This document shows, piece after piece, positions 1-64,000 of a stretch of 64,000 bases of DNA; position 1 is the first letter of the stretch, and the number at the start of each line of letters is the position of its first letter. The position numbers and the translations under genes are program-made. Under the pieces are notes generated by a model, which saw only the letters and a program-made list of their open reading frames with translations, was not told the DNA's origin and searched no databases. The DNA is from Blastococcus sp. (GTDB taxonomy: Bacteria; Actinomycetota; Actinomycetes; Mycobacteriales; Geodermatophilaceae): the NCBI GenBank assembly GCA_025465355.1, contig JAODNN010000009.1, positions 1 to 64,000 of the forward strand, given 5' to 3'.

Positions 1-528
1 CGGCGCGACGGCAGCGGCAGCGGCAGCGGCCCGAGACTGTGCGGCCGCGGCCGCCTTGGCCTTCGCTGCCGCCTCGGCGGCCGCCTTTGCCGCGGCAGCC
101 TTCGCGGCAGCCGCGGCCGCGGCCCGCTTGTCGCGCTCGGCCTTGTCCGCATCGGCCTGCGCCTGCGCCGCCGCGGTCTGCTCGGACTGGCGCTGGCTGC
201 GGCTGGCGACCAGCTGCTCCAGCGGACGGACGGTGGAGGTGCCGGTGGCCGACTGACCGGAGACGCCGAGCTGCTCGGCGATGCTCACCGACTTCAGGTC
301 GGCATGGCCGGCCGGCTGGCCGGCGGTGAGGACGTTGACCAGCACCGCGCCCGCGGCGGCCACGGCCAGGTACAGGGCCGGCCGGCGTATCCCGGACGGC
401 GGCCGGAGGCGAGAGCCACGCGGCGAGGTAGGTGCGGCGACGCCCGGGAGTTCGGTCGTCTCTAGCATGTCGTGCGGGTCTGAGGTGGTGCGGTCCGCGC
501 TGGAACCGTCGGTGGCGCGAGGCGTCAT
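1..528 (-). CDS. Ala-rich exported coiled-coil protein, C-terminus off the window; probable cell-wall hydrolase
   Basis: Open reading frame with no stop before the window edge, so only the first 176 residues are visible. Residues 1-50 are polar. Residues 51-70 form one hydrophobic stretch (ALYLAVAAAGAVLVNVLTAG) that looks like a signal anchor or uncleaved signal. From about residue 108 the protein becomes an Ala/Lys/Glu-rich probable coiled coil, nearly all Ala at the edge. The catalytic domain, if any, lies outside. The gene is preceded by a c-di-AMP-type riboswitch; in actinobacteria that RNA class usually controls resuscitation-promoting factors, NlpC/P60 peptidases or other wall lytic enzymes, which fits an exported protein with a coiled-coil linker. 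The ATG at 526-528 has a GGAG 11 nt upstream. The wall-hydrolase role is inferred from context only. Confidence 0.7.
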   Translation of the reverse strand, partial: MTPRATDGSSADRTTSDPHDMLETTELPGVAAPTSPRGSRLRPPSGIRRPALYLAVAAAGAVLVNVLTAGQPAGHADLKSVSIAEQLGVSGQSATGTSTVRPLEQLVASRSQRQSEQTAAAQAQADADKAERDKRAAAAAAAKAAAAKAAAEAAAKAKAAAAAQSRAAAAAAAVAP

Positions 529-714
529 GGGGAGTTGTGCTCCGGTGATCAAGGCGCAACAGAGCCACCGAGCGCGCACGCGGGCGCGGCGGCGAGCTGA
601 TGCGGATGGATGAGTGGCAGCGGGTGGGCGCGGGTGCCCGAGTCAGCGCGGGGCGAACCTGCGCGACGTTCCGAACCGACTGCCACTCCGTGCAAGGTGT
701 GCCCGTGGGCGCGC

Positions 715-890
715 CATGCGGGGGCTCTCCGTTTCTTCCGTGGCCGCCTACCGAGTTAGCTGACGGATTCGGGCGGGAAGAAGCCCTACCCGCCCCGAGC
801 GAAGGCTCGGAGCAGGATTCACCCCAGTACTGCGGTGGGTCCCCGGCTCGTGTCCCCAGGAGGGACGACGACTCGGCGGCGTCCGGCACG
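715..890 (-). promoter_or_regulatory. ydaO/yuaA-type c-di-AMP riboswitch
   Basis: Read on the minus strand, this leader contains the conserved blocks of the ydaO-yuaA class in order: GCCGAGTCGTCGTCCC near 880-865, GCCGGGGACCCA near 848-837, GGGGTGAATCC near 825-815, GCCCGAATCCGTCAGCTAAC near 774-755, CGGTAGGCGG, then GGAAGAAACGGAGAGCC down to about 723. These are the ligand-pocket and pseudoknot segments of the class. It points at the truncated exported protein whose start is about 190 nt further on. In Streptomyces the same RNA controls rpfA in response to c-di-AMP. The stretch 529-714 between aptamer and start codon should hold the expression platform; I could not single out a terminator stem there. 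End points are approximate. Confidence 0.85.
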
Positions 891-997
891 GGCCCCCTGG
901 TGGGGACGAGACGACCGGCCGGACTGAGTCAACCTAACCGGCGTTACCGATCCGTGACAATTCCAGACAGCGAATTTCTCCGCGTGACGCTTCTCGC

Positions 998-1627
998 TCA
1001 CGGCAGCCGCCAGACCGTCGTCCGCCGCACGAGAGGGCCCTCCGTATCCGGAACGTCGACGACCGAGACGCCTTCCAGCCGGTCCGCGGGCAGGTACTGG
1101 CGGCCCGGATCGCCGATCAGCACCTCGGCACCCGCGGCGCGCGCTGCGTCGAGGAACGGCAGCACCCGTTCGGTCATCGCGCGGTCGTAACAGACATCCC
1201 CAGCGAGGACGGCGGCCACCGACGGCGGTTCACCGTCGAGGACGTCACCGACCACCGAGATCGTCGCCGCCACCCCGTTGACCTGGGCGTTCACGCCGAT
1301 CGCAGCCTTTCCGAACGGGTCGATCTCGCTGGCGACGACCGAGTGCGCACCGGCCAGCGCGGCGGCTACCGCGACGAGCCCACTGCCCGAGCCCAGGTCC
1401 AGGACCGTCCGGCCGGCCACCAGGTCCGGGTGGTCGAGGACGTACCTGGCCAAGGCCTGCCCACCCGGCCAGGCAGCCGCCCAGAACGGCGGCTCGGACT
1501 GCGCTCCGCGCTCGGTCTCCATCGCCTCCCAGAGGGCCACGACATCCTCGGCGACCAGGAGGCTGATCTCCGGAACCAGAAGGGGATGAACCGGGTGGGT
1601 GTGTGCCCGCACGAACTCCGGCGGCAC
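998..1627 (-). CDS. Class I SAM-dependent methyltransferase
   Basis: About 209 residues from the preferred start. A Rossmann methyltransferase: motif I reads VLDLGSGSGLVA, followed by the acidic end of strand 2 (VVASEID) and a GDVLDGE segment, and the C-terminal half has LAGDVCYDR. The N-terminal EFVRAHTHPVHPLLVPEISLLVAED and the FWAAAWPGGQALARYVLDHP region resemble the actinobacterial group near the METTL20/Nnt1-like lysine or nicotinamide methyltransferases; the substrate is unknown. The start is uncertain: GTG at 1625-1627 gives the family-like N-terminus, GTG at 1643-1645 follows a close GAGGGG, and the much longer reading frame to 1882 would run through the promoter of the divergent MFS gene. 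Confidence 0.75.
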   Translation of the reverse strand: MPPEFVRAHTHPVHPLLVPEISLLVAEDVVALWEAMETERGAQSEPPFWAAAWPGGQALARYVLDHPDLVAGRTVLDLGSGSGLVAVAAALAGAHSVVASEIDPFGKAAIGVNAQVNGVAATISVVGDVLDGEPPSVAAVLAGDVCYDRAMTERVLPFLDAARAAGAEVLIGDPGRQYLPADRLEGVSVVDVPDTEGPLVRRTTVWRLP

Positions 1628-1758
1628 TGATCGGGAGGCCGGCACCCCCTCAGTTGACCCGGCGGGGGCCCCGCTCGTCCACCCGGACGCCCCGCTGCAC
1701 CACGGCCGGTGGCCACCGGCTGTGATCGCGACACGTCCGGATGTAACTCGACTGGTCG

Positions 1759-1812
1759 TTGACCCGGCCGACAGTGCGTCGATAGCTTCCCCCATGTGTG
1801 GCCTGGGCCACA
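1759..1812 (+). promoter_or_regulatory. Predicted promoter and palindromic operator for the MFS gene
   Basis: TTGACC at 1759-1764 and TAGCTT at 1783-1788 are separated by 18 bp, a good housekeeping-type promoter. Directly at the expected transcription start lies the palindrome TGTGGCC-TG-GGCCACA (1797-1812), placed where a repressor would block initiation or early elongation. No regulator gene for it is adjacent; the neighbouring divergent gene is a methyltransferase. Confidence 0.55.
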
Positions 1813-1882
1813 TTCTCGGACGGCGGTCCGCGCCGGCCGGTGTCTCCTCCTCGCCCTCGGCCCCGGCCGGGAAGGAACCCAC

Positions 1883-3862
1883 GTGACCACGACGTCAGCC
1901 CCGCCGCGCAGCGCCGGCGAGCCGGGACCCGCACCGGCCGCAACCGGGGGCGCCCGCCGATTCTGGGCGCGCACGCTGCCGCACTACCCCGAGACCGGTC
2001 CACGATCGCTCTACCTCGCGATCACGGTCCTGGCCACAGTCGTCCTGTACTACGAGCTGTACATCGCCGGCGCGGTGGCGACGCAGATCATCGCCGAGTT
2101 CCACATGACGTTCACGTACTTCGTCTTCGTCTCGGTCATCGGCAACGCCGTGGGAGCGTTCGCCTCACTGTTCGCCGGCCTCGCCGACCGCTGGGGCCGC
2201 GCCAACCTCGTCGTCGGCGGCCTGCTCCTCACCGGCCTGATCATCGCCTTCGGCCTGCCGAACGCCCCGAACAAGACCGTGTACACCCTCCTGTTCGCCG
2301 TGCTGAGCCTGGTCGAGGGCATCGTCCTGGTGGCCACGCCGGCGCTGATCCGCGACTTCTCGCCGCAGGTCGGCCGTGGCACCGCGATGGGCTTCTGGAC
2401 CCTCGGCCCGGTGCTCGGCAGCCTCGTGGTGACGGAGGTGTCGAGCAACACCCTGCAGAGCCACACCGACTGGCGCTGGCAGTTCTACGTCTGCGGCATC
2501 GCCGGGCTGGTGGTCTTCGTGATCGCCTTCATGGGGCTCCGGGAGCTCTCCCCCGCCCTCCGCGACCAGCTCATGGTCAGCATGCGGGACCGGGCGCTGA
2601 TCGAAGCCCGCGCCGCCGGCATGGACCCGGATCAGGCGCTGAAAGGCTCGTGGCGGCAGATGCTGCGCTTCGACATCGTCGGCTCGGCGTTCGCGATCAG
2701 CGTCTTCCTGTTGCTCTACTACATCCTCGTCGGCTTCACGGTGGTCTACTTCGCCACCGTCTACGGCTACTCGCCGGCCCGGGCGAACGCCCTGGCCAAC
2801 TGGTACTGGATCGCCAACGCCCTGACCCTGGTCGTCGTCGGCGTGCTCTCGGACAAGCTGCGCGTCCGCAAGCCGTTCATGATCCTCGGCACGGCCATCG
2901 GGCTGGTCGGCAGCATCCTGTTCGCTCTCTCCGCCACGAAGCCGGACACGGACTACTACACGATCGCGGTGTACTTCATCCTGGCCTCCGCCGGCGGCGG
3001 CATGGCCTACGTCGCATGGATGGCGAGCTTCACCGAGACGGTCGAGAAGCACAACCCGGCGGCCACGGCCACCGGTCTGGCGGTCTGGGGCTGGATCCTG
3101 CGCATCGTCGTCACGGCGTCGCTGGCGATCTTCACCCTGGTCCTCCCGGCCACCTCGATCCTGGTCGACCAGGGCTCGCGGGTTCAGGAGATCGTGGCGG
3201 CGCACCCCAAGGAGGTCGCCGTCCTGTCCGCCGTCGACCCTGCGACGTCGGCCGCGCTGAAGGCCGACCCGAAGGACCTTCCCGCCCTCGCCAAGGCGCT
3301 GGGCGAGGTCGCCCGGCAGCAGGGAGCCACGGCGGCCGAAGCGGAGAACGTGTCGACGATCGTCACGACCCGGGCGGCACAGCTGGGCGCGGTGCAGGCG
3401 ATCGCGCCTGCGACGCTCGCCGCCCTGCAGGCCGACCCGCGGGAGGCCGCCGCAGGCGCCAGCGCAGTCGGCGACATCATGAAGGGTCTGGGGCTCGGCC
3501 AGGCGCAGGCGGTGCAGCTGCTGCAGAGCCTCGCCACCCCCGCCGTGCAGCGGGATCTCCTGACCGTCCTCCCGTTCGCGAGCACGCTGCAGTCGGCCGA
3601 GAAGGCCATCCCGGCCGCGGACCTCGAGTACCTCGCCGCCCACGGTGCCGAGGTCCAGCAGGCCCAGGCGGACAACCCGCAGCAGTGGCAGCGCTGGTGG
3701 TGGGTCTGCATCGCCGGCCAGCTGATCTTCCTGCCGTTCGTCTTCGTGATGGCCGGCCGGTGGAGCCCCCGCAAGGCGCGCGAGGACGAGCTCGAGCACG
3801 AGCGCCGCGTCCAGGAGGAGCTGGCCGCGCTGGGCAACCGGCGCCTGGCGGCCGACCGGTAA
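1883..3862 (+). CDS. MFS transporter with a large inserted extracytoplasmic loop
   Basis: Major facilitator superfamily protein of 659 residues, well above the usual 400-550. GTG start at 1883 chosen because GAAGGA lies 6 nt before it. After a polar N-terminus, the first helix begins near residue 35 (YLAITVLATVVLYYELYIAG); the loop 2-3 signature reads GLADRWGRANLV. Eleven helices are followed by about 175 soluble, Ala/Gln-rich, helical residues (roughly 428-604, beginning ILVDQGSRVQEIV), then the last helix (WWWVCIAGQLIFLPFVFVMAG) and a charged cytoplasmic tail. The inserted segment has no Cys and several repeated helical units ('DPATSAALKADPKDLPALAKAL', 'APATLAALQADPREAAAGA'). Substrate unknown. 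It has its own promoter and ends at a strong terminator. Confidence 0.85.
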   Translation: MTTTSAPPRSAGEPGPAPAATGGARRFWARTLPHYPETGPRSLYLAITVLATVVLYYELYIAGAVATQIIAEFHMTFTYFVFVSVIGNAVGAFASLFAGLADRWGRANLVVGGLLLTGLIIAFGLPNAPNKTVYTLLFAVLSLVEGIVLVATPALIRDFSPQVGRGTAMGFWTLGPVLGSLVVTEVSSNTLQSHTDWRWQFYVCGIAGLVVFVIAFMGLRELSPALRDQLMVSMRDRALIEARAAGMDPDQALKGSWRQMLRFDIVGSAFAISVFLLLYYILVGFTVVYFATVYGYSPARANALANWYWIANALTLVVVGVLSDKLRVRKPFMILGTAIGLVGSILFALSATKPDTDYYTIAVYFILASAGGGMAYVAWMASFTETVEKHNPAATATGLAVWGWILRIVVTASLAIFTLVLPATSILVDQGSRVQEIVAAHPKEVAVLSAVDPATSAALKADPKDLPALAKALGEVARQQGATAAEAENVSTIVTTRAAQLGAVQAIAPATLAALQADPREAAAGASAVGDIMKGLGLGQAQAVQLLQSLATPAVQRDLLTVLPFASTLQSAEKAIPAADLEYLAAHGAEVQQAQADNPQQWQRWWWVCIAGQLIFLPFVFVMAGRWSPRKAREDELEHERRVQEELAALGNRRLAADR

Positions 3863-3884
3863 CTGTCGACTGGCAACTGTCGAT

Positions 3885-3916
3885 GAGGCCCCGCTCCGTT
3901 CGCGGAGCGGGGCCTC
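3885..3916. terminator. Bidirectional hairpin terminator
   Basis: Perfect 14-bp stem GAGGCCCCGCTCCG / CGGAGCGGGGCCTC closed by a TTCG tetraloop, between the convergent MFS gene (ends 3862) and the SDR gene (ends 3956). No U-tract, as is common in high-GC actinobacteria. It probably serves both genes. Confidence 0.85.
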
Positions 3917-3955
3917 ATTGCTGCGGGCCGAGAACGGCGCCTGCACCAGCCCCCG

Positions 3956-4795
3956 TCAGCGGGCGGAGCGGGGGGAGCGGGCGGAGCGGGCGATGAGCTT
4001 CCAGTACGACCCGGGCATCAGGCGCACCAGCGCGTCCGGCACCTTCGCGCTCCAGCCGATCAGCAGCCGCGGACGACGCCGCTCGACGGCCTCGATGATC
4101 TGGGCGGCCGCGGTCGCGGGGTCCATGGTGAGCAGCTTGGTGAACTGCTTCTGCCCCTGCTCCCACTCCTCCTGCGATACCCCCGACCCGGTGCGGGCCG
4201 TCTCGGCGATGCGGGTCCTGATGCCGCCGGGGTGCACGACGGTCACGCCAACGCCGTTCTCCGCCAGCTCGTGGCGCACCGCCTCGGAGAATCCGCGGAC
4301 GGCGAACTTGCTGGCCGAGTACGCCGCCTGGCCGGCCGGCGCCATGATCCCGAAGACGCTCGAGACGTTGACCAGGTGCGAACCCCGGTGTGCCTTGAGT
4401 GCGGGCAGGAGGGCATGGGTCAGCCGGACGACGGAGCGGAAGTTGACCGCCATGACCCAGTCGAACTCGTCGAGGGTCACCTGGTCGAAGCGACCCCCGA
4501 GCGCCACACCGGCGTTGTTCACCAGAAGCGTGATCTCCGGGTGGTCGGCCGCCAGCTCGGCGGTCACGCGGGTCAGCTCCGCATCGTCCGACAGATCCGC
4601 GACGTAGGTGTCCACGGCCAGACCGGGATGGTCGGCGCGGACGGCGTCGGCGACCCCGGCCAGCCGCTCGGCGTCGCGGTCGAGGAGCACGAGGTTGCTC
4701 CCGCGGCCCGCGAGCGCCGTGGCCAGCGCTGCCCCGATCCCGCTGGCGGCGCCGGTCACAACGGCGGCGCCCCCGGCGAACGCGTACGGCCGCAT
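3956..4795 (-). CDS. Short-chain dehydrogenase/reductase
   Basis: 279 residues, classical SDR. The cofactor motif TGAASGIG is near residue 15, NNAG near residue 93, the catalytic serine in NVSSVFG and the YSASK catalytic pair near residue 160. The ATG (4793-4795) overlaps the stop codon of the upstream monooxygenase by one base (TGATG), so the two are translationally coupled. A likely partner role is reducing or oxidising the alcohol or ketone that the Baeyer-Villiger enzyme uses or makes; the substrate is not known. The C-terminus ends in a short Arg/Ser repeat (RSARSPRSAR) encoded by repeated GGAGCG units. Confidence 0.85.
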   Translation of the reverse strand: MRPYAFAGGAAVVTGAASGIGAALATALAGRGSNLVLLDRDAERLAGVADAVRADHPGLAVDTYVADLSDDAELTRVTAELAADHPEITLLVNNAGVALGGRFDQVTLDEFDWVMAVNFRSVVRLTHALLPALKAHRGSHLVNVSSVFGIMAPAGQAAYSASKFAVRGFSEAVRHELAENGVGVTVVHPGGIRTRIAETARTGSGVSQEEWEQGQKQFTKLLTMDPATAAAQIIEAVERRRPRLLIGWSAKVPDALVRLMPGSYWKLIARSARSPRSAR

Positions 4796-6336
4796 CAGGC
4801 GGCCGTACGCTCGGACCGCGCGGCGGCCGGCCGCTGGAAGGTCATGCCCTCGTCGTCCAGCGGTCCCCTGCGCATGAGCCGGACATCGCGGACATAGTTC
4901 TGGTGGAGCCGCCACGGCGTCCGCGACCCCTGCTTGGGCAGCTGGGCGATGCTGCGCTGAACATAGCCGGAGGCCAGGTCGAGAAACGGTGCGTCGGCCC
5001 CCTCCGGTGGCGCGACCGGGGTGGCCGCGACGAAGCCGTTCTCGTCGAGGTGGGTGAGCAGCCGGCAGACGTAGCGGTTGACCAGGTCGGCCTTCAGCGT
5101 CCACGAGGCGTTCGTGTAGCCGATCACCATCGTGAAGTTCGGGATTCCGGAGATCATCATCCCCTTGTAGGACACCGTCGTGGAGAGGTCGACCGGCGTC
5201 CCGTCGAGGGACAGTGACATCCCGCCCAACGGCAGCAGGTTGAGCCCGGTCGCGGTGATGATGACGTCGGCGTCCAGGTGCTTGCCGGACTCCAGGTCGA
5301 TGCCCCGCTCGGTGAACGCCTTCACCCGGTCCGTGACGATCGACGCGTTGCCCTGTCGGAGGGTGCGGAAGAGGTCGCCGTCCGGGACGAGGCACAGCCG
5401 CTGGTCCCAGGGGTCGTACGGCGGGTTGAAGTGCGTATCCACGTCGAAACCCTCGGGCAGCTGCTTCTGGGTCAGCCGCCGGATGAGCTTCTTGATCATC
5501 GCCGGACGGCGCCGGCTCAGCTGGAAGAGCAGGGTGGACAGCAGCACGTTCTTCCACCGGACGATGGGATAGGCGATCGTCGCCGGCAGCCGCCGCCGCA
5601 ACACTTGGGCCAGGGGGTCCCTGCCCGGCAGCGACATGATGTAGCTCGGCGTCCGCTGCAGCATCGTCACGTGCGCGGCGTCGGCGGCGAGGCTGGGCAC
5701 GAGGGTGACCGCCGTGGCGCCGCTGCCGATGACCACCACCTGCTTCCCGGTGACGTCGAGATCCTCGGGCCAGTGCTGCGGATGCACGATCTGGCCGGTG
5801 AACCGCTCCTCGCCGTCGAACCGCGGGCGAAAGCCCTCGTCGTAGCGGTAGTAGCCCGAGCACGCCGACAGCCACGAGCAGGTCAGCCGCACGGTCTCCC
5901 CCGTGTCGGAGCGGCGGGCAGTGACCGTCCAGCGAGCGTCCTCGGCCGACCAGTCAGCGGACACCACCTGGTGGTGGAAACGGATGTGGTCCCCGACGCC
6001 GTACTCGCGTGCGGTGTCCTCGATGTAGCGGCGGATCGAGGCGCCGTCGGCGATCGACGTCGCGTCCGTCCACGGCCGGAAGGCGTATCCGAGGGTGAAC
6101 ATGTCCGAGTCCGAGCGGACACCGGGGTACCGGAACAGGTCCCAGGTGCCCCCGATGGCGCCCCGGGACTCGAGGACCGCATAGGTCTTGTCAGGGCACT
6201 CCTCCCGCAGGTGGCAGGCGGCGCCGATCCCGGAGAGCCCGGCTCCGATGATGAGGACATCGACGTGCTCGGGCTCGTGCTGCGGGATGGCCTGCGGACG
6301 GGCCGCCGGTGCCTCGATGAGCTGGTCGATGGTCAT
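4795..6336 (-). CDS. ethA: Baeyer-Villiger monooxygenase, EthA-like
   Basis: 513-residue flavoprotein that would insert oxygen next to a ketone carbonyl using FAD, NADPH and O2. Visible motifs: FAD Rossmann GAGLSG at residues 31-36, the Baeyer-Villiger fingerprint FTGQIVHPQHWP at 179-190, and the NADPH-binding GSGATA at 204-209. From memory the sequence follows mycobacterial EthA closely over its whole length, including FRYPGVRSDSDMFTLG, YNPPYDPWDQRLCLVPDGDL-like segments, GLNLLPLGG and the end PKQGSRTPWRL. Divergently placed from an EthR-like repressor, as in M. tuberculosis, and cotranscribed with an SDR. The physiological substrate is unknown; EthA itself activates thioamide drugs. Confidence 0.88.
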   Translation of the reverse strand: MTIDQLIEAPAARPQAIPQHEPEHVDVLIIGAGLSGIGAACHLREECPDKTYAVLESRGAIGGTWDLFRYPGVRSDSDMFTLGYAFRPWTDATSIADGASIRRYIEDTAREYGVGDHIRFHHQVVSADWSAEDARWTVTARRSDTGETVRLTCSWLSACSGYYRYDEGFRPRFDGEERFTGQIVHPQHWPEDLDVTGKQVVVIGSGATAVTLVPSLAADAAHVTMLQRTPSYIMSLPGRDPLAQVLRRRLPATIAYPIVRWKNVLLSTLLFQLSRRRPAMIKKLIRRLTQKQLPEGFDVDTHFNPPYDPWDQRLCLVPDGDLFRTLRQGNASIVTDRVKAFTERGIDLESGKHLDADVIITATGLNLLPLGGMSLSLDGTPVDLSTTVSYKGMMISGIPNFTMVIGYTNASWTLKADLVNRYVCRLLTHLDENGFVAATPVAPPEGADAPFLDLASGYVQRSIAQLPKQGSRTPWRLHQNYVRDVRLMRRGPLDDEGMTFQRPAAARSERTAA

Positions 6337-6411
6337 GATCCGGACTCCACAGGGACGGGGCCGGCGAAAGCCGGCGATCAGGTCGGGACTGTCGGGACTT
6401 TGCTCCCCGAG

Positions 6412-6455
6412 GTTATCGACACTCCGTCGAGTGGGTCAACACGGTGTCGACAAAC
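6412..6455. promoter_or_regulatory. Predicted EthR operator between ethA and ethR
   Basis: The 144-bp gap between the divergent genes holds an imperfect inverted repeat, TATCGACAC at 6414-6422 and GTGTCGACA at 6444-6452, with further GTCGA and GTCAAC half-site-like elements between (6426-6439). The mycobacterial EthR operator is also built of tandem and inverted GTGTCGA(T/C) elements. The right half lies about 16-17 bp ahead of the ethR -10 box, so binding would cover the ethR -35 region and also face ethA. Confidence 0.7.
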
Positions 6456-6467
6456 CCGCCTGCCGCA

Positions 6468-6473
6468 GTAGGC
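6468..6473 (+). promoter_or_regulatory. -10 box of a leaderless ethR promoter
   Basis: TAGGCT followed by GACTCC and then the GTG start at 6481. A transcript starting 7 nt after this -10 box would begin at the start codon itself, and there is no Shine-Dalgarno sequence. The predicted operator overlaps the expected -35 position. Confidence 0.6.
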
Positions 6474-6480
6474 TGACTCC

Positions 6481-7137
6481 GTGTCCGTCCCTGCGCGCGA
6501 GCGCCCGAGCGCGGTTCGCGGCCGCCGTCCGCCCCGCCCCTCGGGGGACGACCGCGAGCTGGCGATCCTCGCCACGGCGGAGCGGCTCCTGGCCGACAAG
6601 CCGCTGGCCGCGATCTCCGTCGACGATCTCGCGCGGGGGGCCGGCATCTCCCGGCCCACCTTCTACTTCTACTTCCCGTCCAAGGACGCCGTCCTGCTCA
6701 CGCTGCTCGACCGGGTGGTGGCCGAGGCCGACTCGTCGATGCGCCAGGCGTTCGGCGTGCGGGCGAGGGGCCCGCGTGAAGGCTGGCGACGGGCCATCAC
6801 CGCGTACTACGAGACGTTCCGGACACACCGGGCGCTGACGCTCGCCTGGGCAGAGGCCCGCTCGACCAACGCGGAGGTCCGCGACCTGTGGGCCCAGGTG
6901 TTCGAGTCCTGGGTGCAGCGGTGCGCGGGCGCGATCGAGGCCGAACGCGACCGCGGCGCGGCGCCGGCCGGCCCGCCGGCCCGCGACCTGGCCGTGGCGC
7001 TCAACTCGATGAACGAGCGGGTGCTGTACGCGACCTTCAGCGGCGACGGTCCCGCCGTCGCCGAGGCCGACGTGGTCGACGTCCTGCTCGAGGTCTGGCT
7101 CACCACCATCTACCAGCGGCCGATGCCCCCGGCCTGA
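6481..7137 (+). CDS. ethR: TetR-family repressor, EthR-like
   Basis: 218 residues. The N-terminal region (GRRPPRPSGDDRELAILATA), the helix-turn-helix (ISVDDLARGAGISRPTFYFY) and the following FPSKDAVLLTLLDRVV are nearly those of M. tuberculosis EthR as I recall it; so are ERDRGAAP and ALNSMNERVLYA in the ligand-binding domain. Expected to repress the divergent monooxygenase and itself until a ligand binds. The GTG start has no ribosome-binding site but a -10 box 6 nt upstream, suggesting a leaderless mRNA. Ends 9 nt before the convergent DivIVA-like gene. Confidence 0.88.
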   Translation: MSVPARERPSAVRGRRPPRPSGDDRELAILATAERLLADKPLAAISVDDLARGAGISRPTFYFYFPSKDAVLLTLLDRVVAEADSSMRQAFGVRARGPREGWRRAITAYYETFRTHRALTLAWAEARSTNAEVRDLWAQVFESWVQRCAGAIEAERDRGAAPAGPPARDLAVALNSMNERVLYATFSGDGPAVAEADVVDVLLEVWLTTIYQRPMPPA

Positions 7138-7146
7138 GTCCCGCCG

Positions 7147-7926
7147 TCAGTGGACCGTCGAACCCACCGGCCGGCGTTCGGTCAGCACGGTCGGATCGCC
7201 GGCACCCACCCCGTCCAGCGCCTGGCCGATCTGGGCGGTCAACCGGTGCAGCGACTGGCGCGCCTCGTCGCGCTGCCGGCGCAGGTCGTCGACCTCCGCC
7301 TGAACGGCCGCGAGCCGCAGTGTGGCCTCGGCTTCGGCCTTCTCGCGCTGCGCGGCCGCATCCCGGAGCAGCTGCCGGGCATCCGCGCGAGCCCGTTCCA
7401 CGATCTCCTTGGCCGCGCCGATGGCGGCCTCCCGGATGCCCATCACCTTCATCCGCCGGGCCTCGGCCTCCAGCCGCGCCTCACGGATGATGCGCTCGGC
7501 CTCGTCGACGCCGGACGCGATGACCGAATCGGACTCTTCCGATGCCAGCCGCAACATCTCGCCGAGCCGCTGGGAGACCGCCCCCGTCACCGTGCCGGTC
7601 GGCGTGCGCTGGATGAGCGTCAGCTCCGCCATGCAGGCGCCGTAGCGCTCCAAGAGGTGGTCGCACTGCCGGCGGGCGGCGTCGAGTTCTCCCTCTGCCC
7701 AGCTGACGTAGTTGTCGACCTGGAACCGGTCGTAGCCGTGCTGCCGCCGCCGGAAGACCGGCCGGTGGTCGAGCAGCCGGTCGAGAGACCCCGGGAGCTC
7801 CGGCCGCCGGAACGCCGGCGGCAACACACCCTCCCCGTCCGTCGGACCGCCGTCTCCGGCCGGGTCCCCTGCACCGCCGGCACTGGTGACGCCGTCACCC
7901 GCCCCGCCCTTGGCACGTCGATACAT
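7147..7926 (-). CDS. DivIVA-domain coiled-coil protein
   Basis: 259 residues from the ATG at 7924-7926, preceded by GGGAGAGG. The segment RRRQHGYDRFQVDNYVSWAEGEL (about residues 60-82) resembles the membrane-associating DivIVA N-terminal domain; a long predicted coiled coil follows from about residue 90 to 245, with EAERIIREARLEAEARR and ARADARQLLRDAAAQREKAE heptads. The first 50 residues are Gly/Asp-rich and disordered. Members of this family mark curved membrane or the septum; the role here is unknown. It looks like one of the extra DivIVA paralogues of actinobacteria rather than the essential polar Wag31. Confidence 0.75.
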   Translation of the reverse strand: MYRRAKGGAGDGVTSAGGAGDPAGDGGPTDGEGVLPPAFRRPELPGSLDRLLDHRPVFRRRQHGYDRFQVDNYVSWAEGELDAARRQCDHLLERYGACMAELTLIQRTPTGTVTGAVSQRLGEMLRLASEESDSVIASGVDEAERIIREARLEAEARRMKVMGIREAAIGAAKEIVERARADARQLLRDAAAQREKAEAEATLRLAAVQAEVDDLRRQRDEARQSLHRLTAQIGQALDGVGAGDPTVLTERRPVGSTVH

Positions 7927-8172
7927 GCGGATCCGCCTCTCCCGGGAAGTGGAGCTGACTCGACAGTGCCAGAACGGCGCCGCGAGGGAAGGGCCCCGGC
8001 ACCCGTCGTCCACCGCGTGCGACGGCCCCCCGGCGTAGTTCAGCAGTGCGTGCGGGAACCGCTACTGCCCGTCGGCGGATCGGGGGAGGTGCGCCGGGGC
8101 CTGCCGGGGCCAGGCGGATGTCCGGCTGGCGGGCCGGGCATAGTCGGGAGGGCGACGCGGTTGTAGCCAAAG

Positions 8173-8190
8173 TAGTTGCACTCTCAACTA
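8173..8190. promoter_or_regulatory. Predicted operator (MarR-type half-sites) before the LLM gene
   Basis: Perfect inverted repeat TAGTTG-CACTCT-CAACTA, 15 nt before the ATG of the monooxygenase. AGTTG...CAACT half-sites are typical of MarR/OhrR-family operators in actinobacteria. No MarR gene is in the neighbourhood, so the regulator would act from elsewhere. Confidence 0.55.
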
Positions 8191-8204
8191 GGGGCGGGCG
8201 CGCG

Positions 8205-9362
8205 ATGCAGTTCGGAATCTTCTCGGTCAGTGATGTCACTCCCGACCCGACCACCGGCCGGGTCCCCACGGAGAACGAGCGGATCAAGGCGATGGTCGCC
8301 ATCGCGCTGAAGGCCGAGGAGGTGGGGCTCGACGTCTTCGCGACCGGGGAGCACCACAACCCGCCGTTCGTGATGTCCTCCCCCACCACGTACCTCGGCT
8401 ACGTCGCCGCCAAGACCTCGACGCTCGAGCTGTCGACCTCCACGACGCTGATCACCACCAACGACCCGGTGAAGATCGCCGAGGACTACGCGATGCTGCA
8501 GCACCTGGCCGACGGACGGGTCGACCTGATGATGGGCCGCGGCAACACCGGCCCGGTCTATCCCTGGTTCGGCCAGGACATCCGCACCGGCATCGAGCTC
8601 GCGGTGGAGAACTATGCACTGCTGCGCCGGCTGTGGCGCGAGGACGTCGTCGACTGGGAGGGGAAGTTCCGGACGCCGCTGCAGGGCTTCACCTCGGTCC
8701 CGCGTCCGCTCGACGGCGTCCCCCCGTTCGTCTGGCACGGCTCGATCCGGAGCCCGCAGATCGCCGAGCAGGCGGCGTACTACGGCGACGGCTTCTTCCA
8801 CAACCACATCTTCTGGCCGAAGGAGCACACCCAGCGGATGGTGGAGTTCTACCGCCGCCGCTTCGAGCACTACGGCCACGGCGCGGCCGACCAGGCGATC
8901 GTCGGCCTCGGGGGGCAGGTCTTCATGCGGAAGAACAGCCAGGACGCCGTGAACGAGTTCCGCCCGTACTTCGACAATGCGCCGGTCTACGGCCACGGCC
9001 CGTCGCTGGAGGAGTTCACCTCCGAGACGCCTCTGACGGTGGGCAGTCCGCAGCAGATCATCGAGCGGACGCTGGGCTTCCGCGACTACGTCGGCGACTA
9101 CCAGCGCCAGCTCTTCCTCATCGATCACGCGGGCCTGCCGTTGAAGACGGTGCTCGAGCAGCTGGACATCCTCGGCGAGGAGGTCGTGCCGGTGCTCCGC
9201 AAGGAATTCGCCGCACTGAAGCCCCCACACGTCCCGGACGCGCCGACTCACGCCTCGCTCGTGGCTGCCGCCGGTGGCGCCCGCGACGCGACGGTCCACG
9301 CACCTGCCGACGACGTCACCGGCCGGGCCCCCGCCGAGGCGGCGGAGGAGGTGGAGCCCTGA
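8205..9362 (+). CDS. LLM-class flavin-dependent monooxygenase (CE1758-like)
   Basis: 385 residues, bacterial-luciferase-like TIM barrel using reduced FMN. MQFGIFSVSDVTPDPTTGRV begins the protein; GEHHNPPF, the conserved STTLITTNDPVKIAEDYAMLQHLADGRVDLMMGRG stretch and the WHGSIRSPQIAEQAA region fit the CE1758 family of luciferase-like enzymes. The last 40 residues are a low-complexity Ala/Pro/Glu tail. The next gene overlaps its stop by one base and encodes the matching FMN reductase, so reduced flavin is probably made by the partner. Substrate unknown. The start at 8205 is the family start; the reading frame open to 8046 would absorb the operator. Confidence 0.85.
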   Translation: MQFGIFSVSDVTPDPTTGRVPTENERIKAMVAIALKAEEVGLDVFATGEHHNPPFVMSSPTTYLGYVAAKTSTLELSTSTTLITTNDPVKIAEDYAMLQHLADGRVDLMMGRGNTGPVYPWFGQDIRTGIELAVENYALLRRLWREDVVDWEGKFRTPLQGFTSVPRPLDGVPPFVWHGSIRSPQIAEQAAYYGDGFFHNHIFWPKEHTQRMVEFYRRRFEHYGHGAADQAIVGLGGQVFMRKNSQDAVNEFRPYFDNAPVYGHGPSLEEFTSETPLTVGSPQQIIERTLGFRDYVGDYQRQLFLIDHAGLPLKTVLEQLDILGEEVVPVLRKEFAALKPPHVPDAPTHASLVAAAGGARDATVHAPADDVTGRAPAEAAEEVEP

Positions 9363-9979
9363 TGAGCAACGACACGCGCGCCCTTGCCGTCGTCAGCGCC
9401 GGGTTGAGCAACCCGTCGTCCACCCGGCTGCTCGCCGACCGGCTCACCACCGCCACCGTCGCGGCGCTGCACGAGCGCGGGATCACGCCCACCGTCGAGG
9501 TGGTCGAGCTCCGGCAGCACGCCCGCGACCTGGCCGACAGCCTGCTCACCGGCTTCCCCAATGCCTCGCTGCGCGAGGCGGTGGACACGGTGACGGGCGC
9601 CGACGGGCTGATCGCGGTGACCCCGATCTTCTCGGCGTCCTACAGCGGGCTGTTCAAGACCTTCTTCGACGTGCTGGACAAGGACGCGCTGACCGCCAAG
9701 CCGGTGCTGATGGGCGCGACGGCCGGCACCGCACGGCATTCGCTGGCACTGGAGCACGCACTCCGGCCACTGTTCTCCTACCTGCGGGCCGTGGTCGCCC
9801 CCACCGCGGTCTTCGCCGCATCGGAGGACTGGGCCGGGAGCGGCGGAGCCTTGCACGACCGGATCGTTCGCGCCGCTGAGGAACTGGCCGATCTCGTGGC
9901 CGGCCGGCCGCCTGCCGCTCCGGCCGATCCCTTCGATGACCCCACGACCTCCTTCGAGGAGCTCCTCCGCCGCAGCTGA
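9362..9979 (+). CDS. NAD(P)H-dependent FMN reductase, LLM-partnered (CE1759-like)
   Basis: 205 residues, flavodoxin-like fold. VVSAGLSNPSSTRLLADRL at the N-terminus is the phosphate-binding loop, TPIFSASYSGLFKTFFDVLD the flavin-contact segment, and GATAGTARHSLALEHALRPLF the third conserved block. Its ATG overlaps the stop of the LLM enzyme (TGATG), so the two are coupled; together they form a two-component monooxygenase. Confidence 0.87.
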   Translation: MSNDTRALAVVSAGLSNPSSTRLLADRLTTATVAALHERGITPTVEVVELRQHARDLADSLLTGFPNASLREAVDTVTGADGLIAVTPIFSASYSGLFKTFFDVLDKDALTAKPVLMGATAGTARHSLALEHALRPLFSYLRAVVAPTAVFAASEDWAGSGGALHDRIVRAAEELADLVAGRPPAAPADPFDDPTTSFEELLRRS

Positions 9980-10070
9980 TGGCTCGGGTGGGTACTAGCT
10001 CACCGGCAGGTGGAGGTCGATCAGAACGGGCCGTTGCGGCCCCATGTGGGCCCAGATCAGCCTGACGCGT

Positions 10071-10100
10071 GACCGACCGCCGGAGCGATCATGGTCGGTC
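10071..10100. terminator. Weak hairpin at the 3' end of the MFS gene
   Basis: GACCGACC (10071-10078) and GGTCGGTC (10093-10100) form an 8-bp stem around a 14-nt loop; it spans the stop codon of the minus-strand MFS gene and sits about 90 nt past the FMN reductase on the plus strand. A second small stem, GGGCC-GTTGC-GGCCC, lies at 10028-10042. Either may end the convergent transcripts. Confidence 0.35.
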
Positions 10101-11345
10101 TGTGGCGACCTGCGGCAGGAGGTCCGGCAGCGACGACGGCGCCGCCGGCTCGCTCGCAGGACGGCGGACCACCAGGAGGCCGGCCACGCCGACGGCCAGC
10201 GCGGGGAGGGCCAGGATCGCCGACGCGTGCGCCACGGACATGGCGGTGGCGAGCGTCCCGGCGAGAAGCGCACCGAGCACCTGGGCGCTGCCGAGGGCAC
10301 CCTCGAGGAACGAGAAGGCGGTTCCCCGCGAAGCCTGCGGAAGGCGCTGTCCGATGACCGCCCCGGCCGGGACAGTCATGACGTCCAACGCGCCGGCGGC
10401 AAGGAAAGCGACAGCAACGAACGGCATCGGGCTGTCGAGCACGAATGCGATGAACGCAACCGTGCTCAGCCCGGTGACCAGCCGGCACACCCGCCGGACC
10501 AACTGCCAATGCGCGCCATCGGAACTCACCAGCAGGGCCGTGAGGAGCGCCGCGATCGGCGGGATGGTCGCCAGCAGGCCTGTGCCCCTCGCGCCGTACC
10601 CCAGGTGGGACGCGTACGCCACCATGAGGCTCTCGACCGTGACGCCCAGGACGGCGGCGATCGTCACCGCACCGGCGGACACCATGATCAGCCGGTCGGA
10701 GGTCAGGGCCCTGACGGCGGGCCGGATCAGCGGCTGCCGGTCGTCCGGCTCGCTGGACCGCGTCGGCCGGATCCCCGCGATGAACACGATCGAGACGAGG
10801 AACGAGGCGGCGTTCACGGCGAGCGCCAGCGATGGGCTCGTGGCGGCCACGAGGAAGCCGCCCGCAGCGAACCCGACCAGCGTCATCGCCTGGCGGGTAC
10901 TGGTCCACAGCGTCAGCACGACCATGTAGCGGTCCCCGGAGAGCAGCGGCAGCGCAGCACCGTTGGCCGCCAGGAACGGCGGATCGGCGAGGCCCGCGAC
11001 GAAGGCCAGCACCAGGATGGCCGGCACGGGCAGGTGCGTGAAGGCGAGGACGAGGTAGATGATTCCCCGCCACAGCTCGGCCCCCACCATGACGGAGCGG
11101 TGCGGGAAACGGTCGGCCAGCGTGCCGAGGAGCTGACCGATCCCCAGGTGCGGCAGCAGCGACACCGCGGTGACGGCGGTCGTGGCGAGCGGGCTCCCGG
11201 TCTGCGCGAAGACGAGCAGTCCCAGAGCGAGGCGGGCCGCCCAGTCGCCGCCCTCGGACACCAGGCGGGCGAACCAGAGGCGCCGGAGGGACACATCGGA
11301 CAGCGGCGACGCGAGCGTGCAGATGCGTCGGCCCAGCGTCCTCAT
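10089..11345 (-). CDS. MFS transporter (drug-efflux type)
   Basis: 418 residues from the ATG at 11345, which is preceded by GAGGAACGGGGA. Twelve predicted helices. The loop 2-3 motif is GTLADRFPHRSVMV, and the start (LRRLWFARLVSEGGDWAARLALGLLVF) is typical of the MFS group that includes macrolide exporters. An in-frame ATG at 11378 lies 3 nt after a TACGCT -10-like box, so a longer product is possible. Substrate unknown. Confidence 0.82.
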   Translation of the reverse strand: MRTLGRRICTLASPLSDVSLRRLWFARLVSEGGDWAARLALGLLVFAQTGSPLATTAVTAVSLLPHLGIGQLLGTLADRFPHRSVMVGAELWRGIIYLVLAFTHLPVPAILVLAFVAGLADPPFLAANGAALPLLSGDRYMVVLTLWTSTRQAMTLVGFAAGGFLVAATSPSLALAVNAASFLVSIVFIAGIRPTRSSEPDDRQPLIRPAVRALTSDRLIMVSAGAVTIAAVLGVTVESLMVAYASHLGYGARGTGLLATIPPIAALLTALLVSSDGAHWQLVRRVCRLVTGLSTVAFIAFVLDSPMPFVAVAFLAAGALDVMTVPAGAVIGQRLPQASRGTAFSFLEGALGSAQVLGALLAGTLATAMSVAHASAILALPALAVGVAGLLVVRRPASEPAAPSSLPDLLPQVATDRP

Positions 11346-11442
11346 GGATTCCCCGTTCCTCGTGTTACGAGACTCCATCGGAGCGTAGCTGTGCGATCAC
11401 TCACAGTCGAGGGTAGGACCACTGCTCCTTCATGGAAAGACA

Positions 11443-11479
11443 GAGCCCGGTGGCGGGTGTCCCGCCCGCCACCGGGCTC
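11443..11479. terminator. Strong hairpin
   Basis: Perfect 15-bp stem GAGCCCGGTGGCGGG / CCCGCCACCGGGCTC with a 7-nt loop. On the minus strand it lies between the MFS gene ending at 11911 and the one starting at 11345, and would stop read-through between them. Confidence 0.7.
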
Positions 11480-11910
11480 CATAGTTCACTAGGTCGATCC
11501 GGCGCGTCGTGGTGCCCCTTACTGGGCCGATCCGCCGTCCGCCGCCGCTCAGGCCCACTGCCGTGCGCGCATGGAGCCCCCTCTCGGCCATTCACTCGAT
11601 AGAGGGAAGTTAGCGAGAGGAAGCCCCCGTCGTCTACGTTTCGGCGCGTTGCGACTTCGATCCGTGACAACACCCGGCGTGGCGCCCCCTGTCGCCCTCC
11701 TCGGTGACCGTCGGCGTCATGAGACGGGGCCGTTCGACCTGGTCCTCGCGGTGAGCAACCCCCGAGTACGTCGGCCTCGACGAGGAGGGGGCAGGAGCCG
11801 AGCAAGCCCACCCGTGCCGTCGCGCGGCCGGCCTCGGTGCCGTCACTCGGCGGAGGGCTGTGGTGCGCGCTCCCGGGCTGCTACAACCCCGCCCTGGAGC
11901 CGGGCCGATC
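11480..11910. other. Intergenic stretch with no recognised gene
   Basis: About 430 bp between two minus-strand MFS genes. Frames open across it translate to Arg/Pro/Gly-rich sequence without family resemblance and with poor third-position GC, so I do not call a gene. I see no tRNA fold. A small RNA ending at the 11443-11479 hairpin is possible but unsupported. Confidence 0.4.
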
Positions 11911-13245
11911 TCAGCGGTAGGCGGAGGCGCCGCGCAGCCGGGCTCCGACGGCAACGCGCAACGGCACGAGCACGACGCCGTTCCGGGCCAGCCGCTCGCG
12001 CAGCTGCGCTCGGTGCCGGAGGACGCCGACCAGCCCCACTGCCCAGAAGACGTACTGCACCGCGAACGCGGCACGGAACGCGTCCAGCGAGTAGGCCGTG
12101 GAGGAACCGGGGGTGAGCAGGTCGAGGACGGCCCCGACGGCGAAGATCGTCAGCAGCGCGGCGAGGAAGCCGCCGACATTGACCACGCCACTGGCGCTCC
12201 CCATGCGCTCGGCCGGGTTCTCGGTGCGCGCGTAGTCGAAGCCGATCATCGAACCGGGGCCATTGGTGCCCAGGACGACGACCAGGACGACCAGCAACGC
12301 CAGCGGTGCGCGACCCGGCCACAGCAGCACGACGGTCCACGCGGTCGCGGTCGCGGCGAGGATGCCGAAGACGAGCGCTGAACGGCGCAGCGGCCACCGC
12401 CCGCACAGCCGGCCGAGGAGGGGCCCCACCCCCATGCCGACGATCACGAGCAGGGTGAGCAGCGCGGCCGCCGTCCCCGGTGAGAGGCCCTCCCCCACGA
12501 CCAGGAACGGATAGCCCCACAGCAGCGCGAACACGTTGCCCGAGAACTGGGTGACCAGGTGGGTGTAGAGCCCGATGCGGGTGCCGGGCTCGCGCCAGGT
12601 GACCGCGAGGTTGCGCCGGACGGCGGCCAGATCCGCCGTCGGGACCGGCGCAGTGCCGTCGGGTGCGTCGCGCAGGGCGACGAGCACGAGGAGGGCGACC
12701 AGCAGGCCGGTGGCCGCGGCGCCGAGGAAGGTCGCCTCCCACGACGTGCCGTGCAGCAGCGCTACCAGCGGATAGGCGGCCGCGATGGAGCCGAGCTGAC
12801 CCAGGAGCCCGGTGAGCTGGGTGATCAGCGGGACCATCCGCCCGGGGAACCAGAGGCCGATCACGCGCAGCACGCTGATGAACGTCATGGCGTCCCCGGC
12901 GCCGACCAGGATCCGAGCGACGACGGCGGTCGGGACGTCGGTCGCGAGGGAGAGCACGAGCTGCCCGGCAGCCATGGTGAGCGCGCCGGCCAGGATCATC
13001 CAGCGCGAGCCGAGCCGGTCCAGGACCACGCCGACGGGCACCTGCAGGGCGGCGTAGACGGCGAGCTGCAGCACGAGGAACAGCGAGATCGCCGACGCGC
13101 CGGCGGAGAACCGCTCCTGCGCCTGCACGGCCGCCACCCCGAGCGAGGCGCGGTCGAAGACGGCGACCACGTAGGCCGCCAGGCCCACGCCCCACATCGC
13201 GTAGGCGCGGGCCGACGGTCGGGCAATGGGCGGCGTCAGGCTCAC
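11911..13245 (-). CDS. MFS transporter
   Basis: 444 residues, twelve predicted helices. Begins YAMWGVGLAAYVVAVFDRASLGVA, followed by loop 2-3 PVGVVLDRLGSRWMI, and carries ARILVGAGDAMTFISVLRVIGLWFP in helix 4-5, a pattern seen in nitrate/nitrite- and hexuronate-like MFS groups. The GTG start at 13243-13245 has only an adjacent AGG, so the start is uncertain within the first 15 residues. Substrate unknown. Confidence 0.82.
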   Translation of the reverse strand: MSLTPPIARPSARAYAMWGVGLAAYVVAVFDRASLGVAAVQAQERFSAGASAISLFLVLQLAVYAALQVPVGVVLDRLGSRWMILAGALTMAAGQLVLSLATDVPTAVVARILVGAGDAMTFISVLRVIGLWFPGRMVPLITQLTGLLGQLGSIAAAYPLVALLHGTSWEATFLGAAATGLLVALLVLVALRDAPDGTAPVPTADLAAVRRNLAVTWREPGTRIGLYTHLVTQFSGNVFALLWGYPFLVVGEGLSPGTAAALLTLLVIVGMGVGPLLGRLCGRWPLRRSALVFGILAATATAWTVVLLWPGRAPLALLVVLVVVLGTNGPGSMIGFDYARTENPAERMGSASGVVNVGGFLAALLTIFAVGAVLDLLTPGSSTAYSLDAFRAAFAVQYVFWAVGLVGVLRHRAQLRERLARNGVVLVPLRVAVGARLRGASAYR

Positions 13246-13281
13246 CTCATGGAGGACGCTTCCCGGGCGCCAGACCTTCCG

Positions 13282-14508
13282 CTATGCGTCGTGAAGTCGC
13301 TCACCCGGTGCTGCCATGCCCGACCCGGTCGGGCCGGCGACCGGCCCGGCGACCCGGGCTGAGCCGTCCGTCGCACCGTCCCCCGCGGCCTGCTCCGCCG
13401 GGGACAGCGCCGGCCGGTGCTCCTCCCCCACGGTCGGTTCGTCCTTCAACCGCCCCCGCCGGTGGTCCCAGATGTCGCGGACGATCACCTGGATCATGCT
13501 CGCGACAGGGATCGCGAGGAGCGCCCCGAGGACCCCCATGAGCTCGGCGGCGATGAGGATGGCGACGATCACCGTGAGCGGGTTCAGCTTGACGGTCCGG
13601 GCGAAGATCAGCGGCTGCAGAAGGTGGTTCTCGAGCTGCTGGTAGAGCACGAAGAAGACCAGCACGACGATCCCCGCCGTCGGCGAGTGGACGAAGCCGG
13701 CGAGCACCGCGACCGCGCCGCCGATGGTGGCGCCGACCAGCGGCAGCAGGTCGGCGATGCCGACGAACAGACCGATCAGGCCGGCGAACGGCACGCCCAG
13801 GACCAGCAGCACGACGTAGGTGAGCCCACCGCAGATCACGCTGATGAGCAGGTTGCCCGAGATGTAGCCCGTGACCGACTTCGCGCAGTCGTTGCCCACG
13901 CGGCGGATCCGCTCGCCGGTGGCGGGCGAGAACAGGGCGACCGTGCCGTCGACGAGCATCGGCCCCTCGAGGACGATCAGATAGGCGAGCACGATCACGG
14001 TCACCAGGCCGGCGATGCCCGTGGCCAGCCCGGAGACGATGCCCGCCGCCGGCGCGGTCAGGCCGCTGGCGAACGAGCTGATCTTGGTCTGGTTGTGCTG
14101 CACCCAGTCGAGGACGTGGGTGCGCTGCAGCAGGTCGCCGATCGGGCCCCGGCCGGCCTTGGCCGCCCTGATCTGATCGGGCAGCTCGCCGGCGACCTTG
14201 GTGCCCTCGTTCACCAGCGGCACCGCAAAGGCAGTGATGACAGCGCCCAGGACGACGAACACCACGACGAAGACGAGGAACGTGGCCAGCGCCCGTCGCT
14301 CGCCGCGGAGCAGCCGCCGCTGCACCCAGCCGACGAGCGGTGAGAGTGCGACCGCGAAGAAGGCGCCGATCACGAGCCAGGTCAGCACCTGGCGGACCTG
14401 CAGCACGATGTACAGGAGCAGGGCGGTGGCGAGGACGATGCCGACGGCGACGAGCATCGTGCGCACCGGCACCTTCTCCTGGGCCGGGCGCACGGGGGTA
14501 GAGGTCAC
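13282..14508 (-). CDS. AI-2E family transporter
   Basis: 408 residues, GTG start. Seven or eight predicted helices: the first pair at residues 17-65, the soluble helical segment at about 100-150 (GTKVAGELPDQIRAAKAG), and the conserved C-terminal core with LLPLVGATIGG and FVLYQQLENHLLQPLIFARTVKLNPL. The tail after residue 350 is hydrophilic. Family members export autoinducer-2 or exchange Na+/H+; many are of unknown function. A second paralogue lies at 21869-23206. Confidence 0.88.
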   Translation of the reverse strand: MTSTPVRPAQEKVPVRTMLVAVGIVLATALLLYIVLQVRQVLTWLVIGAFFAVALSPLVGWVQRRLLRGERRALATFLVFVVVFVVLGAVITAFAVPLVNEGTKVAGELPDQIRAAKAGRGPIGDLLQRTHVLDWVQHNQTKISSFASGLTAPAAGIVSGLATGIAGLVTVIVLAYLIVLEGPMLVDGTVALFSPATGERIRRVGNDCAKSVTGYISGNLLISVICGGLTYVVLLVLGVPFAGLIGLFVGIADLLPLVGATIGGAVAVLAGFVHSPTAGIVVLVFFVLYQQLENHLLQPLIFARTVKLNPLTVIVAILIAAELMGVLGALLAIPVASMIQVIVRDIWDHRRGRLKDEPTVGEEHRPALSPAEQAAGDGATDGSARVAGPVAGPTGSGMAAPGERLHDA

Positions 14509-14564
14509 AGGTGGCCCGATGCCCAGCCGCCGCCCCGCTCACTCCCTGGCGAGGGCAGCGATCT

Positions 14565-14636
14565 GGGCACAGCGGCAGCGAACGGGGCACAGCGGCAGCG
14601 AACGGGGCGCAGCGGCAGCGAACGGGGCACAGCGGC
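14565..14636. repeat. 20-bp tandem repeat, about 3.6 copies
   Basis: Unit AACGGGGCACAGCGGCAGCG at 14581-14600, repeated at 14601-14620 (one CA to GC change) and partly at 14565-14580 and 14621-14636. The period of 20 bp is close to two helical turns. It lies in the divergent promoter region between the AI-2E gene (start 14508) and the TetR gene (start 14694), a likely place for cooperative regulator binding. Confidence 0.8.
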
Positions 14637-14693
14637 GGGACGCCGGTCGTCGGCCGGCCGTGGAGCGCTCCGACCGATTACAGTCCCGGATCG

Positions 14694-15326
14694 ATGGCTG
14701 GCCTCATCTCCCCCGCCGATGACCCGACCGTGGACGACGCCCATCGTCGTGGCCGGATCCTGTGGGCGCTCGCCGAGTCGATGGCGGAGAAGGGCTACCA
14801 GGCGACCACGATCTCCGACATCGCCCGCGTCGCCCGCGTGTCCAAGACCGTCGTCTACACGCATTTCCGCGACAAGGAAGACTGCCTCCTGGAGCTGTAC
14901 TCCCGCGCCACCGACCGGGTCCTCACAACCGTCCGGGAGGCACAGGAACAGGCCCACGAGGAGCGGCTGGAATGGCGCGACCGGCTGCGGGCCGTGGTCG
15001 CCGCCTACTTCGAGACCCTCGCGAGCGGCCCCGCCGTGGCGTGGGCATCCCTCGTCGAGGTGCAGGCCGCGGGCCGGTCGGCGCTGACACTGCGCCGGGA
15101 GGTCCTGGAGCGGTATGTCGACCTGCTGACCGCGGTCGCCGACGAGCTGGCCCGCGACCATCCCGGCGAGGTGCGACCCGTCGAGCGGCGGCTGATCCTG
15201 GCCGCGGTCGGAGGGATCAACGAGCTCATGCTGGCGCGCGTGGAGCGCGGCGACGCCCAGCACCTGCCGGACGACGCGGACGTCGCGGCCGGGGTACTGA
15301 TCGGCCTGCTGGAACGCCGCGGCTGA
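14694..15326 (+). CDS. TetR-family transcriptional regulator
   Basis: 210 residues. Helix-turn-helix at about residues 37-65 (YQATTISDIARVARVSKTVV), followed by YTHFRDKEDCLLELY, the usual TetR extension. The ATG at 14694 lies 9 nt after a TACAGT -10-like box (14679-14684), giving a very short leader. Likely targets are its own gene and the divergent AI-2E transporter, through the tandem repeat between them. Ligand unknown. A frame open upstream to 14511 would translate the tandem repeat and is not supported. Confidence 0.85.
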   Translation: MAGLISPADDPTVDDAHRRGRILWALAESMAEKGYQATTISDIARVARVSKTVVYTHFRDKEDCLLELYSRATDRVLTTVREAQEQAHEERLEWRDRLRAVVAAYFETLASGPAVAWASLVEVQAAGRSALTLRREVLERYVDLLTAVADELARDHPGEVRPVERRLILAAVGGINELMLARVERGDAQHLPDDADVAAGVLIGLLERRG

Positions 15327-15500
15327 AGGGACCGACGAGATCGAGCGTGCCTTTACGTTGCTCGACGGCGGCCTGATCGGCGCACTCCCCCGGCGAGCGG
15401 AGAGATCACCTGCTCGGACGTCGTGATCGATTCCGACGAGTAACCGGCGCACCCCGCGGGCAGGAAGAGCACAACCACCCCGACGAGAGGAGCGCCGTCC

Positions 15501-15902
15501 ATGGCGTCAGTCATCCACTACACGATCGCCACCGAGGCCGAGAAGAACCCCGACTTCCGTCGTGTCCTGTGGACCGGCGAGCACACCCAGCTCGTGATCA
15601 TGACCATCCCGCCGGGCGGCGAGATCGGCGAGGAGACGCACGAGGACACCGACCAGATCCTCACCTTCGTCAGCGGGACCGGGAAGGCGATCGTCTCGGG
15701 GGCGGAGAAGAACGTGACCCAGGGCGACCTTGTCGTCGTCCCGGCGGGCAGGAAGCACAACTTCGTCAACACCGGTCCGAACCCGCTGATCCTCTACACG
15801 GTCTACGGCCCGCCGGAGCACGCCGACGGCGCGGTGCACGCGACGAAGGAGGAGGCCGACCGCCTGGAGGAGGCCGGCAAGGACGAGCCGCCGACCAGCT
15901 GA
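15501..15902 (+). CDS. Small cupin-domain protein
   Basis: 133 residues, single cupin barrel. The first cupin motif reads PPGGEIGEETHEDTDQILTFVSG (one His and acidic residues as potential metal ligands), the second GDLVVVPAGRKHNFVNTG. GAGAGGAG lies 8 nt before the ATG. The C-terminal 25 residues are charged and probably disordered. It precedes the transhydrogenase gene by 113 nt that contain hairpins, so the two may share a transcript only partly. Substrate unknown. Confidence 0.82.
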   Translation: MASVIHYTIATEAEKNPDFRRVLWTGEHTQLVIMTIPPGGEIGEETHEDTDQILTFVSGTGKAIVSGAEKNVTQGDLVVVPAGRKHNFVNTGPNPLILYTVYGPPEHADGAVHATKEEADRLEEAGKDEPPTS

Positions 15903-15916
15903 GGGCGGGAACTCCC

Positions 15917-15979
15917 GGGACGGCTGGCCGTCCCCCGAACGGGACCGCAGACTCAGGACACGAGTGCACCGTTCGGGGG
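15917..15979 (+). terminator. Two overlapping hairpins between the cupin and transhydrogenase genes
   Basis: First stem GGGACGGC-TG-GCCGTCCC (15917-15934). Second, longer-range stem CCCCCGAACGG (15932-15942) with CCGTTCGGGGG (15969-15979). The two share bases 15932-15934, so they partly compete. This could be a terminator with partial read-through or an attenuator ahead of the transhydrogenase operon. Confidence 0.5.
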
Positions 15980-16015
15980 CCGGCCGGTCCCCGCCGGACC
16001 GAGGAGGGGACGCCC

Positions 16016-17305
16016 ATGTCCAGCTATCAGCCCGCCGATCCCGAGAGCGTCTTCACCTACGGCGCCCCGCAGCTGAAGTTCGGGCCTGGTGCCGCCGACG
16101 AGATCGGCTACGACCTGAGCGTCACGGGGGCCAGGCGCGTCCTGGTGGTGACCGATCCCGGCGTGGGCGCCACCGGGCATCCGCAGCGGGTCGCCGACCA
16201 GATGACCGGCTTCGGCATCGAGGCGCACGTCTTCGACGGCGCGCACGTCGAACCGACTGACGAGAGCCTGCAGCACGCCGTCGACTGGGCGCGGGACAAC
16301 GGCCCGTGGGACGCGATCGTCGCCGTCGGCGGCGGGTCGAGCATCGACACCGCCAAGGCGATCAACCTGATGACGACGAACCCCGGCGACCTGATGGACT
16401 ACATCAACAAGCCCGTGGGTGGCGGCAAGGCGCCGGTCAACCCGCTGAACCCACTGGTCGCCGTCCCGACCACCACGGGAACCGGATCGGAGAGCACCAC
16501 GATCTGCGTGCTCGACGTGCTCTCCCTCAAGGTCAAGACGGGGATCAGTCACGCCCGCCTGCGGCCGACCCTGGCCGTCATCGACCCATCGCTCACGCTG
16601 ACCCAGCCCGCGGGCGTCACCGCTGCAGCAGGGATGGACATCCTCTGCCACGCGCTCGAGAGCTACACCGCCCGGCCGTACACCACCTACGAGCGGAAGA
16701 AGGCCGAGGAGCGGGTGCCCTACTGCGGCGCCAACCCGATCGCCGACATGTGGTCGGAGAAGGCGATGAGCCTGCTCGCCGAGAGCTTCCGCCAGGCGGT
16801 GCGCGACGGCTCGGACGAGGACGCCCGCGGGAAGATGGCGATGGCCGCGACCTTCGCCGGCATGGGCTTCGGCAACGCCGGGGTGCACATCCCGCACGCC
16901 AACGCCTATCCGATCGCCGGCCGGGTCAAGGACTTCCACCCGAAGGACTACCCGGCCGACGAGCCGATGATCCCGCACGGCATGTCGGTGGCGCTCACCG
17001 CTCCGGAGGCCTTCCGGTTCACCTTCGACGCCTCCCCCGAGCGGCACCGGAACGCGGCCCGGCTGCTCGACCCGCGTGCCGACGAGCCGTCCGACGCCGC
17101 CGAGTACCTTCCTGGAGTGCTGACGGCCCTCATGCGCGACATCGACATCCCTGGCGGCATCGGTGCCGTCGGCTACGACGAGGGCGACATCCCCGACCTT
17201 GTCGACGGCACGATGAAGCAGCAGCGGCTGCTGGCCACCGCCCCCAAGGACGTCACCGAGGACGACATCGCCGGGATCTTCCGCCGCTCGATCAGTCTGT
17301 GGTGA
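16016..17305 (+). CDS. Iron-containing alcohol dehydrogenase, hydroxyacid-oxoacid transhydrogenase type
   Basis: 429 residues. Family III Fe-dependent dehydrogenase: cofactor loop GGGSSIDTAKA, TTTGTGSEST, and metal ligands in AAGMDILCHALESY (Asp, His), VHIPHANAYPIAG and IPHGMSV. The long insert with YTTYERKKAEERVPYCGANP and the overall length match ADHFE1-like hydroxyacid-oxoacid transhydrogenase, which moves hydride from 4-hydroxybutyrate to 2-oxoglutarate, giving succinic semialdehyde and D-2-hydroxyglutarate. Strong ribosome-binding site GAGGAGGGGA. The next gene starts inside its stop (GTGA) and encodes an enzyme able to reoxidise D-2-hydroxyglutarate, which supports this assignment over simple alcohol dehydrogenase. 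Confidence 0.82.
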   Translation: MSSYQPADPESVFTYGAPQLKFGPGAADEIGYDLSVTGARRVLVVTDPGVGATGHPQRVADQMTGFGIEAHVFDGAHVEPTDESLQHAVDWARDNGPWDAIVAVGGGSSIDTAKAINLMTTNPGDLMDYINKPVGGGKAPVNPLNPLVAVPTTTGTGSESTTICVLDVLSLKVKTGISHARLRPTLAVIDPSLTLTQPAGVTAAAGMDILCHALESYTARPYTTYERKKAEERVPYCGANPIADMWSEKAMSLLAESFRQAVRDGSDEDARGKMAMAATFAGMGFGNAGVHIPHANAYPIAGRVKDFHPKDYPADEPMIPHGMSVALTAPEAFRFTFDASPERHRNAARLLDPRADEPSDAAEYLPGVLTALMRDIDIPGGIGAVGYDEGDIPDLVDGTMKQQRLLATAPKDVTEDDIAGIFRRSISLW

Positions 17306-20139
17306 GTCGCTCCACTCCCGCTGACGACGGACTGCTCGCCGCCCTGCGACGGGCCGGGGTGGCCGACGTCGACGATTCCGGGCTGGCCCGGGCGCTGTAC
17401 TCCTCGGACGCTTCGCTCTACCGCGTGCTGCCGCGTGCCGTCGTCCGGCCGCGGCATACCGACGAGATCGTCGCCACGCTGGAGACGTGCCGGGCCCTCG
17501 GCGTCCCGCTGACCGCCCGCGGTGCGGGTACCTCGATCGCCGGGAACGCCGTCGGGCCCGGCGTCGTCCTCGACACGAGCCGGTACCTCTCACGCGTCGT
17601 CGCCGTCGACGCAGAGGCACGGACGGCGACCGTCGAGCCCGGCGTCGTGCAGGCGGCGCTGCAGAAGGTGGTGCAGCCGCAGGGACTCCGCTTCGGCCCC
17701 GATCCGAGCACGCACAACCGATGCACGGTCGGCGGGATGATCGGCAACAACGCGTGCGGGTCACGGGCGCTGGGCTATGGCCGGACGGCGGACAACGTCG
17801 TCGGCCTCGACGTCGTCACCGGCGGAGGGACCCGGTTACGGCTGGGCGGCGCGGGGACCGCCGGCCACGACGGGCTGCTCGCCGACCTCCGCCGGCTGGT
17901 CGGCGACGAGCTGGCCACCATCCGCACCGAACTGGGTCGCTTCGGCCGCCAGGTGTCGGGCTACTCGCTGGAGCACCTGCTGCCCGAGCGCGGCTTCGAC
18001 GTGGCCCGCGCGCTGGTCGGGAGCGAGGGCACCCTCGGGCTGGTGCTCGGCGCCACCGTGCGCCTGGTGACCGACGCCCCGCACCGCGGCCTGGTCGTGC
18101 TCGGCTACCCGACGATGGCCGATGCCGCCGACGCGACGCCGGGGCTGCTCCCCCACTCGCCGACCGCCGTCGAGGGACTGGACGCCCGGATCGTCCAGCG
18201 GCTGCGCGACGTGCCTGCGGCCGTCGTCCCCGAGCTGCCGCGGGGCGAGGGCTGGCTGATCGTCGAGCTGACCGGCGACACCGTCGCGGAGATCGAGGCG
18301 ACGGCGCTGCGCGTCGTCGCCGACGCCGGCGCGCTCGACGCTCTCGTGGTCACGGATCCGGCCCAGACCGTGGCTATCTGGCGGATCCGCGAGGACGGCG
18401 CGGGGCTCGCCGCGCGGACCAGCGACGGGCACCCGGCGCACGCCGGATGGGAGGACGCCGCCGTTCCGCCCAAGCAACTCGGCGCCTACCTCCGCGAGTT
18501 CGAGGCCCTGCTCACCGGCCACGGCCTGCACGGCGTGCCCTACGGCCACTTCGGCGACGGGTGCGTGCACGTCCGGATCGACTTCCCGTTCGGGCCCGGG
18601 CAGGACGGGCCGGACCGCGGGCGCGCGCTGTACCGCGCGTTCGTCGAGGACGCCGCCCGCCTGGTGGCCGGGTACGGCGGCTCGCTGTCGGGCGAGCACG
18701 GGGACGGCCGTGCCCGGAGCGAGCTGCTGCCGTTCATGTACTCCCCGGCCGTCCTGTCCCTGTTCGAGCAGGTCAAGGCCCTGTTCGACCCGGCGGACGT
18801 GCTCAACCCGGGGGTCCTCGTCCGGCCGGCTCGGTTCGACGAGAACATCCGGGTGGCCGCCGCCCGGCCGCTCCGCGACGGCCTCGCGCTGGCCTACCCG
18901 CACGACGGCGGTGACTTCTCGGCCGCGGTGCACCGCTGCACCGGCGTGGGCAAATGCCGCGCGGACCTGGGCGCCGGGGGCGTCATGTGCCCGTCGTGGG
19001 CGGCCACCCGCGAGGAGAAGGACACCACCCGCGGGCGGGCCCGGGTGCTCCAGGAGATGCTGGCGCCCGGCGGGCCGGTCCGGAACTGGCGCTCGCCCGA
19101 GGTGCACGACGCGCTGGACCTCTGCCTGTCGTGCAAGGGCTGCTCGCGCGACTGCCCGACCGGTGTCGACATGGCGACCTACAAGGCCGAGGTGCTGCAC
19201 CAGTCCTACCGGCGTCGGCTCCGACCGCGCCCGCACTACACACTCGGCCGGCTGCCCCGCTGGGCCGATCTCGCCGCCCGGGCTCCCCGCGCCGTCAACG
19301 CGTTGCTCGCCTCCCGGCTGGGCGGCCGTCTGGCGAAATGGTCGGCGGGAATGGACCAGCGCCGGGACGTGCCGCCGTTCGCCCGCCGCACCTTCCGTCA
19401 CGAGTGGGCTGCCCGAACGGTCCCGGCCGGCGACGGCCCTCCGGTGGCCCTCTGGGTGGACTCGTTCACCGACCACTTCGCGCCCGGCGTGGCCGCGGCC
19501 GCCGCCCGGGTGCTGGAGGCGGCCGGCTACCGGGTGCAGGTCCCGGACGACGACACGTGCTGCGGGCTGACCTGGATCACCACCGGCCAGCTCGATGCCG
19601 CCCGGGACATCCTCGGGCAGACGGTGCACAGCCTGGCCGCCGTGGCGGCGGCAGGTATCCCCATCGTCGGCGTGGAGCCCTCCTGCACCGCGGTGCTGCG
19701 CGGCGAGGCCCTCGACCTGGTGGGCGGCCCCGAAGCCGAGCAGGTCGCACTGGCCACCCGCACGCTCGCCGAGCTGCTGACCGGGACCCCCGGGTGGACG
19801 CCGCCGGATCTGGACGGCCTCGAGGTGGTCGCCCAGCCGCACTGTCACCATGCGTCGGTCCTGGGCTGGTCGGCCGACGCGAGCCTGCTGGCCCGGGCCG
19901 GCGCGCAGGTCACCCGGCTCGGGGGCTGTTGCGGGCTGGCCGGGAACTGGGGCGTGGAGCGCGGCCATCACGACGTGTCGGTTGCGATCGCAGGGCAACA
20001 GCTGCTCCCCGCGGTACGGGACCTCGGGCCCGACGCCGTCGTCCTGGCCGACGGGTTCTCCTGCCGCACCCAGCTCGACCAGGTGGCCGGACGCCGCGGC
20101 CTGCACCTCGCCGAGCTGCTCGCGGGCCGGCTGCCCTGA
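17302..20139 (+). CDS. FAD-linked D-2-hydroxyacid dehydrogenase fused to Fe-S/CCG domains
   Basis: 945 residues. N-terminal VAO-type FAD-binding domain (ARGAGTSIAGNAVGPGVVLD, GGMIGNNACGSRALGYGRT, VGSEGTLGLV) at about 45-260, then the substrate/FAD C-terminal domain to about 500 (GHFGDGCVHVRIDFPF, SGEHGDGRARSELLP). Fe-S ligands follow: CTGVGKC plus MCPSW near 545-565 and CLSCKGCSRDC near 608. Two CCG redox motifs of the GlpC/HdrB kind lie in DDDTCCGLTW and LGGCCGLAG. This is the layout of membrane-associated D-lactate or D-2-hydroxyglutarate dehydrogenases that pass electrons to a carrier or quinone. Translationally coupled to the transhydrogenase (GTG at 17302; GTG at 17299 also possible). 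Confidence 0.85.
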   Translation: MSRSTPADDGLLAALRRAGVADVDDSGLARALYSSDASLYRVLPRAVVRPRHTDEIVATLETCRALGVPLTARGAGTSIAGNAVGPGVVLDTSRYLSRVVAVDAEARTATVEPGVVQAALQKVVQPQGLRFGPDPSTHNRCTVGGMIGNNACGSRALGYGRTADNVVGLDVVTGGGTRLRLGGAGTAGHDGLLADLRRLVGDELATIRTELGRFGRQVSGYSLEHLLPERGFDVARALVGSEGTLGLVLGATVRLVTDAPHRGLVVLGYPTMADAADATPGLLPHSPTAVEGLDARIVQRLRDVPAAVVPELPRGEGWLIVELTGDTVAEIEATALRVVADAGALDALVVTDPAQTVAIWRIREDGAGLAARTSDGHPAHAGWEDAAVPPKQLGAYLREFEALLTGHGLHGVPYGHFGDGCVHVRIDFPFGPGQDGPDRGRALYRAFVEDAARLVAGYGGSLSGEHGDGRARSELLPFMYSPAVLSLFEQVKALFDPADVLNPGVLVRPARFDENIRVAAARPLRDGLALAYPHDGGDFSAAVHRCTGVGKCRADLGAGGVMCPSWAATREEKDTTRGRARVLQEMLAPGGPVRNWRSPEVHDALDLCLSCKGCSRDCPTGVDMATYKAEVLHQSYRRRLRPRPHYTLGRLPRWADLAARAPRAVNALLASRLGGRLAKWSAGMDQRRDVPPFARRTFRHEWAARTVPAGDGPPVALWVDSFTDHFAPGVAAAAARVLEAAGYRVQVPDDDTCCGLTWITTGQLDAARDILGQTVHSLAAVAAAGIPIVGVEPSCTAVLRGEALDLVGGPEAEQVALATRTLAELLTGTPGWTPPDLDGLEVVAQPHCHHASVLGWSADASLLARAGAQVTRLGGCCGLAGNWGVERGHHDVSVAIAGQQLLPAVRDLGPDAVVLADGFSCRTQLDQVAGRRGLHLAELLAGRLP

Positions 20140-20157
20140 CCCGGGCGGCTGCCGGGA

Positions 20158-20781
20158 TCAGGCGGCGGCGTCGTCCCGGCGGGCCCGCGCGGCGGCCAGC
20201 ACGGTCGGGGTCAGCTCCTCTGCGATGCGGGCGTAGCCGGCCGACGACGGGTGGAACCGGTCGGCCGAGAACAAACCAGGGTCTGCCATGAACGCCCGCG
20301 CCACGTCGCCCGCGATCGTGGCGACGGCCGCGCCCGCCGCCTCGGCAACGGAGGACTGCATCAGCTGGAGCTGAGCGCAGGCGGCCCGCACGATCGGCCG
20401 GAACGCCGGCGGTACGAACGGGACCATCGACATGTCCGGCGCCGGCACGACGACGACGTCCGCACCGCCGGTGCGCAGGGCGGTCACGGCAGCCGAGAGC
20501 TCCGCGGCCGCCTGCGCGGGTGGGACGAACCGGGCCAGATCGTTGGCGCCGATCACCACGACGGCGAGGTCGGCAGCGAGCGGTTCGGCGCGGCGCACCT
20601 GTTCGGCGAGGTTCTCCGACGCCGCGCCGGGAACGGCGAGGACATGCAGGTCGACGTCGAAACCTTCGCGGGTCAGCGCGTCGACGAGGCGGGGGCCGAG
20701 AGCGTCAGCGGGACGCAGTGCCCCGGTGCCGTAGGCGATGGAGTCGCCGAGGACGGCGAGGCGGAGCGGAAACGGGGCCAC
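20158..20781 (-). CDS. SGNH/GDSL-type hydrolase
   Basis: 207 residues. Block I is LAVLGDSIAYGTGA (nucleophile Ser in GDS), block III VVVIGANDLARF, block V FSADRFHPSSAGYARIAEE with the catalytic Asp and His. GTG start with GGAAGG 4 nt before it. No signal peptide, so probably cytoplasmic esterase or lipase; substrate unknown. It ends 18 nt from the convergent FAD/Fe-S gene with no clear terminator between. Confidence 0.85.
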   Translation of the reverse strand: MAPFPLRLAVLGDSIAYGTGALRPADALGPRLVDALTREGFDVDLHVLAVPGAASENLAEQVRRAEPLAADLAVVVIGANDLARFVPPAQAAAELSAAVTALRTGGADVVVVPAPDMSMVPFVPPAFRPIVRAACAQLQLMQSSVAEAAGAAVATIAGDVARAFMADPGLFSADRFHPSSAGYARIAEELTPTVLAAARARRDDAAA

Positions 20782-20860
20782 GCGCCTTCCAACGCCGGCG
20801 ACCCGCGTCGTGTGCCCGCGAGGGGCGCGGCCCGGTGTGCGTTGTCCCTTCGCACGTCAT

Positions 20861-20928
20861 GCCGGGCGTGGTCCCTGCAGCGGCCATCCCCGTCGAGGTG
20901 ATGGCCGGCTGCAGGGACGACGCCCGGC
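20861..20928. terminator. Long imperfect hairpin between two minus-strand genes
   Basis: Arms 20861-20887 and 20901-20928 pair over about 26 bp with one mismatch and one bulged G, around a 13-nt loop. It lies between the FabG-like gene (ends 20944) and the SGNH gene (starts 20781). Without a U-tract it may be a GC-type terminator; its length is unusual for that. Confidence 0.6.
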
Positions 20929-20943
20929 GGCGGTACATGCCGA

Positions 20944-21720
20944 TCAGGCGCGGGGCCCGCCGGCGGCGTAGACCACCTGGCCGGACACGAAACCGGCACC
21001 CTCGCTGACGAAGAAGGACACCAGGTGCGCGATGTCCTCGGGCTGGCCCACGCGGGCGACGGGGATCTGCGACGCGGCACCCTTGATGAAGTCGTCGAAC
21101 GGAATGCCCATGCGCTCGGCGGTGGCCTTCGTCATCTCGGTCTCGATGAAGCCGGGGGCGATGGCGTTGGCGGTCACGCCGAACTTGCCCAGCTCGATGG
21201 CGAGGGTCTTCGTGAAGCCCTGCAGCCCCGCCTTGGCCGTGGAGTAGTTGGCCTGGCCCCGGTTGCCCAGCGCGGAGACGCTGGAGAGGCTCACGATCCG
21301 GCCCCACTTGGCGTCGATCATGTGCTTCTGCACGGCGCGGCTCATCAGGAAGGCCCCGCGCAGGTGCACGTTCATGACGACGTCCCAGTCGGTCTCGGTC
21401 ATCTTGAACAGCATGTTGTCGCGGGTGACGCCCGCGTTGTTGATCAGCACGGTGGGCGCGCCCAGCTCCTCGGCGACGCGGTCCACGGCCGCCTGGACCT
21501 GCTCGGCGTCGCTGACGTCGGCGCCGACGGCCAGCGCCCGGCCACCCGCCGCCTCGATCGCCTCGACGGTGCCCTTCGCGGCGGACTCCTCCAGGTCGAG
21601 GACGGCGACGGCGAACCCGTCCTGCGCCAGACGGAGGGCGGTCGCGGCACCGATGCCGCGGGCCGCTCCGGTCACGATGGCCACGCGGGCCCCTGCCCCC
21701 GTGGTGGCTGCCTCGCTCAT
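20944..21720 (-). CDS. fabG: 3-oxoacyl-ACP reductase-like SDR (FabG family)
   Basis: 258 residues, classical SDR: TGAARGIG near residue 18, INNAG, LSSVSALGN with the catalytic Ser, and YSTAK. It has the FabG hallmarks MLFKMTETDWDVVMNVHLRGAF and ANAIAPGFIETEMT, ending AAGGPRA. Ribosome-binding site GAAGGGA 7 nt before the ATG. It stands alone behind its own promoter and a downstream hairpin. This is a different gene from the inhA-linked fabG1 at 49729-50433; a role in fatty-acid, storage-polymer or secondary-alcohol metabolism cannot be told from sequence. Confidence 0.82.
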   Translation of the reverse strand: MSEAATTGAGARVAIVTGAARGIGAATALRLAQDGFAVAVLDLEESAAKGTVEAIEAAGGRALAVGADVSDAEQVQAAVDRVAEELGAPTVLINNAGVTRDNMLFKMTETDWDVVMNVHLRGAFLMSRAVQKHMIDAKWGRIVSLSSVSALGNRGQANYSTAKAGLQGFTKTLAIELGKFGVTANAIAPGFIETEMTKATAERMGIPFDDFIKGAASQIPVARVGQPEDIAHLVSFFVSEGAGFVSGQVVYAAGGPRA

Positions 21721-21868
21721 GAACGTTCCCTTCGTGTCGTTGCCGGTCGCCTGCGGTCCTTGAGGTGTGGTCTGCGTCCCGCGGCGGTCCGAGCTGCGCC
21801 CGACACGTTACTGGCGGGTACCCGAGCGCACCTCGCAAGGTCCGGCAGCGGTCGCCACCGCGGTCCGG

Positions 21869-23206
21869 TCAGAGCGGGTCGGGCTCCGTTCCGCCGTCCG
21901 GAACCGCGTCAGGGGGCGGAGCGGAGGACGAACGGCGCAGGTGCCCGCGGCGGACCGAGGCCAGCGCGGCCCGGCGGGCGTGCATGCGCCGGCGGGCGCG
22001 CGTGGTGCGCGGGGCCCGCGGTTCCTCGCGCAGCAACGCGTCGAGCCAGTGCACCCGGGGGTCGACATCCACCAGCATCGCCTTGACCAGCAGCGTGAGC
22101 GGGATGGCGAGCAGCGCGCCGAGGGCCCCCATGACCCAGCCCCAGAACAGCAGCGCCACGAACGTGACGGTCATCGACAGCCCGACCGAGTCGCCCACGA
22201 AGCGCGGCTGGATCAGGGTCTGCACGACGAAGTTCAACAGCGAGTAGACAACGATGATCGCGGTGAACTCGCCCCATCCGCCGGCCAGCAGCCCCAGCAG
22301 GGCCGGTGGGATGACGCCGAGGACGAACCCGATGTTCGGGACGTAGTTCGTGATGAACGCCAGGACTGCCCAGAGCGTGGCGGCGGGCACGGAGAGCAGG
22401 GCCAGCGCGATGCCGTCGCAGACCGCCACGACCGCCCCGAAGACGGTGCTGACGACGAGGTAGCTGCGGGTGCCGTGGGTGAAGAGCGTGAACGCGACCG
22501 GCAGGTGCGGTCGCTCGGCTCCGACCTGAGCCAGCCGGCGGGCGAATCCACTGGACTCGATCACCATGAACACCAGCGCGGAAAGCAGCAGGACCAAGGT
22601 GCTGACCGCCGAGGTGAGCCTGCCGAGCAGACCGGTGGCCAAACCGACGACCTGGCCGTAGTCGATCTTCCGCACCAGGTCGGAGAGCTGTCCGGACACG
22701 ATCCCGGCGTGGTTGAGGTTGTTCACCACGCCGTTGATCAGTTCCTCGGCCCGCCCCGAGTAATGGGGCAGCAGTGCCGCCAATTGCGCCACGGAGAGCA
22801 CGAGCAGGGCGACGAAGGCCAGCAGGACGGTCCAGACCAGCACCAGCAGCACCGTCGTCGCCACCCAGCGGGGGGCGCCCTTTCGCCGCAGCCAGCTCTG
22901 CACCGGCGCGAGCCCGACGACGACGACCAGCGCCAAGAACACCGGCGCGACCAGCCAGGCGATCTCACGCAGCCCGGCGATGGCGATGGTCGCGGCGGCG
23001 GGGCCGACGAGCAGGAGCAGCCAGCGCGGCATCCCGGCCGGCTGCGGGGCCGGCTCGGCGGCGGCGACCGGAACCGCGGACGACGCCACGACGGCGTCCC
23101 CGGACGGCGTGTCGGAGCCGGGGGGCGGCGCGCCGTCCGGGCCCGGGCTCGGCAGCGGTCGGGGACCGGTCTGCCCGGTTCCCGTCACCTCCGGTCGCAC
23201 CGCCAT
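21869..23206 (-). CDS. AI-2E family transporter (second copy)
   Basis: 445 residues from the ATG at 23206, preceded by GGGGGAGGGGG. The first 60 residues are Pro/Gly/Ala-rich and disordered. The AI-2E fold follows: paired helices at about 60-105, the soluble part near AEELINGVVNNLNHAGIVSGQL, and the conserved core FITNYVPNIGFVLGVIPPALLG and FVVQTLIQPRFVGDSVGLS. The tail after about residue 390 is Arg-rich and cytoplasmic. Less similar to the 13282-14508 paralogue than a recent duplication would be. Confidence 0.87.
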   Translation of the reverse strand: MAVRPEVTGTGQTGPRPLPSPGPDGAPPPGSDTPSGDAVVASSAVPVAAAEPAPQPAGMPRWLLLLVGPAAATIAIAGLREIAWLVAPVFLALVVVVGLAPVQSWLRRKGAPRWVATTVLLVLVWTVLLAFVALLVLSVAQLAALLPHYSGRAEELINGVVNNLNHAGIVSGQLSDLVRKIDYGQVVGLATGLLGRLTSAVSTLVLLLSALVFMVIESSGFARRLAQVGAERPHLPVAFTLFTHGTRSYLVVSTVFGAVVAVCDGIALALLSVPAATLWAVLAFITNYVPNIGFVLGVIPPALLGLLAGGWGEFTAIIVVYSLLNFVVQTLIQPRFVGDSVGLSMTVTFVALLFWGWVMGALGALLAIPLTLLVKAMLVDVDPRVHWLDALLREEPRAPRTTRARRRMHARRAALASVRRGHLRRSSSAPPPDAVPDGGTEPDPL

Positions 23207-23284
23207 GCCCGCCCCCTCCCCCACCCACCGGTTCTACCCCTGAACGGCACGAACCGGACCGTCCGGCGCTGCCTCCTCGCTCGG

Positions 23285-23683
23285 CTAGTGCACCGTGTCC
23301 AGCAACTCGGTCATCGCCGGCAGCTCGAAGAAGGCGGCGGTCGCCCGGGCGCTGGGACCGCCGGCGTCCGGGTCAGCCCCCGCCGCCAGCAGGTGCGTCA
23401 CGGTCTCGCTCGACTGCTTGAAGACGGCGGCGGCCAACGCGGTCTGCCCGCGGTCGTTGACCCGCGAGTGATCGGCGCCACGGGCGAGGAGCGCGGCCAC
23501 CGTCTCCGGGTTCCCGTAGTAGGCGGCGAGTATGAGCAGCGTGTCGCCCTTGTCGTTGGTGAGGTTCACGGGGACGCCGGCGTCGAGGTAGCCCGTCAGG
23601 TCGTCGGTACGCCCGTCCCGCGCCAGGTCGAAGACGCGGCCGGCCAGCTCGATGACCCCTGGATCGATCGGCTGCTCATTCAC
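23285..23683 (-). CDS. Ankyrin-repeat protein
   Basis: 132 residues made almost entirely of about three ankyrin repeats: KGDTLLILAAYYGNPETVAALLARGAD and RGQTALAAAVFKQSSETVTHLLAAGAD are the two best. Such small single-domain ankyrin proteins in bacteria often accompany catalases, but the catalase here is 8 kb away. Starts with GTG and no Shine-Dalgarno; a TAGGCT box sits exactly 6 nt upstream. Partner unknown. Confidence 0.85.
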   Translation of the reverse strand: MNEQPIDPGVIELAGRVFDLARDGRTDDLTGYLDAGVPVNLTNDKGDTLLILAAYYGNPETVAALLARGADHSRVNDRGQTALAAAVFKQSSETVTHLLAAGADPDAGGPSARATAAFFELPAMTELLDTVH

Positions 23684-23689
23684 GGGCCC

Positions 23690-23695
23690 AGCCTA
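23690..23695 (-). promoter_or_regulatory. -10 box of a leaderless promoter (ankyrin gene)
   Basis: Minus-strand TAGGCT, then GGGCCC, then the GTG start at 23683. Same -10 hexamer and same 6-nt spacing as at ethR. Confidence 0.55.
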
Positions 23696-23797
23696 GGAGG
23701 GGAGCTCGACAACGGCCCGACGGCCGCGCCGCCCGGTGATCAGGGCCGGCGCGGCAGGGTCTCACCGAGCGGGAGGACCGGCTGCACCGGCGTGCGG

Positions 23798-24553
23798 TCA
23801 GGCGCGGGCGACCCGATCGGTGAGAGCGAGCACGTGCTCCCATGCGTCCTGGCACGCCTCGGCCCACGCGCCGTACGCCCGGTCGAAGAACGAGTGCGGC
23901 GCCCCGTCGTAGACGACGGCATCGACGTCGGCACCGGCGGCGCGCATCCGGTCGGCGAGCTGCAGCTGATCGGGCACGGGCGTAGCGGCGTCGGCCCCGG
24001 CGATGAGCATCACGGTCGGCAGGTGCGCCCGGTCGGCCGCGTCACCGACCAGCGACGGGCGGCCGTAGAAGCCGGCGCAGCCGGCGAGGTCCAGGCTGCC
24101 ACCGGACTGCCGCCAGGAGTGGCTGCCGCCGAAGCAGAACCCGACCGTGATCACCGGCAGGTCGGCCGAGGTGCGCTCGCGCAGGTATCCGATCGCCGCG
24201 GTGATGTCGGCGTCGATGCCCTCCGGCGTCGTCTTCGGGATGTGGGACTGCCAGTCGAACTCCTCGCCGCGGGTGCCCGATTCCCCGGCCGGCCCCGCCG
24301 TCCGCCCGAAATAGTCGATCGCGACGGTCGCCGCGCCCGCCTCGGCGAACCGCTCGGCCAGGGCGACGTAGTACGGGTGCAGGCCGCGGATGTCGGGCAG
24401 CACCACCACCCCCACCCGGGGTTCCTCGGCCGGAGCGGCGTACGCCGCGGAGAAGTCGGTGCCGTCGGCCGAGGTCAGGGTGAGGACGCCGCGCTCGGCC
24501 ACCTCACCGGTCCGGGGCGGCGCCGGTGGGCGGCTGTCGTGGTCATGGCACAT
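23798..24553 (-). CDS. Dienelactone hydrolase family protein
   Basis: 251 residues, alpha/beta hydrolase. Nucleophile Cys in TVGFCFGGSHSW (near residue 140), Asp in LIAGADAATPVPDQ and His in YDGAPHSFFDR, the Cys-Asp-His triad of dienelactone hydrolases, plus LPDIRGLHPYY at the N-terminus. No aromatic-degradation genes surround it, so it may act on another lactone or ester. Starts ATGTGC without a ribosome-binding site; TAGAAC lies 6 nt upstream. Confidence 0.85.
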   Translation of the reverse strand: MCHDHDSRPPAPPRTGEVAERGVLTLTSADGTDFSAAYAAPAEEPRVGVVVLPDIRGLHPYYVALAERFAEAGAATVAIDYFGRTAGPAGESGTRGEEFDWQSHIPKTTPEGIDADITAAIGYLRERTSADLPVITVGFCFGGSHSWRQSGGSLDLAGCAGFYGRPSLVGDAADRAHLPTVMLIAGADAATPVPDQLQLADRMRAAGADVDAVVYDGAPHSFFDRAYGAWAEACQDAWEHVLALTDRVARA

Positions 24554-24559
24554 GCAGCC

Positions 24560-24565
24560 GTTCTA
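24560..24565 (-). promoter_or_regulatory. -10 box of a leaderless promoter (dienelactone hydrolase gene)
   Basis: Minus-strand TAGAAC, then GGCTGC, then the ATG at 24553. Third case in the window of a -10 box 6 nt before a start codon with no Shine-Dalgarno sequence. Confidence 0.5.
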
Positions 24566-24596
24566 CCGTCGGCCTGCGCGAGGGGGTGCGGCGGGG

Positions 24597-25142
24597 TCAG
24601 TTACCCGCAGCCTCGCTCGCCGGCTCCGGCCGGCCGCCGAACACCTGGGCGGCGACCTCCCGGCGCGCTTCCGACAGCCACTGGTGCTGCCCGTCGGCCT
24701 GGTGGATGAGGCGCTCGAGCAGGGCGGCGTCCAGGCGCCGCTCGACGGCGGCGACCTCCAGGAGGGTCTCGAAGCCTGCGCGCTTGGCCAGCACCGCCGT
24801 CGCGATGAACTCGAACTCCACCACCGAACTCAGCGGCGAACGCGAGAGCAGCCGGCCGTTGAGCTTGGCTCGTGACAGCTTCTCCCCGACCCATGTGGCC
24901 AGTTGCTTGTACTGCCGCACCGGGATGCCGAGCGCCGCCATCATCGACCTCAGGGCGGTCCGCTCCTCGAGGAGTTCCTTCAACAACTGCTGCAGGCGCG
25001 GCTCGTACGGCGCGCCGCGGTGCTCGCCGAGCATTCGCCTGACGAGCTCGATGCCCCCCGTCGAGGCCGCCAGGTGGTCGTTGCAGTAGATGCCGAGCAG
25101 GTCGAGGTTGCGGATGTGACCGGCGGCGGACGGCTCGGACAC
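24597..25142 (-). CDS. Conserved helical hypothetical protein
   Basis: 181 residues, not recognised with certainty. Almost wholly helical, Leu/Glu/Arg-rich, with LGIYCNDHLAASTGGIELVRRMLGEH near the N-terminus and VVEFEFIATAVLAKRAGFETLLEVA in the middle. The pattern of spaced Glu and His (NDHLAA, EHRGAPYE, EFEF) suggests a ferritin-like four-helix bundle, without proof of metal binding. GTG start behind GGAGG at 4 nt. Stands alone between the hydrolase and the membrane protein. Confidence 0.75.
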   Translation of the reverse strand: MSEPSAAGHIRNLDLLGIYCNDHLAASTGGIELVRRMLGEHRGAPYEPRLQQLLKELLEERTALRSMMAALGIPVRQYKQLATWVGEKLSRAKLNGRLLSRSPLSSVVEFEFIATAVLAKRAGFETLLEVAAVERRLDAALLERLIHQADGQHQWLSEARREVAAQVFGGRPEPASEAAGN

Positions 25143-25238
25143 GGGGCCTCCAGGAAGGGACGACGGAACCGTTCTCCTGTGTCCCCGCCGGGACGGCCCT
25201 GCAAACCGCGCGGTATCGGCCGCGGACTCGGCTCGCCC

Positions 25239-25760
25239 TCAGGCGCGGACGAGCACGGCGATGCCCACGCAGGCCACCGCCCAGAGCCCGCTGGCGAGCG
25301 TCCCCACGATGAAGCGCTCAGCCGCTGCGGGTGCGCGCAGCTCCGCGTACCGCCCCAGGCCCTTCACCGCCAGGACGACAGCCAGCCCCTCGGGCCAGCC
25401 GGCCAGGAGAGTGCCGGCGATCGCGGCCCGCTCCAGCGCACCGATCCAGGCACCGCCGCGGAGGATCTCCGGGTCCTGCGGGCCACCGATCACCCCCGAG
25501 GCCGCGGGGTCCGCGGCCTGCAGGACCGCCGTCGCCACCGGTCCGCCACCCGCCACCGCGGCGAGGACGGCGGCCAGCGTGACCCCCTGGACAAGCCCGT
25601 GGGGCGCGCTGCCCGCGACCCACGCCAGGACGCCGGCGACGGCCAGCAGGACGCTCAGGAGCGCGGCGCCCCAGGTCGGGCGCAGTCGCTCGCCTCGGGC
25701 GGTCAGCAGCAACCCGCCTGCGGCCGCGAGACCGAGCAGCACCAGGACGGCGATGTTCAC
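25239..25760 (-). CDS. Small membrane protein paired with the SatD-like gene
   Basis: 173 residues with about five hydrophobic helices: IAVLVLLGLAAAGGLLLTA, WGAALLSVLLAVAGVLAWVAG, LVQGVTLAAVLAAVAGG, AIAGTLLAGWPEGLAVVLAV and FIVGTLASGLWAVACVGIAVL. Not recognised. Its GTG overlaps the stop of the upstream HTH gene (GTGA), so the products are made together and probably work together. Confidence 0.75.
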   Translation of the reverse strand: MNIAVLVLLGLAAAGGLLLTARGERLRPTWGAALLSVLLAVAGVLAWVAGSAPHGLVQGVTLAAVLAAVAGGGPVATAVLQAADPAASGVIGGPQDPEILRGGAWIGALERAAIAGTLLAGWPEGLAVVLAVKGLGRYAELRAPAAAERFIVGTLASGLWAVACVGIAVLVRA

Positions 25761-26374
25761 GTCGGCCCGTTCATGTCGGGCCGTTCCCCGTCGGCCGCCC
25801 GTGTCAGCAGCCGCGTGCCCGTCGGCCGGAGGTCCCGCTCGAGATCCCAGAGCCCCGCCGCGAGCCGCTGGCCGACGGCCTGTCGGGAGATGCCGAGCCG
25901 GGCCGCCGCCTCCGCCTGCGTGAGTCCGGACTCCACCAGGGCGATCGCCTCCCACGCCTGATCGCTGCGCCGCTCCACGACGACGGCCAGAGCGGTCAGG
26001 ACAGCCTGCGCATCACTCGCGTCCTCGGGCACGACGCCCCGCACGGCCAGCCGCACCGGACGCTGCTTGGCAGCGTCCACGGCTCGGCGTGCGCTGAGGA
26101 AAGCCGGGCCCGCACCGGCCCTCGTGCTCTGCGGCAGCGGCGTCTGCACCGGGCCGGCCCCCACCCCGATGCTCCAGCCGCCCAGCCGGACCAGTTGGAG
26201 CACCACGTCGACGGTGGTGCCGGCGTCAGCGAGCACCCCCTGGAACTCGTCACCGGCCGTCCGCTCGAAGGGCAGCAGCGCCGGGACGGTGCTGTTCAAC
26301 CGTTCGAGCACGTCGGCGACCCGGTCGGGCCCGCGGCGGCTCGCCCGCTGGTCGATGGTCAGCACGTACGGCAC
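25757..26374 (-). CDS. SatD-like protein with C-terminal helix-turn-helix
   Basis: 205 residues from the GTG at 26372-26374. The N-terminus VLTIDQRASRRGPDRV and the middle FERTAGDEFQGVL resemble actinobacterial SatD-family proteins; GDE with a central beta-sheet pattern recalls a nucleotidyl-cyclase-like fold. The C-terminal 60 residues carry a clear helix-turn-helix (ESGLTQAEAAARLGISRQAV). So it is a putative sensor-regulator, coupled by a GTGA overlap to a small membrane protein. A frame open to 26662 was rejected because it runs over the neighbouring flavoprotein gene. Confidence 0.65.
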   Translation of the reverse strand: MPYVLTIDQRASRRGPDRVADVLERLNSTVPALLPFERTAGDEFQGVLADAGTTVDVVLQLVRLGGWSIGVGAGPVQTPLPQSTRAGAGPAFLSARRAVDAAKQRPVRLAVRGVVPEDASDAQAVLTALAVVVERRSDQAWEAIALVESGLTQAEAAARLGISRQAVGQRLAAGLWDLERDLRPTGTRLLTRAADGERPDMNGPT

Positions 26375-26412
26375 CGGGCAAGCCTGACAGCTTTCTTGGA
26401 CAGATGCAAGGC

Positions 26413-26880
26413 CTACAACTTGTCGACAACCTCGGGTGGGAAGCCGCCCGTGGCGATCGGCCCCCATCCGGACACCGTCACCCGGAGCAGCGACTTCCCC
26501 TGCCGGGTCATCGCCGCGCGGTAGTCGTCCCAATCGGGGTGCTCGCCGCTGATCGCCCGGTAGTAGTCGACCAGCGGCTCGAGTGCCTCCGGGAGGTCGA
26601 GCACCTCCGCCCGGCCGTCCACCTGGACCCAGGGACCGTCCCAGTCGTCGGAGAGGACGCACAGCGAGACCGCCGGCTCCCGGCGTGCGTTCGCCACCTT
26701 GGCGCGCTGCGAGTAGGTGGAGACGACGATGCGCCCCTCCTCGTCCACACCGCAGGTCACCGGGGACAGCTGGGCGCCGCCGTCCCGCCGTCGGGTGAGC
26801 AGCACCGCGTGGTGACGCGGCCGGAGGAACTCCACCAGGGCATCGCGGTCGACACGGTCGGCGGTCGCGGTCTTCGGCAT
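26413..26880 (-). CDS. PPOX-class F420/FMN-dependent oxidoreductase (pyridoxamine-phosphate-oxidase fold)
   Basis: 155 residues, split beta-barrel. HHAVLLTRRRDGGAQLSPVT and GRIVVSTYSQRAKVANARREP match the Rv1155-like group of actinobacteria, which bind F420 or flavin; WVQVDGRAEVLDLPEA and RQGKSLLRVTVSGWGP complete the fold. Start ATG at 26880 rather than the in-frame start at 26910: TAACGT lies 7 nt before this ATG, so the message may be leaderless. Substrate unknown. Confidence 0.82.
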   Translation of the reverse strand: MPKTATADRVDRDALVEFLRPRHHAVLLTRRRDGGAQLSPVTCGVDEEGRIVVSTYSQRAKVANARREPAVSLCVLSDDWDGPWVQVDGRAEVLDLPEALEPLVDYYRAISGEHPDWDDYRAAMTRQGKSLLRVTVSGWGPIATGGFPPEVVDKL

Positions 26881-27048
26881 GACGGCGACGTTACGGCTCC
26901 CTACCGACACCCGCTGTCAGACGCGGTCCACGGGCGATGACGGCGGGCCGCGGACGCCGGCCACCCCCAACGGGGGGACGATGGGGAATGCCGCGGCTCC
27001 CCCCGGAGCTGCAGCGGCTGTCATCCCGAAACTGCAGGAGGTCCCACC

Positions 27049-28005
27049 GTGGCCCAGCGACCGGAGGAGCTCGTCGAGCTGCTCCCCGAGGCAGCGCCTT
27101 TCCTCGAACGGGAGGCCGCCGTCGGGCAACCGGGCGAACGTCGCGGGCTGGTGCTGGTGCACGACCTCGCGGGCGACTTCGATGCCGCGCACGCCGGCGC
27201 CCTGGCCGGGGCGCACCTGCTGGCGGGGCTCCCCCACCAGGTCATCGCCCGTTTCGACGCCGACAGCCTGGTCGACTACCGCGCGCGCCGCCCGCGGATG
27301 ACGTTCAGCGGTGACCGCTACGAGTCCTTCGCCGCCCCGGAGATCCTGCTGTACGCGCTGGAGGACGACGCCGGCGAGCCGTTCCTGCTGCTGCACGGCG
27401 CCGAGCCCGACTACGCGTGGGAGCGCTTCGTCGCGGCGGTGCACACCCTGGTGGAGCGACTGGGCGTGACGTCGGTCGTCTCGCTGCAGGCGATCCCCAT
27501 GCCGGTGCCCCACACCCGGCCGGTCACCGTCACTGCGCACGCGACGCGGCGGCAGCTCATCGAGCCCTATCCCGTGTACTGGGGCGAGATGCGCATCCCA
27601 GGCAACATCTCGGCGCTGCTGGAGCTGCGGCTGGGCGAGGCCGGCATCGACGCGCTCGGCGTGGCCGCCCACGTGCCGCACTACCTGTCACAGGCCACCT
27701 ATCCCGCGGCATCCCTCACCCTGATCGAGCACCTCGAGCGGTTGACCCGACTGCACCTGCCCACCGAGGAGCTGCGCGAGGCGGCCGAGATCAACCGCAC
27801 CGAGATCGACGAGCAGATCGGCCAGTCCAAGGACAACACCGCCGTCGTCGCGGCCCTCGAGCAGCAGTACGACAACTTCACCGCGGCCCGCGAGGGCACC
27901 GATCTGCTGGGATCGGCCGGCGAGGTGCCGAGCGCCGAGGAGATCGGCGCGGAGTTCGAGCGGTTCCTCGCCGACCAGGACCGCAAGCGTCCCCGGGGCG
28001 AGTGA
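27049..28005 (+). CDS. PAC2-family protein
   Basis: 318 residues. Proteasome-assembly-chaperone-2 fold, common in actinobacteria: VLVHDLAGDFDAAHAGALAG, FLLLHGAEPDYAWERF, the conserved YWGEMRIPGNISALLELRLGEAG and HVPHYLSQATYPAASLTLIEHL. GTG start with GGAGG 7 nt upstream. Overlaps the next gene by 4 nt. Function in bacteria is not established; the partner pabBC gives no obvious link. Confidence 0.88.
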   Translation: MAQRPEELVELLPEAAPFLEREAAVGQPGERRGLVLVHDLAGDFDAAHAGALAGAHLLAGLPHQVIARFDADSLVDYRARRPRMTFSGDRYESFAAPEILLYALEDDAGEPFLLLHGAEPDYAWERFVAAVHTLVERLGVTSVVSLQAIPMPVPHTRPVTVTAHATRRQLIEPYPVYWGEMRIPGNISALLELRLGEAGIDALGVAAHVPHYLSQATYPAASLTLIEHLERLTRLHLPTEELREAAEINRTEIDEQIGQSKDNTAVVAALEQQYDNFTAAREGTDLLGSAGEVPSAEEIGAEFERFLADQDRKRPRGE

Positions 28006-29804
28006 GCGCCCCGCGGCCGTCGACGGCTCGTGGGACGTGCGGCCGATTCGACGACCTGGTCGCCGGGACCGCGCTGTCGTTCGACCGCCCGTTCCGGGTG
28101 CTGTCCGCCTCCGAGCCTGCCGACGTACTTCCCGTCCTGACCGAGGTTGAGCACGCGACGGAGGACGGGTGCTGGGCTTTCGGGTACCTCGCCTACGAGG
28201 CGGCCGCCGGGCTGGAGCCACGCTGGGGCGCGCTCTCCCGGCCGCCCCCCGACGGCCTGCCCCTGGCGCTGTTCGCGCTGTGCGACCGTCCGGCCGAGGT
28301 GGCCCCGATCCAGCCACCCGCCGGGAGTGCCCGCGACTACACCCTCGCGGGATGGGAGCGCAGGTGGACGGAGCAGGGCTATCGCGACGACGTGGCCCGG
28401 GTCAAGGAGTTCATCGCGGCCGGTGAGACGTACCAGCTCAACCTCACCGTCCGGTTGCAAGCCCAGGTCGACGGCGACCTCGAGCAGCTGTACGCCGACC
28501 TCGCCTGGGGCCAGCGTGGGCCCTATGCCGCCTACCTCGACCTCGGTCGCTTCGTCGTCGCCAGTGCCAGTCCCGAGCTGTTCTTCGAGTGGCGGGCGGA
28601 GGGGCTCCGGACCCGTCCCATGAAGGGCACCGCCCGCCGCGGGCGGGCGACCGCCGAGGACGCCGAGCAACGCGCGCGCCTCGTCGGTAGCGAGAAGGAG
28701 CGCGCCGAGAACCTGATGATCGTGGACCTGCTCCGCAACGACCTCGGCCGGCTCGCCGAGATCGGCAGCGTGCAGGTGCCGGCGCTCTTCACGCCGGAGC
28801 GGTACGAGACCGTCTGGCAGCTGACCTCCGACGTGACCGCCCGGCCCCGCGAAGGGACGTCGCTGGTCGACGTCTTCCGCGCGCTCTTTCCCTCCGGCTC
28901 GGTGACCGGCGCACCCAAGCAGCGCGCGATGGAGCTCATCGGTGAGCTGGAGCCCGAACCCCGCGGGGTGTACTGCGGCGCGATCGGCATGGTGGCTCCG
29001 GCCGGACATCCCTGGCGCGCCCGGTTCAGCGTCGCGATCCGCACGCTCACCGTCGACCGGACGACCCGGACCGCTGTCTTCGGCACCGGCGGTGGCATCA
29101 CCTGGAGCTCGGACCCACAGGCCGAGCACGCCGAGCTGCTCGCCAAGACGGCGATCCTCGCCGAGCCGTACGAGGAGTTCGGCCTCCTGGAGACCATGGC
29201 CCACGTCCCGGGCACCGGCCTGCGCAACCTGGCACGGCACCTCGACCGCATGGCCGATTCCGCGCAGTACTTCGGTTTCCCCTTCGACCGCCGAGCCGCC
29301 GAGGACCGACTGTCCGCCGCGGTCGAGGGCACGGCGGGGGCGCGGATCCGGCTGGCGCTCCACCGGACCGGGTCCTGCGACATCGAGGTGACACCTCTGC
29401 CGGCAGCGTCGGGGGGTCGGGTGCGGCTCGCCGTGGACCCCCAGCCGGTCGACTCGTCGCAGGTCTGGCTCCGGCACAAGACCACCCGCCGCGGCGTCTA
29501 CGCCGAGCGCGCCGCCCGACATCCCGAGGTCGACGACGTCGTCCTGGTCAACGAACGCGGCGAGGTCACCGAGACGACCATCGCGAACCTGGCCGTTCAC
29601 CTGGACGGCCGGTGGTGGACGCCGCCGATCTCGGCCGGCTGCCTGCCCGGCGTGGAACGCGGGCGGCTGCTCGACGCCGGCGAGGTGTGCGAGCGCTCGC
29701 TGACGGTCGAGGACCTTCGGCGTGCGGACGACCTCGCCGTCGTCAGCTCGCTGCGCGGCCGGCGGCCCGCGCTGCTGTTGCGCTCCGGACACGAGCCGCG
29801 CTGA
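28002..29804 (+). CDS. pabB: Aminodeoxychorismate synthase component I fused to 4-amino-4-deoxychorismate lyase (PabB-PabC)
   Basis: 600 residues. Residues 1 to about 390 are the chorismate-binding PabB enzyme: YQLNLTVRL, RPMKGTARRGR, ENLMIVDLLRNDLGR, PSGSVTGAPKQRAMELI and the final GGGITWSSDP. Residues about 400-600 are the PLP-dependent fold-type IV lyase PabC: LETMAHVPGTGLRNLARHLDRM, the Lys in VWLRHKTTRRGVYAERAA, NERGEVTETTIANL. Together they make p-aminobenzoate for folate from chorismate, with an amidotransferase (PabA) encoded elsewhere. GTG start overlaps the PAC2 stop. Its last 62 nt overlap the 3' end of the convergent transporter gene. Confidence 0.92.
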   Translation: MSAPRPSTARGTCGRFDDLVAGTALSFDRPFRVLSASEPADVLPVLTEVEHATEDGCWAFGYLAYEAAAGLEPRWGALSRPPPDGLPLALFALCDRPAEVAPIQPPAGSARDYTLAGWERRWTEQGYRDDVARVKEFIAAGETYQLNLTVRLQAQVDGDLEQLYADLAWGQRGPYAAYLDLGRFVVASASPELFFEWRAEGLRTRPMKGTARRGRATAEDAEQRARLVGSEKERAENLMIVDLLRNDLGRLAEIGSVQVPALFTPERYETVWQLTSDVTARPREGTSLVDVFRALFPSGSVTGAPKQRAMELIGELEPEPRGVYCGAIGMVAPAGHPWRARFSVAIRTLTVDRTTRTAVFGTGGGITWSSDPQAEHAELLAKTAILAEPYEEFGLLETMAHVPGTGLRNLARHLDRMADSAQYFGFPFDRRAAEDRLSAAVEGTAGARIRLALHRTGSCDIEVTPLPAASGGRVRLAVDPQPVDSSQVWLRHKTTRRGVYAERAARHPEVDDVVLVNERGEVTETTIANLAVHLDGRWWTPPISAGCLPGVERGRLLDAGEVCERSLTVEDLRRADDLAVVSSLRGRRPALLLRSGHEPR

Positions 29805-31080
29805 ACGCCAGGGCGCCGAGCGCCCCGACGACCGCGAACACGTAGAAGCCCCACGGGAAGGCGATACCGGCGGTGACCAGGGCGCCGGTGATCACCGGCC
29901 CGACGATGGCCCCGCTCCGCCCTGCCCCGGCCGACCACCCCAGCGCCGTGGCGCGGACCTGCGGCGGGTGGTTGGCGCTGACGAACGCGTAGACCAGCAC
30001 CTGCGCGCTGAACACGAAGCAGCCGGTGAGGAAGCACATCAGGTACAGCGCGGGAGTGGACAGCCGCACGGACAGCAGCGCCAGGAAGACCGCCCCCGAG
30101 CCGAACCAGATGATCCCGGCGGTGCGGATCCCGATGCGGTCGGCGACGGAGCCGGCAACGAGGAGGCCCACGACCGCCCCCACGTTCAGCACGAGGAGGA
30201 AGGCGAAGGTGTCCCCGAGCTGGTAGCCGGCCCCCCGCATGATCGTGGGCAGCCAGTTGTTCAGGCCGTAGACCAACAGCAGGCCCATGAAGGACGTCAC
30301 GCCGATGGCGACCGTGTTGCGGATGTAGGCCCCGGAGAACAGCGTCCTCAGCGTGGCGGCCGCGCCGCCGGTGTCGGGGTCGCCCGCGCGCGGTTCGACC
30401 GGCGCGGCCGGCGCCTCGAGTTCGAGGCCGTAGCCGCGCGCCACCTGCTCGGCCTCGGCCCGCCGTCCGTGGGCGACGAGGTAGGCCGCGGACTCCGGCA
30501 GGAACCGCAGCATCAGGGGCACGAGAACCACCGCGGGCAGCGCCCCGATGACGAACATCCACCGCCAGCCGAGCGGCTCGACGACGAGGATGGCCAACCC
30601 CGCGGTGAGGACGGCGCCCACGTGGTAGCCGGTCATCATCGTCGTCGTCGCCCGGCCGTTCCGTCCGGCTCGGGTGAACTCGTTGACCATCGCGATCGCG
30701 GTGGGCAGGCAGCCGCCCAGGCCCAGTCCGGCCAGGAAGCGCAGGACGCCGAAGACAGTGGGGTTCGGCGCGAACGCGCACAGCAACGTGAAGAAGGAGA
30801 AGGACAGCACCGAGCCGAGGAGCGCCTTCCGCCGGCCGACCAGGTCGGTGAGCGTGCCGATGCTCAGGGCGCCGATCATCATGCCGACGAGACCGACCGT
30901 GATCACAGCCGTCGCGCCCGTGCCGCTGAGGCCCCACTCCTTGGGTGAGATCAGCGCAGGGACCACCGTGCCGACGACGACGAGGTCGAAGCCATCGAGC
31001 AGAACGGCGATCCAGCAGAGCGGAGCCACCCAGCCGGCGGCCCGTGTGAGCGTCGTGCCCGATGGTGCGGTGGCGTTCAT
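29743..31080 (-). CDS. MFS transporter, aromatic acid:H+ symporter (AAHS) type
   Basis: 445 residues, twelve predicted helices. The AAHS signature DGFDLVVVGTVVPAL is in helix 1, with loop 2-3 GTLTDLVGRRKALLG and loop 8-9 GSVADRIGIRTAG. Family members import benzoate-type acids with protons; the actual substrate is unknown and no catabolic genes adjoin. ATG preceded by GGGGGACGACA. The C-terminal Ala/Arg tail (ATAARAAGRAAS) is encoded within the end of pabBC on the other strand. Confidence 0.87.
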   Translation of the reverse strand: MNATAPSGTTLTRAAGWVAPLCWIAVLLDGFDLVVVGTVVPALISPKEWGLSGTGATAVITVGLVGMMIGALSIGTLTDLVGRRKALLGSVLSFSFFTLLCAFAPNPTVFGVLRFLAGLGLGGCLPTAIAMVNEFTRAGRNGRATTTMMTGYHVGAVLTAGLAILVVEPLGWRWMFVIGALPAVVLVPLMLRFLPESAAYLVAHGRRAEAEQVARGYGLELEAPAAPVEPRAGDPDTGGAAATLRTLFSGAYIRNTVAIGVTSFMGLLLVYGLNNWLPTIMRGAGYQLGDTFAFLLVLNVGAVVGLLVAGSVADRIGIRTAGIIWFGSGAVFLALLSVRLSTPALYLMCFLTGCFVFSAQVLVYAFVSANHPPQVRATALGWSAGAGRSGAIVGPVITGALVTAGIAFPWGFYVFAVVGALGALAFSAARVRSATAARAAGRAAS

Positions 31081-31200
31081 TGTCGTCCCCCTGATCGCCG
31101 TTGACCGATGGCGGGAAGGTAGGCGAGCAGCGGGGGGCGGACCAACCCAATCCTTCCGACCAGTGGAAACAATGGCCAGTGAAGGAATGTCGGGACAGCA

Positions 31201-31237
31201 CAGCGGGCTGCGACCGGGATCCGGTCGCAGCCCGCTG
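31201..31237. terminator. Catalase-operon terminator
   Basis: Perfect 17-bp stem CAGCGGGCTGCGACCGG / CCGGTCGCAGCCCGCTG with a GAT loop, 22 nt past the catalase stop codon. Confidence 0.85.
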
Positions 31238-31259
31238 CGGTGGCGCTGTGGTGCTGTGG

Positions 31260-32927
31260 TCAGCCGGCGAGAACCTCGCGCTCGTTCGGCACGCAGTGGG
31301 TCATGATCAGACCGCTGACGTCGCGCGGGCCGTTCTTGCCCAGGTTGGCCGCGCGCTGCAGTTCGGCCTCGGTGAGCGTCTGGGTCTGCAGCGGCTGCAG
31401 GCCACGGACGTCGTCCGCGCTGATGCCGATGCCCTCACCGACGCGCTGGCCCAGCTCGTCCTCGGCCATGAACAGGTGCCAGACCATCCGCTCCTGGATC
31501 GGCCGGTCGCACTGGGACAGGCCGTCGACCAGGTTGGCCACCAGCTCGTCCTTCTCCCACTGCTCCGACAGCAGGTAGCGCTGGCCGGCCTGCGTGTAGT
31601 CGTCGGTGCGCGGGATCCGCTTGCGGGTGAGCCGGCCGGTGATCTCGGGGCCCTGCTCGTCGTGGGTCGGGTACTCGGCCTCACGCAGGCCACCGAGGAT
31701 CGACGGCTCGTAGTTGACGTGCGGGTTCTGACCATGCCCCAGGTCCACCGAGTAGGCCATCTGGCCGTCCCGCTGGTTGGTGGCCACCCGGGCGTTCTTC
31801 GCCTGGTTCACCGGCAGCTGCAGGTAGTTCGGGCCCACCCGGTAGCGCTGGGTGTCGGAGTAGGAGAACGTCCGGCCGACCAGCATCTTGTCGTCGGAGA
31901 AGTCCAGCCCGTCGACCAGGACGCCGGTACCGAAGGCGATCTGCTCGCTCTCGAGGAAGAAGTTCTCCGGGGTGCGGTTCAGCGTCATGGTGCCGACCTT
32001 GCGCAGCGGGAACTCGTTCTCCGGCCACGTCTTGGTGTCGTCGAGCGGGTCGAAGTCGAGCTCGGGGTGCTCGTGGTCGTCCATCAGCTGGACGTGCAGG
32101 TCCCAGGACGGGTGCTCGCCGCGGTCGATGGCCTCGTAGAGGTCCTTGGTGTGGACACCGAGCTCCTTGCCCTGCGCGACCTCGGCGTCGGCTGAGGTCC
32201 AGGACTTCACGCCCTGCTTCGGCAGCCAGTGGTACTTGACCAGCTTCGTCTCACCGGCGGCGTTGACCCACTTGTAGGTGTTGACGCCGAAGCCCTGCTG
32301 GGTGCGGTAGCTGGCCGGGATGCCACGCGGGCCGAGAACCAGCGTGATCATGTGCAGCGCCTCCGGCGACTGCGACCAGAAGTCGAAGACCCGGTTGGGG
32401 ACCTGCCGGTCGAAGTTCACCGGGTCCGGCTTCTGCGAGTGGATGAAGTCGGGGAACTTGATCGCGTCGCGGATGAAGAAGACGCCCAGGTTGTTGCCGA
32501 CGAGGTCCCAGTTGCCGTCCTCGGTGTAGAACTTCACCGCGAATCCACGGGGGTCGCGGACGGCCTCGGAGGAGTCGCGGCCACCGGCGACGGTCGAGAA
32601 CCGGACCGCCACCTCGGTCTCCTTGCCCTTCTCCTGGAAGAGCTTGGCCCGGGTGTACTTCGCGATCGGCTCGTCCCCGACGGTGCCGTCGGCCACGAAG
32701 ACTCCGAAGGCGGTGGCACCGCGGGCGTGGACGACCCGCTCCGGGATGCGCTCCCGGTCGAAGTGGCTGATCTTCTCGAGGAACTGGTAGTTCTCCAGGG
32801 TGGCGGGGCCGCGGGCGCCCACCGTCCGCTGGTTCTGGTTGTCGTAGATCGGGTGACCCTGACGGTTGGTCAGGACGGCCCGGTCGGCCTCGCTGGCGGC
32901 TGCGCCCTGCGATGCGACGTCGGTCAT
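31260..32927 (-). CDS. katA: Monofunctional haem catalase
   Basis: 555 residues; longer than the roughly 480-500 of small-subunit catalases because of an extended C-terminus ([22 protein letters not shown] onward). Catalytic His67 in [12 protein letters not shown], the distal Asn in [11 protein letters not shown] (146-147), and the proximal haem-ligand Tyr in [14 protein letters not shown]. Disproportionates H2O2. Its ATG overlaps the stop of the Fur-family gene (ATGA), so repressor and enzyme are coupled in one operon; a perfect hairpin ends it. Confidence 0.95.
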
Positions 32928-33412
32928 GCGTGTACTCCTCCTCGCGTTGCGTGCTGTGGAATCTGCACTGACTCTTCTGCGGCCGCGACCGGATGGTCAC
33001 GACCCTGACACTCGAGGCAGAGCCCCCAGAAGACGACCTCGGCCTCGTCGACGACGAAGCCGGCCGCATCCGAAGGCTCCAGGCATGGGGCCGCGCCCAC
33101 GGCGCAGTCGACGTCGGCGACTGCGCCGCACGAGCGGCAGACCAGGTGGTGATGGTTGTCGCCGACCCGCAGCTCGAACAGCGCGGGGGCACCCGCCGGC
33201 TCGATCCGCCGGGCGAGACCCGCCGAGACCAGCGCTCTGAGGATCCCGTAGACCGCCTGGGACGACAGCGAGGGATGCAGGGCGCGGGCTCCGGTGACGA
33301 TCGCGTCGGCGTCCGCGTGGGGACGCTCGGCAAGGACCTTGAGCACCGACAGGCGCGGCCGCGTCACGCGCAGCCCGGCCGCCCGCAGCTCGGCCGCCCG
33401 CGTCGTCTCCAT
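32924..33412 (-). CDS. furA: Fur-family redox/metal repressor (FurA/CatR/PerR type)
   Basis: 162 residues from the ATG at 33412 (a GTG at 33421 is also in frame). N-terminal winged helix ([21 protein letters not shown]), metal site [12 protein letters not shown] and C-terminal LCLEC, giving two CxxC-type pairs for structural zinc. Directly upstream of and overlapping catalase, the position of FurA/CatR regulators that release katG/catA when oxidised by peroxide. A palindrome lies just upstream of the start. Confidence 0.88.
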
Positions 33413-33434
33413 CACGCCCACTCAACCGTGTTCT

Positions 33435-33449
33435 TTTGAACCAGTCAAA
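33435..33449. promoter_or_regulatory. Predicted FurA/CatR operator
   Basis: Perfect inverted repeat TTTGA-ACCAG-TCAAA, 22 nt before the furA start. AT-rich in an otherwise GC-rich region and similar in half-sites to peroxide-responsive Fur boxes of actinobacteria. A TTGACT within the minus strand of this palindrome could be the -35 element. Confidence 0.6.
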
Positions 33450-33505
33450 TCAAGGACGCTGTGCGCCCACCACTCGCACGCTCGCGGCGGGACCCTGCAC
33501 TACAC

Positions 33506-34387
33506 CTAGGCGAAGACGATCGTCTTCTTGCCGTCGACGATCACCCTGTCCTCCACGTGCCAGGTCACCGCCTGGGCCAGCACCTGGCGTTCCACGTACC
33601 GGCCCACGCGGCGCATCCCCTCGACGGTGGCGCGGTGGTCGACCCGGGCGACCTCCTGCTCGATGATCGGCCCGTCGTCCAGTTCCGGCGTCACGTAGTG
33701 CGCGGTGGCGCCGATCAGCTTCACGCCCCGCTCGTAGGCCGCCTGGTACGGGTTCGCGCCGACGAAGGCCGGCAGGAAGCTGTGATGGATGTTGATCAGG
33801 CGCTCGCGGAAGCGGCTGCAGAAGTCGGCCGAGAGGATCTGCATGTAGCGCGCCAGCACCACCAGGTCCACGTCCCCGACGAGCTCCAGCTGGCGCGCCT
33901 CCGCCTCCTCCTTCGTCTCCGGCGTCACCGGCACGTGGTGGAACGGGATGCCCGCGCTCCGCGCGACCGGCTCCACGTCGGGGTGATTGGAGACGACGGC
34001 GCGGATGTCGGCCCGCAGATCGCCGGCACGCACCCGGTAGATCAGCTCCTGCAGGCCGTGGTCCTCCCTGCTCACGAACACGGCCAGCGTCGGCCGGTGG
34101 GCGGCCTCGGTCAGTCGCCAGACCATCTGCCGGTCCGTCGCCAGCTGGGTCAGCCGGTACTCCAGGGCCGGACGGCGCAGGCTCAGGTCCGCCAGGAAGA
34201 ACTCGAGCCGCAACGTGAACGTCCCGCCGCTGGGGTCGGAAGAGTGCTGCTGCGAGTCGATGATGTTCGCGTCGAGCTCCGCCAGCAGCCCGCTCAGGGC
34301 GGCGACGATCCCGGGCCGGTCAGGGCACCGGACGACGAGCCGGCCGACGTCGGTGAAGCGCGGATCCTGGGGGCCGGCGGAGGACAT
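33506..34387 (-). CDS. purU: Formyltetrahydrofolate deformylase
   Basis: 293 residues. N-terminal ACT domain (RLVVRCPDRPGIVAALSGLLAEL) to about residue 90, then the formyl-transferase/hydrolase domain with VVSNHPDVEPVARSAGIPFHHV, LARYMQILS and the catalytic INIHHSFLPAFVGANPYQ, and a Asp in VTPELDDGPIIEQE. Hydrolyses 10-formyl-THF to THF and formate, balancing one-carbon pools. Separated from the upstream polymerase gene by a hairpin. Confidence 0.95.
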   Translation of the reverse strand: MSSAGPQDPRFTDVGRLVVRCPDRPGIVAALSGLLAELDANIIDSQQHSSDPSGGTFTLRLEFFLADLSLRRPALEYRLTQLATDRQMVWRLTEAAHRPTLAVFVSREDHGLQELIYRVRAGDLRADIRAVVSNHPDVEPVARSAGIPFHHVPVTPETKEEAEARQLELVGDVDLVVLARYMQILSADFCSRFRERLINIHHSFLPAFVGANPYQAAYERGVKLIGATAHYVTPELDDGPIIEQEVARVDHRATVEGMRRVGRYVERQVLAQAVTWHVEDRVIVDGKKTIVFA

Positions 34388-34413
34388 GACCGGAATCCTC
34401 CCAGACGGAGACG

Positions 34414-34477
34414 ATCATGAAGGTCGGGAAGCGACACGCCGCGCACCGGCGGCGCGTCCCATCCGTGACTTCATGAT
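34414..34477 (-). terminator. Candidate terminator after the LigD-type polymerase gene
   Basis: ATCATGAAGGTC (34414-34425) and GACTTCATGAT (34467-34477) pair over 11 bp with one bulge; the loop holds a second small stem (CGCCG...CGGCG). It begins inside the polymerase stop codon and ends before purU. Confidence 0.45.
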
Positions 34478-35403
34478 GGTTGCGAGACCTCGGGTAGTGG
34501 GACCCGCCGCGCGTTGGCGATGTCGAACAGGTCGCCGTACTCCTCGACCCGGGCCAGGACGTCGTCCATGGTGAACCGCAACGTCGCCGGGTCGGCTCCG
34601 GCGCGGACCGCGTCCACCTCGTCCCAGCCGATCGGCGTCGATACCGTCGCCAGCGGCCGGGCGCGCAGTGAATAGGGCGCCACCGTGGTCTTGGCCGGGT
34701 TGTTCTGGCTCCAGTCGATGAGCACCTTGCCCGGGCGAAGCACCTTCTCCATCCGCCAGACCACCTCCTCCGGCGTCTCGGCGGACAGTTCCTGGGCCAG
34801 GGCCTTCGCGTACCGGCTGGGGTGGTCGCGATCCGCGGCTTCGATCGGCGCGTAGACCTGCATGCCCTTGGAGCCCGACGTCTTCACCACGGGGTCCAGA
34901 CCGTCCGCCTCCAGCCGGGCGCCGAGCCGCTCCGCCACCGCGCAGCACTCGGCCAGCCCGGTGTCCGGGCCCGGGTCGAGATCGAGCACCAGCAGGTCGG
35001 GCAACTGCGGCACGCCGTCGTCGTCGACCTGCCACTGCGGCACGTGCAGTTCCAGCGCGGCGAGGTTGGCCGCCCAGGCGAGGTCGGCAACCGACTCGAG
35101 GACGACCATCTCGAGGGTCTCGCGGCCGGTGGAGCTCCCCGGACTCGGGACGGTGACCCGCCGGACCCACTCCGGGGCATGCCGGGCGCTGTTCTTCTCG
35201 AAGAACGACTGCCCTTCCACCCCGTCGGGCCACCGGGTGAAGGTGACCGGCCGGCCGGCCAGGTGCGGCAGGAGGACCGGCGCGACCCGCACGTAGTAGT
35301 CGATGACCTGGGCCTTGGTGACACCGACCTCCGGGAACAGCACCTTCTCCAGGTTCGAGACGCTCAACCGCCGGCCGTCGATCTCCACCTGCTGCCGCGT
35401 CAC
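34471..35403 (-). CDS. LigD-type polymerase/primase (PolDom) of NHEJ
   Basis: 310 residues from the GTG at 35401-35403. Archaeo-eukaryotic primase fold: NLEKVLFPEVGVTKAQVIDYY at the N-terminus, FTRWPDGVEGQSFFEKNS, the metal-binding LVLDLDPGPD and KTSGSKGMQVYAPIE, and VLIDWSQNNPAKTTVAPYSLRA. Fills gaps with ribo- or deoxynucleotides during double-strand break repair. In many bacteria it is a domain of LigD; here it is a separate gene 34 nt after the ligase gene, in a ku-ligD-pol operon. A frame open to 35589 would overlap the ligase end and is not used. Confidence 0.9.
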   Translation of the reverse strand: MTRQQVEIDGRRLSVSNLEKVLFPEVGVTKAQVIDYYVRVAPVLLPHLAGRPVTFTRWPDGVEGQSFFEKNSARHAPEWVRRVTVPSPGSSTGRETLEMVVLESVADLAWAANLAALELHVPQWQVDDDGVPQLPDLLVLDLDPGPDTGLAECCAVAERLGARLEADGLDPVVKTSGSKGMQVYAPIEAADRDHPSRYAKALAQELSAETPEEVVWRMEKVLRPGKVLIDWSQNNPAKTTVAPYSLRARPLATVSTPIGWDEVDAVRAGADPATLRFTMDDVLARVEEYGDLFDIANARRVPLPEVSQPS

Positions 35404-35437
35404 GGGGTTCCCCGTTCGCTGCCGCGGGGCGCTCCGC

Positions 35438-36943
35438 TCACGACTCCACCACGACATCGTCGGGCTCGAGATCGTCACGCAGGCCACGCCAGACGGGGTG
35501 CCGGAGCCGCCCCTCCGACGTCCAGCCCGCGAACTCGACCTCGCCCACCAGGTCGGGCTCGATCCAGTGGGCGTCCCGCGTGACCTCACGCGGCAGCGTG
35601 CCGTGGAACGGCGACGTCGGGCGGGGCGTGAACATCCGCAGCAGGTCCCGCAGGTCCTGATCGGAGAAGCCGGTACCGACGTGACCCGCGTAGATCAACC
35701 GCCCCTCGTCGTCGGGGACGCCGAACAGCAGGGAACCGATGCCACCGGCACGACGGCCCTGCCCCGGCCGCCACCCGCCGACGACGACGGACTGGGTCCG
35801 GAAATTTTTGACCTTGCGCCACTCGGGGCTGCGCATGCCGGGGCGGTAGGGGCCCGCGAGCCGCTTGGCGACGACGCCCTCCAGCCCGTTCTCGAGGCTC
35901 GCGGCCTGCACGTCGGCGCCCACTCCCCCGCCCGTACCCCGGAACCACGGGGTGCTGACCCAGCGGTGTCCGGCTACACCGAGCGCATCCAGCCGGTCGC
36001 GGCGGTCGGCGTAGGGCAGCCGGAGCAGCGGCTCGCCGTCCCAGGCGAGCAGGTCGAACACGAGGAAGGTGACCGGCTCGTCCGCCGCCATCCGGGGCAC
36101 CTCCGGCCCGGTGCGGTGCATGCGGTTCTGCAGCGCGCCGAAGTCCGGCCGGCCGGCGTCGTCCATGGCGACGATCTCGCCGTCCAGCACCGCGTCGTGG
36201 GCGGTCAGCACCTCCGGAAGCCGCCCCAGCTCGGGATAGCGCACGGTGATGTCGGTGCCCTTCCGCGAGCTCAGCGCCAGGACGCCGTCGTGCACCGCCG
36301 CGACGGCCCGGACGCCGTCCCACTTGAACTCGTATCCCCAGTCGCCGTCCTCCTCCGCCGGAGGCAGCGGACCGGGGGTGGCCAGCATCGGCAAGGGGAC
36401 GGCGACGGGCTCGGCCGGCTGATCCGAGGTCGTCTCGACGGGCGGGGCGGCATCGAGCTTCCGCACGTTCCAGGTGCCGTCGGCGAGCCGGAAGAGGACG
36501 TACCGGCCGGTCAGCCGGGCCCCGTCGAAGACCACCGTGATGTGGTCGTCGACCCACTTCTCGGTGGCATAGCGCCCGGCGTCCCAGATGCTCACCTGGC
36601 CGCCGCCGTACTCGCCCGCGGTGATCGTGCCGGCGAACGAGGCGTAGTCGAGCGGATGGTCCTCGGTCGGCACGGCCAGCCGGTTGATCCCGGTGTCGGT
36701 CGGCGGCCCCTTGGGCACCGCCCAGCTCTTCAGGACGCCCGCACGCTCCAGGCGCAGGTCCCAGTGCACCCGCTCGCCGGTTCGACGGGGCGTGTGGTGC
36801 TCCTGGACGACGAACGTGTCGTCGTTCCCCGCCGGCAGTGGTTGCCCTGCCGGGGGCACCGGCTCGGCCGTGCGCCCCGGGTCGCGCTTGGCGCGGTATT
36901 CAGCCAGCGGGTCGGCCCGCGGCCCGCGCGGGCGCGGCGGCAC
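35438..36943 (-). CDS. ligD: ATP-dependent DNA ligase with N-terminal 3'-phosphoesterase domain (LigD)
   Basis: 501 residues. Residues 40-150 are the phosphoesterase domain (FVVQEHHTPRRTGERVHWDLR with the catalytic His residues, then YASFAGTITAGEYGGG), which trims 3' phosphates and ribonucleotides. Residues about 183-500 are the ligase: nucleotidyl-Lys207 in EFKWDGVRAV, then LDGEIVAMD, GLEGVVAKRL and the OB-fold SVVVGGWRPGQG. GTG start 1 nt after the Ku stop codon. The domain order PE-LIG lacks a polymerase, which is supplied by the next gene. Confidence 0.92.
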   Translation of the reverse strand: MPPRPRGPRADPLAEYRAKRDPGRTAEPVPPAGQPLPAGNDDTFVVQEHHTPRRTGERVHWDLRLERAGVLKSWAVPKGPPTDTGINRLAVPTEDHPLDYASFAGTITAGEYGGGQVSIWDAGRYATEKWVDDHITVVFDGARLTGRYVLFRLADGTWNVRKLDAAPPVETTSDQPAEPVAVPLPMLATPGPLPPAEEDGDWGYEFKWDGVRAVAAVHDGVLALSSRKGTDITVRYPELGRLPEVLTAHDAVLDGEIVAMDDAGRPDFGALQNRMHRTGPEVPRMAADEPVTFLVFDLLAWDGEPLLRLPYADRRDRLDALGVAGHRWVSTPWFRGTGGGVGADVQAASLENGLEGVVAKRLAGPYRPGMRSPEWRKVKNFRTQSVVVGGWRPGQGRRAGGIGSLLFGVPDDEGRLIYAGHVGTGFSDQDLRDLLRMFTPRPTSPFHGTLPREVTRDAHWIEPDLVGEVEFAGWTSEGRLRHPVWRGLRDDLEPDDVVVES

Positions 36944-36944
36944 G

Positions 36945-37979
36945 TCAGGCGCTGCGGCGGGCGCGCTTGGCCGGCGGCTTGTCGGCTGCCTTCTTCGCCG
37001 CGGGCGCCTTCTTCTCGGTGGCCGCCTTGCTCGCCGTCGTCTTGCTCGCCGTCGTCTTGCGCGCGGTGGACCGATCGGCGCCGCCGGTCTTCGCCGGGGC
37101 GGCCTTCTTGGCCGGGGCCTTGGCCGGGGCGGATTTCTTGGCGGGAGCGCGCTTGGCCGGCGCCTTGGCCGCCGGCGCCTCATCGGCCTCGTCCCGCGTC
37201 TCGCCCGCGCCACGGGCACGCTCGACGCTGCGGCGCAGTGCGCTCATCAGGTCGACGACCGCGGCGCCGCTGTCGGGCACCTCGGGCGGCTGGTGCACCT
37301 CCCCGCCGCTCAGCTTCGCCTCCAGCAGAGCCTGCAACGCCTCGCGGTAGTCGTCGTGGAACTCGCCGGGGTCGAAGTCGCCGGTCATCGACTCGATCAG
37401 CGACTCGGCCATCTTCAGTTCCTGCTGCCGGACCGCGATGTCCTCGTCCAGGAAGGCGAAGTCGGGACGGCGGATCTCGTCGGGCCAGCGCATCGTGTGC
37501 AGCACGAGGACGCCGTCGCGCACCCGGAGCGCCGCCAGCGACTCCCGCTGCCGGATGGCGATCTTGGTGATCGCGACCCGGCCGGCGTTCTCCAAGGCCT
37601 CGCGCAACAGTACGTACGGGCGGGTCGCCGGACCGTCGGGCTCGAGGTAGTAGGTCTTCTCGAAGAGGATGGGGTCGATCTCGTCCTGGTCGACGAACTC
37701 CAGCACGTCGATCTCCCGCCGGGTGCTGAGCGGGAGCTGCTCGAAGTCCTCGTCGGTGAGGATGACCACGTGCCCGTCGGGCAGCTCGTAACCCTTGGCG
37801 ATGTCGTTGTACTCGACCTCCTCGCCGTCGATCGAGCAGACCCGCTTGTACTTCACCCGGCCGCCGTCGGTGGCGTGTACCTGGTGGAAGCGGATGTCGT
37901 GGTCCTCGGTGGCCGAGTAGAGCTTCACACCGATGCTGACGAGTCCGAACGACACGGCCCCGCGCCAGATCGCTCGCAT
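36945..37979 (-). CDS. ku: Non-homologous end-joining protein Ku
   Basis: 344 residues. Ku core at 1-255: MRAIWRGAVSFGLVSIGVKLYSAT, VCSIDGEEVEYNDIAKGYEL and LLREALENAGRVAITKIAIRQRE. The last 89 residues (about 256-344) are a Lys/Ala/Pro-rich basic tail (APAKKSAPAKAPAKKAAPAK, KTTASKTTASKAATEKKAP), longer than usual. Such tails help Ku thread onto and bridge DNA. Ribosome-binding site AGGGGCGAC. First gene of the ku-ligD-pol operon. Confidence 0.95.
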   Translation of the reverse strand: MRAIWRGAVSFGLVSIGVKLYSATEDHDIRFHQVHATDGGRVKYKRVCSIDGEEVEYNDIAKGYELPDGHVVILTDEDFEQLPLSTRREIDVLEFVDQDEIDPILFEKTYYLEPDGPATRPYVLLREALENAGRVAITKIAIRQRESLAALRVRDGVLVLHTMRWPDEIRRPDFAFLDEDIAVRQQELKMAESLIESMTGDFDPGEFHDDYREALQALLEAKLSGGEVHQPPEVPDSGAAVVDLMSALRRSVERARGAGETRDEADEAPAAKAPAKRAPAKKSAPAKAPAKKAAPAKTGGADRSTARKTTASKTTASKAATEKKAPAAKKAADKPPAKRARRSA

Positions 37980-38120
37980 GTCGCCCCTATCCCTCGCCGG
38001 CCCGCGGACCTGTCCACCGGGTCAAGATCACAGGATAGGTGCGGACGGGCTCCAGCGGCAGCTCGGCGGACCTCCCCGCTCCCCCGGACGGAGGACCGGC
38101 CACGCGGCCGGTCCCGGGCG

Positions 38121-38693
38121 TCACCCGCCGACCTCGTCCTCCCTCGGCGGTGGAACCGAACCGCTCTGGACCGCGTCGTAGGCGAACTGCAGGACGTCCG
38201 AACCGGCCACCATGGTCATCGTGAGGGCGGCCAGGCGAGTCGCCCTGGGTGCCGTGATGTAGCCGAACACGAACGCCGTCGCCACCCACTGGGCCAGACA
38301 GAACGGACAGGTGACCAGCTCACCGATCGCGTGCTTCACCCCTCCGTGCTCGCGCACCTCCTCCGCGATCTCGGCGTGCCCCGACGGGCCCCGGAAGGCG
38401 GTGAAGGGCGCACGCACGGGCGCGGTGACCGGGTCCTTCGCGATCCTGCGGGCCAGCCGGAAAGTGCCGATCGTCATGAGCACGGCATCGCTGAACGGAA
38501 GACGGTCGGGCAACTCGCGTCCCCGCGCGCGGACCACGGCAGCGCCTGCCGCCACCAGGCCGGCGTAGACGCCCATCGCCCCGAGGTCGCCGGCCAGCGG
38601 TCGCTCCTCGCCCTGGGTGTACTCCCGCTGCTGGATTCGGGCCCACCGGCGCACCGGGCGGCCGATCCGCTGGACCTCGTCTGCGATCGCCAT
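38121..38693 (-). CDS. DUF1360-domain membrane protein
   Basis: 190 residues. The conserved core HAIGELVTCPFCLAQWVATAF, with the Cys pair, is the DUF1360 signature, preceded by FSDAVLMTIGTFRLARRIAKDPVTAPVRAPF. Three hydrophobic segments (GDLGAMGVYAGLVAAGAAVV, LMTIGTFRLA, WVATAFVFGYI). ATG at 38693; a TAGCGC box lies 7 nt upstream. Function unknown; the family is common next to sporulation or stress genes. Confidence 0.8.
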   Translation of the reverse strand: MAIADEVQRIGRPVRRWARIQQREYTQGEERPLAGDLGAMGVYAGLVAAGAAVVRARGRELPDRLPFSDAVLMTIGTFRLARRIAKDPVTAPVRAPFTAFRGPSGHAEIAEEVREHGGVKHAIGELVTCPFCLAQWVATAFVFGYITAPRATRLAALTMTMVAGSDVLQFAYDAVQSGSVPPPREDEVGG

Positions 38694-38840
38694 GCCACCG
38701 GCGCTACCCGCGCCGTCCGGCGGCCATGCCGTCCCGGCCCACCGGGTGCGCCAAGACACATCTGCGCATGCCCGCCCACACCGCGGGTAGGGCGGGGGTC
38801 CGACGCCGGCACCCGGCCGCGCAGGAAACGGAGGTACCCA

Positions 38841-39254
38841 GTGACGGAGCCCGAGGGTCAGACGGCGCGCGACATCTTCCCCGAGGACGAGGGCCTTCCG
38901 GAGGTGCAGCAGGACGACTTCCCCACGGCGGCCCTCGCCGAGGAACCGGAGTTCGCCCCCCTTCCCGGCGACCGGCCCGGCGCCAGCGCGGACTACGGCA
39001 CGACCGCCCGGGAGCAGGCCGAGGGCGAGTCGCTGGACTCCCGGCTCGCGCGCGAGGTCCCCGACGACATCCGCGACGTGCGTCCGTCCGCGGACCCCGA
39101 CCACACCGCACCGCAGCTGGAACAGGACGTGGACACCGACCCCCGCGACGACTCGGGGACCGAACGGACGGCGGACGACATCACGGCGACCGCGGACCAG
39201 CCCACCGGCGGCGAGGGCCCCGAGGAGAGAGCCGTGCACCCGACCGACGGCTGA
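38841..39254 (+). CDS. DUF5709-family acidic protein
   Basis: 137 residues, strongly acidic and probably disordered. The DUF5709 hallmark GESLDSRLAREVPD is at residues 58-71, preceded by FPEDEGLPEVQQDDF. GTG start with GGAGG 6 nt upstream. This family is restricted to actinobacteria and is typical of Geodermatophilaceae and streptomycetes; many members are stress-induced by annotation, but function is unknown. Confidence 0.8.
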   Translation: MTEPEGQTARDIFPEDEGLPEVQQDDFPTAALAEEPEFAPLPGDRPGASADYGTTAREQAEGESLDSRLAREVPDDIRDVRPSADPDHTAPQLEQDVDTDPRDDSGTERTADDITATADQPTGGEGPEERAVHPTDG

Positions 39255-39534
39255 CCCATCGTTGCCGCGCCGGTGGCCGAGTGCCCATCGCGTGGGTGCG
39301 CTCGGAGGGGCGTGTTGCCGCACAGGCTGCATCCGGGGGCGGGTTGGCGTGTCCCCGGCCGGTTGTCTACGTTTGCAGCGCGGTTCAGCAGGTAGCCGCA
39401 GCTGTGCCGAGCCCTCCGGGCCGGCACGCGACACGTTCGACGACCTGCGGGATCAGGGACGCTGAGTCCTCCCTTCCCGCACAGCGGTAGATTGACCGGG
39501 CGGTCCGCCGTCCGGGTGCCGCCGAGAGGAGCCA

Positions 39535-39939
39535 GTGCCCGTGACCACTTCCGACCTGCCCGCAGAAAGGCACCCCGACGTGTCGACCGAGGGCACCGAG
39601 GCGCCCTTCGACGATGTGATCACGCTTTCCACGTCCACCGACGGGGACGGCGTGGTGACGGTGACGGTCGTCGGCGAGGTGGACACCTTCACCGCCCCGG
39701 TGCTCCGTTCGACGTTGGACAGCCAGCTCGAGCAGCAGCCCGGTGACCTCGTGATCGACCTCTCCGGTGTCCAGTTCCTCGGGTCCGCCGGCCTCGCCGT
39801 CCTGGTCGAAACACAGAAGTCGGCACGTTCACGTGAGATTGGGCTCCGCCTGATCGCCACGACGCGCGCCGTCACCCGGCCCCTCGAGGTGACCGGTCTG
39901 ATCGATCTGTTCACGATCGCCGACGGCACCGGCAGCTGA
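39535..39939 (+). CDS. STAS-domain anti-sigma factor antagonist
   Basis: 134 residues. STAS domain from about residue 28: VVTVTVVGEVDTFTAPVLRSTL and DLSGVQFLGSAGLAVLVE, where Ser in LGSAGL is the usual phosphorylation site. Would bind an RsbW-type anti-sigma factor when dephosphorylated. GAGAGGAG precedes the GTG at 39535 (GTG at 39541 also fits). A weak SigF-like match, GTTT at 39371 and GGTAGC at 39391, lies 140 nt upstream. Only 3 kb from rsbW-sigF and the phosphatase regulator, so a partner in that switch is likely. Confidence 0.87.
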   Translation: MPVTTSDLPAERHPDVSTEGTEAPFDDVITLSTSTDGDGVVTVTVVGEVDTFTAPVLRSTLDSQLEQQPGDLVIDLSGVQFLGSAGLAVLVETQKSARSREIGLRLIATTRAVTRPLEVTGLIDLFTIADGTGS

Positions 39940-39973
39940 TCGACCGACCGGGCGTCCCGCCCGGCACGCAGGA

Positions 39974-40009
39974 GGAGGGGGCCCCGCCGTTCCACGGCGG
40001 GCCCCCTCC
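39974..40009. terminator. Bidirectional hairpin terminator
   Basis: GGAGGGGGCCCCGCCG and CGGCGGGCCCCCTCC pair over 15 bp with one bulge around TTCCA, between the convergent STAS and topoisomerase IB genes. Confidence 0.8.
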
Positions 40010-40025
40010 GTCGCACCGGTGGGCC

Positions 40026-41051
40026 TCACGCCGACAGGAGCCGGCAGACAGCCGCCTCCAGCACCTTCTGGGTGTCGCGGTCGGCCTCGGCCTCGTCGGC
40101 CTCCCGGAGAACCCCGGCCACGGTCTCCCCGTCCTCGAACCGGTCCACGACACGGGGATCGACGTAGCTGGCCTTGCACACGGCCGGCGTGTTGCCGAGC
40201 TGTTCGCTGACCTGCTTGTAGGCCGCGCTGATCACCTTTTTGCGCGCCGTCCTGCTGGCCGGCGGCGGCGCCTCGGCAAGAGCGGCCGCCATGAGCACGG
40301 TGGCCGTCCAGGTTCGGAAGTCCTTCGCGGTGATGTCCGCTCCGCTGATCTCCTTGAGGTAGGCGTTGATCTCGACGCTGGTCACGTCCCGCCACTCGCC
40401 GTCGTCGGTCTGGTAGGCCAGCAGGTCCTCGCCGGCGTCGTCGGGCCGTTCGAGCAATTGCCGGACGACGGTGGCCGTCGGACGGTCGGTGATCTCCACC
40501 TCGCGCTCGATGCCGCCCTTGGCCGTGTAGGAGTAGAAGGTCCGCTCACCGCGGACCGAGACGTGTGCTCGCTTGAGCGTGGCCAGTCCGTAGGTGCCGT
40601 TCTCCTCCTCGTACTGCTCGCTACCGATCCGGAAGGCGCCGAGGTCGAGCAGCCGGATGGCGGTGGCCAGCACGCGGTCGCGGTTGAGCCCGCGAGTCCG
40701 CAGGGCCGCCCTGACGGCGTCCCGGACGTCGGGCAACTGCCGGGCGATCTCCAGGACCCGCTCGTGCTTCTCCGCCTCGCGCCGCGCGCGCCACTCGTCG
40801 TGGTAGCGGTACTGGCGGCGGCCGGCCGCGTCGATCCCGGTGGCCTGGACGTGGCCGTTGGGCCACGGGCAGATCCACACGTCCCGCCACGCCGGCGGGA
40901 TGGCCAGCTCCCGGATGCGGTCGAGCCGCTCGTCCCGGATCAGCGCACCGTCGGAGTCGTAGTAGGCGAAGCCGCGCCCGGCCCGGCGACGCCGGTAGCC
41001 GGGGCCGTGCACGTCGCTGCGCCGGAGTCTCACACCCGGAGGATTGGGCAC
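40026..41051 (-). CDS. DNA topoisomerase IB (poxvirus type)
   Basis: 341 residues. N-terminal GFAYYDSDGALIRDERLDRIRELAIPPAWRDVWI is the conserved start of bacterial TopIB; the catalytic core has LLDLGAFRIGSEQYEEENGTYGLATL, KDFRTWTATV with an active-site Arg, and the nucleophile Tyr in VCKASYVDPRVVDRF near residue 298. Relaxes supercoils through a 3'-phosphotyrosyl intermediate. Widespread in desiccation- and radiation-tolerant bacteria. Start GTG at 41051. Confidence 0.93.
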   Translation of the reverse strand: MPNPPGVRLRRSDVHGPGYRRRRAGRGFAYYDSDGALIRDERLDRIRELAIPPAWRDVWICPWPNGHVQATGIDAAGRRQYRYHDEWRARREAEKHERVLEIARQLPDVRDAVRAALRTRGLNRDRVLATAIRLLDLGAFRIGSEQYEEENGTYGLATLKRAHVSVRGERTFYSYTAKGGIEREVEITDRPTATVVRQLLERPDDAGEDLLAYQTDDGEWRDVTSVEINAYLKEISGADITAKDFRTWTATVLMAAALAEAPPPASRTARKKVISAAYKQVSEQLGNTPAVCKASYVDPRVVDRFEDGETVAGVLREADEAEADRDTQKVLEAAVCRLLSA

Positions 41052-41111
41052 TCCGGGGCCCGGACAAACCCCGCCCCCGGGATCTCCCCCGTCCGGGGCG
41101 CGGTCAACGGC

Positions 41112-42956
41112 TCAGCGGAGGTCGACCAGGCCCGCCAGGCCACTGATCTCGAGGATGTGCCGGGTCACCCCGCCGTCGGGGGCACGCACCACCAGCCGCC
41201 AGGTCTCGTCGCGGGCGATCCGCGCCATCGCGAGCACCACCCGGACCGCGGCACTGCTGAACAGGCCCACGTCGGTCAGATCGAGCTCGACCGGCGTCGT
41301 CCCCCCGCGGCTGGCCTCCAGCAGCCGGATGCGCATCTGCTCGGCGCCCACGAGGTCCACGACGCCGGCGACGCGGACCACGGGGAGCTGCCCCTCACGG
41401 TCGATCGCCACCTCCGCGACCATCTCGGTGGACGGGGGGTCCTCCTCGGCGTCCGGGCTGCGGCGCAGCTGAACACTGAGGGTCACCGTGGTCCCGTCCT
41501 GCCCCTTGAGCAGGACCCGGTCCACGAGCTGCCGCATGATCAGCAGTCCCCGGCCGCGGTCCCCGGGGTCGCGGTTCGGCGGACGCCACGATCCCTCGTC
41601 CCGGACCACGATGGTGAGCACGCCGTCGACGTCGACGTCGGCCGACAGATGCATCTCGCCGGGCTGGGTGTCGCGGTAGGCGTGCTCCGAAGCGTTCGCG
41701 CAGGCCTCACCGACGGCCACCATCACGCCGACGCGGTCCTGCTCGCTCATCCCGAGCTCGCCGAGCCAGGCATTCACCCTGCGGCGCATGATCGGCAACG
41801 AGGGCGGGGTCGCGGGCAGCGTCAGCTGCAAGGCCGACACCCTGGTCGCGCACCGGTGCGCGACCAGAACCGCGACGTCGTCGGGTCGGGCGTCGGCTTC
41901 GTGCACGTCCGACGCGATCGCCGCCGCGAGCGTGGCCGCGCCGTCGCCCTCCAGCGCCCCAGGGCGGGTGACCACGGTCGCAGCCACCTCCGCAAGCCTC
42001 GCCGGGCCCCCTGCCGGCGCACCGCTCGGGGTGACCAGCGCACCGTCCGAGTAGAAGACGAGGGTGTCCCCCAGTTCGAGCTCGTACTCCAGCACGGTCG
42101 TGGGGCTGCCCGGCACCGTCCCGAGCGGAGGCCGCGGGCTCACCGGCAGGAAGGACGTCCCGCCGTCGGCGTGCACCACCAGAGGGGCGGGATGGCCTGC
42201 GGTCGCGTAGTGGAGCACCCCCGTCGCGGTGTCGAAGACCCCGTAGAGGATCGACGCGCCCTCGATGTCGTTCATCTGGGCACCGAACTCGTCCAGGGAC
42301 GACAGGACCGCTTCCGGCGCCGGGTCCCGCAGCGCGCTCGAACGCATCGCCCCGCGCAGGCGACTCATGGCGCCGGCCGCCGGGACGCCGTGACCGACCG
42401 CGTCGCCGATCACCAGGGCAAGGCGCCCGCGGCCCAGCGGTACGGCGTCGTACCAGTCGCCGCCTGCGGCACGTACCGAACTGGCCCGGTGATAGCTCCC
42501 GGACAGCGCCAGATCCGGGAGCAGGGGCAGGGAATCCGGCAACAGCGCGAGCTGCACCTGCTCGACGATGTGCGCATCGGCGTGCGGCCACTCCTCGGTG
42601 GCCCGGCCCACAGGCTCGATCACCAGCAGGACGCCCGGGCCGCCGTCGACCCGGATCGGGCGGACCATCGCGGTGACGCCCGGCCCGGAACCCCCCGCGG
42701 GGCTGGTCAGGGTCAGCGCGCGTCCCGTGCGCAGGACCTCGTCGACGGCGTCGGCCACCCGGACCCCGTCGACCGTCGGCAGGTCAGCGCGCGTCGTGCC
42801 GAGGGCACGCGCCCGCGCGTTGGTCCACACGGGCTCGCCGGCCACGCCGCTCAGGCAGTAGATGGCAGCGGGGACGTACTCTAGGGCCGAGAGTAGGAGG
42901 TCCGCGCCCGGTTGCTCGCTCGGACGCGGATAGGACGTCGCCTCGATGGTGCTCAT
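41112..42956 (-). CDS. PAS-PP2C(SpoIIE)-HATPase-STAS four-domain stress regulator
   Basis: 614 residues. A PAS-like domain lies at about 18-115. PP2C/SpoIIE phosphatase at about 130-365 has metal Asps in GGDWYDAV (Asp167) and VIGDAVGHG (Asp185) and GDTLVFYSDGALV. An RsbW-like ATPase at about 375-490 carries an intact N-box (E417 ACA N421) and GRGLLIMRQLVDRV as G-box. A C-terminal STAS domain is at about 505-614 (VVRVAGVVDLVGAEQMRIRLLE, LTDVGLFSSAAVRVV). So phosphatase, kinase and antagonist folds sit in one chain. Divergent from rsbW-sigF; probably controls SigF release by dephosphorylating STAS proteins. ATG at 42956; GGAG abuts it, so the start is not certain. Confidence 0.85.
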   Translation of the reverse strand: MSTIEATSYPRPSEQPGADLLLSALEYVPAAIYCLSGVAGEPVWTNARARALGTTRADLPTVDGVRVADAVDEVLRTGRALTLTSPAGGSGPGVTAMVRPIRVDGGPGVLLVIEPVGRATEEWPHADAHIVEQVQLALLPDSLPLLPDLALSGSYHRASSVRAAGGDWYDAVPLGRGRLALVIGDAVGHGVPAAGAMSRLRGAMRSSALRDPAPEAVLSSLDEFGAQMNDIEGASILYGVFDTATGVLHYATAGHPAPLVVHADGGTSFLPVSPRPPLGTVPGSPTTVLEYELELGDTLVFYSDGALVTPSGAPAGGPARLAEVAATVVTRPGALEGDGAATLAAAIASDVHEADARPDDVAVLVAHRCATRVSALQLTLPATPPSLPIMRRRVNAWLGELGMSEQDRVGVMVAVGEACANASEHAYRDTQPGEMHLSADVDVDGVLTIVVRDEGSWRPPNRDPGDRGRGLLIMRQLVDRVLLKGQDGTTVTLSVQLRRSPDAEEDPPSTEMVAEVAIDREGQLPVVRVAGVVDLVGAEQMRIRLLEASRGGTTPVELDLTDVGLFSSAAVRVVLAMARIARDETWRLVVRAPDGGVTRHILEISGLAGLVDLR

Positions 42957-43031
42957 CTCCGGTGAGCCAACAGCAGCTACTTCGCGACGGCAACCGCATG
43001 CATGGGGCGACGACTCCGACCTCAGCGCCAC

Positions 43032-43058
43032 GTTTGACAGTTGGGCCGCTTGGGGTAG
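43032..43058 (+). promoter_or_regulatory. SigF/SigB-type promoter before rsbW-sigF
   Basis: GTTT at 43032-43035 and GGGTAG at 43053-43058, spaced 17 bp, match the GTTT-N15-17-GGGTA(T) consensus of actinobacterial SigF. The rsbW start follows at 43186, so the operon is probably autoregulated by its own sigma factor. Confidence 0.7.
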
Positions 43059-43185
43059 GCCGCTACTTCGGGCCGCCGCCCGGCGAAGGCGACGAGGCCC
43101 CGTCGGAGGCCCCGGACCGGACCGGCAGGATGAACGGCCGCGACTCGATGGCCGAGCGCGCCGGGAACGAAGGAGCGGACGACGG

Positions 43186-43683
43186 ATGGTCGACTCGAGA
43201 GGCACTCTCGCGCAAGACGGACGACGCGCAGAGAGGCTCGAACTACGGGTGCCCACCACGCCGACGCAGCTTCCGGCGGTGCGGGCGATGGCGGCCGACC
43301 TGGCGATGCGGATGGACTACGACCTCGACTCGGTCGAGGATCTGCGGCTCGCAGTGGACGAGGCGTGTGCCACGCTCGCGACGGTCGCCGCCGCGAACGC
43401 GCCGCTGACCGTTGTCTTCGAGACCACCCGTTCGGGTCTGCACATCGACGCTTGGGTACCGACCGCGGAGGGCACCGACGTCCCGCGGGACGGCTTCGGC
43501 TGGACCGTGCTCGCCACGCTCGTGGACGCGGTCGAGGGGCGCCCCTCGACGGAGCAGGAGGTGCCGGGTGGAAGCGGTGAACCCAGCCCCGTCGCCGTCA
43601 TCTCGATGGACAAGTTCCTTCCTGGCCAGCGCCGCGCCGATGTCGGCAGCGAAGCAGGTCAGAACGTCCCGGTAGCCCAGTGA
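43186..43683 (+). CDS. rsbW: Anti-sigma factor, RsbW/UsfX-like HATPase
   Basis: 165 residues. GHKL ATPase fold: LRVPTTPTQLPAVRAMAADLAMRMDYDLD, LRLAVDEACATLATVAAANA and a G-box-like DGFGWTVLATLVDAVEG. In the N-box, Glu59 is followed at +4 by Thr63 instead of the Asn that chelates Mg-ATP; mycobacterial UsfX, as I recall it, also lacks that Asn. The protein may bind sigma without efficient kinase activity. AGGAG precedes the ATG by 10 nt. Its stop overlaps the sigF start (GTGA), so sigma and anti-sigma are made in step. Confidence 0.85.
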   Translation: MVDSRGTLAQDGRRAERLELRVPTTPTQLPAVRAMAADLAMRMDYDLDSVEDLRLAVDEACATLATVAAANAPLTVVFETTRSGLHIDAWVPTAEGTDVPRDGFGWTVLATLVDAVEGRPSTEQEVPGGSGEPSPVAVISMDKFLPGQRRADVGSEAGQNVPVAQ

Positions 43684-44633
43684 GTCGGTCGCCAGCCACC
43701 GACGAGACGCCGGTTGCGAAAGCCACGCCGTCCGTCATCCAGCCCCGTGACGCGGAGGACGACATCGCAGCACAGGAGCACCCGGCCGGCTCCGCCGCCA
43801 GCGGGTCCGCCGCCGCCGAGCCGGTCGAGGCCGAGCCGGTCGAGGCCGAGCCGGACGCTGTGCCGGTGTCGGACAATCGGCGCCGCGCCGAGCGCACCGC
43901 GCCGCTGTTCGTCGAGCTGGCCGCCCTCGAGAAGGACGATCCCCGGCGCGAACGGCTACGCGAGATCCTCGTCGAGGAGCACCTGCCGCTCGTGCGTCAT
44001 TTCGCCCGGCGGTTCAGCAACCGCGGCGAGCCCTTCGACGATCTGCTCCAGGTGGGCACCCTCGGGCTCATCGCCGCGATCGACCGGTTCGACCCCACCC
44101 GGGGCGTCGAGTTCCTGTCCTTCGCCGTCCCCACCATCACCGGTGAGATCAAGCGGCACTTCCGCGACCAAGGCTGGTCGGTGCGCGTGCCGCGCAGGCT
44201 GCAGGAGCTGCACCTGTCGCTGAACGCCGCCGTCGGCGAGCTGGCGCAGAAGAACGGCCGGGCACCGACGCCCAGCGAGCTGGCCGAGCACCTCGGCATC
44301 CCGCGCGCGGAGGTGCTCGAGGGGCTCGCCGTCGCCAACGCCTACCGCAGCAGCTCGTTGGACGAGCGGCTCTCGGGTGAGGAGGATTCCCCCACCCTCG
44401 CCGCCACCCTGGGCGAGGAGGATGCCGCGCTGGAAGGCGTGGAGTACCGCGAGTCGCTGCAGCCACTGCTGGCCACGATCCCGGCCCGCGAGCGCCGCAT
44501 CCTGATCCTGCGATTCTTCGGGAACATGACCCAGTCGCAGATCGCCGCCGACATCGGCATCTCGCAGATGCACGTGTCCCGGCTGCTCAGCCAGACCCTC
44601 GCCAAGCTCCGCGAGGGCCTCCTCAAGGATTGA
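43680..44633 (+). CDS. sigF: Alternative sigma factor SigF/SigB
   Basis: 317 residues. Sigma-70 regions: 2 (LPLVRHFARRFSNRGEPFDDLLQVGTLGLIAAIDRFDP, VPTITGEIKRHFRDQGW), 3 (AEHLGIPRAEVLEG) and 4 (FGNMTQSQIAADIGISQMHVSRLLSQTLAKLRE). The first 60 residues are extra, Ala/Glu-rich, with a short repeat EPVEAEPVEAEP from a 15-bp tandem repeat near 43816-43855. Directs transcription of general stress genes from GTTT-N-GGGTA promoters, one of which precedes this operon. Confidence 0.93.
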   Translation: MSRSPATDETPVAKATPSVIQPRDAEDDIAAQEHPAGSAASGSAAAEPVEAEPVEAEPDAVPVSDNRRRAERTAPLFVELAALEKDDPRRERLREILVEEHLPLVRHFARRFSNRGEPFDDLLQVGTLGLIAAIDRFDPTRGVEFLSFAVPTITGEIKRHFRDQGWSVRVPRRLQELHLSLNAAVGELAQKNGRAPTPSELAEHLGIPRAEVLEGLAVANAYRSSSLDERLSGEEDSPTLAATLGEEDAALEGVEYRESLQPLLATIPARERRILILRFFGNMTQSQIAADIGISQMHVSRLLSQTLAKLREGLLKD

Positions 44634-44636
44634 GCC

Positions 44637-44681
44637 GGGATCTGGTCCACCCACGCTCGGGCGCGTGTGGACCAGAATCCC
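44637..44681. terminator. Bidirectional hairpin terminator between sigF and the SPFH gene
   Basis: GGGATCTGGTCCAC (44637-44650) pairs with GTGGACCAGAATCCC (44667-44681) over 14 bp with one bulge. It fills almost the whole 49-bp gap between the convergent genes. Confidence 0.8.
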
Positions 44682-44682
44682 G

Positions 44683-45867
44683 CTACTGGCCCGCGGGCGG
44701 CGGGGTGACGTCGGGGCCCGTGCTGATCTCGCGCGCTTCCGCGGTCGCCTCCGCGATCGACGGCGGGGTGGGCACGGACGGGCCTCCCAGCGTGGTCAGC
44801 TCGATGTGTGCCTCGGGCTGTTCGGCCGCGGGCGGCAACTGCGACACGAACCAGTCGCTGGTGTCGAGGCTGTCGGCCGTCCGGGGCGCGCCGTCGGCCG
44901 GCGTGTCGACGTCGAGCCACGACTTGGCGTCGCCGTCGGCCCCGCCGAGTCGGGACAGCCCCTCGAGCGCCTTGCTGAACTCGCTCGGCACGATCCACAT
45001 CTTGTTGGCGTCACCCTGGGCGATCTTCGGCAGCGTCTGCAGGTACTGGTACGCGAGCAGCCCCTGGTCAGGCTTGCCGTCGTGGATCGCCTGGAAGACC
45101 GTCTCGATCGACTTGGCCTGGCCCTGCGCCTGCAGGAACAGTGCCGCTCGCTCACCCTCGGCCCGCAGGATCCGGCTCTGCCGATCGGCTTCGGCCTCGA
45201 GGATCGCCGACTGCTTCTTGCCCTCGGCGGAGAGGATCGCTGCCGCCTTCTGGCCCTCGGCTGTGGTGATCGCAGACTGCCGCGCGCCCTCGGCGGTCAG
45301 GATGATGGCGCGCTTGTCACGGTCGGCACGCATCTGCTTTTCCATCGAGTCGCGGATGGAGGCGGGGGGGTCGATGGCCTTGATCTCCACGCGGGCGACG
45401 CGCAGGCCCCAGGGCCCGGTGGTGCCGTCGAGCACCTCACGCAGCTGGGAGTTGATGCCGTCCCGGCCGGTGAGAGCGCCCTCGAGGTTGAGCCCGCCGA
45501 CCACGTTGCGCAGCGTCGTGGTGGTCAGCTGCTCCATACCGGTGATGTAGTTCGCGATCCCGTAGACGGCCAGCCGGGGATCGGTCACCTGGAAGTAGAG
45601 GACGGTGTCTATCCCGACCTGCAGGTTGTCGGACGTGATGACCGGCTGCGGCGGGAACGAGATGACCTGTTCGCGCAGGTCGATGGTCGCGCGGACGCGG
45701 TCCACGAACGGAACCAGGATGGACAGCCCCGGGGAGAGGGTGCGGCTGTACCGGCCCAGCCGCTCGATCACCTTGGCCTGGGCCTGCGGGACGATGGTGA
45801 CGCTCTTGGCCAGCACGATGATCACCAGGAGGGCGATCACGAGCAGGGCGATGAGTGCGGGTGTCAC
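44683..45867 (-). CDS. SPFH/Band 7 (stomatin-like) membrane protein
   Basis: 394 residues. N-terminal membrane helix (ALIALLVIALLVIIVLA, residues 4-20), SPFH domain with VPQAQAKVIERLGRYSRTL, PFVDRVRATIDLREQV and NYITGMEQLTTTTLRNVVG, then a coiled coil of repeated AEG units (TAEGARQSAITTAEG, LSAEGKKQSAILEAEADRQ). The last 90 residues are acidic and disordered. Forms oligomeric membrane microdomains. GTG start with GGGAG upstream. Downstream of an NfeD gene, the usual partner. Confidence 0.9.
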   Translation of the reverse strand: MTPALIALLVIALLVIIVLAKSVTIVPQAQAKVIERLGRYSRTLSPGLSILVPFVDRVRATIDLREQVISFPPQPVITSDNLQVGIDTVLYFQVTDPRLAVYGIANYITGMEQLTTTTLRNVVGGLNLEGALTGRDGINSQLREVLDGTTGPWGLRVARVEIKAIDPPASIRDSMEKQMRADRDKRAIILTAEGARQSAITTAEGQKAAAILSAEGKKQSAILEAEADRQSRILRAEGERAALFLQAQGQAKSIETVFQAIHDGKPDQGLLAYQYLQTLPKIAQGDANKMWIVPSEFSKALEGLSRLGGADGDAKSWLDVDTPADGAPRTADSLDTSDWFVSQLPPAAEQPEAHIELTTLGGPSVPTPPSIAEATAEAREISTGPDVTPPPAGQ

Positions 45868-45973
45868 GGGTGCTCCCTTTCCTCGGGGCGGCTACCACTG
45901 ATCCTGCACTGTCCCGTCCGTCGCGGTCACCATCCATCCACAGGGTTCACCCCCGTGGCGCTCCCCGAAAGAC

Positions 45974-46411
45974 CTACTCGAATGCCTCGCCGACGACCGC
46001 GGTGGCGCCGTCCACCTGCAGGATGCGCACCGTGTCGCCGACAGCGAAGCTCTCCCCGCGCAGCTGTGCCCGCGCCGACCACTCGTCGGCACCCAGCCGG
46101 ATGCGGCCGCCGTCGACGTCCACCGGGCGGGTCACCCGCGCCGTACGGCCGATCAGGGTGTTCACGCCGTCCAGTTGCAGCGGGGTGCCCTGGATGAGGT
46201 GCTTCGTGGCGATCGGGCGGACCAGCGCGAGCAGGACGCCGGAGACGACGATGAACGCGATCACCTGGACGAACGCGGCCGCGCCGAGCAGGGCCAGCGC
46301 CATACCGCCGAGCGCGCCGCCGGCGAACATCAGCAGCACGAGGTCGAGGCTGGCCACCTCGCCGGCGGCGAAGAGGCCAGCGGCGATCAGCCAGAGCAAC
46401 CACGCGGCCAT
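45974..46411 (-). CDS. NfeD-like membrane protein
   Basis: 145 residues. Three or four hydrophobic helices (LLWLIAAGLFAAGEVA, LVLLMFAGGALGGMALALL, AFVQVIAFIVVSGVLLALV), then the NfeD OB-fold (LIGRTARVTRPVDVDGGRIRLGADEWSAR, GDTVRILQVDGATAVVGE). ATG at 46411. It is followed 106 nt later by the SPFH gene; NfeD and stomatin families co-occur and act together in membrane organisation. Confidence 0.88.
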   Translation of the reverse strand: MAAWLLWLIAAGLFAAGEVASLDLVLLMFAGGALGGMALALLGAAAFVQVIAFIVVSGVLLALVRPIATKHLIQGTPLQLDGVNTLIGRTARVTRPVDVDGGRIRLGADEWSARAQLRGESFAVGDTVRILQVDGATAVVGEAFE

Positions 46412-46526
46412 ATCGGGCAGTGTCCCAGACCACAGCCCCCCGGGGTGCCCGCTCTCACCCGCACGGCTGACCTGCGCGTCCTCCCGGCCCGGCGTCATCG
46501 GTGCGGAGCGGGGCACGCCGCCGTCG

Positions 46527-46532
46527 TAGCCT
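46527..46532 (+). promoter_or_regulatory. -10 box of a leaderless promoter (hypothetical gene)
   Basis: TAGCCT, then CGCTGG, then the GTG at 46539. Again 6 nt between -10 box and start codon, with no Shine-Dalgarno sequence. Confidence 0.55.
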
Positions 46533-46538
46533 CGCTGG

Positions 46539-47276
46539 GTGCACGACTTCCCCGCCGGCCGGTTCGCGGTCTGGGCGACCGCCTGGCTCGATGGCCGCAC
46601 GTCCTACGACGACGCACTCGATGTGTTGTCGGGCGACAGCGCGCACCGCGTGGCCGGGCTGCCAGGCACGACCGAGGCCGTGCCGCTCGGCTGGGCGCTG
46701 ACCGCCCTCCGCATCCTCGGCGAGCGCCGGTTCCGGCTGGTCCTCCCGGTGCCCGGCGACGTCCGCGGGCTACCCGCAGCGCCCGGCCTGGCCGCGCTCG
46801 CCCTGGACGCGGGGCAGGCCGCCGTCGGCGAGCGGCTGGCGCTGGTGCCGGAGGCGATCGGGCCCGAGGCGATCGCCTGGACCGCGTTCCCGCTGGACGG
46901 CGTCCCGCCCGTGGCCCCACCGGCGGAGGGCACGTTGCGCGCCGTCTCAGGGACTCTCGATCTCGCCGTCACCGGCGCCGCGCGCACCCTCGCCGCGCTC
47001 GACCTGGCCCGCTGGCACCCCGAGGTGCCGGCGCTGCTGGCCGGGCTGGCGAGGACGACGAAAGCACCCGGGCTGCCCGACGACCACGACTCGCTGGCGC
47101 TCTCGGTGCTGGGTCGGGCGCAACGGCTTGCGGCGGTGCTCGACCTGGCGATGGCCGACGCCCCGGGCGGCGCGGTCACCCACGGTCAGGCGCTCGCGCG
47201 CGACTCCGCGCTGCGCCCCCTCGCCGACGCCGTCCGAGAGGCCGTCGTCGCAGCCTTCAACTACGTCCCCCGCTGA
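46539..47276 (+). CDS. Conserved hypothetical protein
   Basis: 245 residues, not recognised beyond being a typical actinobacterial conserved hypothetical. Soluble, Ala/Leu-rich, mixed alpha/beta. Conserved-looking segments: FAVWATAWLDGRTSYDDALDVL, PLGWALTALRILGERRFRLVLPVPGDVRGLP and WHPEVPALLAGLARTTKAPGLPDDHDSLALSVLGRAQRL. No Cys and no membrane helix. Coding is supported by strong third-position GC and a leaderless start. It ends 1 nt before the stop of the convergent gene. Confidence 0.8.
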   Translation: MHDFPAGRFAVWATAWLDGRTSYDDALDVLSGDSAHRVAGLPGTTEAVPLGWALTALRILGERRFRLVLPVPGDVRGLPAAPGLAALALDAGQAAVGERLALVPEAIGPEAIAWTAFPLDGVPPVAPPAEGTLRAVSGTLDLAVTGAARTLAALDLARWHPEVPALLAGLARTTKAPGLPDDHDSLALSVLGRAQRLAAVLDLAMADAPGGAVTHGQALARDSALRPLADAVREAVVAAFNYVPR

Positions 47277-47277
47277 C

Positions 47278-47829
47278 TCAGCCGTCGACGGGCGACTCCC
47301 ACTCGACGTCCGGGTCGAACAACTCGGATCGGGGCGGTTCCCAGGAGTCGACCCGCAGCTCGATGACGACGGCGCCGTCCTCCCAGCCCTCGAGGCGGAC
47401 GAGGTGACCGTCGGGCGAGACGTCTGCCGTTGCCGTGCCCTCCACCGGCTCGTGGTACCTGATGGTCAGCCGACGGTCACCGTTGTCCAGGACGTGCTGG
47501 GCGGTCACGGCCGAGCGGACATCACCGATCACCGGCAGCCGAGCCGGGAAGAGCATCGCCTGCAGGGCCCCGTTGTGATGCACCGTGGTTCCGGACTCCG
47601 CCCGGTCGTGCCGCCATGCCGCCGCGGCACTCTCGCGCTCCCACCAGTCGGGGCCGTCGACCACGATCTCCTTCCCGTCCTGGTGACGGACCCGCCAACG
47701 CGCCGGCGCGAGATGGAGAAACACCGCCACGTCCTGAAGTTCCCCGTCGAGCATGCGCCGGAGGCGACCACTCGCGGCGCCGGGCGCGACCTGACGCAAC
47801 TCCGCCAGGGTCACCGGAAGGGACGCCAC
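47278..47829 (-). CDS. Hypothetical protein
   Basis: 183 residues, not recognised. Begins ASLPVTLAELRQVAPGAASGRLRRML. The middle has WWERESAAAAWRHD and the C-terminus is rich in beta-type residues (RRLTIRYHEPVEGTATADV, GHLVRLEGWEDGAVVIELRV). No signal peptide. GTG start with AAGAGAAGAG upstream. It follows the ferrochelatase gene by 30 nt and may be the last gene of the fabG1-inhA-cpfC operon. Confidence 0.72.
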   Translation of the reverse strand: MASLPVTLAELRQVAPGAASGRLRRMLDGELQDVAVFLHLAPARWRVRHQDGKEIVVDGPDWWERESAAAAWRHDRAESGTTVHHNGALQAMLFPARLPVIGDVRSAVTAQHVLDNGDRRLTIRYHEPVEGTATADVSPDGHLVRLEGWEDGAVVIELRVDSWEPPRSELFDPDVEWESPVDG

Positions 47830-47859
47830 AGGACTCTTCTCTTGCCGGGCCCGGGCGGG

Positions 47860-48978
47860 CTAACTCGTCGGGCGGGTGGATCGCGCGACGAAGCAGCAGG
47901 ACGCCGGGCAGTCGGTGCCCAGGCGGGGCTCTCCCCCGGCCCGGCGCTCGGCCAGCTGCTCACGCACCATCGCGACGAAGGCCGGGTGCGTACCGGCGGT
48001 TCCCGCGCGGACGAAGGTGAGCCCGAGTTCCGCGGCGGTCTCCCGCGCCTCGTTGTCGAGGTCCCAGATCACCTCGAGGTGGTCGCTGACGAAGCCGATC
48101 GGGAAGAGGACGACGGCCTGCTCCCCCGCCGCAGCGAGCGTGCGGAGGTGGTCGTTGACGTCGGGCTCCAGCCAGGGCATGGACGGCGGACCGCTCCGGC
48201 TCTGCCACACCAGGTCGAACGGCCGCCCCGGAGCGGCCGCGTCGACGACGGCCTGCGCGGCAGCCATCAGCTCGGCCTCGTACGCCCCGCCCAGCGGGCC
48301 CGCGACGGCGGCCATCGCGTTCGGGATGCTGTGCGCGGTGGCCACCAGGCGGGCGGTGGCTCGGACATCCTCGGGGAGTGAGGCCAGCGCCGCGGCCAGG
48401 GCATCCGCGTTGGCCCGCACGAACCCAGGGGCGTCGAAGTAGTGCGGCAGCTTCTCCGCGGTGGGGGCATCAGGGCCGAACGAGGCGCGGGCCCGGGCGA
48501 CGTCCTCGTGGTACTGCCGGCACCCGGAGGCCGACGCGTAGGCGGAGGTGGCGAACACGTAGACGTGCTCGATGCCGTCGTCGGCCATCTGCCGCCAGGC
48601 GTCCTCCACGAACGGCGCCCAGTTGCGGTTGCCCCAGTAGACAGGCAGGTCGACGCCGGCGGCGGCGAGGTCCTTCTGGACGGCCGCGATCAGTGCCTTG
48701 TTCTGCTCGTTGATCGGGCTGACGCCACCGAAGTGGTGGTAGTGCTGGGCGACCTCCTCGAGCCGCTCCCGCGGGATCCCGCGGCCACGCGTGACGTTCT
48801 CGAGGAACGGCAGCACGTCGTCGTGTCCCTCGGGGCCGCCGAAGGAGAGCAGCAGCAGCGCCTCCCGGCGGCCCAGCAATGCGGGCTCGGCGGATGGCGC
48901 GACGCCGCCGTTGTTGCGGACGGCGAGCGACGGGTCCTGGTCGGGGCGCTGGTCGGTGGCGTCAGACGCCCACGGCAT
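47860..48978 (-). CDS. cpfC: Coproporphyrin ferrochelatase
   Basis: 372 residues. Inserts Fe2+ into coproporphyrin III in the actinobacterial haem route (older name HemH/HemZ). Family core ALLLLSFGGPEGHDDVLPFLENV, ISPINEQNK-like GGVSPINEQNKAL, the metal-site His in TAHSIPNAM and the Glu-containing PSMPWLEPDVND. Four Cys suited to the [2Fe-2S] cluster of actinobacterial enzymes: one in SGCRQYHED and three in DCPASCC near the C-terminus. The ATG overlaps the inhA end by 17 nt. The order fabG1-inhA-ferrochelatase is that of mycobacteria. Confidence 0.92.
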   Translation of the reverse strand: MPWASDATDQRPDQDPSLAVRNNGGVAPSAEPALLGRREALLLLSFGGPEGHDDVLPFLENVTRGRGIPRERLEEVAQHYHHFGGVSPINEQNKALIAAVQKDLAAAGVDLPVYWGNRNWAPFVEDAWRQMADDGIEHVYVFATSAYASASGCRQYHEDVARARASFGPDAPTAEKLPHYFDAPGFVRANADALAAALASLPEDVRATARLVATAHSIPNAMAAVAGPLGGAYEAELMAAAQAVVDAAAPGRPFDLVWQSRSGPPSMPWLEPDVNDHLRTLAAAGEQAVVLFPIGFVSDHLEVIWDLDNEARETAAELGLTFVRAGTAGTHPAFVAMVREQLAERRAGGEPRLGTDCPASCCFVARSTRPTS

Positions 48979-49729
48979 GAAAGCCCCCGTCGACGTGCAC
49001 GATCTCGCCGGTCGTGGCGGGGAACCACTCCGAGAGCAGCGCACAGACCGCCTTGCCGGAGGGCTCTGTGTCGGTGACCGACCAGCCCAGGGGGGCGCGG
49101 GACTCCCATGCGTCCTCGAACTGCTTGCTGCCCGGGATCGACTTCATCGCCATGGTCCGGAGCGGCCCGGCGGCCACGAGGTTCACCCGGATCCCGTCCG
49201 GCCCCAGCTCGCGGGCGAGATAGCGGCTGGTCGACTCCAGCGCGGCCTTGGCCGCGCCCATCCAGCCGTAGACCGGCCAGGCCACGGTGGCATCGAAGGT
49301 CAGGCCGACGACCGACGCCTTCTCCCCGAACAGCGGTCGGCAGGCATGGGTCAACGACGCCAGCGACCAGCTCGACACCTGGAACGCCGTCGCCGCGAAC
49401 TCCCAGGGCACCTCGGTGAAATCGTCGCCCATCGCCTCCTGGGGTGCGAAACCGATGGAGTGGACGACGCCGTCGAGGCCGTCGACGTGCTCGCGCAACC
49501 GGTCGGCGAGCGTGCTCAGGTGCTCGGCGTTCGTGACGTCGAGCTCGACGACCGGCGCCTCCTGCGGCAGCCGCTTGGCGATCCGCTGGCACAGCGAGAG
49601 CGCCCGCCCGAAGTTCGACAGGACGACGGTGGCGCCCTGCTCCTGCGCGATCCTGGCGGCCGAGAAGGCGATGGACGCCTCGGTCAGCACCCCCGCGATA
49701 AGGATCTTCTTCCCATCCAGGATGCCCAT
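48962..49729 (-). CDS. inhA: Enoyl-ACP reductase (InhA/FabI)
   Basis: 255 residues. NADH-dependent last step of fatty-acid elongation. GVLTEASIAFSAARIAQEQGA is the cofactor motif, DVTNAEHL follows, SIGFAPQEAMG, and the catalytic Tyr-x6-Lys pair in YGWMGAAKAALES. The end GEIVHVDGGFHAVGV is typical. Start ATG overlaps the fabG1 stop (TGATG). Confidence 0.94.
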   Translation of the reverse strand: MGILDGKKILIAGVLTEASIAFSAARIAQEQGATVVLSNFGRALSLCQRIAKRLPQEAPVVELDVTNAEHLSTLADRLREHVDGLDGVVHSIGFAPQEAMGDDFTEVPWEFAATAFQVSSWSLASLTHACRPLFGEKASVVGLTFDATVAWPVYGWMGAAKAALESTSRYLARELGPDGIRVNLVAAGPLRTMAMKSIPGSKQFEDAWESRAPLGWSVTDTEPSGKAVCALLSEWFPATTGEIVHVDGGFHAVGV

Positions 49730-50433
49730 CAGTGCCCCATCCCCAGCCCGCCGTCGACCGGGACGACCGCCCCGGTGATGTAACCCGCCGCGTCGCTCGC
49801 AAGGAAACGGACGACGCCGGCAATTTCGTCCGCGTCGGCATAACGGCCGAGCGGGACCTGTCCCAGGATCTCCTGCTGCCGCTTCTCCGGCAGCTCCGCG
49901 GTCATGTCGGTCGCCACGAAACCAGGCGCCACCACGTTCGCGGTGATGTTGCGGCTGCCCAGCTCCCGGGCGATCGAGCGGGCCAGCCCCACGAGCCCGG
50001 ACTTGCTGGCCGCGTAGTTCGCCTGGCCGGCCGACCCGAGCAACCCCACGACGGAAGACACGAAGATCATCCGACCCGAGCGGGCGCGGACCATCTTCGC
50101 GGCGGCCCGCTTGGCCACCCGGTAGGCGGCCGTGAGGTTGGCATCGACGACGTCGGTGAAGTCCTCTTCCTTCATCCGCATCAGCAGGCCGTCGCGGGTG
50201 ATGCCGGCGTTGCTCACCAGGATCTCGACAGGCCCCTGGTGCTGCTCCACCTCGGTGAACGCGCGGTCCACGGCCTCGGCGTCGGTGACATCGCACTCGA
50301 CCCCGAACAGACCGTCGGGCGCACCGCTGCCCCGATGAGTGACCGCCACCTGGTCGTCCTGCTCGGCGAAGGAGCGGGCGATCGCCAGCCCGATACCCCG
50401 ATTGCCGCCGGTCACCAGTACCGACCTGCCCAC
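49729..50433 (-). CDS. fabG1: 3-oxoacyl-ACP reductase FabG1 (MabA)
   Basis: 234 residues from the GTG at 50431-50433, with GGGGAG 5 nt upstream. RSVLVTGGNRGIGLAIA, THRGSGAPDGLFGVECDVTD, VSNAGITRDGLLMRM, YAASKSG (catalytic Tyr, Lys) and the end VVPVDGGLGMGH match mycobacterial MabA closely. Works with InhA in the same FAS-II cycle. First gene of the operon. A GTG at 50439 is an alternative start. Confidence 0.93.
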   Translation of the reverse strand: MGRSVLVTGGNRGIGLAIARSFAEQDDQVAVTHRGSGAPDGLFGVECDVTDAEAVDRAFTEVEQHQGPVEILVSNAGITRDGLLMRMKEEDFTDVVDANLTAAYRVAKRAAAKMVRARSGRMIFVSSVVGLLGSAGQANYAASKSGLVGLARSIARELGSRNITANVVAPGFVATDMTAELPEKRQQEILGQVPLGRYADADEIAGVVRFLASDAAGYITGAVVPVDGGLGMGH

Positions 50434-50464
50434 GTGCACTCCCCTGCGCCGAACCACTGTTTCG

Positions 50465-50477
50465 GGTTCCGAACCTA
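50465..50477 (-). promoter_or_regulatory. Predicted -10 box and palindrome before fabG1
   Basis: On the minus strand TAGGTT (50477-50472) fits a -10 box and overlaps the palindrome GGTTCGGAACC (50475-50465). It lies about 35 nt before the fabG1 start, a position suited to a repressor of fatty-acid synthesis. The regulator is not in the window. Confidence 0.45.
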
Positions 50478-50658
50478 GTGGGTGGGTGCACGTCACACCG
50501 TGGGCAGCCCGCTCCGGTGGCCGGGCATCCCCCAGGCGGGTCATGCGGACGCTCGCCGGACTCAATCCGGCACGGTTCCGGCCGATATGTGCAGAGTCGA
50601 CGGACCGTCCGGGCGACGCGCTTGCAGTTCAGGCGGGAAGAACGTGTGCGGAGCTTCG

Positions 50659-53568
50659 GTGGACGGCGAGGATGTGCTGGTCGGGACATCGACCGTGACC
50701 ACCCGGCTGCTGCTTCGGACAGCGGCCGAGAGGGGCGGTGAGGCCGCGGTCGAGCGAGCGCTCGGGCGGGTTGGTCTCACGGACAGCAGGGCGCAGCTGC
50801 ACAGCATCCGGGGCCGTGTGTCGTACGCGGTCAAGCTCGCACTGTTCGACGCTGTCGCGGAGGAGGTCGGCGACCCGAGGATCGGGTTGTCCCTGGGCTC
50901 GGCCGCGATGACCGACCCAGCGCTGGAGCCGATTCGGGCGCTGATCCGTGCCCTGGGGTCGCCCGCCGCAGTGCTCCGCCATGCGTCGCTGGTGTCGACC
51001 CGCAACGACAGCACCACGGTGTTCCGCTGCACGCACCTCGGAAACGACAGCGCCGAGTTGCGCCGGAGTCTCCTTCCACCGCACCACCCCAACAGGGTCG
51101 ACTGCGACTACAACATCAGTCTGCTGACGCAGACGCCGGTGCTGTTCGGCCTGCCTCCCGCCCGTGTCGAGCACCCGGCATGCCAGGTCGACGGCGCACC
51201 TGAGTGCGAGTACACGATCACCTGGCGCCATTCGGGAGCTGCCACGCGCTGGGGCCGTCCGATCCGTCGCCGGCCCGGCGACCTCGCCGAGGCAGCTGCC
51301 GACGGCTCGGACGCGGCGGCCCGGAGCGATGAGCGGCTGCGCAGCCTGCAGCAGGCAGTCAGCGACCTGGTCGGCGGCGGTGCCCTCGAGGCAACCCTGG
51401 ACCGGGTGACGGAGCACGCGAACCGAGCCGTGCACGCGCCGGGACACCTGCTCGATGTGCGTCTGCCGGGCGGCGTGCGGCACGTCCGGGCGCGCGGCCT
51501 CGGCAACCTGGTCCTCGAGGCGCTCGGCGACGCCCGACTGGAACCGGGAAGCAGACAGGTCGGTGGAGTGCAGGTGGTGGCCGTGCCGGTAGCCACCGCC
51601 ACCAGGACCTACGGCGTCCTTGCTCTGGCGGCGTGGCCGGGGCAGGCATTCTTCCGGGAGGATGTGGAGCTGCTCGCCGCCTACGCCGGACACGCAGCGG
51701 CCGCCATCGAGATGTCGGCCCTGCTCGGCGAGGCCCGGGAGCAGGAGGAGACCGCCCGGCTGCTTCTCACCGTTGCCCGCTCGCTCGCCGGCCCGAAGAC
51801 CGGCCGGGCGATCTGCCAGTCCGTCGCCGAGGCCGTCCCCGGCCTCTGCGGGGCGGATCGTGCCGCCGTTGCGCTCTGGGACCCCGCGACGGGCAGCGTC
51901 CGGACGGCCGGGCTGAGCGGGCAATCGCCCGAGCTGGCGGAACGGGCGTCCGCCTTCGTGGTGACCCCCAGCGAGAGCCCCGAACTCCGACGGCTGATCG
52001 CCTTCGGGCGCCCTATGCTCATCGACCGCTCCTGTTCGGAGTGGGCACAACGGGCGCTGGACGATTTCGGGATCACCGCGACGGCTCTCGTCCCGATCAA
52101 GGCCGGGGACCGGCTGCTCGGCTGCGTGATCGCCCACTGGGTCACCAGCCCGCCGCCGGACGATCTCAGGGAGGCCCTCGCCGAGCGGCTGTGGGGACTT
52201 GCCGGGCTGGCCGGCGTGGCGCTGGACAACACCCGCCTGGCCGAGGAGATCCGCCACCAGTCGACGCACGACACGCTCACCGGGCTGCCGAACCGGGCCC
52301 TGTTCCACGCACAACTGCAAGCCATGGTGGGCGCACCGGAGTCGTGCGATGCAACGACAGCCGTCCTGTTCGGCAACGTCAGCCGACTCAAGCGGGTCAA
52401 CGACAGTCTGGGGCACGCCGCCGGTGACGAGATCCTGCTCGAGGTCTCTCGTCGGCTGCGGTCGGCGCTCCGGGAGCAGGACACCGTGGCTCGCTACGGC
52501 GGCGACGAGTTCGCCGTGCTGCTCCCCGGCGCCGGCGAGCGGGAGGCCGAGGACGTCCTGGCGCGGATCAGTGCCGCGCTGTCGCCGCCGGTGCAGGTCG
52601 CCGGCGAGGAGGAGATCTTCGTCGGCCTCTCGCTCGGGGTGGCCGTCGTCGAAGCGGCGCGACTTCGCGGAGTCGACGACCGCTGGGAGATGGCCCGCGA
52701 CCTCGTCGAACGGGCACGGCAGGACATGAACCGCCGACATGCGCAGGTGCTGGGCCACCCGGAAGGCGCCGAGCGGTCGGCAGACCGGTTGCGGCTGGAG
52801 ACGGAACTGCACGGCGCCGTCGCTCGCGGCGAGCTCCGCGTGCATTTCCAACCACAGGTCGACGTCGCCAGCGGCTGCATCGTCGCCGTGGAAGCCCTGG
52901 CGCGGTGGCAACACCCCACCCTGGGGATGGTTCCTCCCGACGTGTTCATCCCTCTTGCCGAGGACGGCGGCCTGATGCGGGGGATCGGCGAACACGTGCT
53001 GCGCGAGGCCTGCCGGACGGTGGCGGCCTGGCGCGAGGACGGGCTGCACCTCGAGCTGGCGGTGAACGTCTCGGCCGTTCAGCTGACCGATCCCGACTTC
53101 GCCGGACTCGTCCACCGGGTCCTCACGGAAGCCGGCCTGGCGGCCGGCCTGCTGACCCTGGAGGTGACCGAGGGCCAGATGGTCTCCGAGATCGCCGCCG
53201 AGTACGGGCACCTACGACGTCTGCGAGGGCTGGGCATCGGCATCTCGATGGACGACTTCGGGACGGGGTACTCCTCACTGACCCAGCTGCATCGTCTGCC
53301 GGTCACCGAGATGAAGGTGGACCGTGCCTTCACCGCTCAGCTGGCCGACGCCGGATCGTCGATGTTGGCGGGAGTGGTCGGGCTGGGCCGCGGGCTCGGG
53401 CTCCGGGTGGTCGCGGAGGGGGTCGAGACCGCCGCCCAGCTGCAGGCGCTGCGGAACGTGGGATGTGAACGCGCCCAGGGCTACCTGTTGGGCCGCCCGA
53501 CCGAGGCGGCAACCTTGCGCCGCGAGCTTCTGCGGTCCGGAACCGAGCGCCCGCGCCCGGTGTCCTGA
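50659..53568 (+). CDS. GAF-GGDEF-EAL cyclic-di-GMP protein, GGDEF probably degenerate
   Basis: 969 residues from the GTG at 50659 (GGAG 5 nt upstream; GTG 50644 also possible). An N-terminal helical domain is at 1-195, with a Cys-rich end (HPACQVDGAPECEYTITW) recalling V4R-type sensor domains. GAF-like domains lie at about 220-365 and 375-540, GGDEF at about 550-710, EAL at about 725-965. The A-site GGDEF (614-618) and an RxxD inhibition site (REQD) are present, but the DLD metal motif is replaced by Asn573-Val-Ser. EAL residues look complete: EAL at 745-747, NVSAVQL, LEVTEG, DDFGTGYSSL, KVD and AEGVET. Likely a phosphodiesterase regulated by the other domains. Confidence 0.87.
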   Translation: MDGEDVLVGTSTVTTRLLLRTAAERGGEAAVERALGRVGLTDSRAQLHSIRGRVSYAVKLALFDAVAEEVGDPRIGLSLGSAAMTDPALEPIRALIRALGSPAAVLRHASLVSTRNDSTTVFRCTHLGNDSAELRRSLLPPHHPNRVDCDYNISLLTQTPVLFGLPPARVEHPACQVDGAPECEYTITWRHSGAATRWGRPIRRRPGDLAEAAADGSDAAARSDERLRSLQQAVSDLVGGGALEATLDRVTEHANRAVHAPGHLLDVRLPGGVRHVRARGLGNLVLEALGDARLEPGSRQVGGVQVVAVPVATATRTYGVLALAAWPGQAFFREDVELLAAYAGHAAAAIEMSALLGEAREQEETARLLLTVARSLAGPKTGRAICQSVAEAVPGLCGADRAAVALWDPATGSVRTAGLSGQSPELAERASAFVVTPSESPELRRLIAFGRPMLIDRSCSEWAQRALDDFGITATALVPIKAGDRLLGCVIAHWVTSPPPDDLREALAERLWGLAGLAGVALDNTRLAEEIRHQSTHDTLTGLPNRALFHAQLQAMVGAPESCDATTAVLFGNVSRLKRVNDSLGHAAGDEILLEVSRRLRSALREQDTVARYGGDEFAVLLPGAGEREAEDVLARISAALSPPVQVAGEEEIFVGLSLGVAVVEAARLRGVDDRWEMARDLVERARQDMNRRHAQVLGHPEGAERSADRLRLETELHGAVARGELRVHFQPQVDVASGCIVAVEALARWQHPTLGMVPPDVFIPLAEDGGLMRGIGEHVLREACRTVAAWREDGLHLELAVNVSAVQLTDPDFAGLVHRVLTEAGLAAGLLTLEVTEGQMVSEIAAEYGHLRRLRGLGIGISMDDFGTGYSSLTQLHRLPVTEMKVDRAFTAQLADAGSSMLAGVVGLGRGLGLRVVAEGVETAAQLQALRNVGCERAQGYLLGRPTEAATLRRELLRSGTERPRPVS

Positions 53569-53663
53569 CCCCCGACGCTGCCCAGCACCTGACCGAGCCC
53601 TCGCCTCGGGCATGTGCGAGCCGTGCGGATCACCCCGCTTCGGCGGCGGCGTGCCGCTTCACC

Positions 53664-55139
53664 TCAGGCAGGCTCGCCCCGCAGGGCGCGGCCGGGGTAG
53701 GCCTCGGCCTGGAGCTCACCGTCCCGGATGACGGCCGTTCCGCTCACGAGCAGGTGCCGGACCCCGACGGACGGACGGACCGAGTCGATGTAGGTGGCAG
53801 CGTCGGTGATCCGGGCCGGATCGAGGACGACGATGTCGGCGTCCGCGCCGACCCCCAGATGCCCCTTGGCCCGCGCGGCCGGGGCGACGTCGTCCAGCAC
53901 GCGCGCCGGCAGGTAGGAGCAGCGCCGGAATGCCTCCGTCCAGGTCCACGTGCCCGATTCGCGCACCATCAGCCGCAGCGTCTTGGCGAACGTGCCCGCG
54001 GTGCGTGGGTGCGTGCTGGCGCCGGGCGGCAGCGGCCACTGCCGGCTCTCCGTGCGCCCCTGCCCGCAGAGCACCGGCATGGCGTCGCTGGCGACGATCG
54101 CGTCCGGGAAGGCGAGGGACCGGTGCAGCAACGCGCGGTCGGCCTCGACGCGCTCGTCGAAGAACTCCACGATGCAGTCCGCGCCGGGGTCGGCCGCGCG
54201 CACCTCGCGCAGCCGCCGTTCATCGGTGATCCGCTCGCCGGTCTCCACGAGCACGATGTTCGACGGCCCGATGTTCCAGTGGTGCAGCCGCTCCGGCGCG
54301 AGGAACGAAGCGCCGATGCCGGTACTGCCGGCGCCGTACGGGTAGGCCTCGACAGTTACCCGCGCTCCCTCCGTCCGGGCGCGCTCGAGGGTGGCCAGTA
54401 CCCGGTCGACGTGCCGGCGCGACGTGCTGTTCACGTGGCAGTGGTGCATCGCCGCGCCGGTCTCCGCCGCGGCGATCGCGATCTCCTCGGAGCCGTCGAT
54501 CGGCGTGGAGGGGTCGGCCTCGACCAGCTCGCGGACGTGCGTGTAGGTCGGCGCCCCTGCCGACGCGGCGAGCCGGGAGACGGCGAGGAACTCGGCCGGG
54601 TCGCTGCGCGGCGCGTACCCGAGCAGGACGCCGATGCCCAGGGCGCCGTCAGCGAGCTCGCGCTCCAGCAGTGCCAGCCACGCGGCCAGTTCGGTGGGCG
54701 TGGACGAGCGCTGCCATTCGGGGTCGCCGAGCAACGCCATGCTCGTGTCGAAGCTGGCGTCCGGCTCCATGCCGAGCAGCGCCTGCGCCCGGGCGGCGCT
54801 CCATGAGGCGGAGAAGCCGTAGTGCAGCGGCCGCCCGTCCTGGGCTGCCCGCTCGTACGCGCGCCCGATCGGCATCAGGCCGGCTTCGAGGTCGAGCGCC
54901 GTGGTCACCCCGTCCATCGCCTGCAGCCGCTGCCCCGCGATCGAGTGGACATGGCTGTGCAGATCCACGAAGCCGGGCCCGACCACCAGCCCGGTCACGT
55001 CGAGGACCGTTGCGCCTTCCGGCGCGACGAGGTCCGAGCCGACCGCGGCGATCCTTCCGTCCTGCACGAGGACGTCGGCGACCCCGTCCCATCCGGTGCC
55101 GGGGTCGATGACCCGTCCCCCACGTAGCAGCGTCTGCAT
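53664..55139 (-). CDS. Amidohydrolase, N-acyl-D-amino-acid deacylase (D-aminoacylase) type
   Basis: 491 residues. Composite metal-dependent amidohydrolase: N-terminal small domain (LLRGGRVIDPGTGWDGVADVLVQDGRIAAVG), metal motif VDLHSHVHS, EAYPYGAGSTGIGASFL, SDAMPVL with the catalytic Asp and the C-terminal KGHLGVGADADIVVLDP. The D-aminoacylase/N-acyl-D-glutamate deacylase group fits best. It lies 3 nt after the PucR gene and downstream of the racemase cluster, so a role in releasing free D-amino acids from acylated forms is plausible. Confidence 0.82.
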   Translation of the reverse strand: MQTLLRGGRVIDPGTGWDGVADVLVQDGRIAAVGSDLVAPEGATVLDVTGLVVGPGFVDLHSHVHSIAGQRLQAMDGVTTALDLEAGLMPIGRAYERAAQDGRPLHYGFSASWSAARAQALLGMEPDASFDTSMALLGDPEWQRSSTPTELAAWLALLERELADGALGIGVLLGYAPRSDPAEFLAVSRLAASAGAPTYTHVRELVEADPSTPIDGSEEIAIAAAETGAAMHHCHVNSTSRRHVDRVLATLERARTEGARVTVEAYPYGAGSTGIGASFLAPERLHHWNIGPSNIVLVETGERITDERRLREVRAADPGADCIVEFFDERVEADRALLHRSLAFPDAIVASDAMPVLCGQGRTESRQWPLPPGASTHPRTAGTFAKTLRLMVRESGTWTWTEAFRRCSYLPARVLDDVAPAARAKGHLGVGADADIVVLDPARITDAATYIDSVRPSVGVRHLLVSGTAVIRDGELQAEAYPGRALRGEPA

Positions 55140-55142
55140 GGC

Positions 55143-56840
55143 TCAGTCCCCGTCCTGGTGCGTCGATGAATCAGTGGTCGGCCACGCCGGTCGTGCCGGC
55201 GGGAGTAGTCGCAGCTGGAGCATCGCGGCGAAGCGCGCGTCAGCGTCGGTCAGGTCCAGGCCACCGACCTCGGCGAGGCGGCGCAAGCGGTACCTGAACG
55301 TGTTGGGGTGCACGAACACCGCAGCGGAGGCGGCGGCCACGTCCCCGAAGGCGTCCAGCCAGGCGCGCAGCGTCTCGACCAGGCGACTGCGGTGCTTGAC
55401 GTCGTACTCGAGTAGCCGCGCGACGGGCCCGGACGGCGAGTCCCCCCGCTCGGCGATCAGATCGCCGAGTTCCAGGAGCAGCGCCTCGATCGTCACGTCG
55501 CTGATCCGCACGACGCGCTGGGCGTGGTGACCAGCGCCCAGCACCCGCAGCGCGCGGTCGGCGCCGGCCCGCGACCGGGGCAGCGACGCGCTGTCGGTCA
55601 CCAGCGGCCCTACCCCGACGATGAGCCGGACGCGGTTCCCGATGCGGTCGAGGAAGTCGGTCGCGATCCGCTCCGCCCGTTGCTCGCCGTCGCCGCGGTC
55701 GGGTGGAACCGGCACGATGCCGTAGGCCACGCCGCCGACGAGAGCAGCCGCCGAGTTCGGGTGGATGGCGGTGAGGTGCATGGCGAACGCGTCGGCGACC
55801 CGTTGCCGCTCGGCGACAAGGTGCGCGTGCGGGACGCCCGACACCTCCTCGTCGCTCCCGCCGGCCGGCGCGAGGGCGAGCACGACGCCGCCGTGGTCGG
55901 CCAGCCCCAGCCGGCGCAGGGCCTCACCCGATCCGGTGCCGCCCTCCAACGCGGTGCTGACGAGGTCGGCCCGCAGCCGGCGCTCGACGTCGGCCCCGGC
56001 GCGCAGCCGCATCATGTGCAGCGCCACGATCTTGCCGCCGTCGCACAGCGCCTGCATGCGCTCGGCGGAGAGCGGTCCGTGCACGGCGGCCCAGATGGAG
56101 CCGAGGATCTCGTCACCGGCGCGGACGGCCAGCGCCACCCGGGGCAGGGCGGATTCCCCGGCCCCCTCCTCCGATACCGGCTGGACGTAGACCGGCTGGT
56201 CGCTGCGGTACAGCGCCTGGAAGACGCCGCGGTCCTCGAGGATGCGGGTGAACCGCCCCGGCACCTGCCGCCCGAGGATCGTCTCGACCCGCGACGTGTC
56301 GGCCTCGTCCTGTCGACCGGAGAACGCCAGCACGCGCGAGTTCCGGTCCTCGATGGTGATCGGCGCGTCGAGCAGCGCCGCCACGGCGTTCGCCACCGCG
56401 AACAGGTCTCCGGAATGCATCCCGCCCAGGGTCTCCGGGCCGTCCTCCCCGATGTCGCCCTCGGCGATCAGCGAGCGCACCATCGCGGCCAGCTGTGCCC
56501 AGGACGCGCCTCTGGTGAGTGCGAGCAGCGCCAGACCCGAGCGCCGCGCCGCTGCCGCGACCTCCTCGGTCACCGTCACCGGGGCGCGAACCACCAGGCC
56601 GGCCGCGCGGTGCGCACCCAGGTCGTCGAGCAGGCGGGCGATCTCACCCGGGTCCTGCACGCCGACGCCGAGCACGAGCGCCCGCGGCGGCGGCACCGGC
56701 TCGTCGAGCGGATCGTGGATGACGACACCGCCGAGTTCGTCGGTGTGGTCGGGATCCCCGCAGACGAGATCGAGCAGCGTCGTGCCGAGATCCTCGAGCA
56801 CCCTGCGCAGGCTCGCGCGCGGACGCGTGGTCACCGGCAT
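55143..56840 (-). CDS. PucR-family transcriptional regulator
   Basis: 565 residues from the ATG at 56840. N-terminal PucR-like sensory domain (LRRVLEDLGTTLLDLVCGD, ARLLDDLGAHRAAGLVVRA), a GAF-like middle (FAVANAVAALLDAPITIEDRNSRVLAF) and the C-terminal PucR helix-turn-helix (SAAVFVHPNTFRYRLRRLAEVGGLDL). Family members sense nitrogen metabolites. Placed between the racemase and the deacylase on the same strand; the obvious local regulator. A frame open to 56963 would cross the racemase 3' end and a hairpin. Confidence 0.87.
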   Translation of the reverse strand: MPVTTRPRASLRRVLEDLGTTLLDLVCGDPDHTDELGGVVIHDPLDEPVPPPRALVLGVGVQDPGEIARLLDDLGAHRAAGLVVRAPVTVTEEVAAAARRSGLALLALTRGASWAQLAAMVRSLIAEGDIGEDGPETLGGMHSGDLFAVANAVAALLDAPITIEDRNSRVLAFSGRQDEADTSRVETILGRQVPGRFTRILEDRGVFQALYRSDQPVYVQPVSEEGAGESALPRVALAVRAGDEILGSIWAAVHGPLSAERMQALCDGGKIVALHMMRLRAGADVERRLRADLVSTALEGGTGSGEALRRLGLADHGGVVLALAPAGGSDEEVSGVPHAHLVAERQRVADAFAMHLTAIHPNSAAALVGGVAYGIVPVPPDRGDGEQRAERIATDFLDRIGNRVRLIVGVGPLVTDSASLPRSRAGADRALRVLGAGHHAQRVVRISDVTIEALLLELGDLIAERGDSPSGPVARLLEYDVKHRSRLVETLRAWLDAFGDVAAASAAVFVHPNTFRYRLRRLAEVGGLDLTDADARFAAMLQLRLLPPARPAWPTTDSSTHQDGD

Positions 56841-56849
56841 GAACACAGG

Positions 56850-56877
56850 GCGGAGGCCGGCCGCACCCGCCCTCCGC
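56850..56877 (-). terminator. Hairpin between racemase and pucR
   Basis: GCGGAGG and CCTCCGC form a 7-bp stem with a 14-nt loop just before the pucR start and 70 nt past the racemase stop. A weak terminator or processing site. Confidence 0.35.
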
Positions 56878-56920
56878 GCGATTGGGTCGCCGACCACACG
56901 AGCATGCCGCTGATTCGCCA

Positions 56921-56947
56921 CGGACACACGATTGGCCTCGGACACAC
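56921..56947. repeat. Direct repeat CGGACACAC
   Basis: Two perfect copies (56921-56929 and 56939-56947), 18 bp apart, immediately after the racemase stop codon and about 80-105 nt before pucR. Possible regulator site. Confidence 0.4.
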
Positions 56948-58054
56948 TCAGAGCGGTAGCCACTCCGTGTGCACGGTGACCGCCTCCAGCAGGTCGGGGA
57001 TCGGCTCGACGCCCAGGCCGGGGCCGGTGGGCACGGCGAGGTGCCCGTCGTCCAACTGGAACGGCGCGGTGATGTCGGTCCGGTAGTAGCGGTCCGACGC
57101 AGAGGTGTCACCGGGCAACGTGAACCCGGGCAGCGCCGCGAGCGCGACGTTCGCTGCCCGGCCGAGACCGGTCTCGAGCATTCCGCCGCACCAGACCGGG
57201 ATCCCGTGCGCGGCACACACGTCGTGGATGCGCCGCGCCTCGAGGTATCCCCCGACCCGACCCGGCTTGACGTTGACGATCTGGCAGGCGCCGAGGGCGA
57301 TCGCGTCGGCCGCGGACCGCGCCGAGGTGATCGACTCGTCGAGACAGATCGGCGTCCGGACCGTTTTCGCCAGCTCGGCATGTCCGAGGATGTCGTCCTC
57401 GTCGAGCGGCTGCTCGATCAGCAGCAGGTCGAACGGGTCGAGCCGAGCCAGGTGCCGGGCGTCGGCCACGGTGTAGGCGGTGTTGGCGTCCACCTGGAGC
57501 AGCAGGTCGTCCCCGAACCGTTCCCGCACCGCCCGGACCGGCTCGACGTCCCAGCCCGGCTGGATCTTCAGCTTGATCCGCAGGTAGCCGGCGTCGACGT
57601 AGCCGCCGACGGCCTCGAGCAACTCCGGGACGGTGTCCATGATCCCGACGGACACCCCGCACGGCACCTGGTCGTGCACGGCACCCAGCTCGCGGGCGAA
57701 CGACACCCCCCGAGTGCGCAGCTCGGCATCGAGCACCGCCATCTCCAGCGCCGCCTTCGCCATGCGGTGCCCCTTGAACTTCTGCAGTGCCGGCGCCACC
57801 TGGTGGGCGTCGAGCCGCTCGCAGGCAGCCAGCGCGGGGATCAGGAAGGTACGGAGCACGTCGGCGGAGGCTGACACGTACTCCGAGGAGTAGAGCGGAT
57901 CGCTCATCGCGGCGCACTCGCCCCAGCCCTCGCCGTCGTCGGTAACTGCCCGCAACAACAGGATCTCCCGCACGGTCTGGGTTCCGAACGACGTCCGGAA
58001 CGGCGCGACCAGCGGCATCTCGATGGTGCGGAGCTCGACCCCTGTCAGCTTCAC
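56948..58054 (-). CDS. N-succinylamino-acid racemase / o-succinylbenzoate synthase-like enolase-superfamily enzyme
   Basis: 368 residues, muconate-lactonising/OSBS branch. Catalytic Lys161-x-Lys163 (RIKLKI), metal ligands Asp189 (QVDANTAY), Glu214 (LIEQPL), Asp239 (CLDESIT) and second base Lys263 (NVKPGRVGG). The numbering and length equal those of the characterised Amycolatopsis enzyme as I recall it. That enzyme racemises N-acyl/N-succinyl amino acids and also makes o-succinylbenzoate. No menaquinone genes adjoin; instead it overlaps the GNAT gene by 4 nt and lies beside an M20 hydrolase, which favours N-succinylamino-acid racemase. Confidence 0.88.
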   Translation of the reverse strand: MKLTGVELRTIEMPLVAPFRTSFGTQTVREILLLRAVTDDGEGWGECAAMSDPLYSSEYVSASADVLRTFLIPALAACERLDAHQVAPALQKFKGHRMAKAALEMAVLDAELRTRGVSFARELGAVHDQVPCGVSVGIMDTVPELLEAVGGYVDAGYLRIKLKIQPGWDVEPVRAVRERFGDDLLLQVDANTAYTVADARHLARLDPFDLLLIEQPLDEDDILGHAELAKTVRTPICLDESITSARSAADAIALGACQIVNVKPGRVGGYLEARRIHDVCAAHGIPVWCGGMLETGLGRAANVALAALPGFTLPGDTSASDRYYRTDITAPFQLDDGHLAVPTGPGLGVEPIPDLLEAVTVHTEWLPL

Positions 58055-58998
58055 GGCTTTTCCTCTCTCTCGACGACGTAATTGCCGGCGCGGTCGAAAC
58101 CACGCACCCGCGCGCCCTCGGCGAGCAGTCCCCCCAGCACGTCACGGACGGCGCCGCGCCACGAGGCGGCCAACCGCGGGTCGGCGGCACGCATCGCCTC
58201 GATGTCGGCGGGCACCGCGACCAGCAGGGTCGGCGCGGTGCGTGGCGTCGCGGCGACCGGTGCACCGGAGGCGGACCGTGCCAGTGCCGGCACGGCGGCG
58301 CGCAGCGCAGCGGGCTCGGCGGTCCGGTGCGTCCCCCGGCACGCGGCGGCCACGTCAGGGCTGTTCAGCGGCCAGCTGATCAACAACCGGTCGGAGTCGT
58401 CGGCGCCGTTGATCCCGTCGTTCATCGGGCCGTAGAAGTTGGTGAGGTACTCGACCGGCTCGGCGGCCAGCTTGGCGATGTTGAAGTAGGCGTTCCGGGC
58501 GACGAGCGGATCGAAGGTCCAGGAGATCTCGCGAACCCCGCGGAGCAGCGCCCAGGCCCGCTGGTGCGCCTTGATGACGAACCCCACGTTGCGGCCACGG
58601 GCAGCTGCCGAGACGCCGGCGATGTGGCTGTGCAGCGCCTCGCTCGCCGGCGCGCCGAAGAACCCGACGCAGGCGCCCACGAGTTCCTCTCCGGCGAAGG
58701 CGCCGCCGACGTAGTTGCCGGCCTTGGCCATCGCCCGCAGCAGCTCGGTCGTCACCGGGGCGTTCTGTCCGTCCGGGCGCCAGATCCGCTCGTACAGCCG
58801 CTGGACCGCCGCGAGGTCGGCCAGTGCCTCGAGCGAGCGCACGTGCGTTCCGGAGGCGCGTGCCGCGGCCTCGGCGGAGTCCACCGCCTCGTCGATGTCG
58901 GACGGGCCGGAAGGGGGCCGGTGCCGGAGGTCGGTCATGGCCACCGGGCCGTGCGCGGAGCCACCGGCCGGAGTGGCGGTGATGTCGGCCGGCGTCAT
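58051..58998 (-). CDS. GNAT-family acyltransferase, putative D-amino-acid N-succinyltransferase
   Basis: 315 residues. Acetyl-CoA/acyl-CoA-binding GNAT fold: VGACVGFFGAP, then HSHIAGVSAAARGRNVGFVIKAHQRAWAL, where ARGRNVGF is the pyrophosphate loop, and ISWTFDPLVARNAYFNIAKL. The extended C-terminal region (LLISWPLN, LLVAVPADIEAMRAADP) is typical of the COG3375-type predicted acyltransferases. Starts and stops overlap the M20 and racemase genes by 4 nt (ATGA) on each side, so its product almost surely works with theirs. The succinyl donor is inferred from the known pathway. Confidence 0.78.
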   Translation of the reverse strand: MTPADITATPAGGSAHGPVAMTDLRHRPPSGPSDIDEAVDSAEAAARASGTHVRSLEALADLAAVQRLYERIWRPDGQNAPVTTELLRAMAKAGNYVGGAFAGEELVGACVGFFGAPASEALHSHIAGVSAAARGRNVGFVIKAHQRAWALLRGVREISWTFDPLVARNAYFNIAKLAAEPVEYLTNFYGPMNDGINGADDSDRLLISWPLNSPDVAAACRGTHRTAEPAALRAAVPALARSASGAPVAATPRTAPTLLVAVPADIEAMRAADPRLAASWRGAVRDVLGGLLAEGARVRGFDRAGNYVVEREEKP

Positions 58999-60161
58999 GA
59001 CGGCCCCGCCTCGGCGAGGGCAGGGCGCGGCCCCGGCGCCTCCCCCGGCTCCGCCAGGAGGTCCGCGACGAGGGCGCCGAGCAGCGCGGTGCGCCGCGGC
59101 AACTCGGCGATGCGCACGTGCTCGTCATCGGCGTGTGCGCCGCCTCCGACGGCGCCCAGCCCGTCGAGGGTCGGCGTCCCGACGCCGGCGGTGAAGTTGC
59201 CGTCGGAGGCCCCGCCCACGGAGGTCGCGGTCACCGGCCCCAGACCGAGCCGAGCCGCCAATCGGACGGTCCGGTCCAGGAGGGCCGCGGAGGCATCGGC
59301 CGACAGCGGCGGCCGGTTCGGCCCACCCGTGACCTCGATCCGGGCGCCGTCGAGCAGAGGGCGGAGCCCGCGCATCGCGGCATCCACCCGGGCCTGTTCG
59401 GCGCCGTCGGTCACCCGGACGTCGACCGCGAACCGTCCGCTCGCGGGGACGGTGTTCGCCGTCGTCCCCGACTCCATCCGGGTCGGTGTCACCGTGGTGC
59501 CGGCCGGCGGATCGGCCAGGCGCGTGACGGCGAGGACCTGGTGCGCGGCCTCCACGCTCGCGTTGACCCCCTGCTCGGGCGCAAGCCCGGCATGCGCGGC
59601 CCGACCGTGCAGCAGCACCTCGTAGAGCGACACGCCCTTGCGCTGCGTCTTGAGCGCGCCGCTGTCGTCCGCCGCCTCCAGCACGAGGGCGGCGCGGCAA
59701 CCACGGGCTTCGTCCTCGATCAGCCCCCGGGAGGACGGCGAGCCGAGCTCCTCGTCGCCGGTCACGAGCAGCGTCACGCCGTCGCGGTCGTCGAGCGCGC
59801 CCAACGCCCGGAACGCCATGACCAGACCCGCCTTCATGTCGAGGCAGCCCGGACCGCGCAGCACGCCGTCCCGGATGTCGAACGGATGGGTGGCCAGCGA
59901 CCCGATCGGCCAGACCGTGTCCTGATGCCCGAGCAGCAGCACCCGCCGCGGGCCGTTCCCGAAGCGCCAGCGCAGGTGTACCCGGCCGTCGATGTCGATC
60001 CGCTCGGCTTCGGCCCCCAGTAGCTCCGCGCCGACCTGCGCGACCACCTCGGCACCGGCGGCCACGGCCGCGAGGTCCGCGGACGGCGATTCGCAGCGCA
60101 CCAGCCGCTCGATGTCTGCCAGCATCGCCGGGAGCGCCGACTCGAACACGGGCCGGGTCAC
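58995..60161 (-). CDS. M20-family metallohydrolase, putative N-succinyl-L-amino-acid desuccinylase
   Basis: 388 residues from the GTG at 60161 (AAGGAG 7 nt upstream). Two-zinc M20 peptidase: LLLGHQDTVWP (His ligand, Asp), GCLDMKAGLVMAF, the general base Glu in TGDEELGSPSSRG, and HADDEHVRIAELPR. The dimerisation domain (HGRAAHAGLAPEQGVNASVEAAH) is the carboxypeptidase G2 type. Would hydrolyse the N-acyl bond of L-amino acids. First of the M20-GNAT-racemase trio, 189 nt after the ABC transporter operon. Confidence 0.82.
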   Translation of the reverse strand: MTRPVFESALPAMLADIERLVRCESPSADLAAVAAGAEVVAQVGAELLGAEAERIDIDGRVHLRWRFGNGPRRVLLLGHQDTVWPIGSLATHPFDIRDGVLRGPGCLDMKAGLVMAFRALGALDDRDGVTLLVTGDEELGSPSSRGLIEDEARGCRAALVLEAADDSGALKTQRKGVSLYEVLLHGRAAHAGLAPEQGVNASVEAAHQVLAVTRLADPPAGTTVTPTRMESGTTANTVPASGRFAVDVRVTDGAEQARVDAAMRGLRPLLDGARIEVTGGPNRPPLSADASAALLDRTVRLAARLGLGPVTATSVGGASDGNFTAGVGTPTLDGLGAVGGGAHADDEHVRIAELPRRTALLGALVADLLAEPGEAPGPRPALAEAGPS

Positions 60162-60350
60162 GTCACGACTCCTTCGGAGTGGCACGAACGCCGGAGGTCA
60201 CGTCGTCGGGGCACGGGCGGGTTCCTCCTCCTCGATGCGGGCGGCCGTTCGATCCTCGCCCGGACGGGTGCCCAACAGTTCGTGCGCACGGCCGAAATCC
60301 GGTCCCCGGAATGGTGGCCCGCAACAGCGGCGAGGTCACGGTCCGGGACA
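60162..60350. other. Gap between the transporter genes and the M20 gene
   Basis: 189 bp on the path of the same-strand genes. No family-like product; the one short frame filling it has poor third-position GC (about 73 percent). A small ACTCC-TTC-GGAGT stem lies just before the M20 ribosome-binding site. Could hold an internal promoter, but I see no convincing one. Confidence 0.4.
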
Positions 60351-61265
60351 TCACGCCCCCTCGCCGGGAGCCATCCTGCCCAGGGCGGCCGGCACGACCT
60401 CGGTCCACGCGTCGCGATCGGCCTCCTGCGGAGCCAGGGGCAGCCGCCCGGCACCGTCGGGGACGGGGATCGCCGCCAGCAGCGCACGTGTGTACGGGTG
60501 CAGGGGGTCGCGCCAGATCGTCTCCGTGTGGCCCGACTCCACGATGCGACCGCGGTACATGACCAGGGTCCGGTCGGCGATCCGCCGGACGACGGACAGG
60601 TCGTGGGAGATGAACAGCATGCCGGCTGCCGCATCGACGACCAGCGACCGCATCAGCGCCGCGACGCTCGTCTGGGTCGATGCGTCCAGCGCCGAGATCG
60701 GCTCATCGGCGACCAGCATCCGCGGCCGGGCGGCGAGGGCCCGCGCGATGGCGATGCGCTGCTTCTGACCACCGGAGAACTCGTGCGGATACCGGCGCAC
60801 CGCCTGCGGATCGAGGCCGACCCGCATCAGCCACTCGTGCGGCTCGGACGGCTCCTCCCCGCGCGCCACGGCCGCCCGCACGCCGTCCTGGATCTGGTCA
60901 CCGACCGGGCGGCGGGGATTGAGCGAGGAGTTCGGATCCTGGAAGACCATCTGGATCCCCGTCATCGCCGCCGCGCGCCGACGGAGGCCCAGGACCGGCA
61001 CCTCCTCGCCGGCGAGGCGGACGGTCCCCGAGGTGCGGCGCTCGATCCCGACGATGGCGCGAGCCAGGCTCGATTTGCCGCAGCCGCTCTCCCCGACGAG
61101 GGCCACCACCTCACCGGCGCCGATCGCCAGCGAGGCACCGTCGACTGCTCGAAGGGGCGGTCGTCCCCGGTAGTCGACGACCACGTCGTCGACGGTGAGC
61201 ACCCCGGCCGGCCGCGGCACGGCCGATCCGGACAGCCGGCGGCCGGAGATCGTGTGCTCAGACAT
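60351..61265 (-). CDS. Oligo/dipeptide ABC transporter ATP-binding protein (DppF/OppF type)
   Basis: 304 residues. Walker A GESGCGKSS, Q-loop MVFQDPNSSLNPR, signature FSGGQKQR, Walker B MLVADEPISALD, switch His in FISHDLS, and the peptide-transporter C-terminal motif PLHPYTRALLAAIP. Overlaps the upstream ATPase gene by 8 nt. Confidence 0.92.
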   Translation of the reverse strand: MSEHTISGRRLSGSAVPRPAGVLTVDDVVVDYRGRPPLRAVDGASLAIGAGEVVALVGESGCGKSSLARAIVGIERRTSGTVRLAGEEVPVLGLRRRAAAMTGIQMVFQDPNSSLNPRRPVGDQIQDGVRAAVARGEEPSEPHEWLMRVGLDPQAVRRYPHEFSGGQKQRIAIARALAARPRMLVADEPISALDASTQTSVAALMRSLVVDAAAGMLFISHDLSVVRRIADRTLVMYRGRIVESGHTETIWRDPLHPYTRALLAAIPVPDGAGRLPLAPQEADRDAWTEVVPAALGRMAPGEGA

Positions 61266-62196
61266 CGTCGCGCTCCTGCGGGGCGTCGTTCCCGTCCGGC
61301 AGGACGGTCGGTACGGCCGGAGCCTCGTGCCCGGCGACCAGCTCGGCGGCGAGTTCCGCGGGGTCCTCCTCGAAGGTGGAGCCCGGCAGCGCCGCGAGCA
61401 GCGACTTGGTGTACTCGTGCCGGGGTGCGGTGAACAGCTGGGAACGCGGCCCTGACTCGACGACGGCGCCGGCGCGCATGACCGTCACCTCGTCCGCGAC
61501 GGAGCTCATCACGCCGAGGTCGTGGGTGACGAGCAGGACGCTGAGACCCATGTCGTCGACCAGCTCGCGGAGCAGCTGCAGCACGCCGGCCTGGACGGTG
61601 ACGTCGAGCGCGGTCGTCGGCTCGTCGGCCAGCAACACGTCCGGGCCGCAGGCCAGGGCGACCGCGATGGCGATGCGCTGGCGCTGGCCACCGGAGAACT
61701 GGTGCGGGTACTTCCCCAGCGCGGTCTCGGCGTCGGGCACGTGCACGCGGGTGAGCAGGGCGGCCGCCCGAGCGCGGGCCTCGGCCTCGCGCAACCCGAG
61801 ATGGTGCCGGACGTGGTCGGTGAGCTGACGGCCGACGGCCAGCTGCGGATGCAGGCTCGTCGAGGGGTCCTGGAACACCATGGCCACGCGCCGGCCGCGC
61901 ACGCCACCGAGCACGGCGGCCGAGGAGCCGACGAGCTCGATCGGCTCCCCGCCTGCAGCCGCCGCACCGAGGACGATGCTCCCCGACACGCTCATGGAGG
62001 CGGGTAGCAGGCCCAGGACCGCCAGTGCCGTGATCGTCTTGCCGGAACCGGATTCACCGGCCAGCCCGTGGATGCTGCCACGGCCGACCCGCAGGTCGAG
62101 ACCGTTGACGATGGGCCGGGGACCCTCGGCGGTCGCGAGGTCGATGCGCAGGTCGCGGATGTCGAGGGCGACCTCGCCGGACGGTGTGCGCGTCAC
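61258..62196 (-). CDS. Oligo/dipeptide ABC transporter ATP-binding protein (DppD/OppD type)
   Basis: 312 residues. Walker A GESGSGKTI, Q-loop MVFQDPSTSLHPQ, signature FSGGQRQR, Walker B VLLADEPTTALD, His in LVTHDLGVM, and the C-terminal APRHEYTKSLLAALPG. GTG start overlaps the permease stop by 4 nt. Energises import together with the DppF partner. Confidence 0.92.
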   Translation of the reverse strand: MTRTPSGEVALDIRDLRIDLATAEGPRPIVNGLDLRVGRGSIHGLAGESGSGKTITALAVLGLLPASMSVSGSIVLGAAAAGGEPIELVGSSAAVLGGVRGRRVAMVFQDPSTSLHPQLAVGRQLTDHVRHHLGLREAEARARAAALLTRVHVPDAETALGKYPHQFSGGQRQRIAIAVALACGPDVLLADEPTTALDVTVQAGVLQLLRELVDDMGLSVLLVTHDLGVMSSVADEVTVMRAGAVVESGPRSQLFTAPRHEYTKSLLAALPGSTFEEDPAELAAELVAGHEAPAVPTVLPDGNDAPQERDDV

Positions 62197-63104
62197 AGGG
62201 TCGCCCCTCCCCCGCGAACCGTCACGGACTTCGGATCGAGGGCGTCGCGCAGGGCGTCACCGACGAAGTTGAAGGCGATGACGATCGTCAGGATGGCCAA
62301 GCCGGGGAACAACCCGAGCCACCACGAGTCGAAGTTCTGCACCGCGTCGGAGACCATCGATCCCCATTCCGCGGTCGGTGGCTTCGCGCCGAGACCCAGG
62401 AAGGACAGACCCGACAGCAGCAGGATCGCCGTCCCGATGTCGAGGCTGGCCAGGACCAGGATCGGGCCGACGACGTTCGGCGCGATGTCCCGCAGCAGCA
62501 ACCGCCACGAGGAGAAGCCGAGCAGCTTCACCGAGACGACGTAGTTCGACGTCCGCAGCCCCAGGACCAGGCCACGGGTGAGGCGGGCGTACGAGGGCCA
62601 GGACACGATCAGCGCGGCCAGGACCGCGTTGAGCAGCGAGGCACCCAGGGCCGCCGCGATCACCATGGCGAGGATGACGGTCGGGAAGGCCATCACGAGG
62701 TCGGTGACGCGCATGACCAACTCGTCCACCCAGCGGCCGAAGAAGCCGGAGGCCGCGCCCAGGACAGCGCCGATGAGCACCGACATCACGACGAGCAGGA
62801 GTGCCAGCGGGATCGTGACGGTCGCTCCGCTCAGGACGCGGGAGAAGACGTCGCGGCCGAGGGCGTCCGTACCGAAGATCGTCCCGGAGCCGGGCGCCTG
62901 CAGCCGGGGCAGGTCCTGCGCGAGCGGATCGTGCGGTACGACGAAGGGCGCTACGACGGCGACGACGAGCCAGAGCAGGACGACGACCGCGCCGACGATC
63001 CCCAGGGGGGCCGACCAGCGACCCAGACGCATCCGGGGCCGCCGCCGGCCCGGCAGGTCGGCAGCGGGCCCGGGCTGAGTGGCCGGCAGCACCGTGCGCG
63101 TCAC
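62193..63104 (-). CDS. Oligo/dipeptide ABC transporter permease (DppC type)
   Basis: 303 residues. First helix at about 35-60, then the soluble loop with HDPLAQDLPRLQAPGSGTIFGTDALGRDVFSR, the DppC hallmark, and four or five more helices with the EAA-type loop SWPSYARLTRGLVLGLR. C-terminus NFVGDALRDALDPK. GTG start overlaps the DppB stop by 4 nt. Confidence 0.93.
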   Translation of the reverse strand: MTRTVLPATQPGPAADLPGRRRPRMRLGRWSAPLGIVGAVVVLLWLVVAVVAPFVVPHDPLAQDLPRLQAPGSGTIFGTDALGRDVFSRVLSGATVTIPLALLLVVMSVLIGAVLGAASGFFGRWVDELVMRVTDLVMAFPTVILAMVIAAALGASLLNAVLAALIVSWPSYARLTRGLVLGLRTSNYVVSVKLLGFSSWRLLLRDIAPNVVGPILVLASLDIGTAILLLSGLSFLGLGAKPPTAEWGSMVSDAVQNFDSWWLGLFPGLAILTIVIAFNFVGDALRDALDPKSVTVRGGGATL

Positions 63105-64000
63105 GCGAGCCTCACCCTCGGGTCGATCACGCCGTACAGGATGTCGACGACCAGGTTGACCAGGAGGTACGTCGCCCCGATCACGAGCCCGACACCCATG
63201 ACGCCGGGGAGGTCGAGGTGGGACGCGGACTGGTAGGCGTAGCTGCCGATACCGGGCCAGGAGAACACGGACTCGACCAGCACGGTGCCGCTGAGCAGGC
63301 TGCCGAAGGCGAGCCCGACAACGGTCAGGATGGGGACACTCGCTCCGCGGAGCACGTAGGCGCGGACGACGGTCCGGGTCGGGAGACCCTTCGCCCGCGC
63401 GGCCCGGACGTAGTCCTGGTCGAGGATCTCGAGCACCGCCGTGCGGACGAACCGGGTCAGCAGTCCGACCGTGTAGAGGGTCAGCACCAGCACCGGCAGG
63501 AAGAGGTGCGACAACGCGTCGAGGAACGTGTCGAGCTGCCCTGCCAGCAGCGCGTCCACCGTGTAGAGCCCGGTGATCGTGGGCGGCACGTTGAAGTCGG
63601 ACGAGAGCCGACCGGAGCCGGGCGCGATGTGCAGCTGGAAGTAGAAGGCGTAGTACAGCACCAGCGCCAGCCAGAACGTGGGGACGCTGAGCCCGGCGAG
63701 GGACACCACTCGGAGCACGTGGTCGGTGGTCTTGCCGCGGCGGTAGGCCGCCAGCGTTCCGAACAGCACACCGATGAGGACGCTCAGGACGATGGCGCCG
63801 AGCGCGATCTCCAGGGTCGCCGGCACGGCGGCGGCAAGGTCGGAGGAGACCGCGTTGTGCGTCGTGGTGGAGGTACCCAGGTTCCCGTGCAGCAGGTTCC
63901 CGAGATAGGTGACGTACTGGACGACGAGGGGCTTGTCGAGGCCGTACTCGGCGCGGAACTGCGCGACGATCGCCGGGTCCTCCGCCGCCCGCTGACCGAG
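63101..64000 (-). CDS. Oligo/dipeptide ABC transporter permease (DppB type), 5' end off the window
   Basis: The last 299 residues of the permease; the start and first helix are beyond 64000. Visible: EYGLDKPLVVQYVTYLGNLLHGNLGTS, the conserved soluble entry, VPATLEIALGAIVLSVLIGVLFG, the EAA loop RAARAKGLPTRTVVRAYVLRG and the end YGVIDPRVRLA. The substrate-binding protein is presumably upstream, out of view. Confidence 0.92.
   Translation of the reverse strand, partial: LGQRAAEDPAIVAQFRAEYGLDKPLVVQYVTYLGNLLHGNLGTSTTTHNAVSSDLAAAVPATLEIALGAIVLSVLIGVLFGTLAAYRRGKTTDHVLRVVSLAGLSVPTFWLALVLYYAFYFQLHIAPGSGRLSSDFNVPPTITGLYTVDALLAGQLDTFLDALSHLFLPVLVLTLYTVGLLTRFVRTAVLEILDQDYVRAARAKGLPTRTVVRAYVLRGASVPILTVVGLAFGSLLSGTVLVESVFSWPGIGSYAYQSASHLDLPGVMGVGLVIGATYLLVNLVVDILYGVIDPRVRLA

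Follow-up and report, generated by a model that had tools for sequence, protein, structure and literature searches.

Two genes that overlap by four bases in a 64,000-nt stretch of Blastococcus sp. DNA (here termed the window) pair a hydroxyacid-oxoacid transhydrogenase (HOT)-type iron-containing alcohol dehydrogenase (gene 1) with a large Fe-S flavoprotein (gene 2). Do their products work together in one metabolic cycle and, if so, on which substrate? We consider it moderately likely that the two enzymes form a coupled module, in which 4-hydroxybutyrate would be oxidized, via D-2-hydroxyglutarate, to a respiratory acceptor.

The pair lies on the plus strand of contig C38 of a 4.9-Mb actinobacterial assembly, and the ATG of gene 1 is preceded by GAGGAGGGG. 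A first-pass annotation of this DNA had given the coordinates, the GTGA overlap, and the length of gene 2 (945 residues) exactly, and the observation itself is confirmed (Table 1). Upstream, on the same strand, are genes for a TetR-type regulator and a small cupin; downstream, on the opposite strand, are genes for a GDSL lipase and a FabG-like reductase. The window neighbors of the pair (TetR, cupin, MFS, lipase, and FabG) name no substrate, and no lactonase or SSADH adjoins the pair within the window; an SSADH above cut-off (796 bits) is encoded elsewhere in the genome, which contains one full-length gene 2. The cupin and TetR genes were considered as members of the module but rejected because neither is conserved next to HOT in other loci. 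A strong hairpin that separates gene 1 from the cupin gene (RNA folding z = -4.2) suggests that genes 1 and 2 constitute a separate transcription unit. As an element in its own right, the hairpin could be a terminator without a T-run, an attenuator, or an operator. Permease-like genes flank the pair at positions 13282-14508 (AI-2E family match) and 21869-23224 (similar by eye).

Table 1. Positions of the gene pair, the upstream hairpin, and the sequence motifs of both predicted proteins in the window
Feature	Position	Strand	Basis
Hairpin between cupin gene and gene 1	15913..15998	+	Inverted repeat, 30-nt arms, 77% complementary
Gene 1 (P0001), HOT-type iron-containing alcohol dehydrogenase	16016..17305	+	ORF, ATG start, 429 aa
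Nicotinamide-binding motif GGGSSIDTAK, residues 105-114	16328..16357	+	G105, G106, G107, S108, D111, and K114 invariant (n=20 homologues)
HOT-specific insert 1, residues 222-238	16679..16729	+	17 residues relative to methanol dehydrogenase 8zwd
HOT-specific insert 2, residues 306-318	16931..16969	+	13 residues relative to methanol dehydrogenase 8zwd
GTGA overlap of gene 1 TGA stop and gene 2 GTG start	17302..17305	+	Sequence
Gene 2 (P0002), predicted D-2-hydroxyglutarate:acceptor oxidoreductase, YdiJ architecture	17302..20139	+	GTG start, 945 aa
Predicted metal/substrate site, H416..H423-V-R425	18547..18576	+	Alignment with 6lpn and YdiJ
Predicted catalytic E465-H466 (human D2HGDH E475, H476)	18694..18699	+	Alignment; roles from PMC7801405
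Two 4Fe-4S motifs, C546..C552..C563 and C608xxCxxCxxxC618P	18937..19155	+	Fer4_8 match, cysteines conserved
Two CCG motifs, C753-C754 and C876-C877	19558..19932	+	CCG match

In the proposed cycle, the gene 1 enzyme would take a hydride from a short-chain omega-hydroxy acid (4-hydroxybutyrate being the likeliest) and transfer it, via a nicotinamide cofactor, to 2-oxoglutarate, yielding succinate semialdehyde and D-2-hydroxyglutarate. Oxidation of D-2-hydroxyglutarate by the gene 2 enzyme would then restore 2-oxoglutarate, and the Fe-S/CCG half of this enzyme would hand the electrons on to a respiratory acceptor (probably menaquinone). The net reaction would convert 4-hydroxybutyrate into succinate semialdehyde; 2-oxoglutarate would serve as a catalyst, and free NAD(H) would not be consumed overall. 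Lactones or cyclic ethers would be the source of 4-hydroxybutyrate, and an SSADH would carry succinate semialdehyde on to succinate. The family features, the residues, the conserved linkage, and the context in relatives are observed, whereas the two activities, the donor used by this organism, the tight binding of the cofactor, and the acceptor are inferred. The first-pass annotation had the route avoiding NAD(H), a phrase that can cover free NAD(H) at most; the nicotinamide-binding motif of gene 1 is intact. The rationale for such a cycle would be energetic: with NAD as the acceptor, an omega-hydroxy acid is oxidized uphill, and a quinone serving as the electron sink would pull the reaction forward, in the way proposed for SerA and D2HGDH in Pseudomonas stutzeri (PMC8651671).

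The choice of 4-hydroxybutyrate as the donor comes from the neighbors of the pair in relatives, as found in a survey of 247 genomes of the class (in which a close gene 1 is one of at least 60% identity) and in a wider set of 73 distinct close loci. In the closest relative from the class survey (G020), whose gene 1 is 80% identical, the order is GntR regulator, lactonase, HOT, FmdB-like zinc ribbon, and contig end, with gene 2 opening another contig. A lactonase of the AhlS/AiiA group adjoins HOT in 15 of the 73 close loci, and HOTs of 51 to 54% identity from other classes of the phylum are accompanied by an AttM/BlcC lactonase above cut-off in eight loci (seven of the loci fetched from other classes plus L148); in two of these, a YdiJ-like FAD/Fe-S gene is also present, no more than about 3 kb away. 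AttM is the same protein as BlcC, and the blcABC pathway leads from gamma-butyrolactone (GBL) through gamma-hydroxybutyrate (GHB) to succinate semialdehyde (PMC5924552).

Two plasmids of xenobiotic degraders extend this picture; no AttM-type lactonase was found on either. In Rhodococcus ruber YYL, plasmid pYYL1.1 carries the pair next to THF monooxygenase genes (thmA of this strain; PMC4429620) and a GntR regulator; THF is degraded via gamma-butyrolactone or an aldehyde to gamma-hydroxybutyrate and then succinate (PMC7758286). On a 156-kb plasmid of Mycobacterium dioxanotrophicus (L184), the two genes share a four-base overlap, as they do in the window, and an SSADH above cut-off (819 bits) is situated near the pair; this cluster also carries glyoxylate genes, such that its pair could serve the products of dioxane. 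In Rhodococcus pseudokoreensis (L186), an SSADH (above cut-off), a transporter, and an intact HOT lie beside a decayed gene 2; the remnant, at L186:11290-12000 on a plasmid, follows straight after HOT, with the SSADH and an MFS transporter retained. No paper in the literature searched connected HOT with THF or dioxane. Taken together, the lactonase, SSADH, and THF monooxygenase neighbors in relatives argue for 4-hydroxybutyrate as the donor.

Could the same transhydrogenase/D-2-hydroxyglutarate cycle run on another donor, such as 3-hydroxypropionate (the propionate shunt), 5-hydroxyvalerate, or 2-hydroxyethoxyacetate? We hold this to be unlikely but worth weighing. HPHD-1 of Caenorhabditis elegans works on 3-hydroxypropionate (PMC10096224), and a Chloroflexi HOT of 43% identity (L172:6388-9266) immediately follows a gene that scores above cut-off as a methylmalonate-semialdehyde dehydrogenase, a context pointing to 3-hydroxypropionate or 3-hydroxyisobutyrate. 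HOT relatives of 45 to 46% identity (L068, L069, and L180) adjoin a 4HBT thioesterase, and in L068 a Baeyer-Villiger-type monooxygenase and an Abhydrolase_3 esterase are also near HOT, suggesting cyclic-ketone degradation; the glyoxylate genes near the pair of the dioxane degrader likewise fit another donor. Donors may therefore differ between branches, given that the distant HOT branches have other neighbors. Against another donor for gene 1 itself, its homologues of 72 to 80% identity adjoin an SSADH or a lactonase, and the next HOT branch adjoins an AttM-type lactonase. As such, the donor named in the first-pass annotation gains from the AttM-type lactonases, SSADH, and THF monooxygenase found in relatives, whereas the window neighbors and the distant HOT branch count against it. 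Whether lactonase, HOT, FAD/Fe-S D-2-hydroxyglutarate dehydrogenase, and SSADH make up a widespread catabolic module for lactones and cyclic ethers in the Actinomycetota, with a 2-oxoglutarate/D-2-hydroxyglutarate shuttle taking electrons from 4-hydroxybutyrate straight into the respiratory chain, is in our judgment evenly balanced.

Some neighbors recur without entering into this argument. A gene for a small FmdB-type zinc ribbon protein is situated directly 3' of HOT in at least 13 loci (L065, L104, L105, L112, L113, L114, L116, L120, L138, L142, L145, L149, and L153), often with a lactonase before HOT. NUDIX and methyltransferase genes that neighbor HOT in one family were set aside, as they look like plain synteny within related genomes.

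The gene 1 protein matches the Pfam families Fe-ADH (PF00465; 150.7 bits) and ADH_Fe_C (PF25137; 118.2 bits), and its AlphaFold model (pLDDT 92) has members of the Fe-ADH superfamily as all of its best 50 PDB matches. The HOT subfamily is marked by two specific inserts, of 19 and 13 residues in human ADHFE1 (PMC5125639); gene 1 has both, as does every HOT homologue aligned. At the position of the active-site (second) His of other iron ADHs, gene 1 has Y298, which is invariant among the homologues (n=20). Inserts and Y298 together range over the Actinomycetota, Chloroflexi, Planctomycetes, Myxococcota, Azospirillum, and Bacteroidota, and RefSeq gives the name hydroxyacid-oxoacid transhydrogenase to the plasmid homologues and to homologues of 49 to 73% identity. 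By its Pfam domains and inserts, the placement of gene 1 in the HOT subfamily (cd08190), as in the first-pass annotation, holds up at the level of sequence. As of a 2016 survey, the activity of HOT proteins outside animals was unknown (PMC5125639).

Gene 2 has Pfam matches to FAD_binding_4, FAD-oxidase_C, Fer4_8/Fer4_17, and CCG, in the same order as in Escherichia coli YdiJ, to which it aligns colinearly over the full length (29% identity); its earlier assignment as an FAD/Fe-S/CCG enzyme of the D-lactate/D-2-hydroxyglutarate class agrees with these matches and this colinearity. YdiJ was purified as a specific D-2-hydroxyglutarate dehydrogenase, and its loss causes D-2-hydroxyglutarate to accumulate in the cell (PMC9504171). 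Because gene 2 scores far below the cut-off of the YdiJ equivalog NF049975 (427 bits versus 1350), we do not file it as YdiJ, and YdiJ has the second CCG motif only, whereas gene 2 has both. The structure of human D2HGDH (6lpn; PMC7801405) served as the guide to active-site residues. Those binding the head group of a 2-hydroxy acid (R363, H416, H423, E465, and H466) are all kept in gene 2 and, along with R425, are common to gene 2 and YdiJ. The ligands of the C5 carboxylate in the human enzyme are Lys401 and Asn443 (PMC7801405), for which gene 2 has Trp383 and Arg425; YdiJ is also without both. The Arg at the Asn443 position is invariant in the aligned gene 2 homologues and in YdiJ, and other residues occupy this position in E. 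coli GlcD, LctD, and solved D-lactate dehydrogenases. Thus, R425 favors a dicarboxylate substrate for gene 2, although this is not proof. We predict that gene 2 encodes an FAD/Fe-S/CCG dehydrogenase with YdiJ architecture that acts on D-2-hydroxyglutarate.

These same features bear on a reading with no transhydrogenase, in which gene 1 encodes an NAD(P)-dependent omega-hydroxy-acid dehydrogenase of the ordinary kind, whose cofactor is exchangeable, and gene 2 acts in the same catabolic setting on, for example, D-lactate. The intact nicotinamide motif of gene 1 is compatible with such an enzyme, and the relatives of gene 1 solved in the PDB are mostly NAD(P) enzymes, but the HOT inserts and Y298 speak against it, as do scores under the NCBIfam cut-offs of all characterized members (including lactaldehyde reductase and NDMA-dependent methanol dehydrogenase, and with 188 bits against a cut-off of 500 for the NAD-dependent 4-hydroxybutyrate dehydrogenase, NF058672). 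For gene 2, AlphaFold and Foldseek confirm the fold and rank D-lactate dehydrogenases first, slightly better than D2HGDH, although this comparison does not separate D-lactate from D-2-hydroxyglutarate enzymes. Dld-II, the Fe-S D-lactate dehydrogenase of the Shewanella type, is a serious alternative model for gene 2. Against a GlcD or D-lactate dehydrogenase identity, R425 agrees with YdiJ and not with the solved D-lactate dehydrogenases, and the score for glcD (TIGR00387; 211 bits) is below the cut-off of 568; a D-lactate dehydrogenase would also leave the conserved pairing with HOT unexplained. Overall, we regard the reading with an ordinary dehydrogenase as quite improbable.

That pairing is frequent. 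In the class survey, gene 2 adjoins gene 1 in 16 of the 25 relatives with a close gene 1, with one further probable adjacency in G020, where genes 1 and 2 face the same contig break; by our own estimate, chance adjacency is expected at roughly 0.002 per genome. Across the wider set, gene 2 is at most 3 kb from gene 1 in 34 of the 73 distinct close loci, and 22 of the 73, some of which are short contigs, have no sought partner within 3 kb. Gene 2 is present in 26 of the 28 genomes with any gene 1 match versus 106 of the 219 without (p = 3e-6, with genomes counted without correction for relatedness). Across 31 linked pairs, pairwise divergence in one protein tracks that in the other (rho 0.91), a match to which shared descent also contributes. 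On the gene 2 tree, linkage to HOT is clustered yet present in several deep clades and requires at least five to seven changes, which indicates that the association has persisted or re-formed across deep splits. In a Planctomycetes contig (L161), a relative of gene 2 with the same Arg motif lies near HOT and is transcribed divergently. The pairing of genes 1 and 2 is not a product of chance.

In a Desulfobacterales contig (L176), HOT adjoins a gene for a GlcD-type FAD protein; this was considered as an independent pairing but is not used as evidence because the FAD protein is without the D-2-hydroxyglutarate ligands. At this locus (L176:4140-9269), a TRAP transporter, the GlcD-type FAD oxidase, and HOT occur in a row.

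Gene 2 homologues do exist in 132 of the 247 class genomes, mostly without gene 1, and in both E. coli and P. stutzeri, D-2-hydroxyglutarate that arises from SerA is recycled enzymatically (PMC9504171, PMC8651671). Even so, the idea that gene 2 serves general clean-up of D-2-hydroxyglutarate (e.g., from a SerA side reaction), metabolically meaningless in its place beside gene 1, is very hard to credit against adjacency in 16 of 25 relatives, matched divergence, and translational overlap in the window as well as on the plasmid of M. dioxanotrophicus. The coupling of the two enzymes claimed in the first-pass annotation has accordingly gained conserved adjacency, co-occurrence, and matched divergence, with the function still predicted. 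Its reading of a 2-oxoglutarate cycle is, overall, partly supported and is strengthened by the comparative evidence: genes 1 and 2 appear to form a real, testable metabolic module whose chemistry is predicted from sequence.

If the cycle with 4-hydroxybutyrate operates as proposed, it would provide the first function of a HOT outside eukaryotes and fill in the 4-hydroxybutyrate step in the breakdown of THF. Familiar chiefly as an oncometabolite and side product, D-2-hydroxyglutarate would become a normal electron carrier in bacterial catabolism, and efforts to engineer strains that use 1,4-butanediol or butyrolactone would gain a new route for electrons. The conserved operon offers a cheap and concrete test case, with one enzyme pair, one substrate, and one diagnostic metabolite.

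Systems of this kind are known from animals; the bacterial form, with an Fe-S flavoprotein and lactone-pathway neighbors, was not found described in the literature searched. In C. elegans, the HPHD-1/DHGD-1 cycle with 3-hydroxypropionate has been shown by deuterium tracing (PMC10096224), and mammalian ADHFE1 uses 4-hydroxybutyrate as the donor (PMC5125639). The logic proposed here is the same as that of ADHFE1/D2HGDH and HPHD-1/DHGD-1, in which HOT makes D-2-hydroxyglutarate and a flavin enzyme returns 2-oxoglutarate, and gene 1 has the subfamily inserts of the animal HOTs. Unlike the animal pair, the bacterial genes overlap in one operon, their activity is predicted, and, in place of the mitochondrial D2HGDH of ~480 residues, gene 2 encodes a 945-residue FAD/Fe-S/CCG protein. 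In this respect, it resembles the YdiJ proteins of E. coli and Pantoea (colinear FAD, 4Fe-4S, and CCG parts; 29 to 30% identity; Arg at the Asn443 position), although it is shorter and has two CCG motifs to the one of YdiJ, which acts on a side product of SerA (PMC9504171).

With respect to the pathway as a whole, its steps look like those of Agrobacterium blcABC, since relatives of gene 1 adjoin AttM/BlcC- or AhlS-type lactonases, with an SSADH nearby in some. The GHB step of blcABC is performed by an NAD-linked dehydrogenase, BlcB, whereas here it would fall to a transhydrogenase backed by a respiratory flavoprotein. The SerA/D2HGDH system of P. stutzeri likewise employs D-2-hydroxyglutarate to carry electrons and pull an unfavorable oxidation forward (PMC8651671), but with another first enzyme and in another pathway, serine synthesis.
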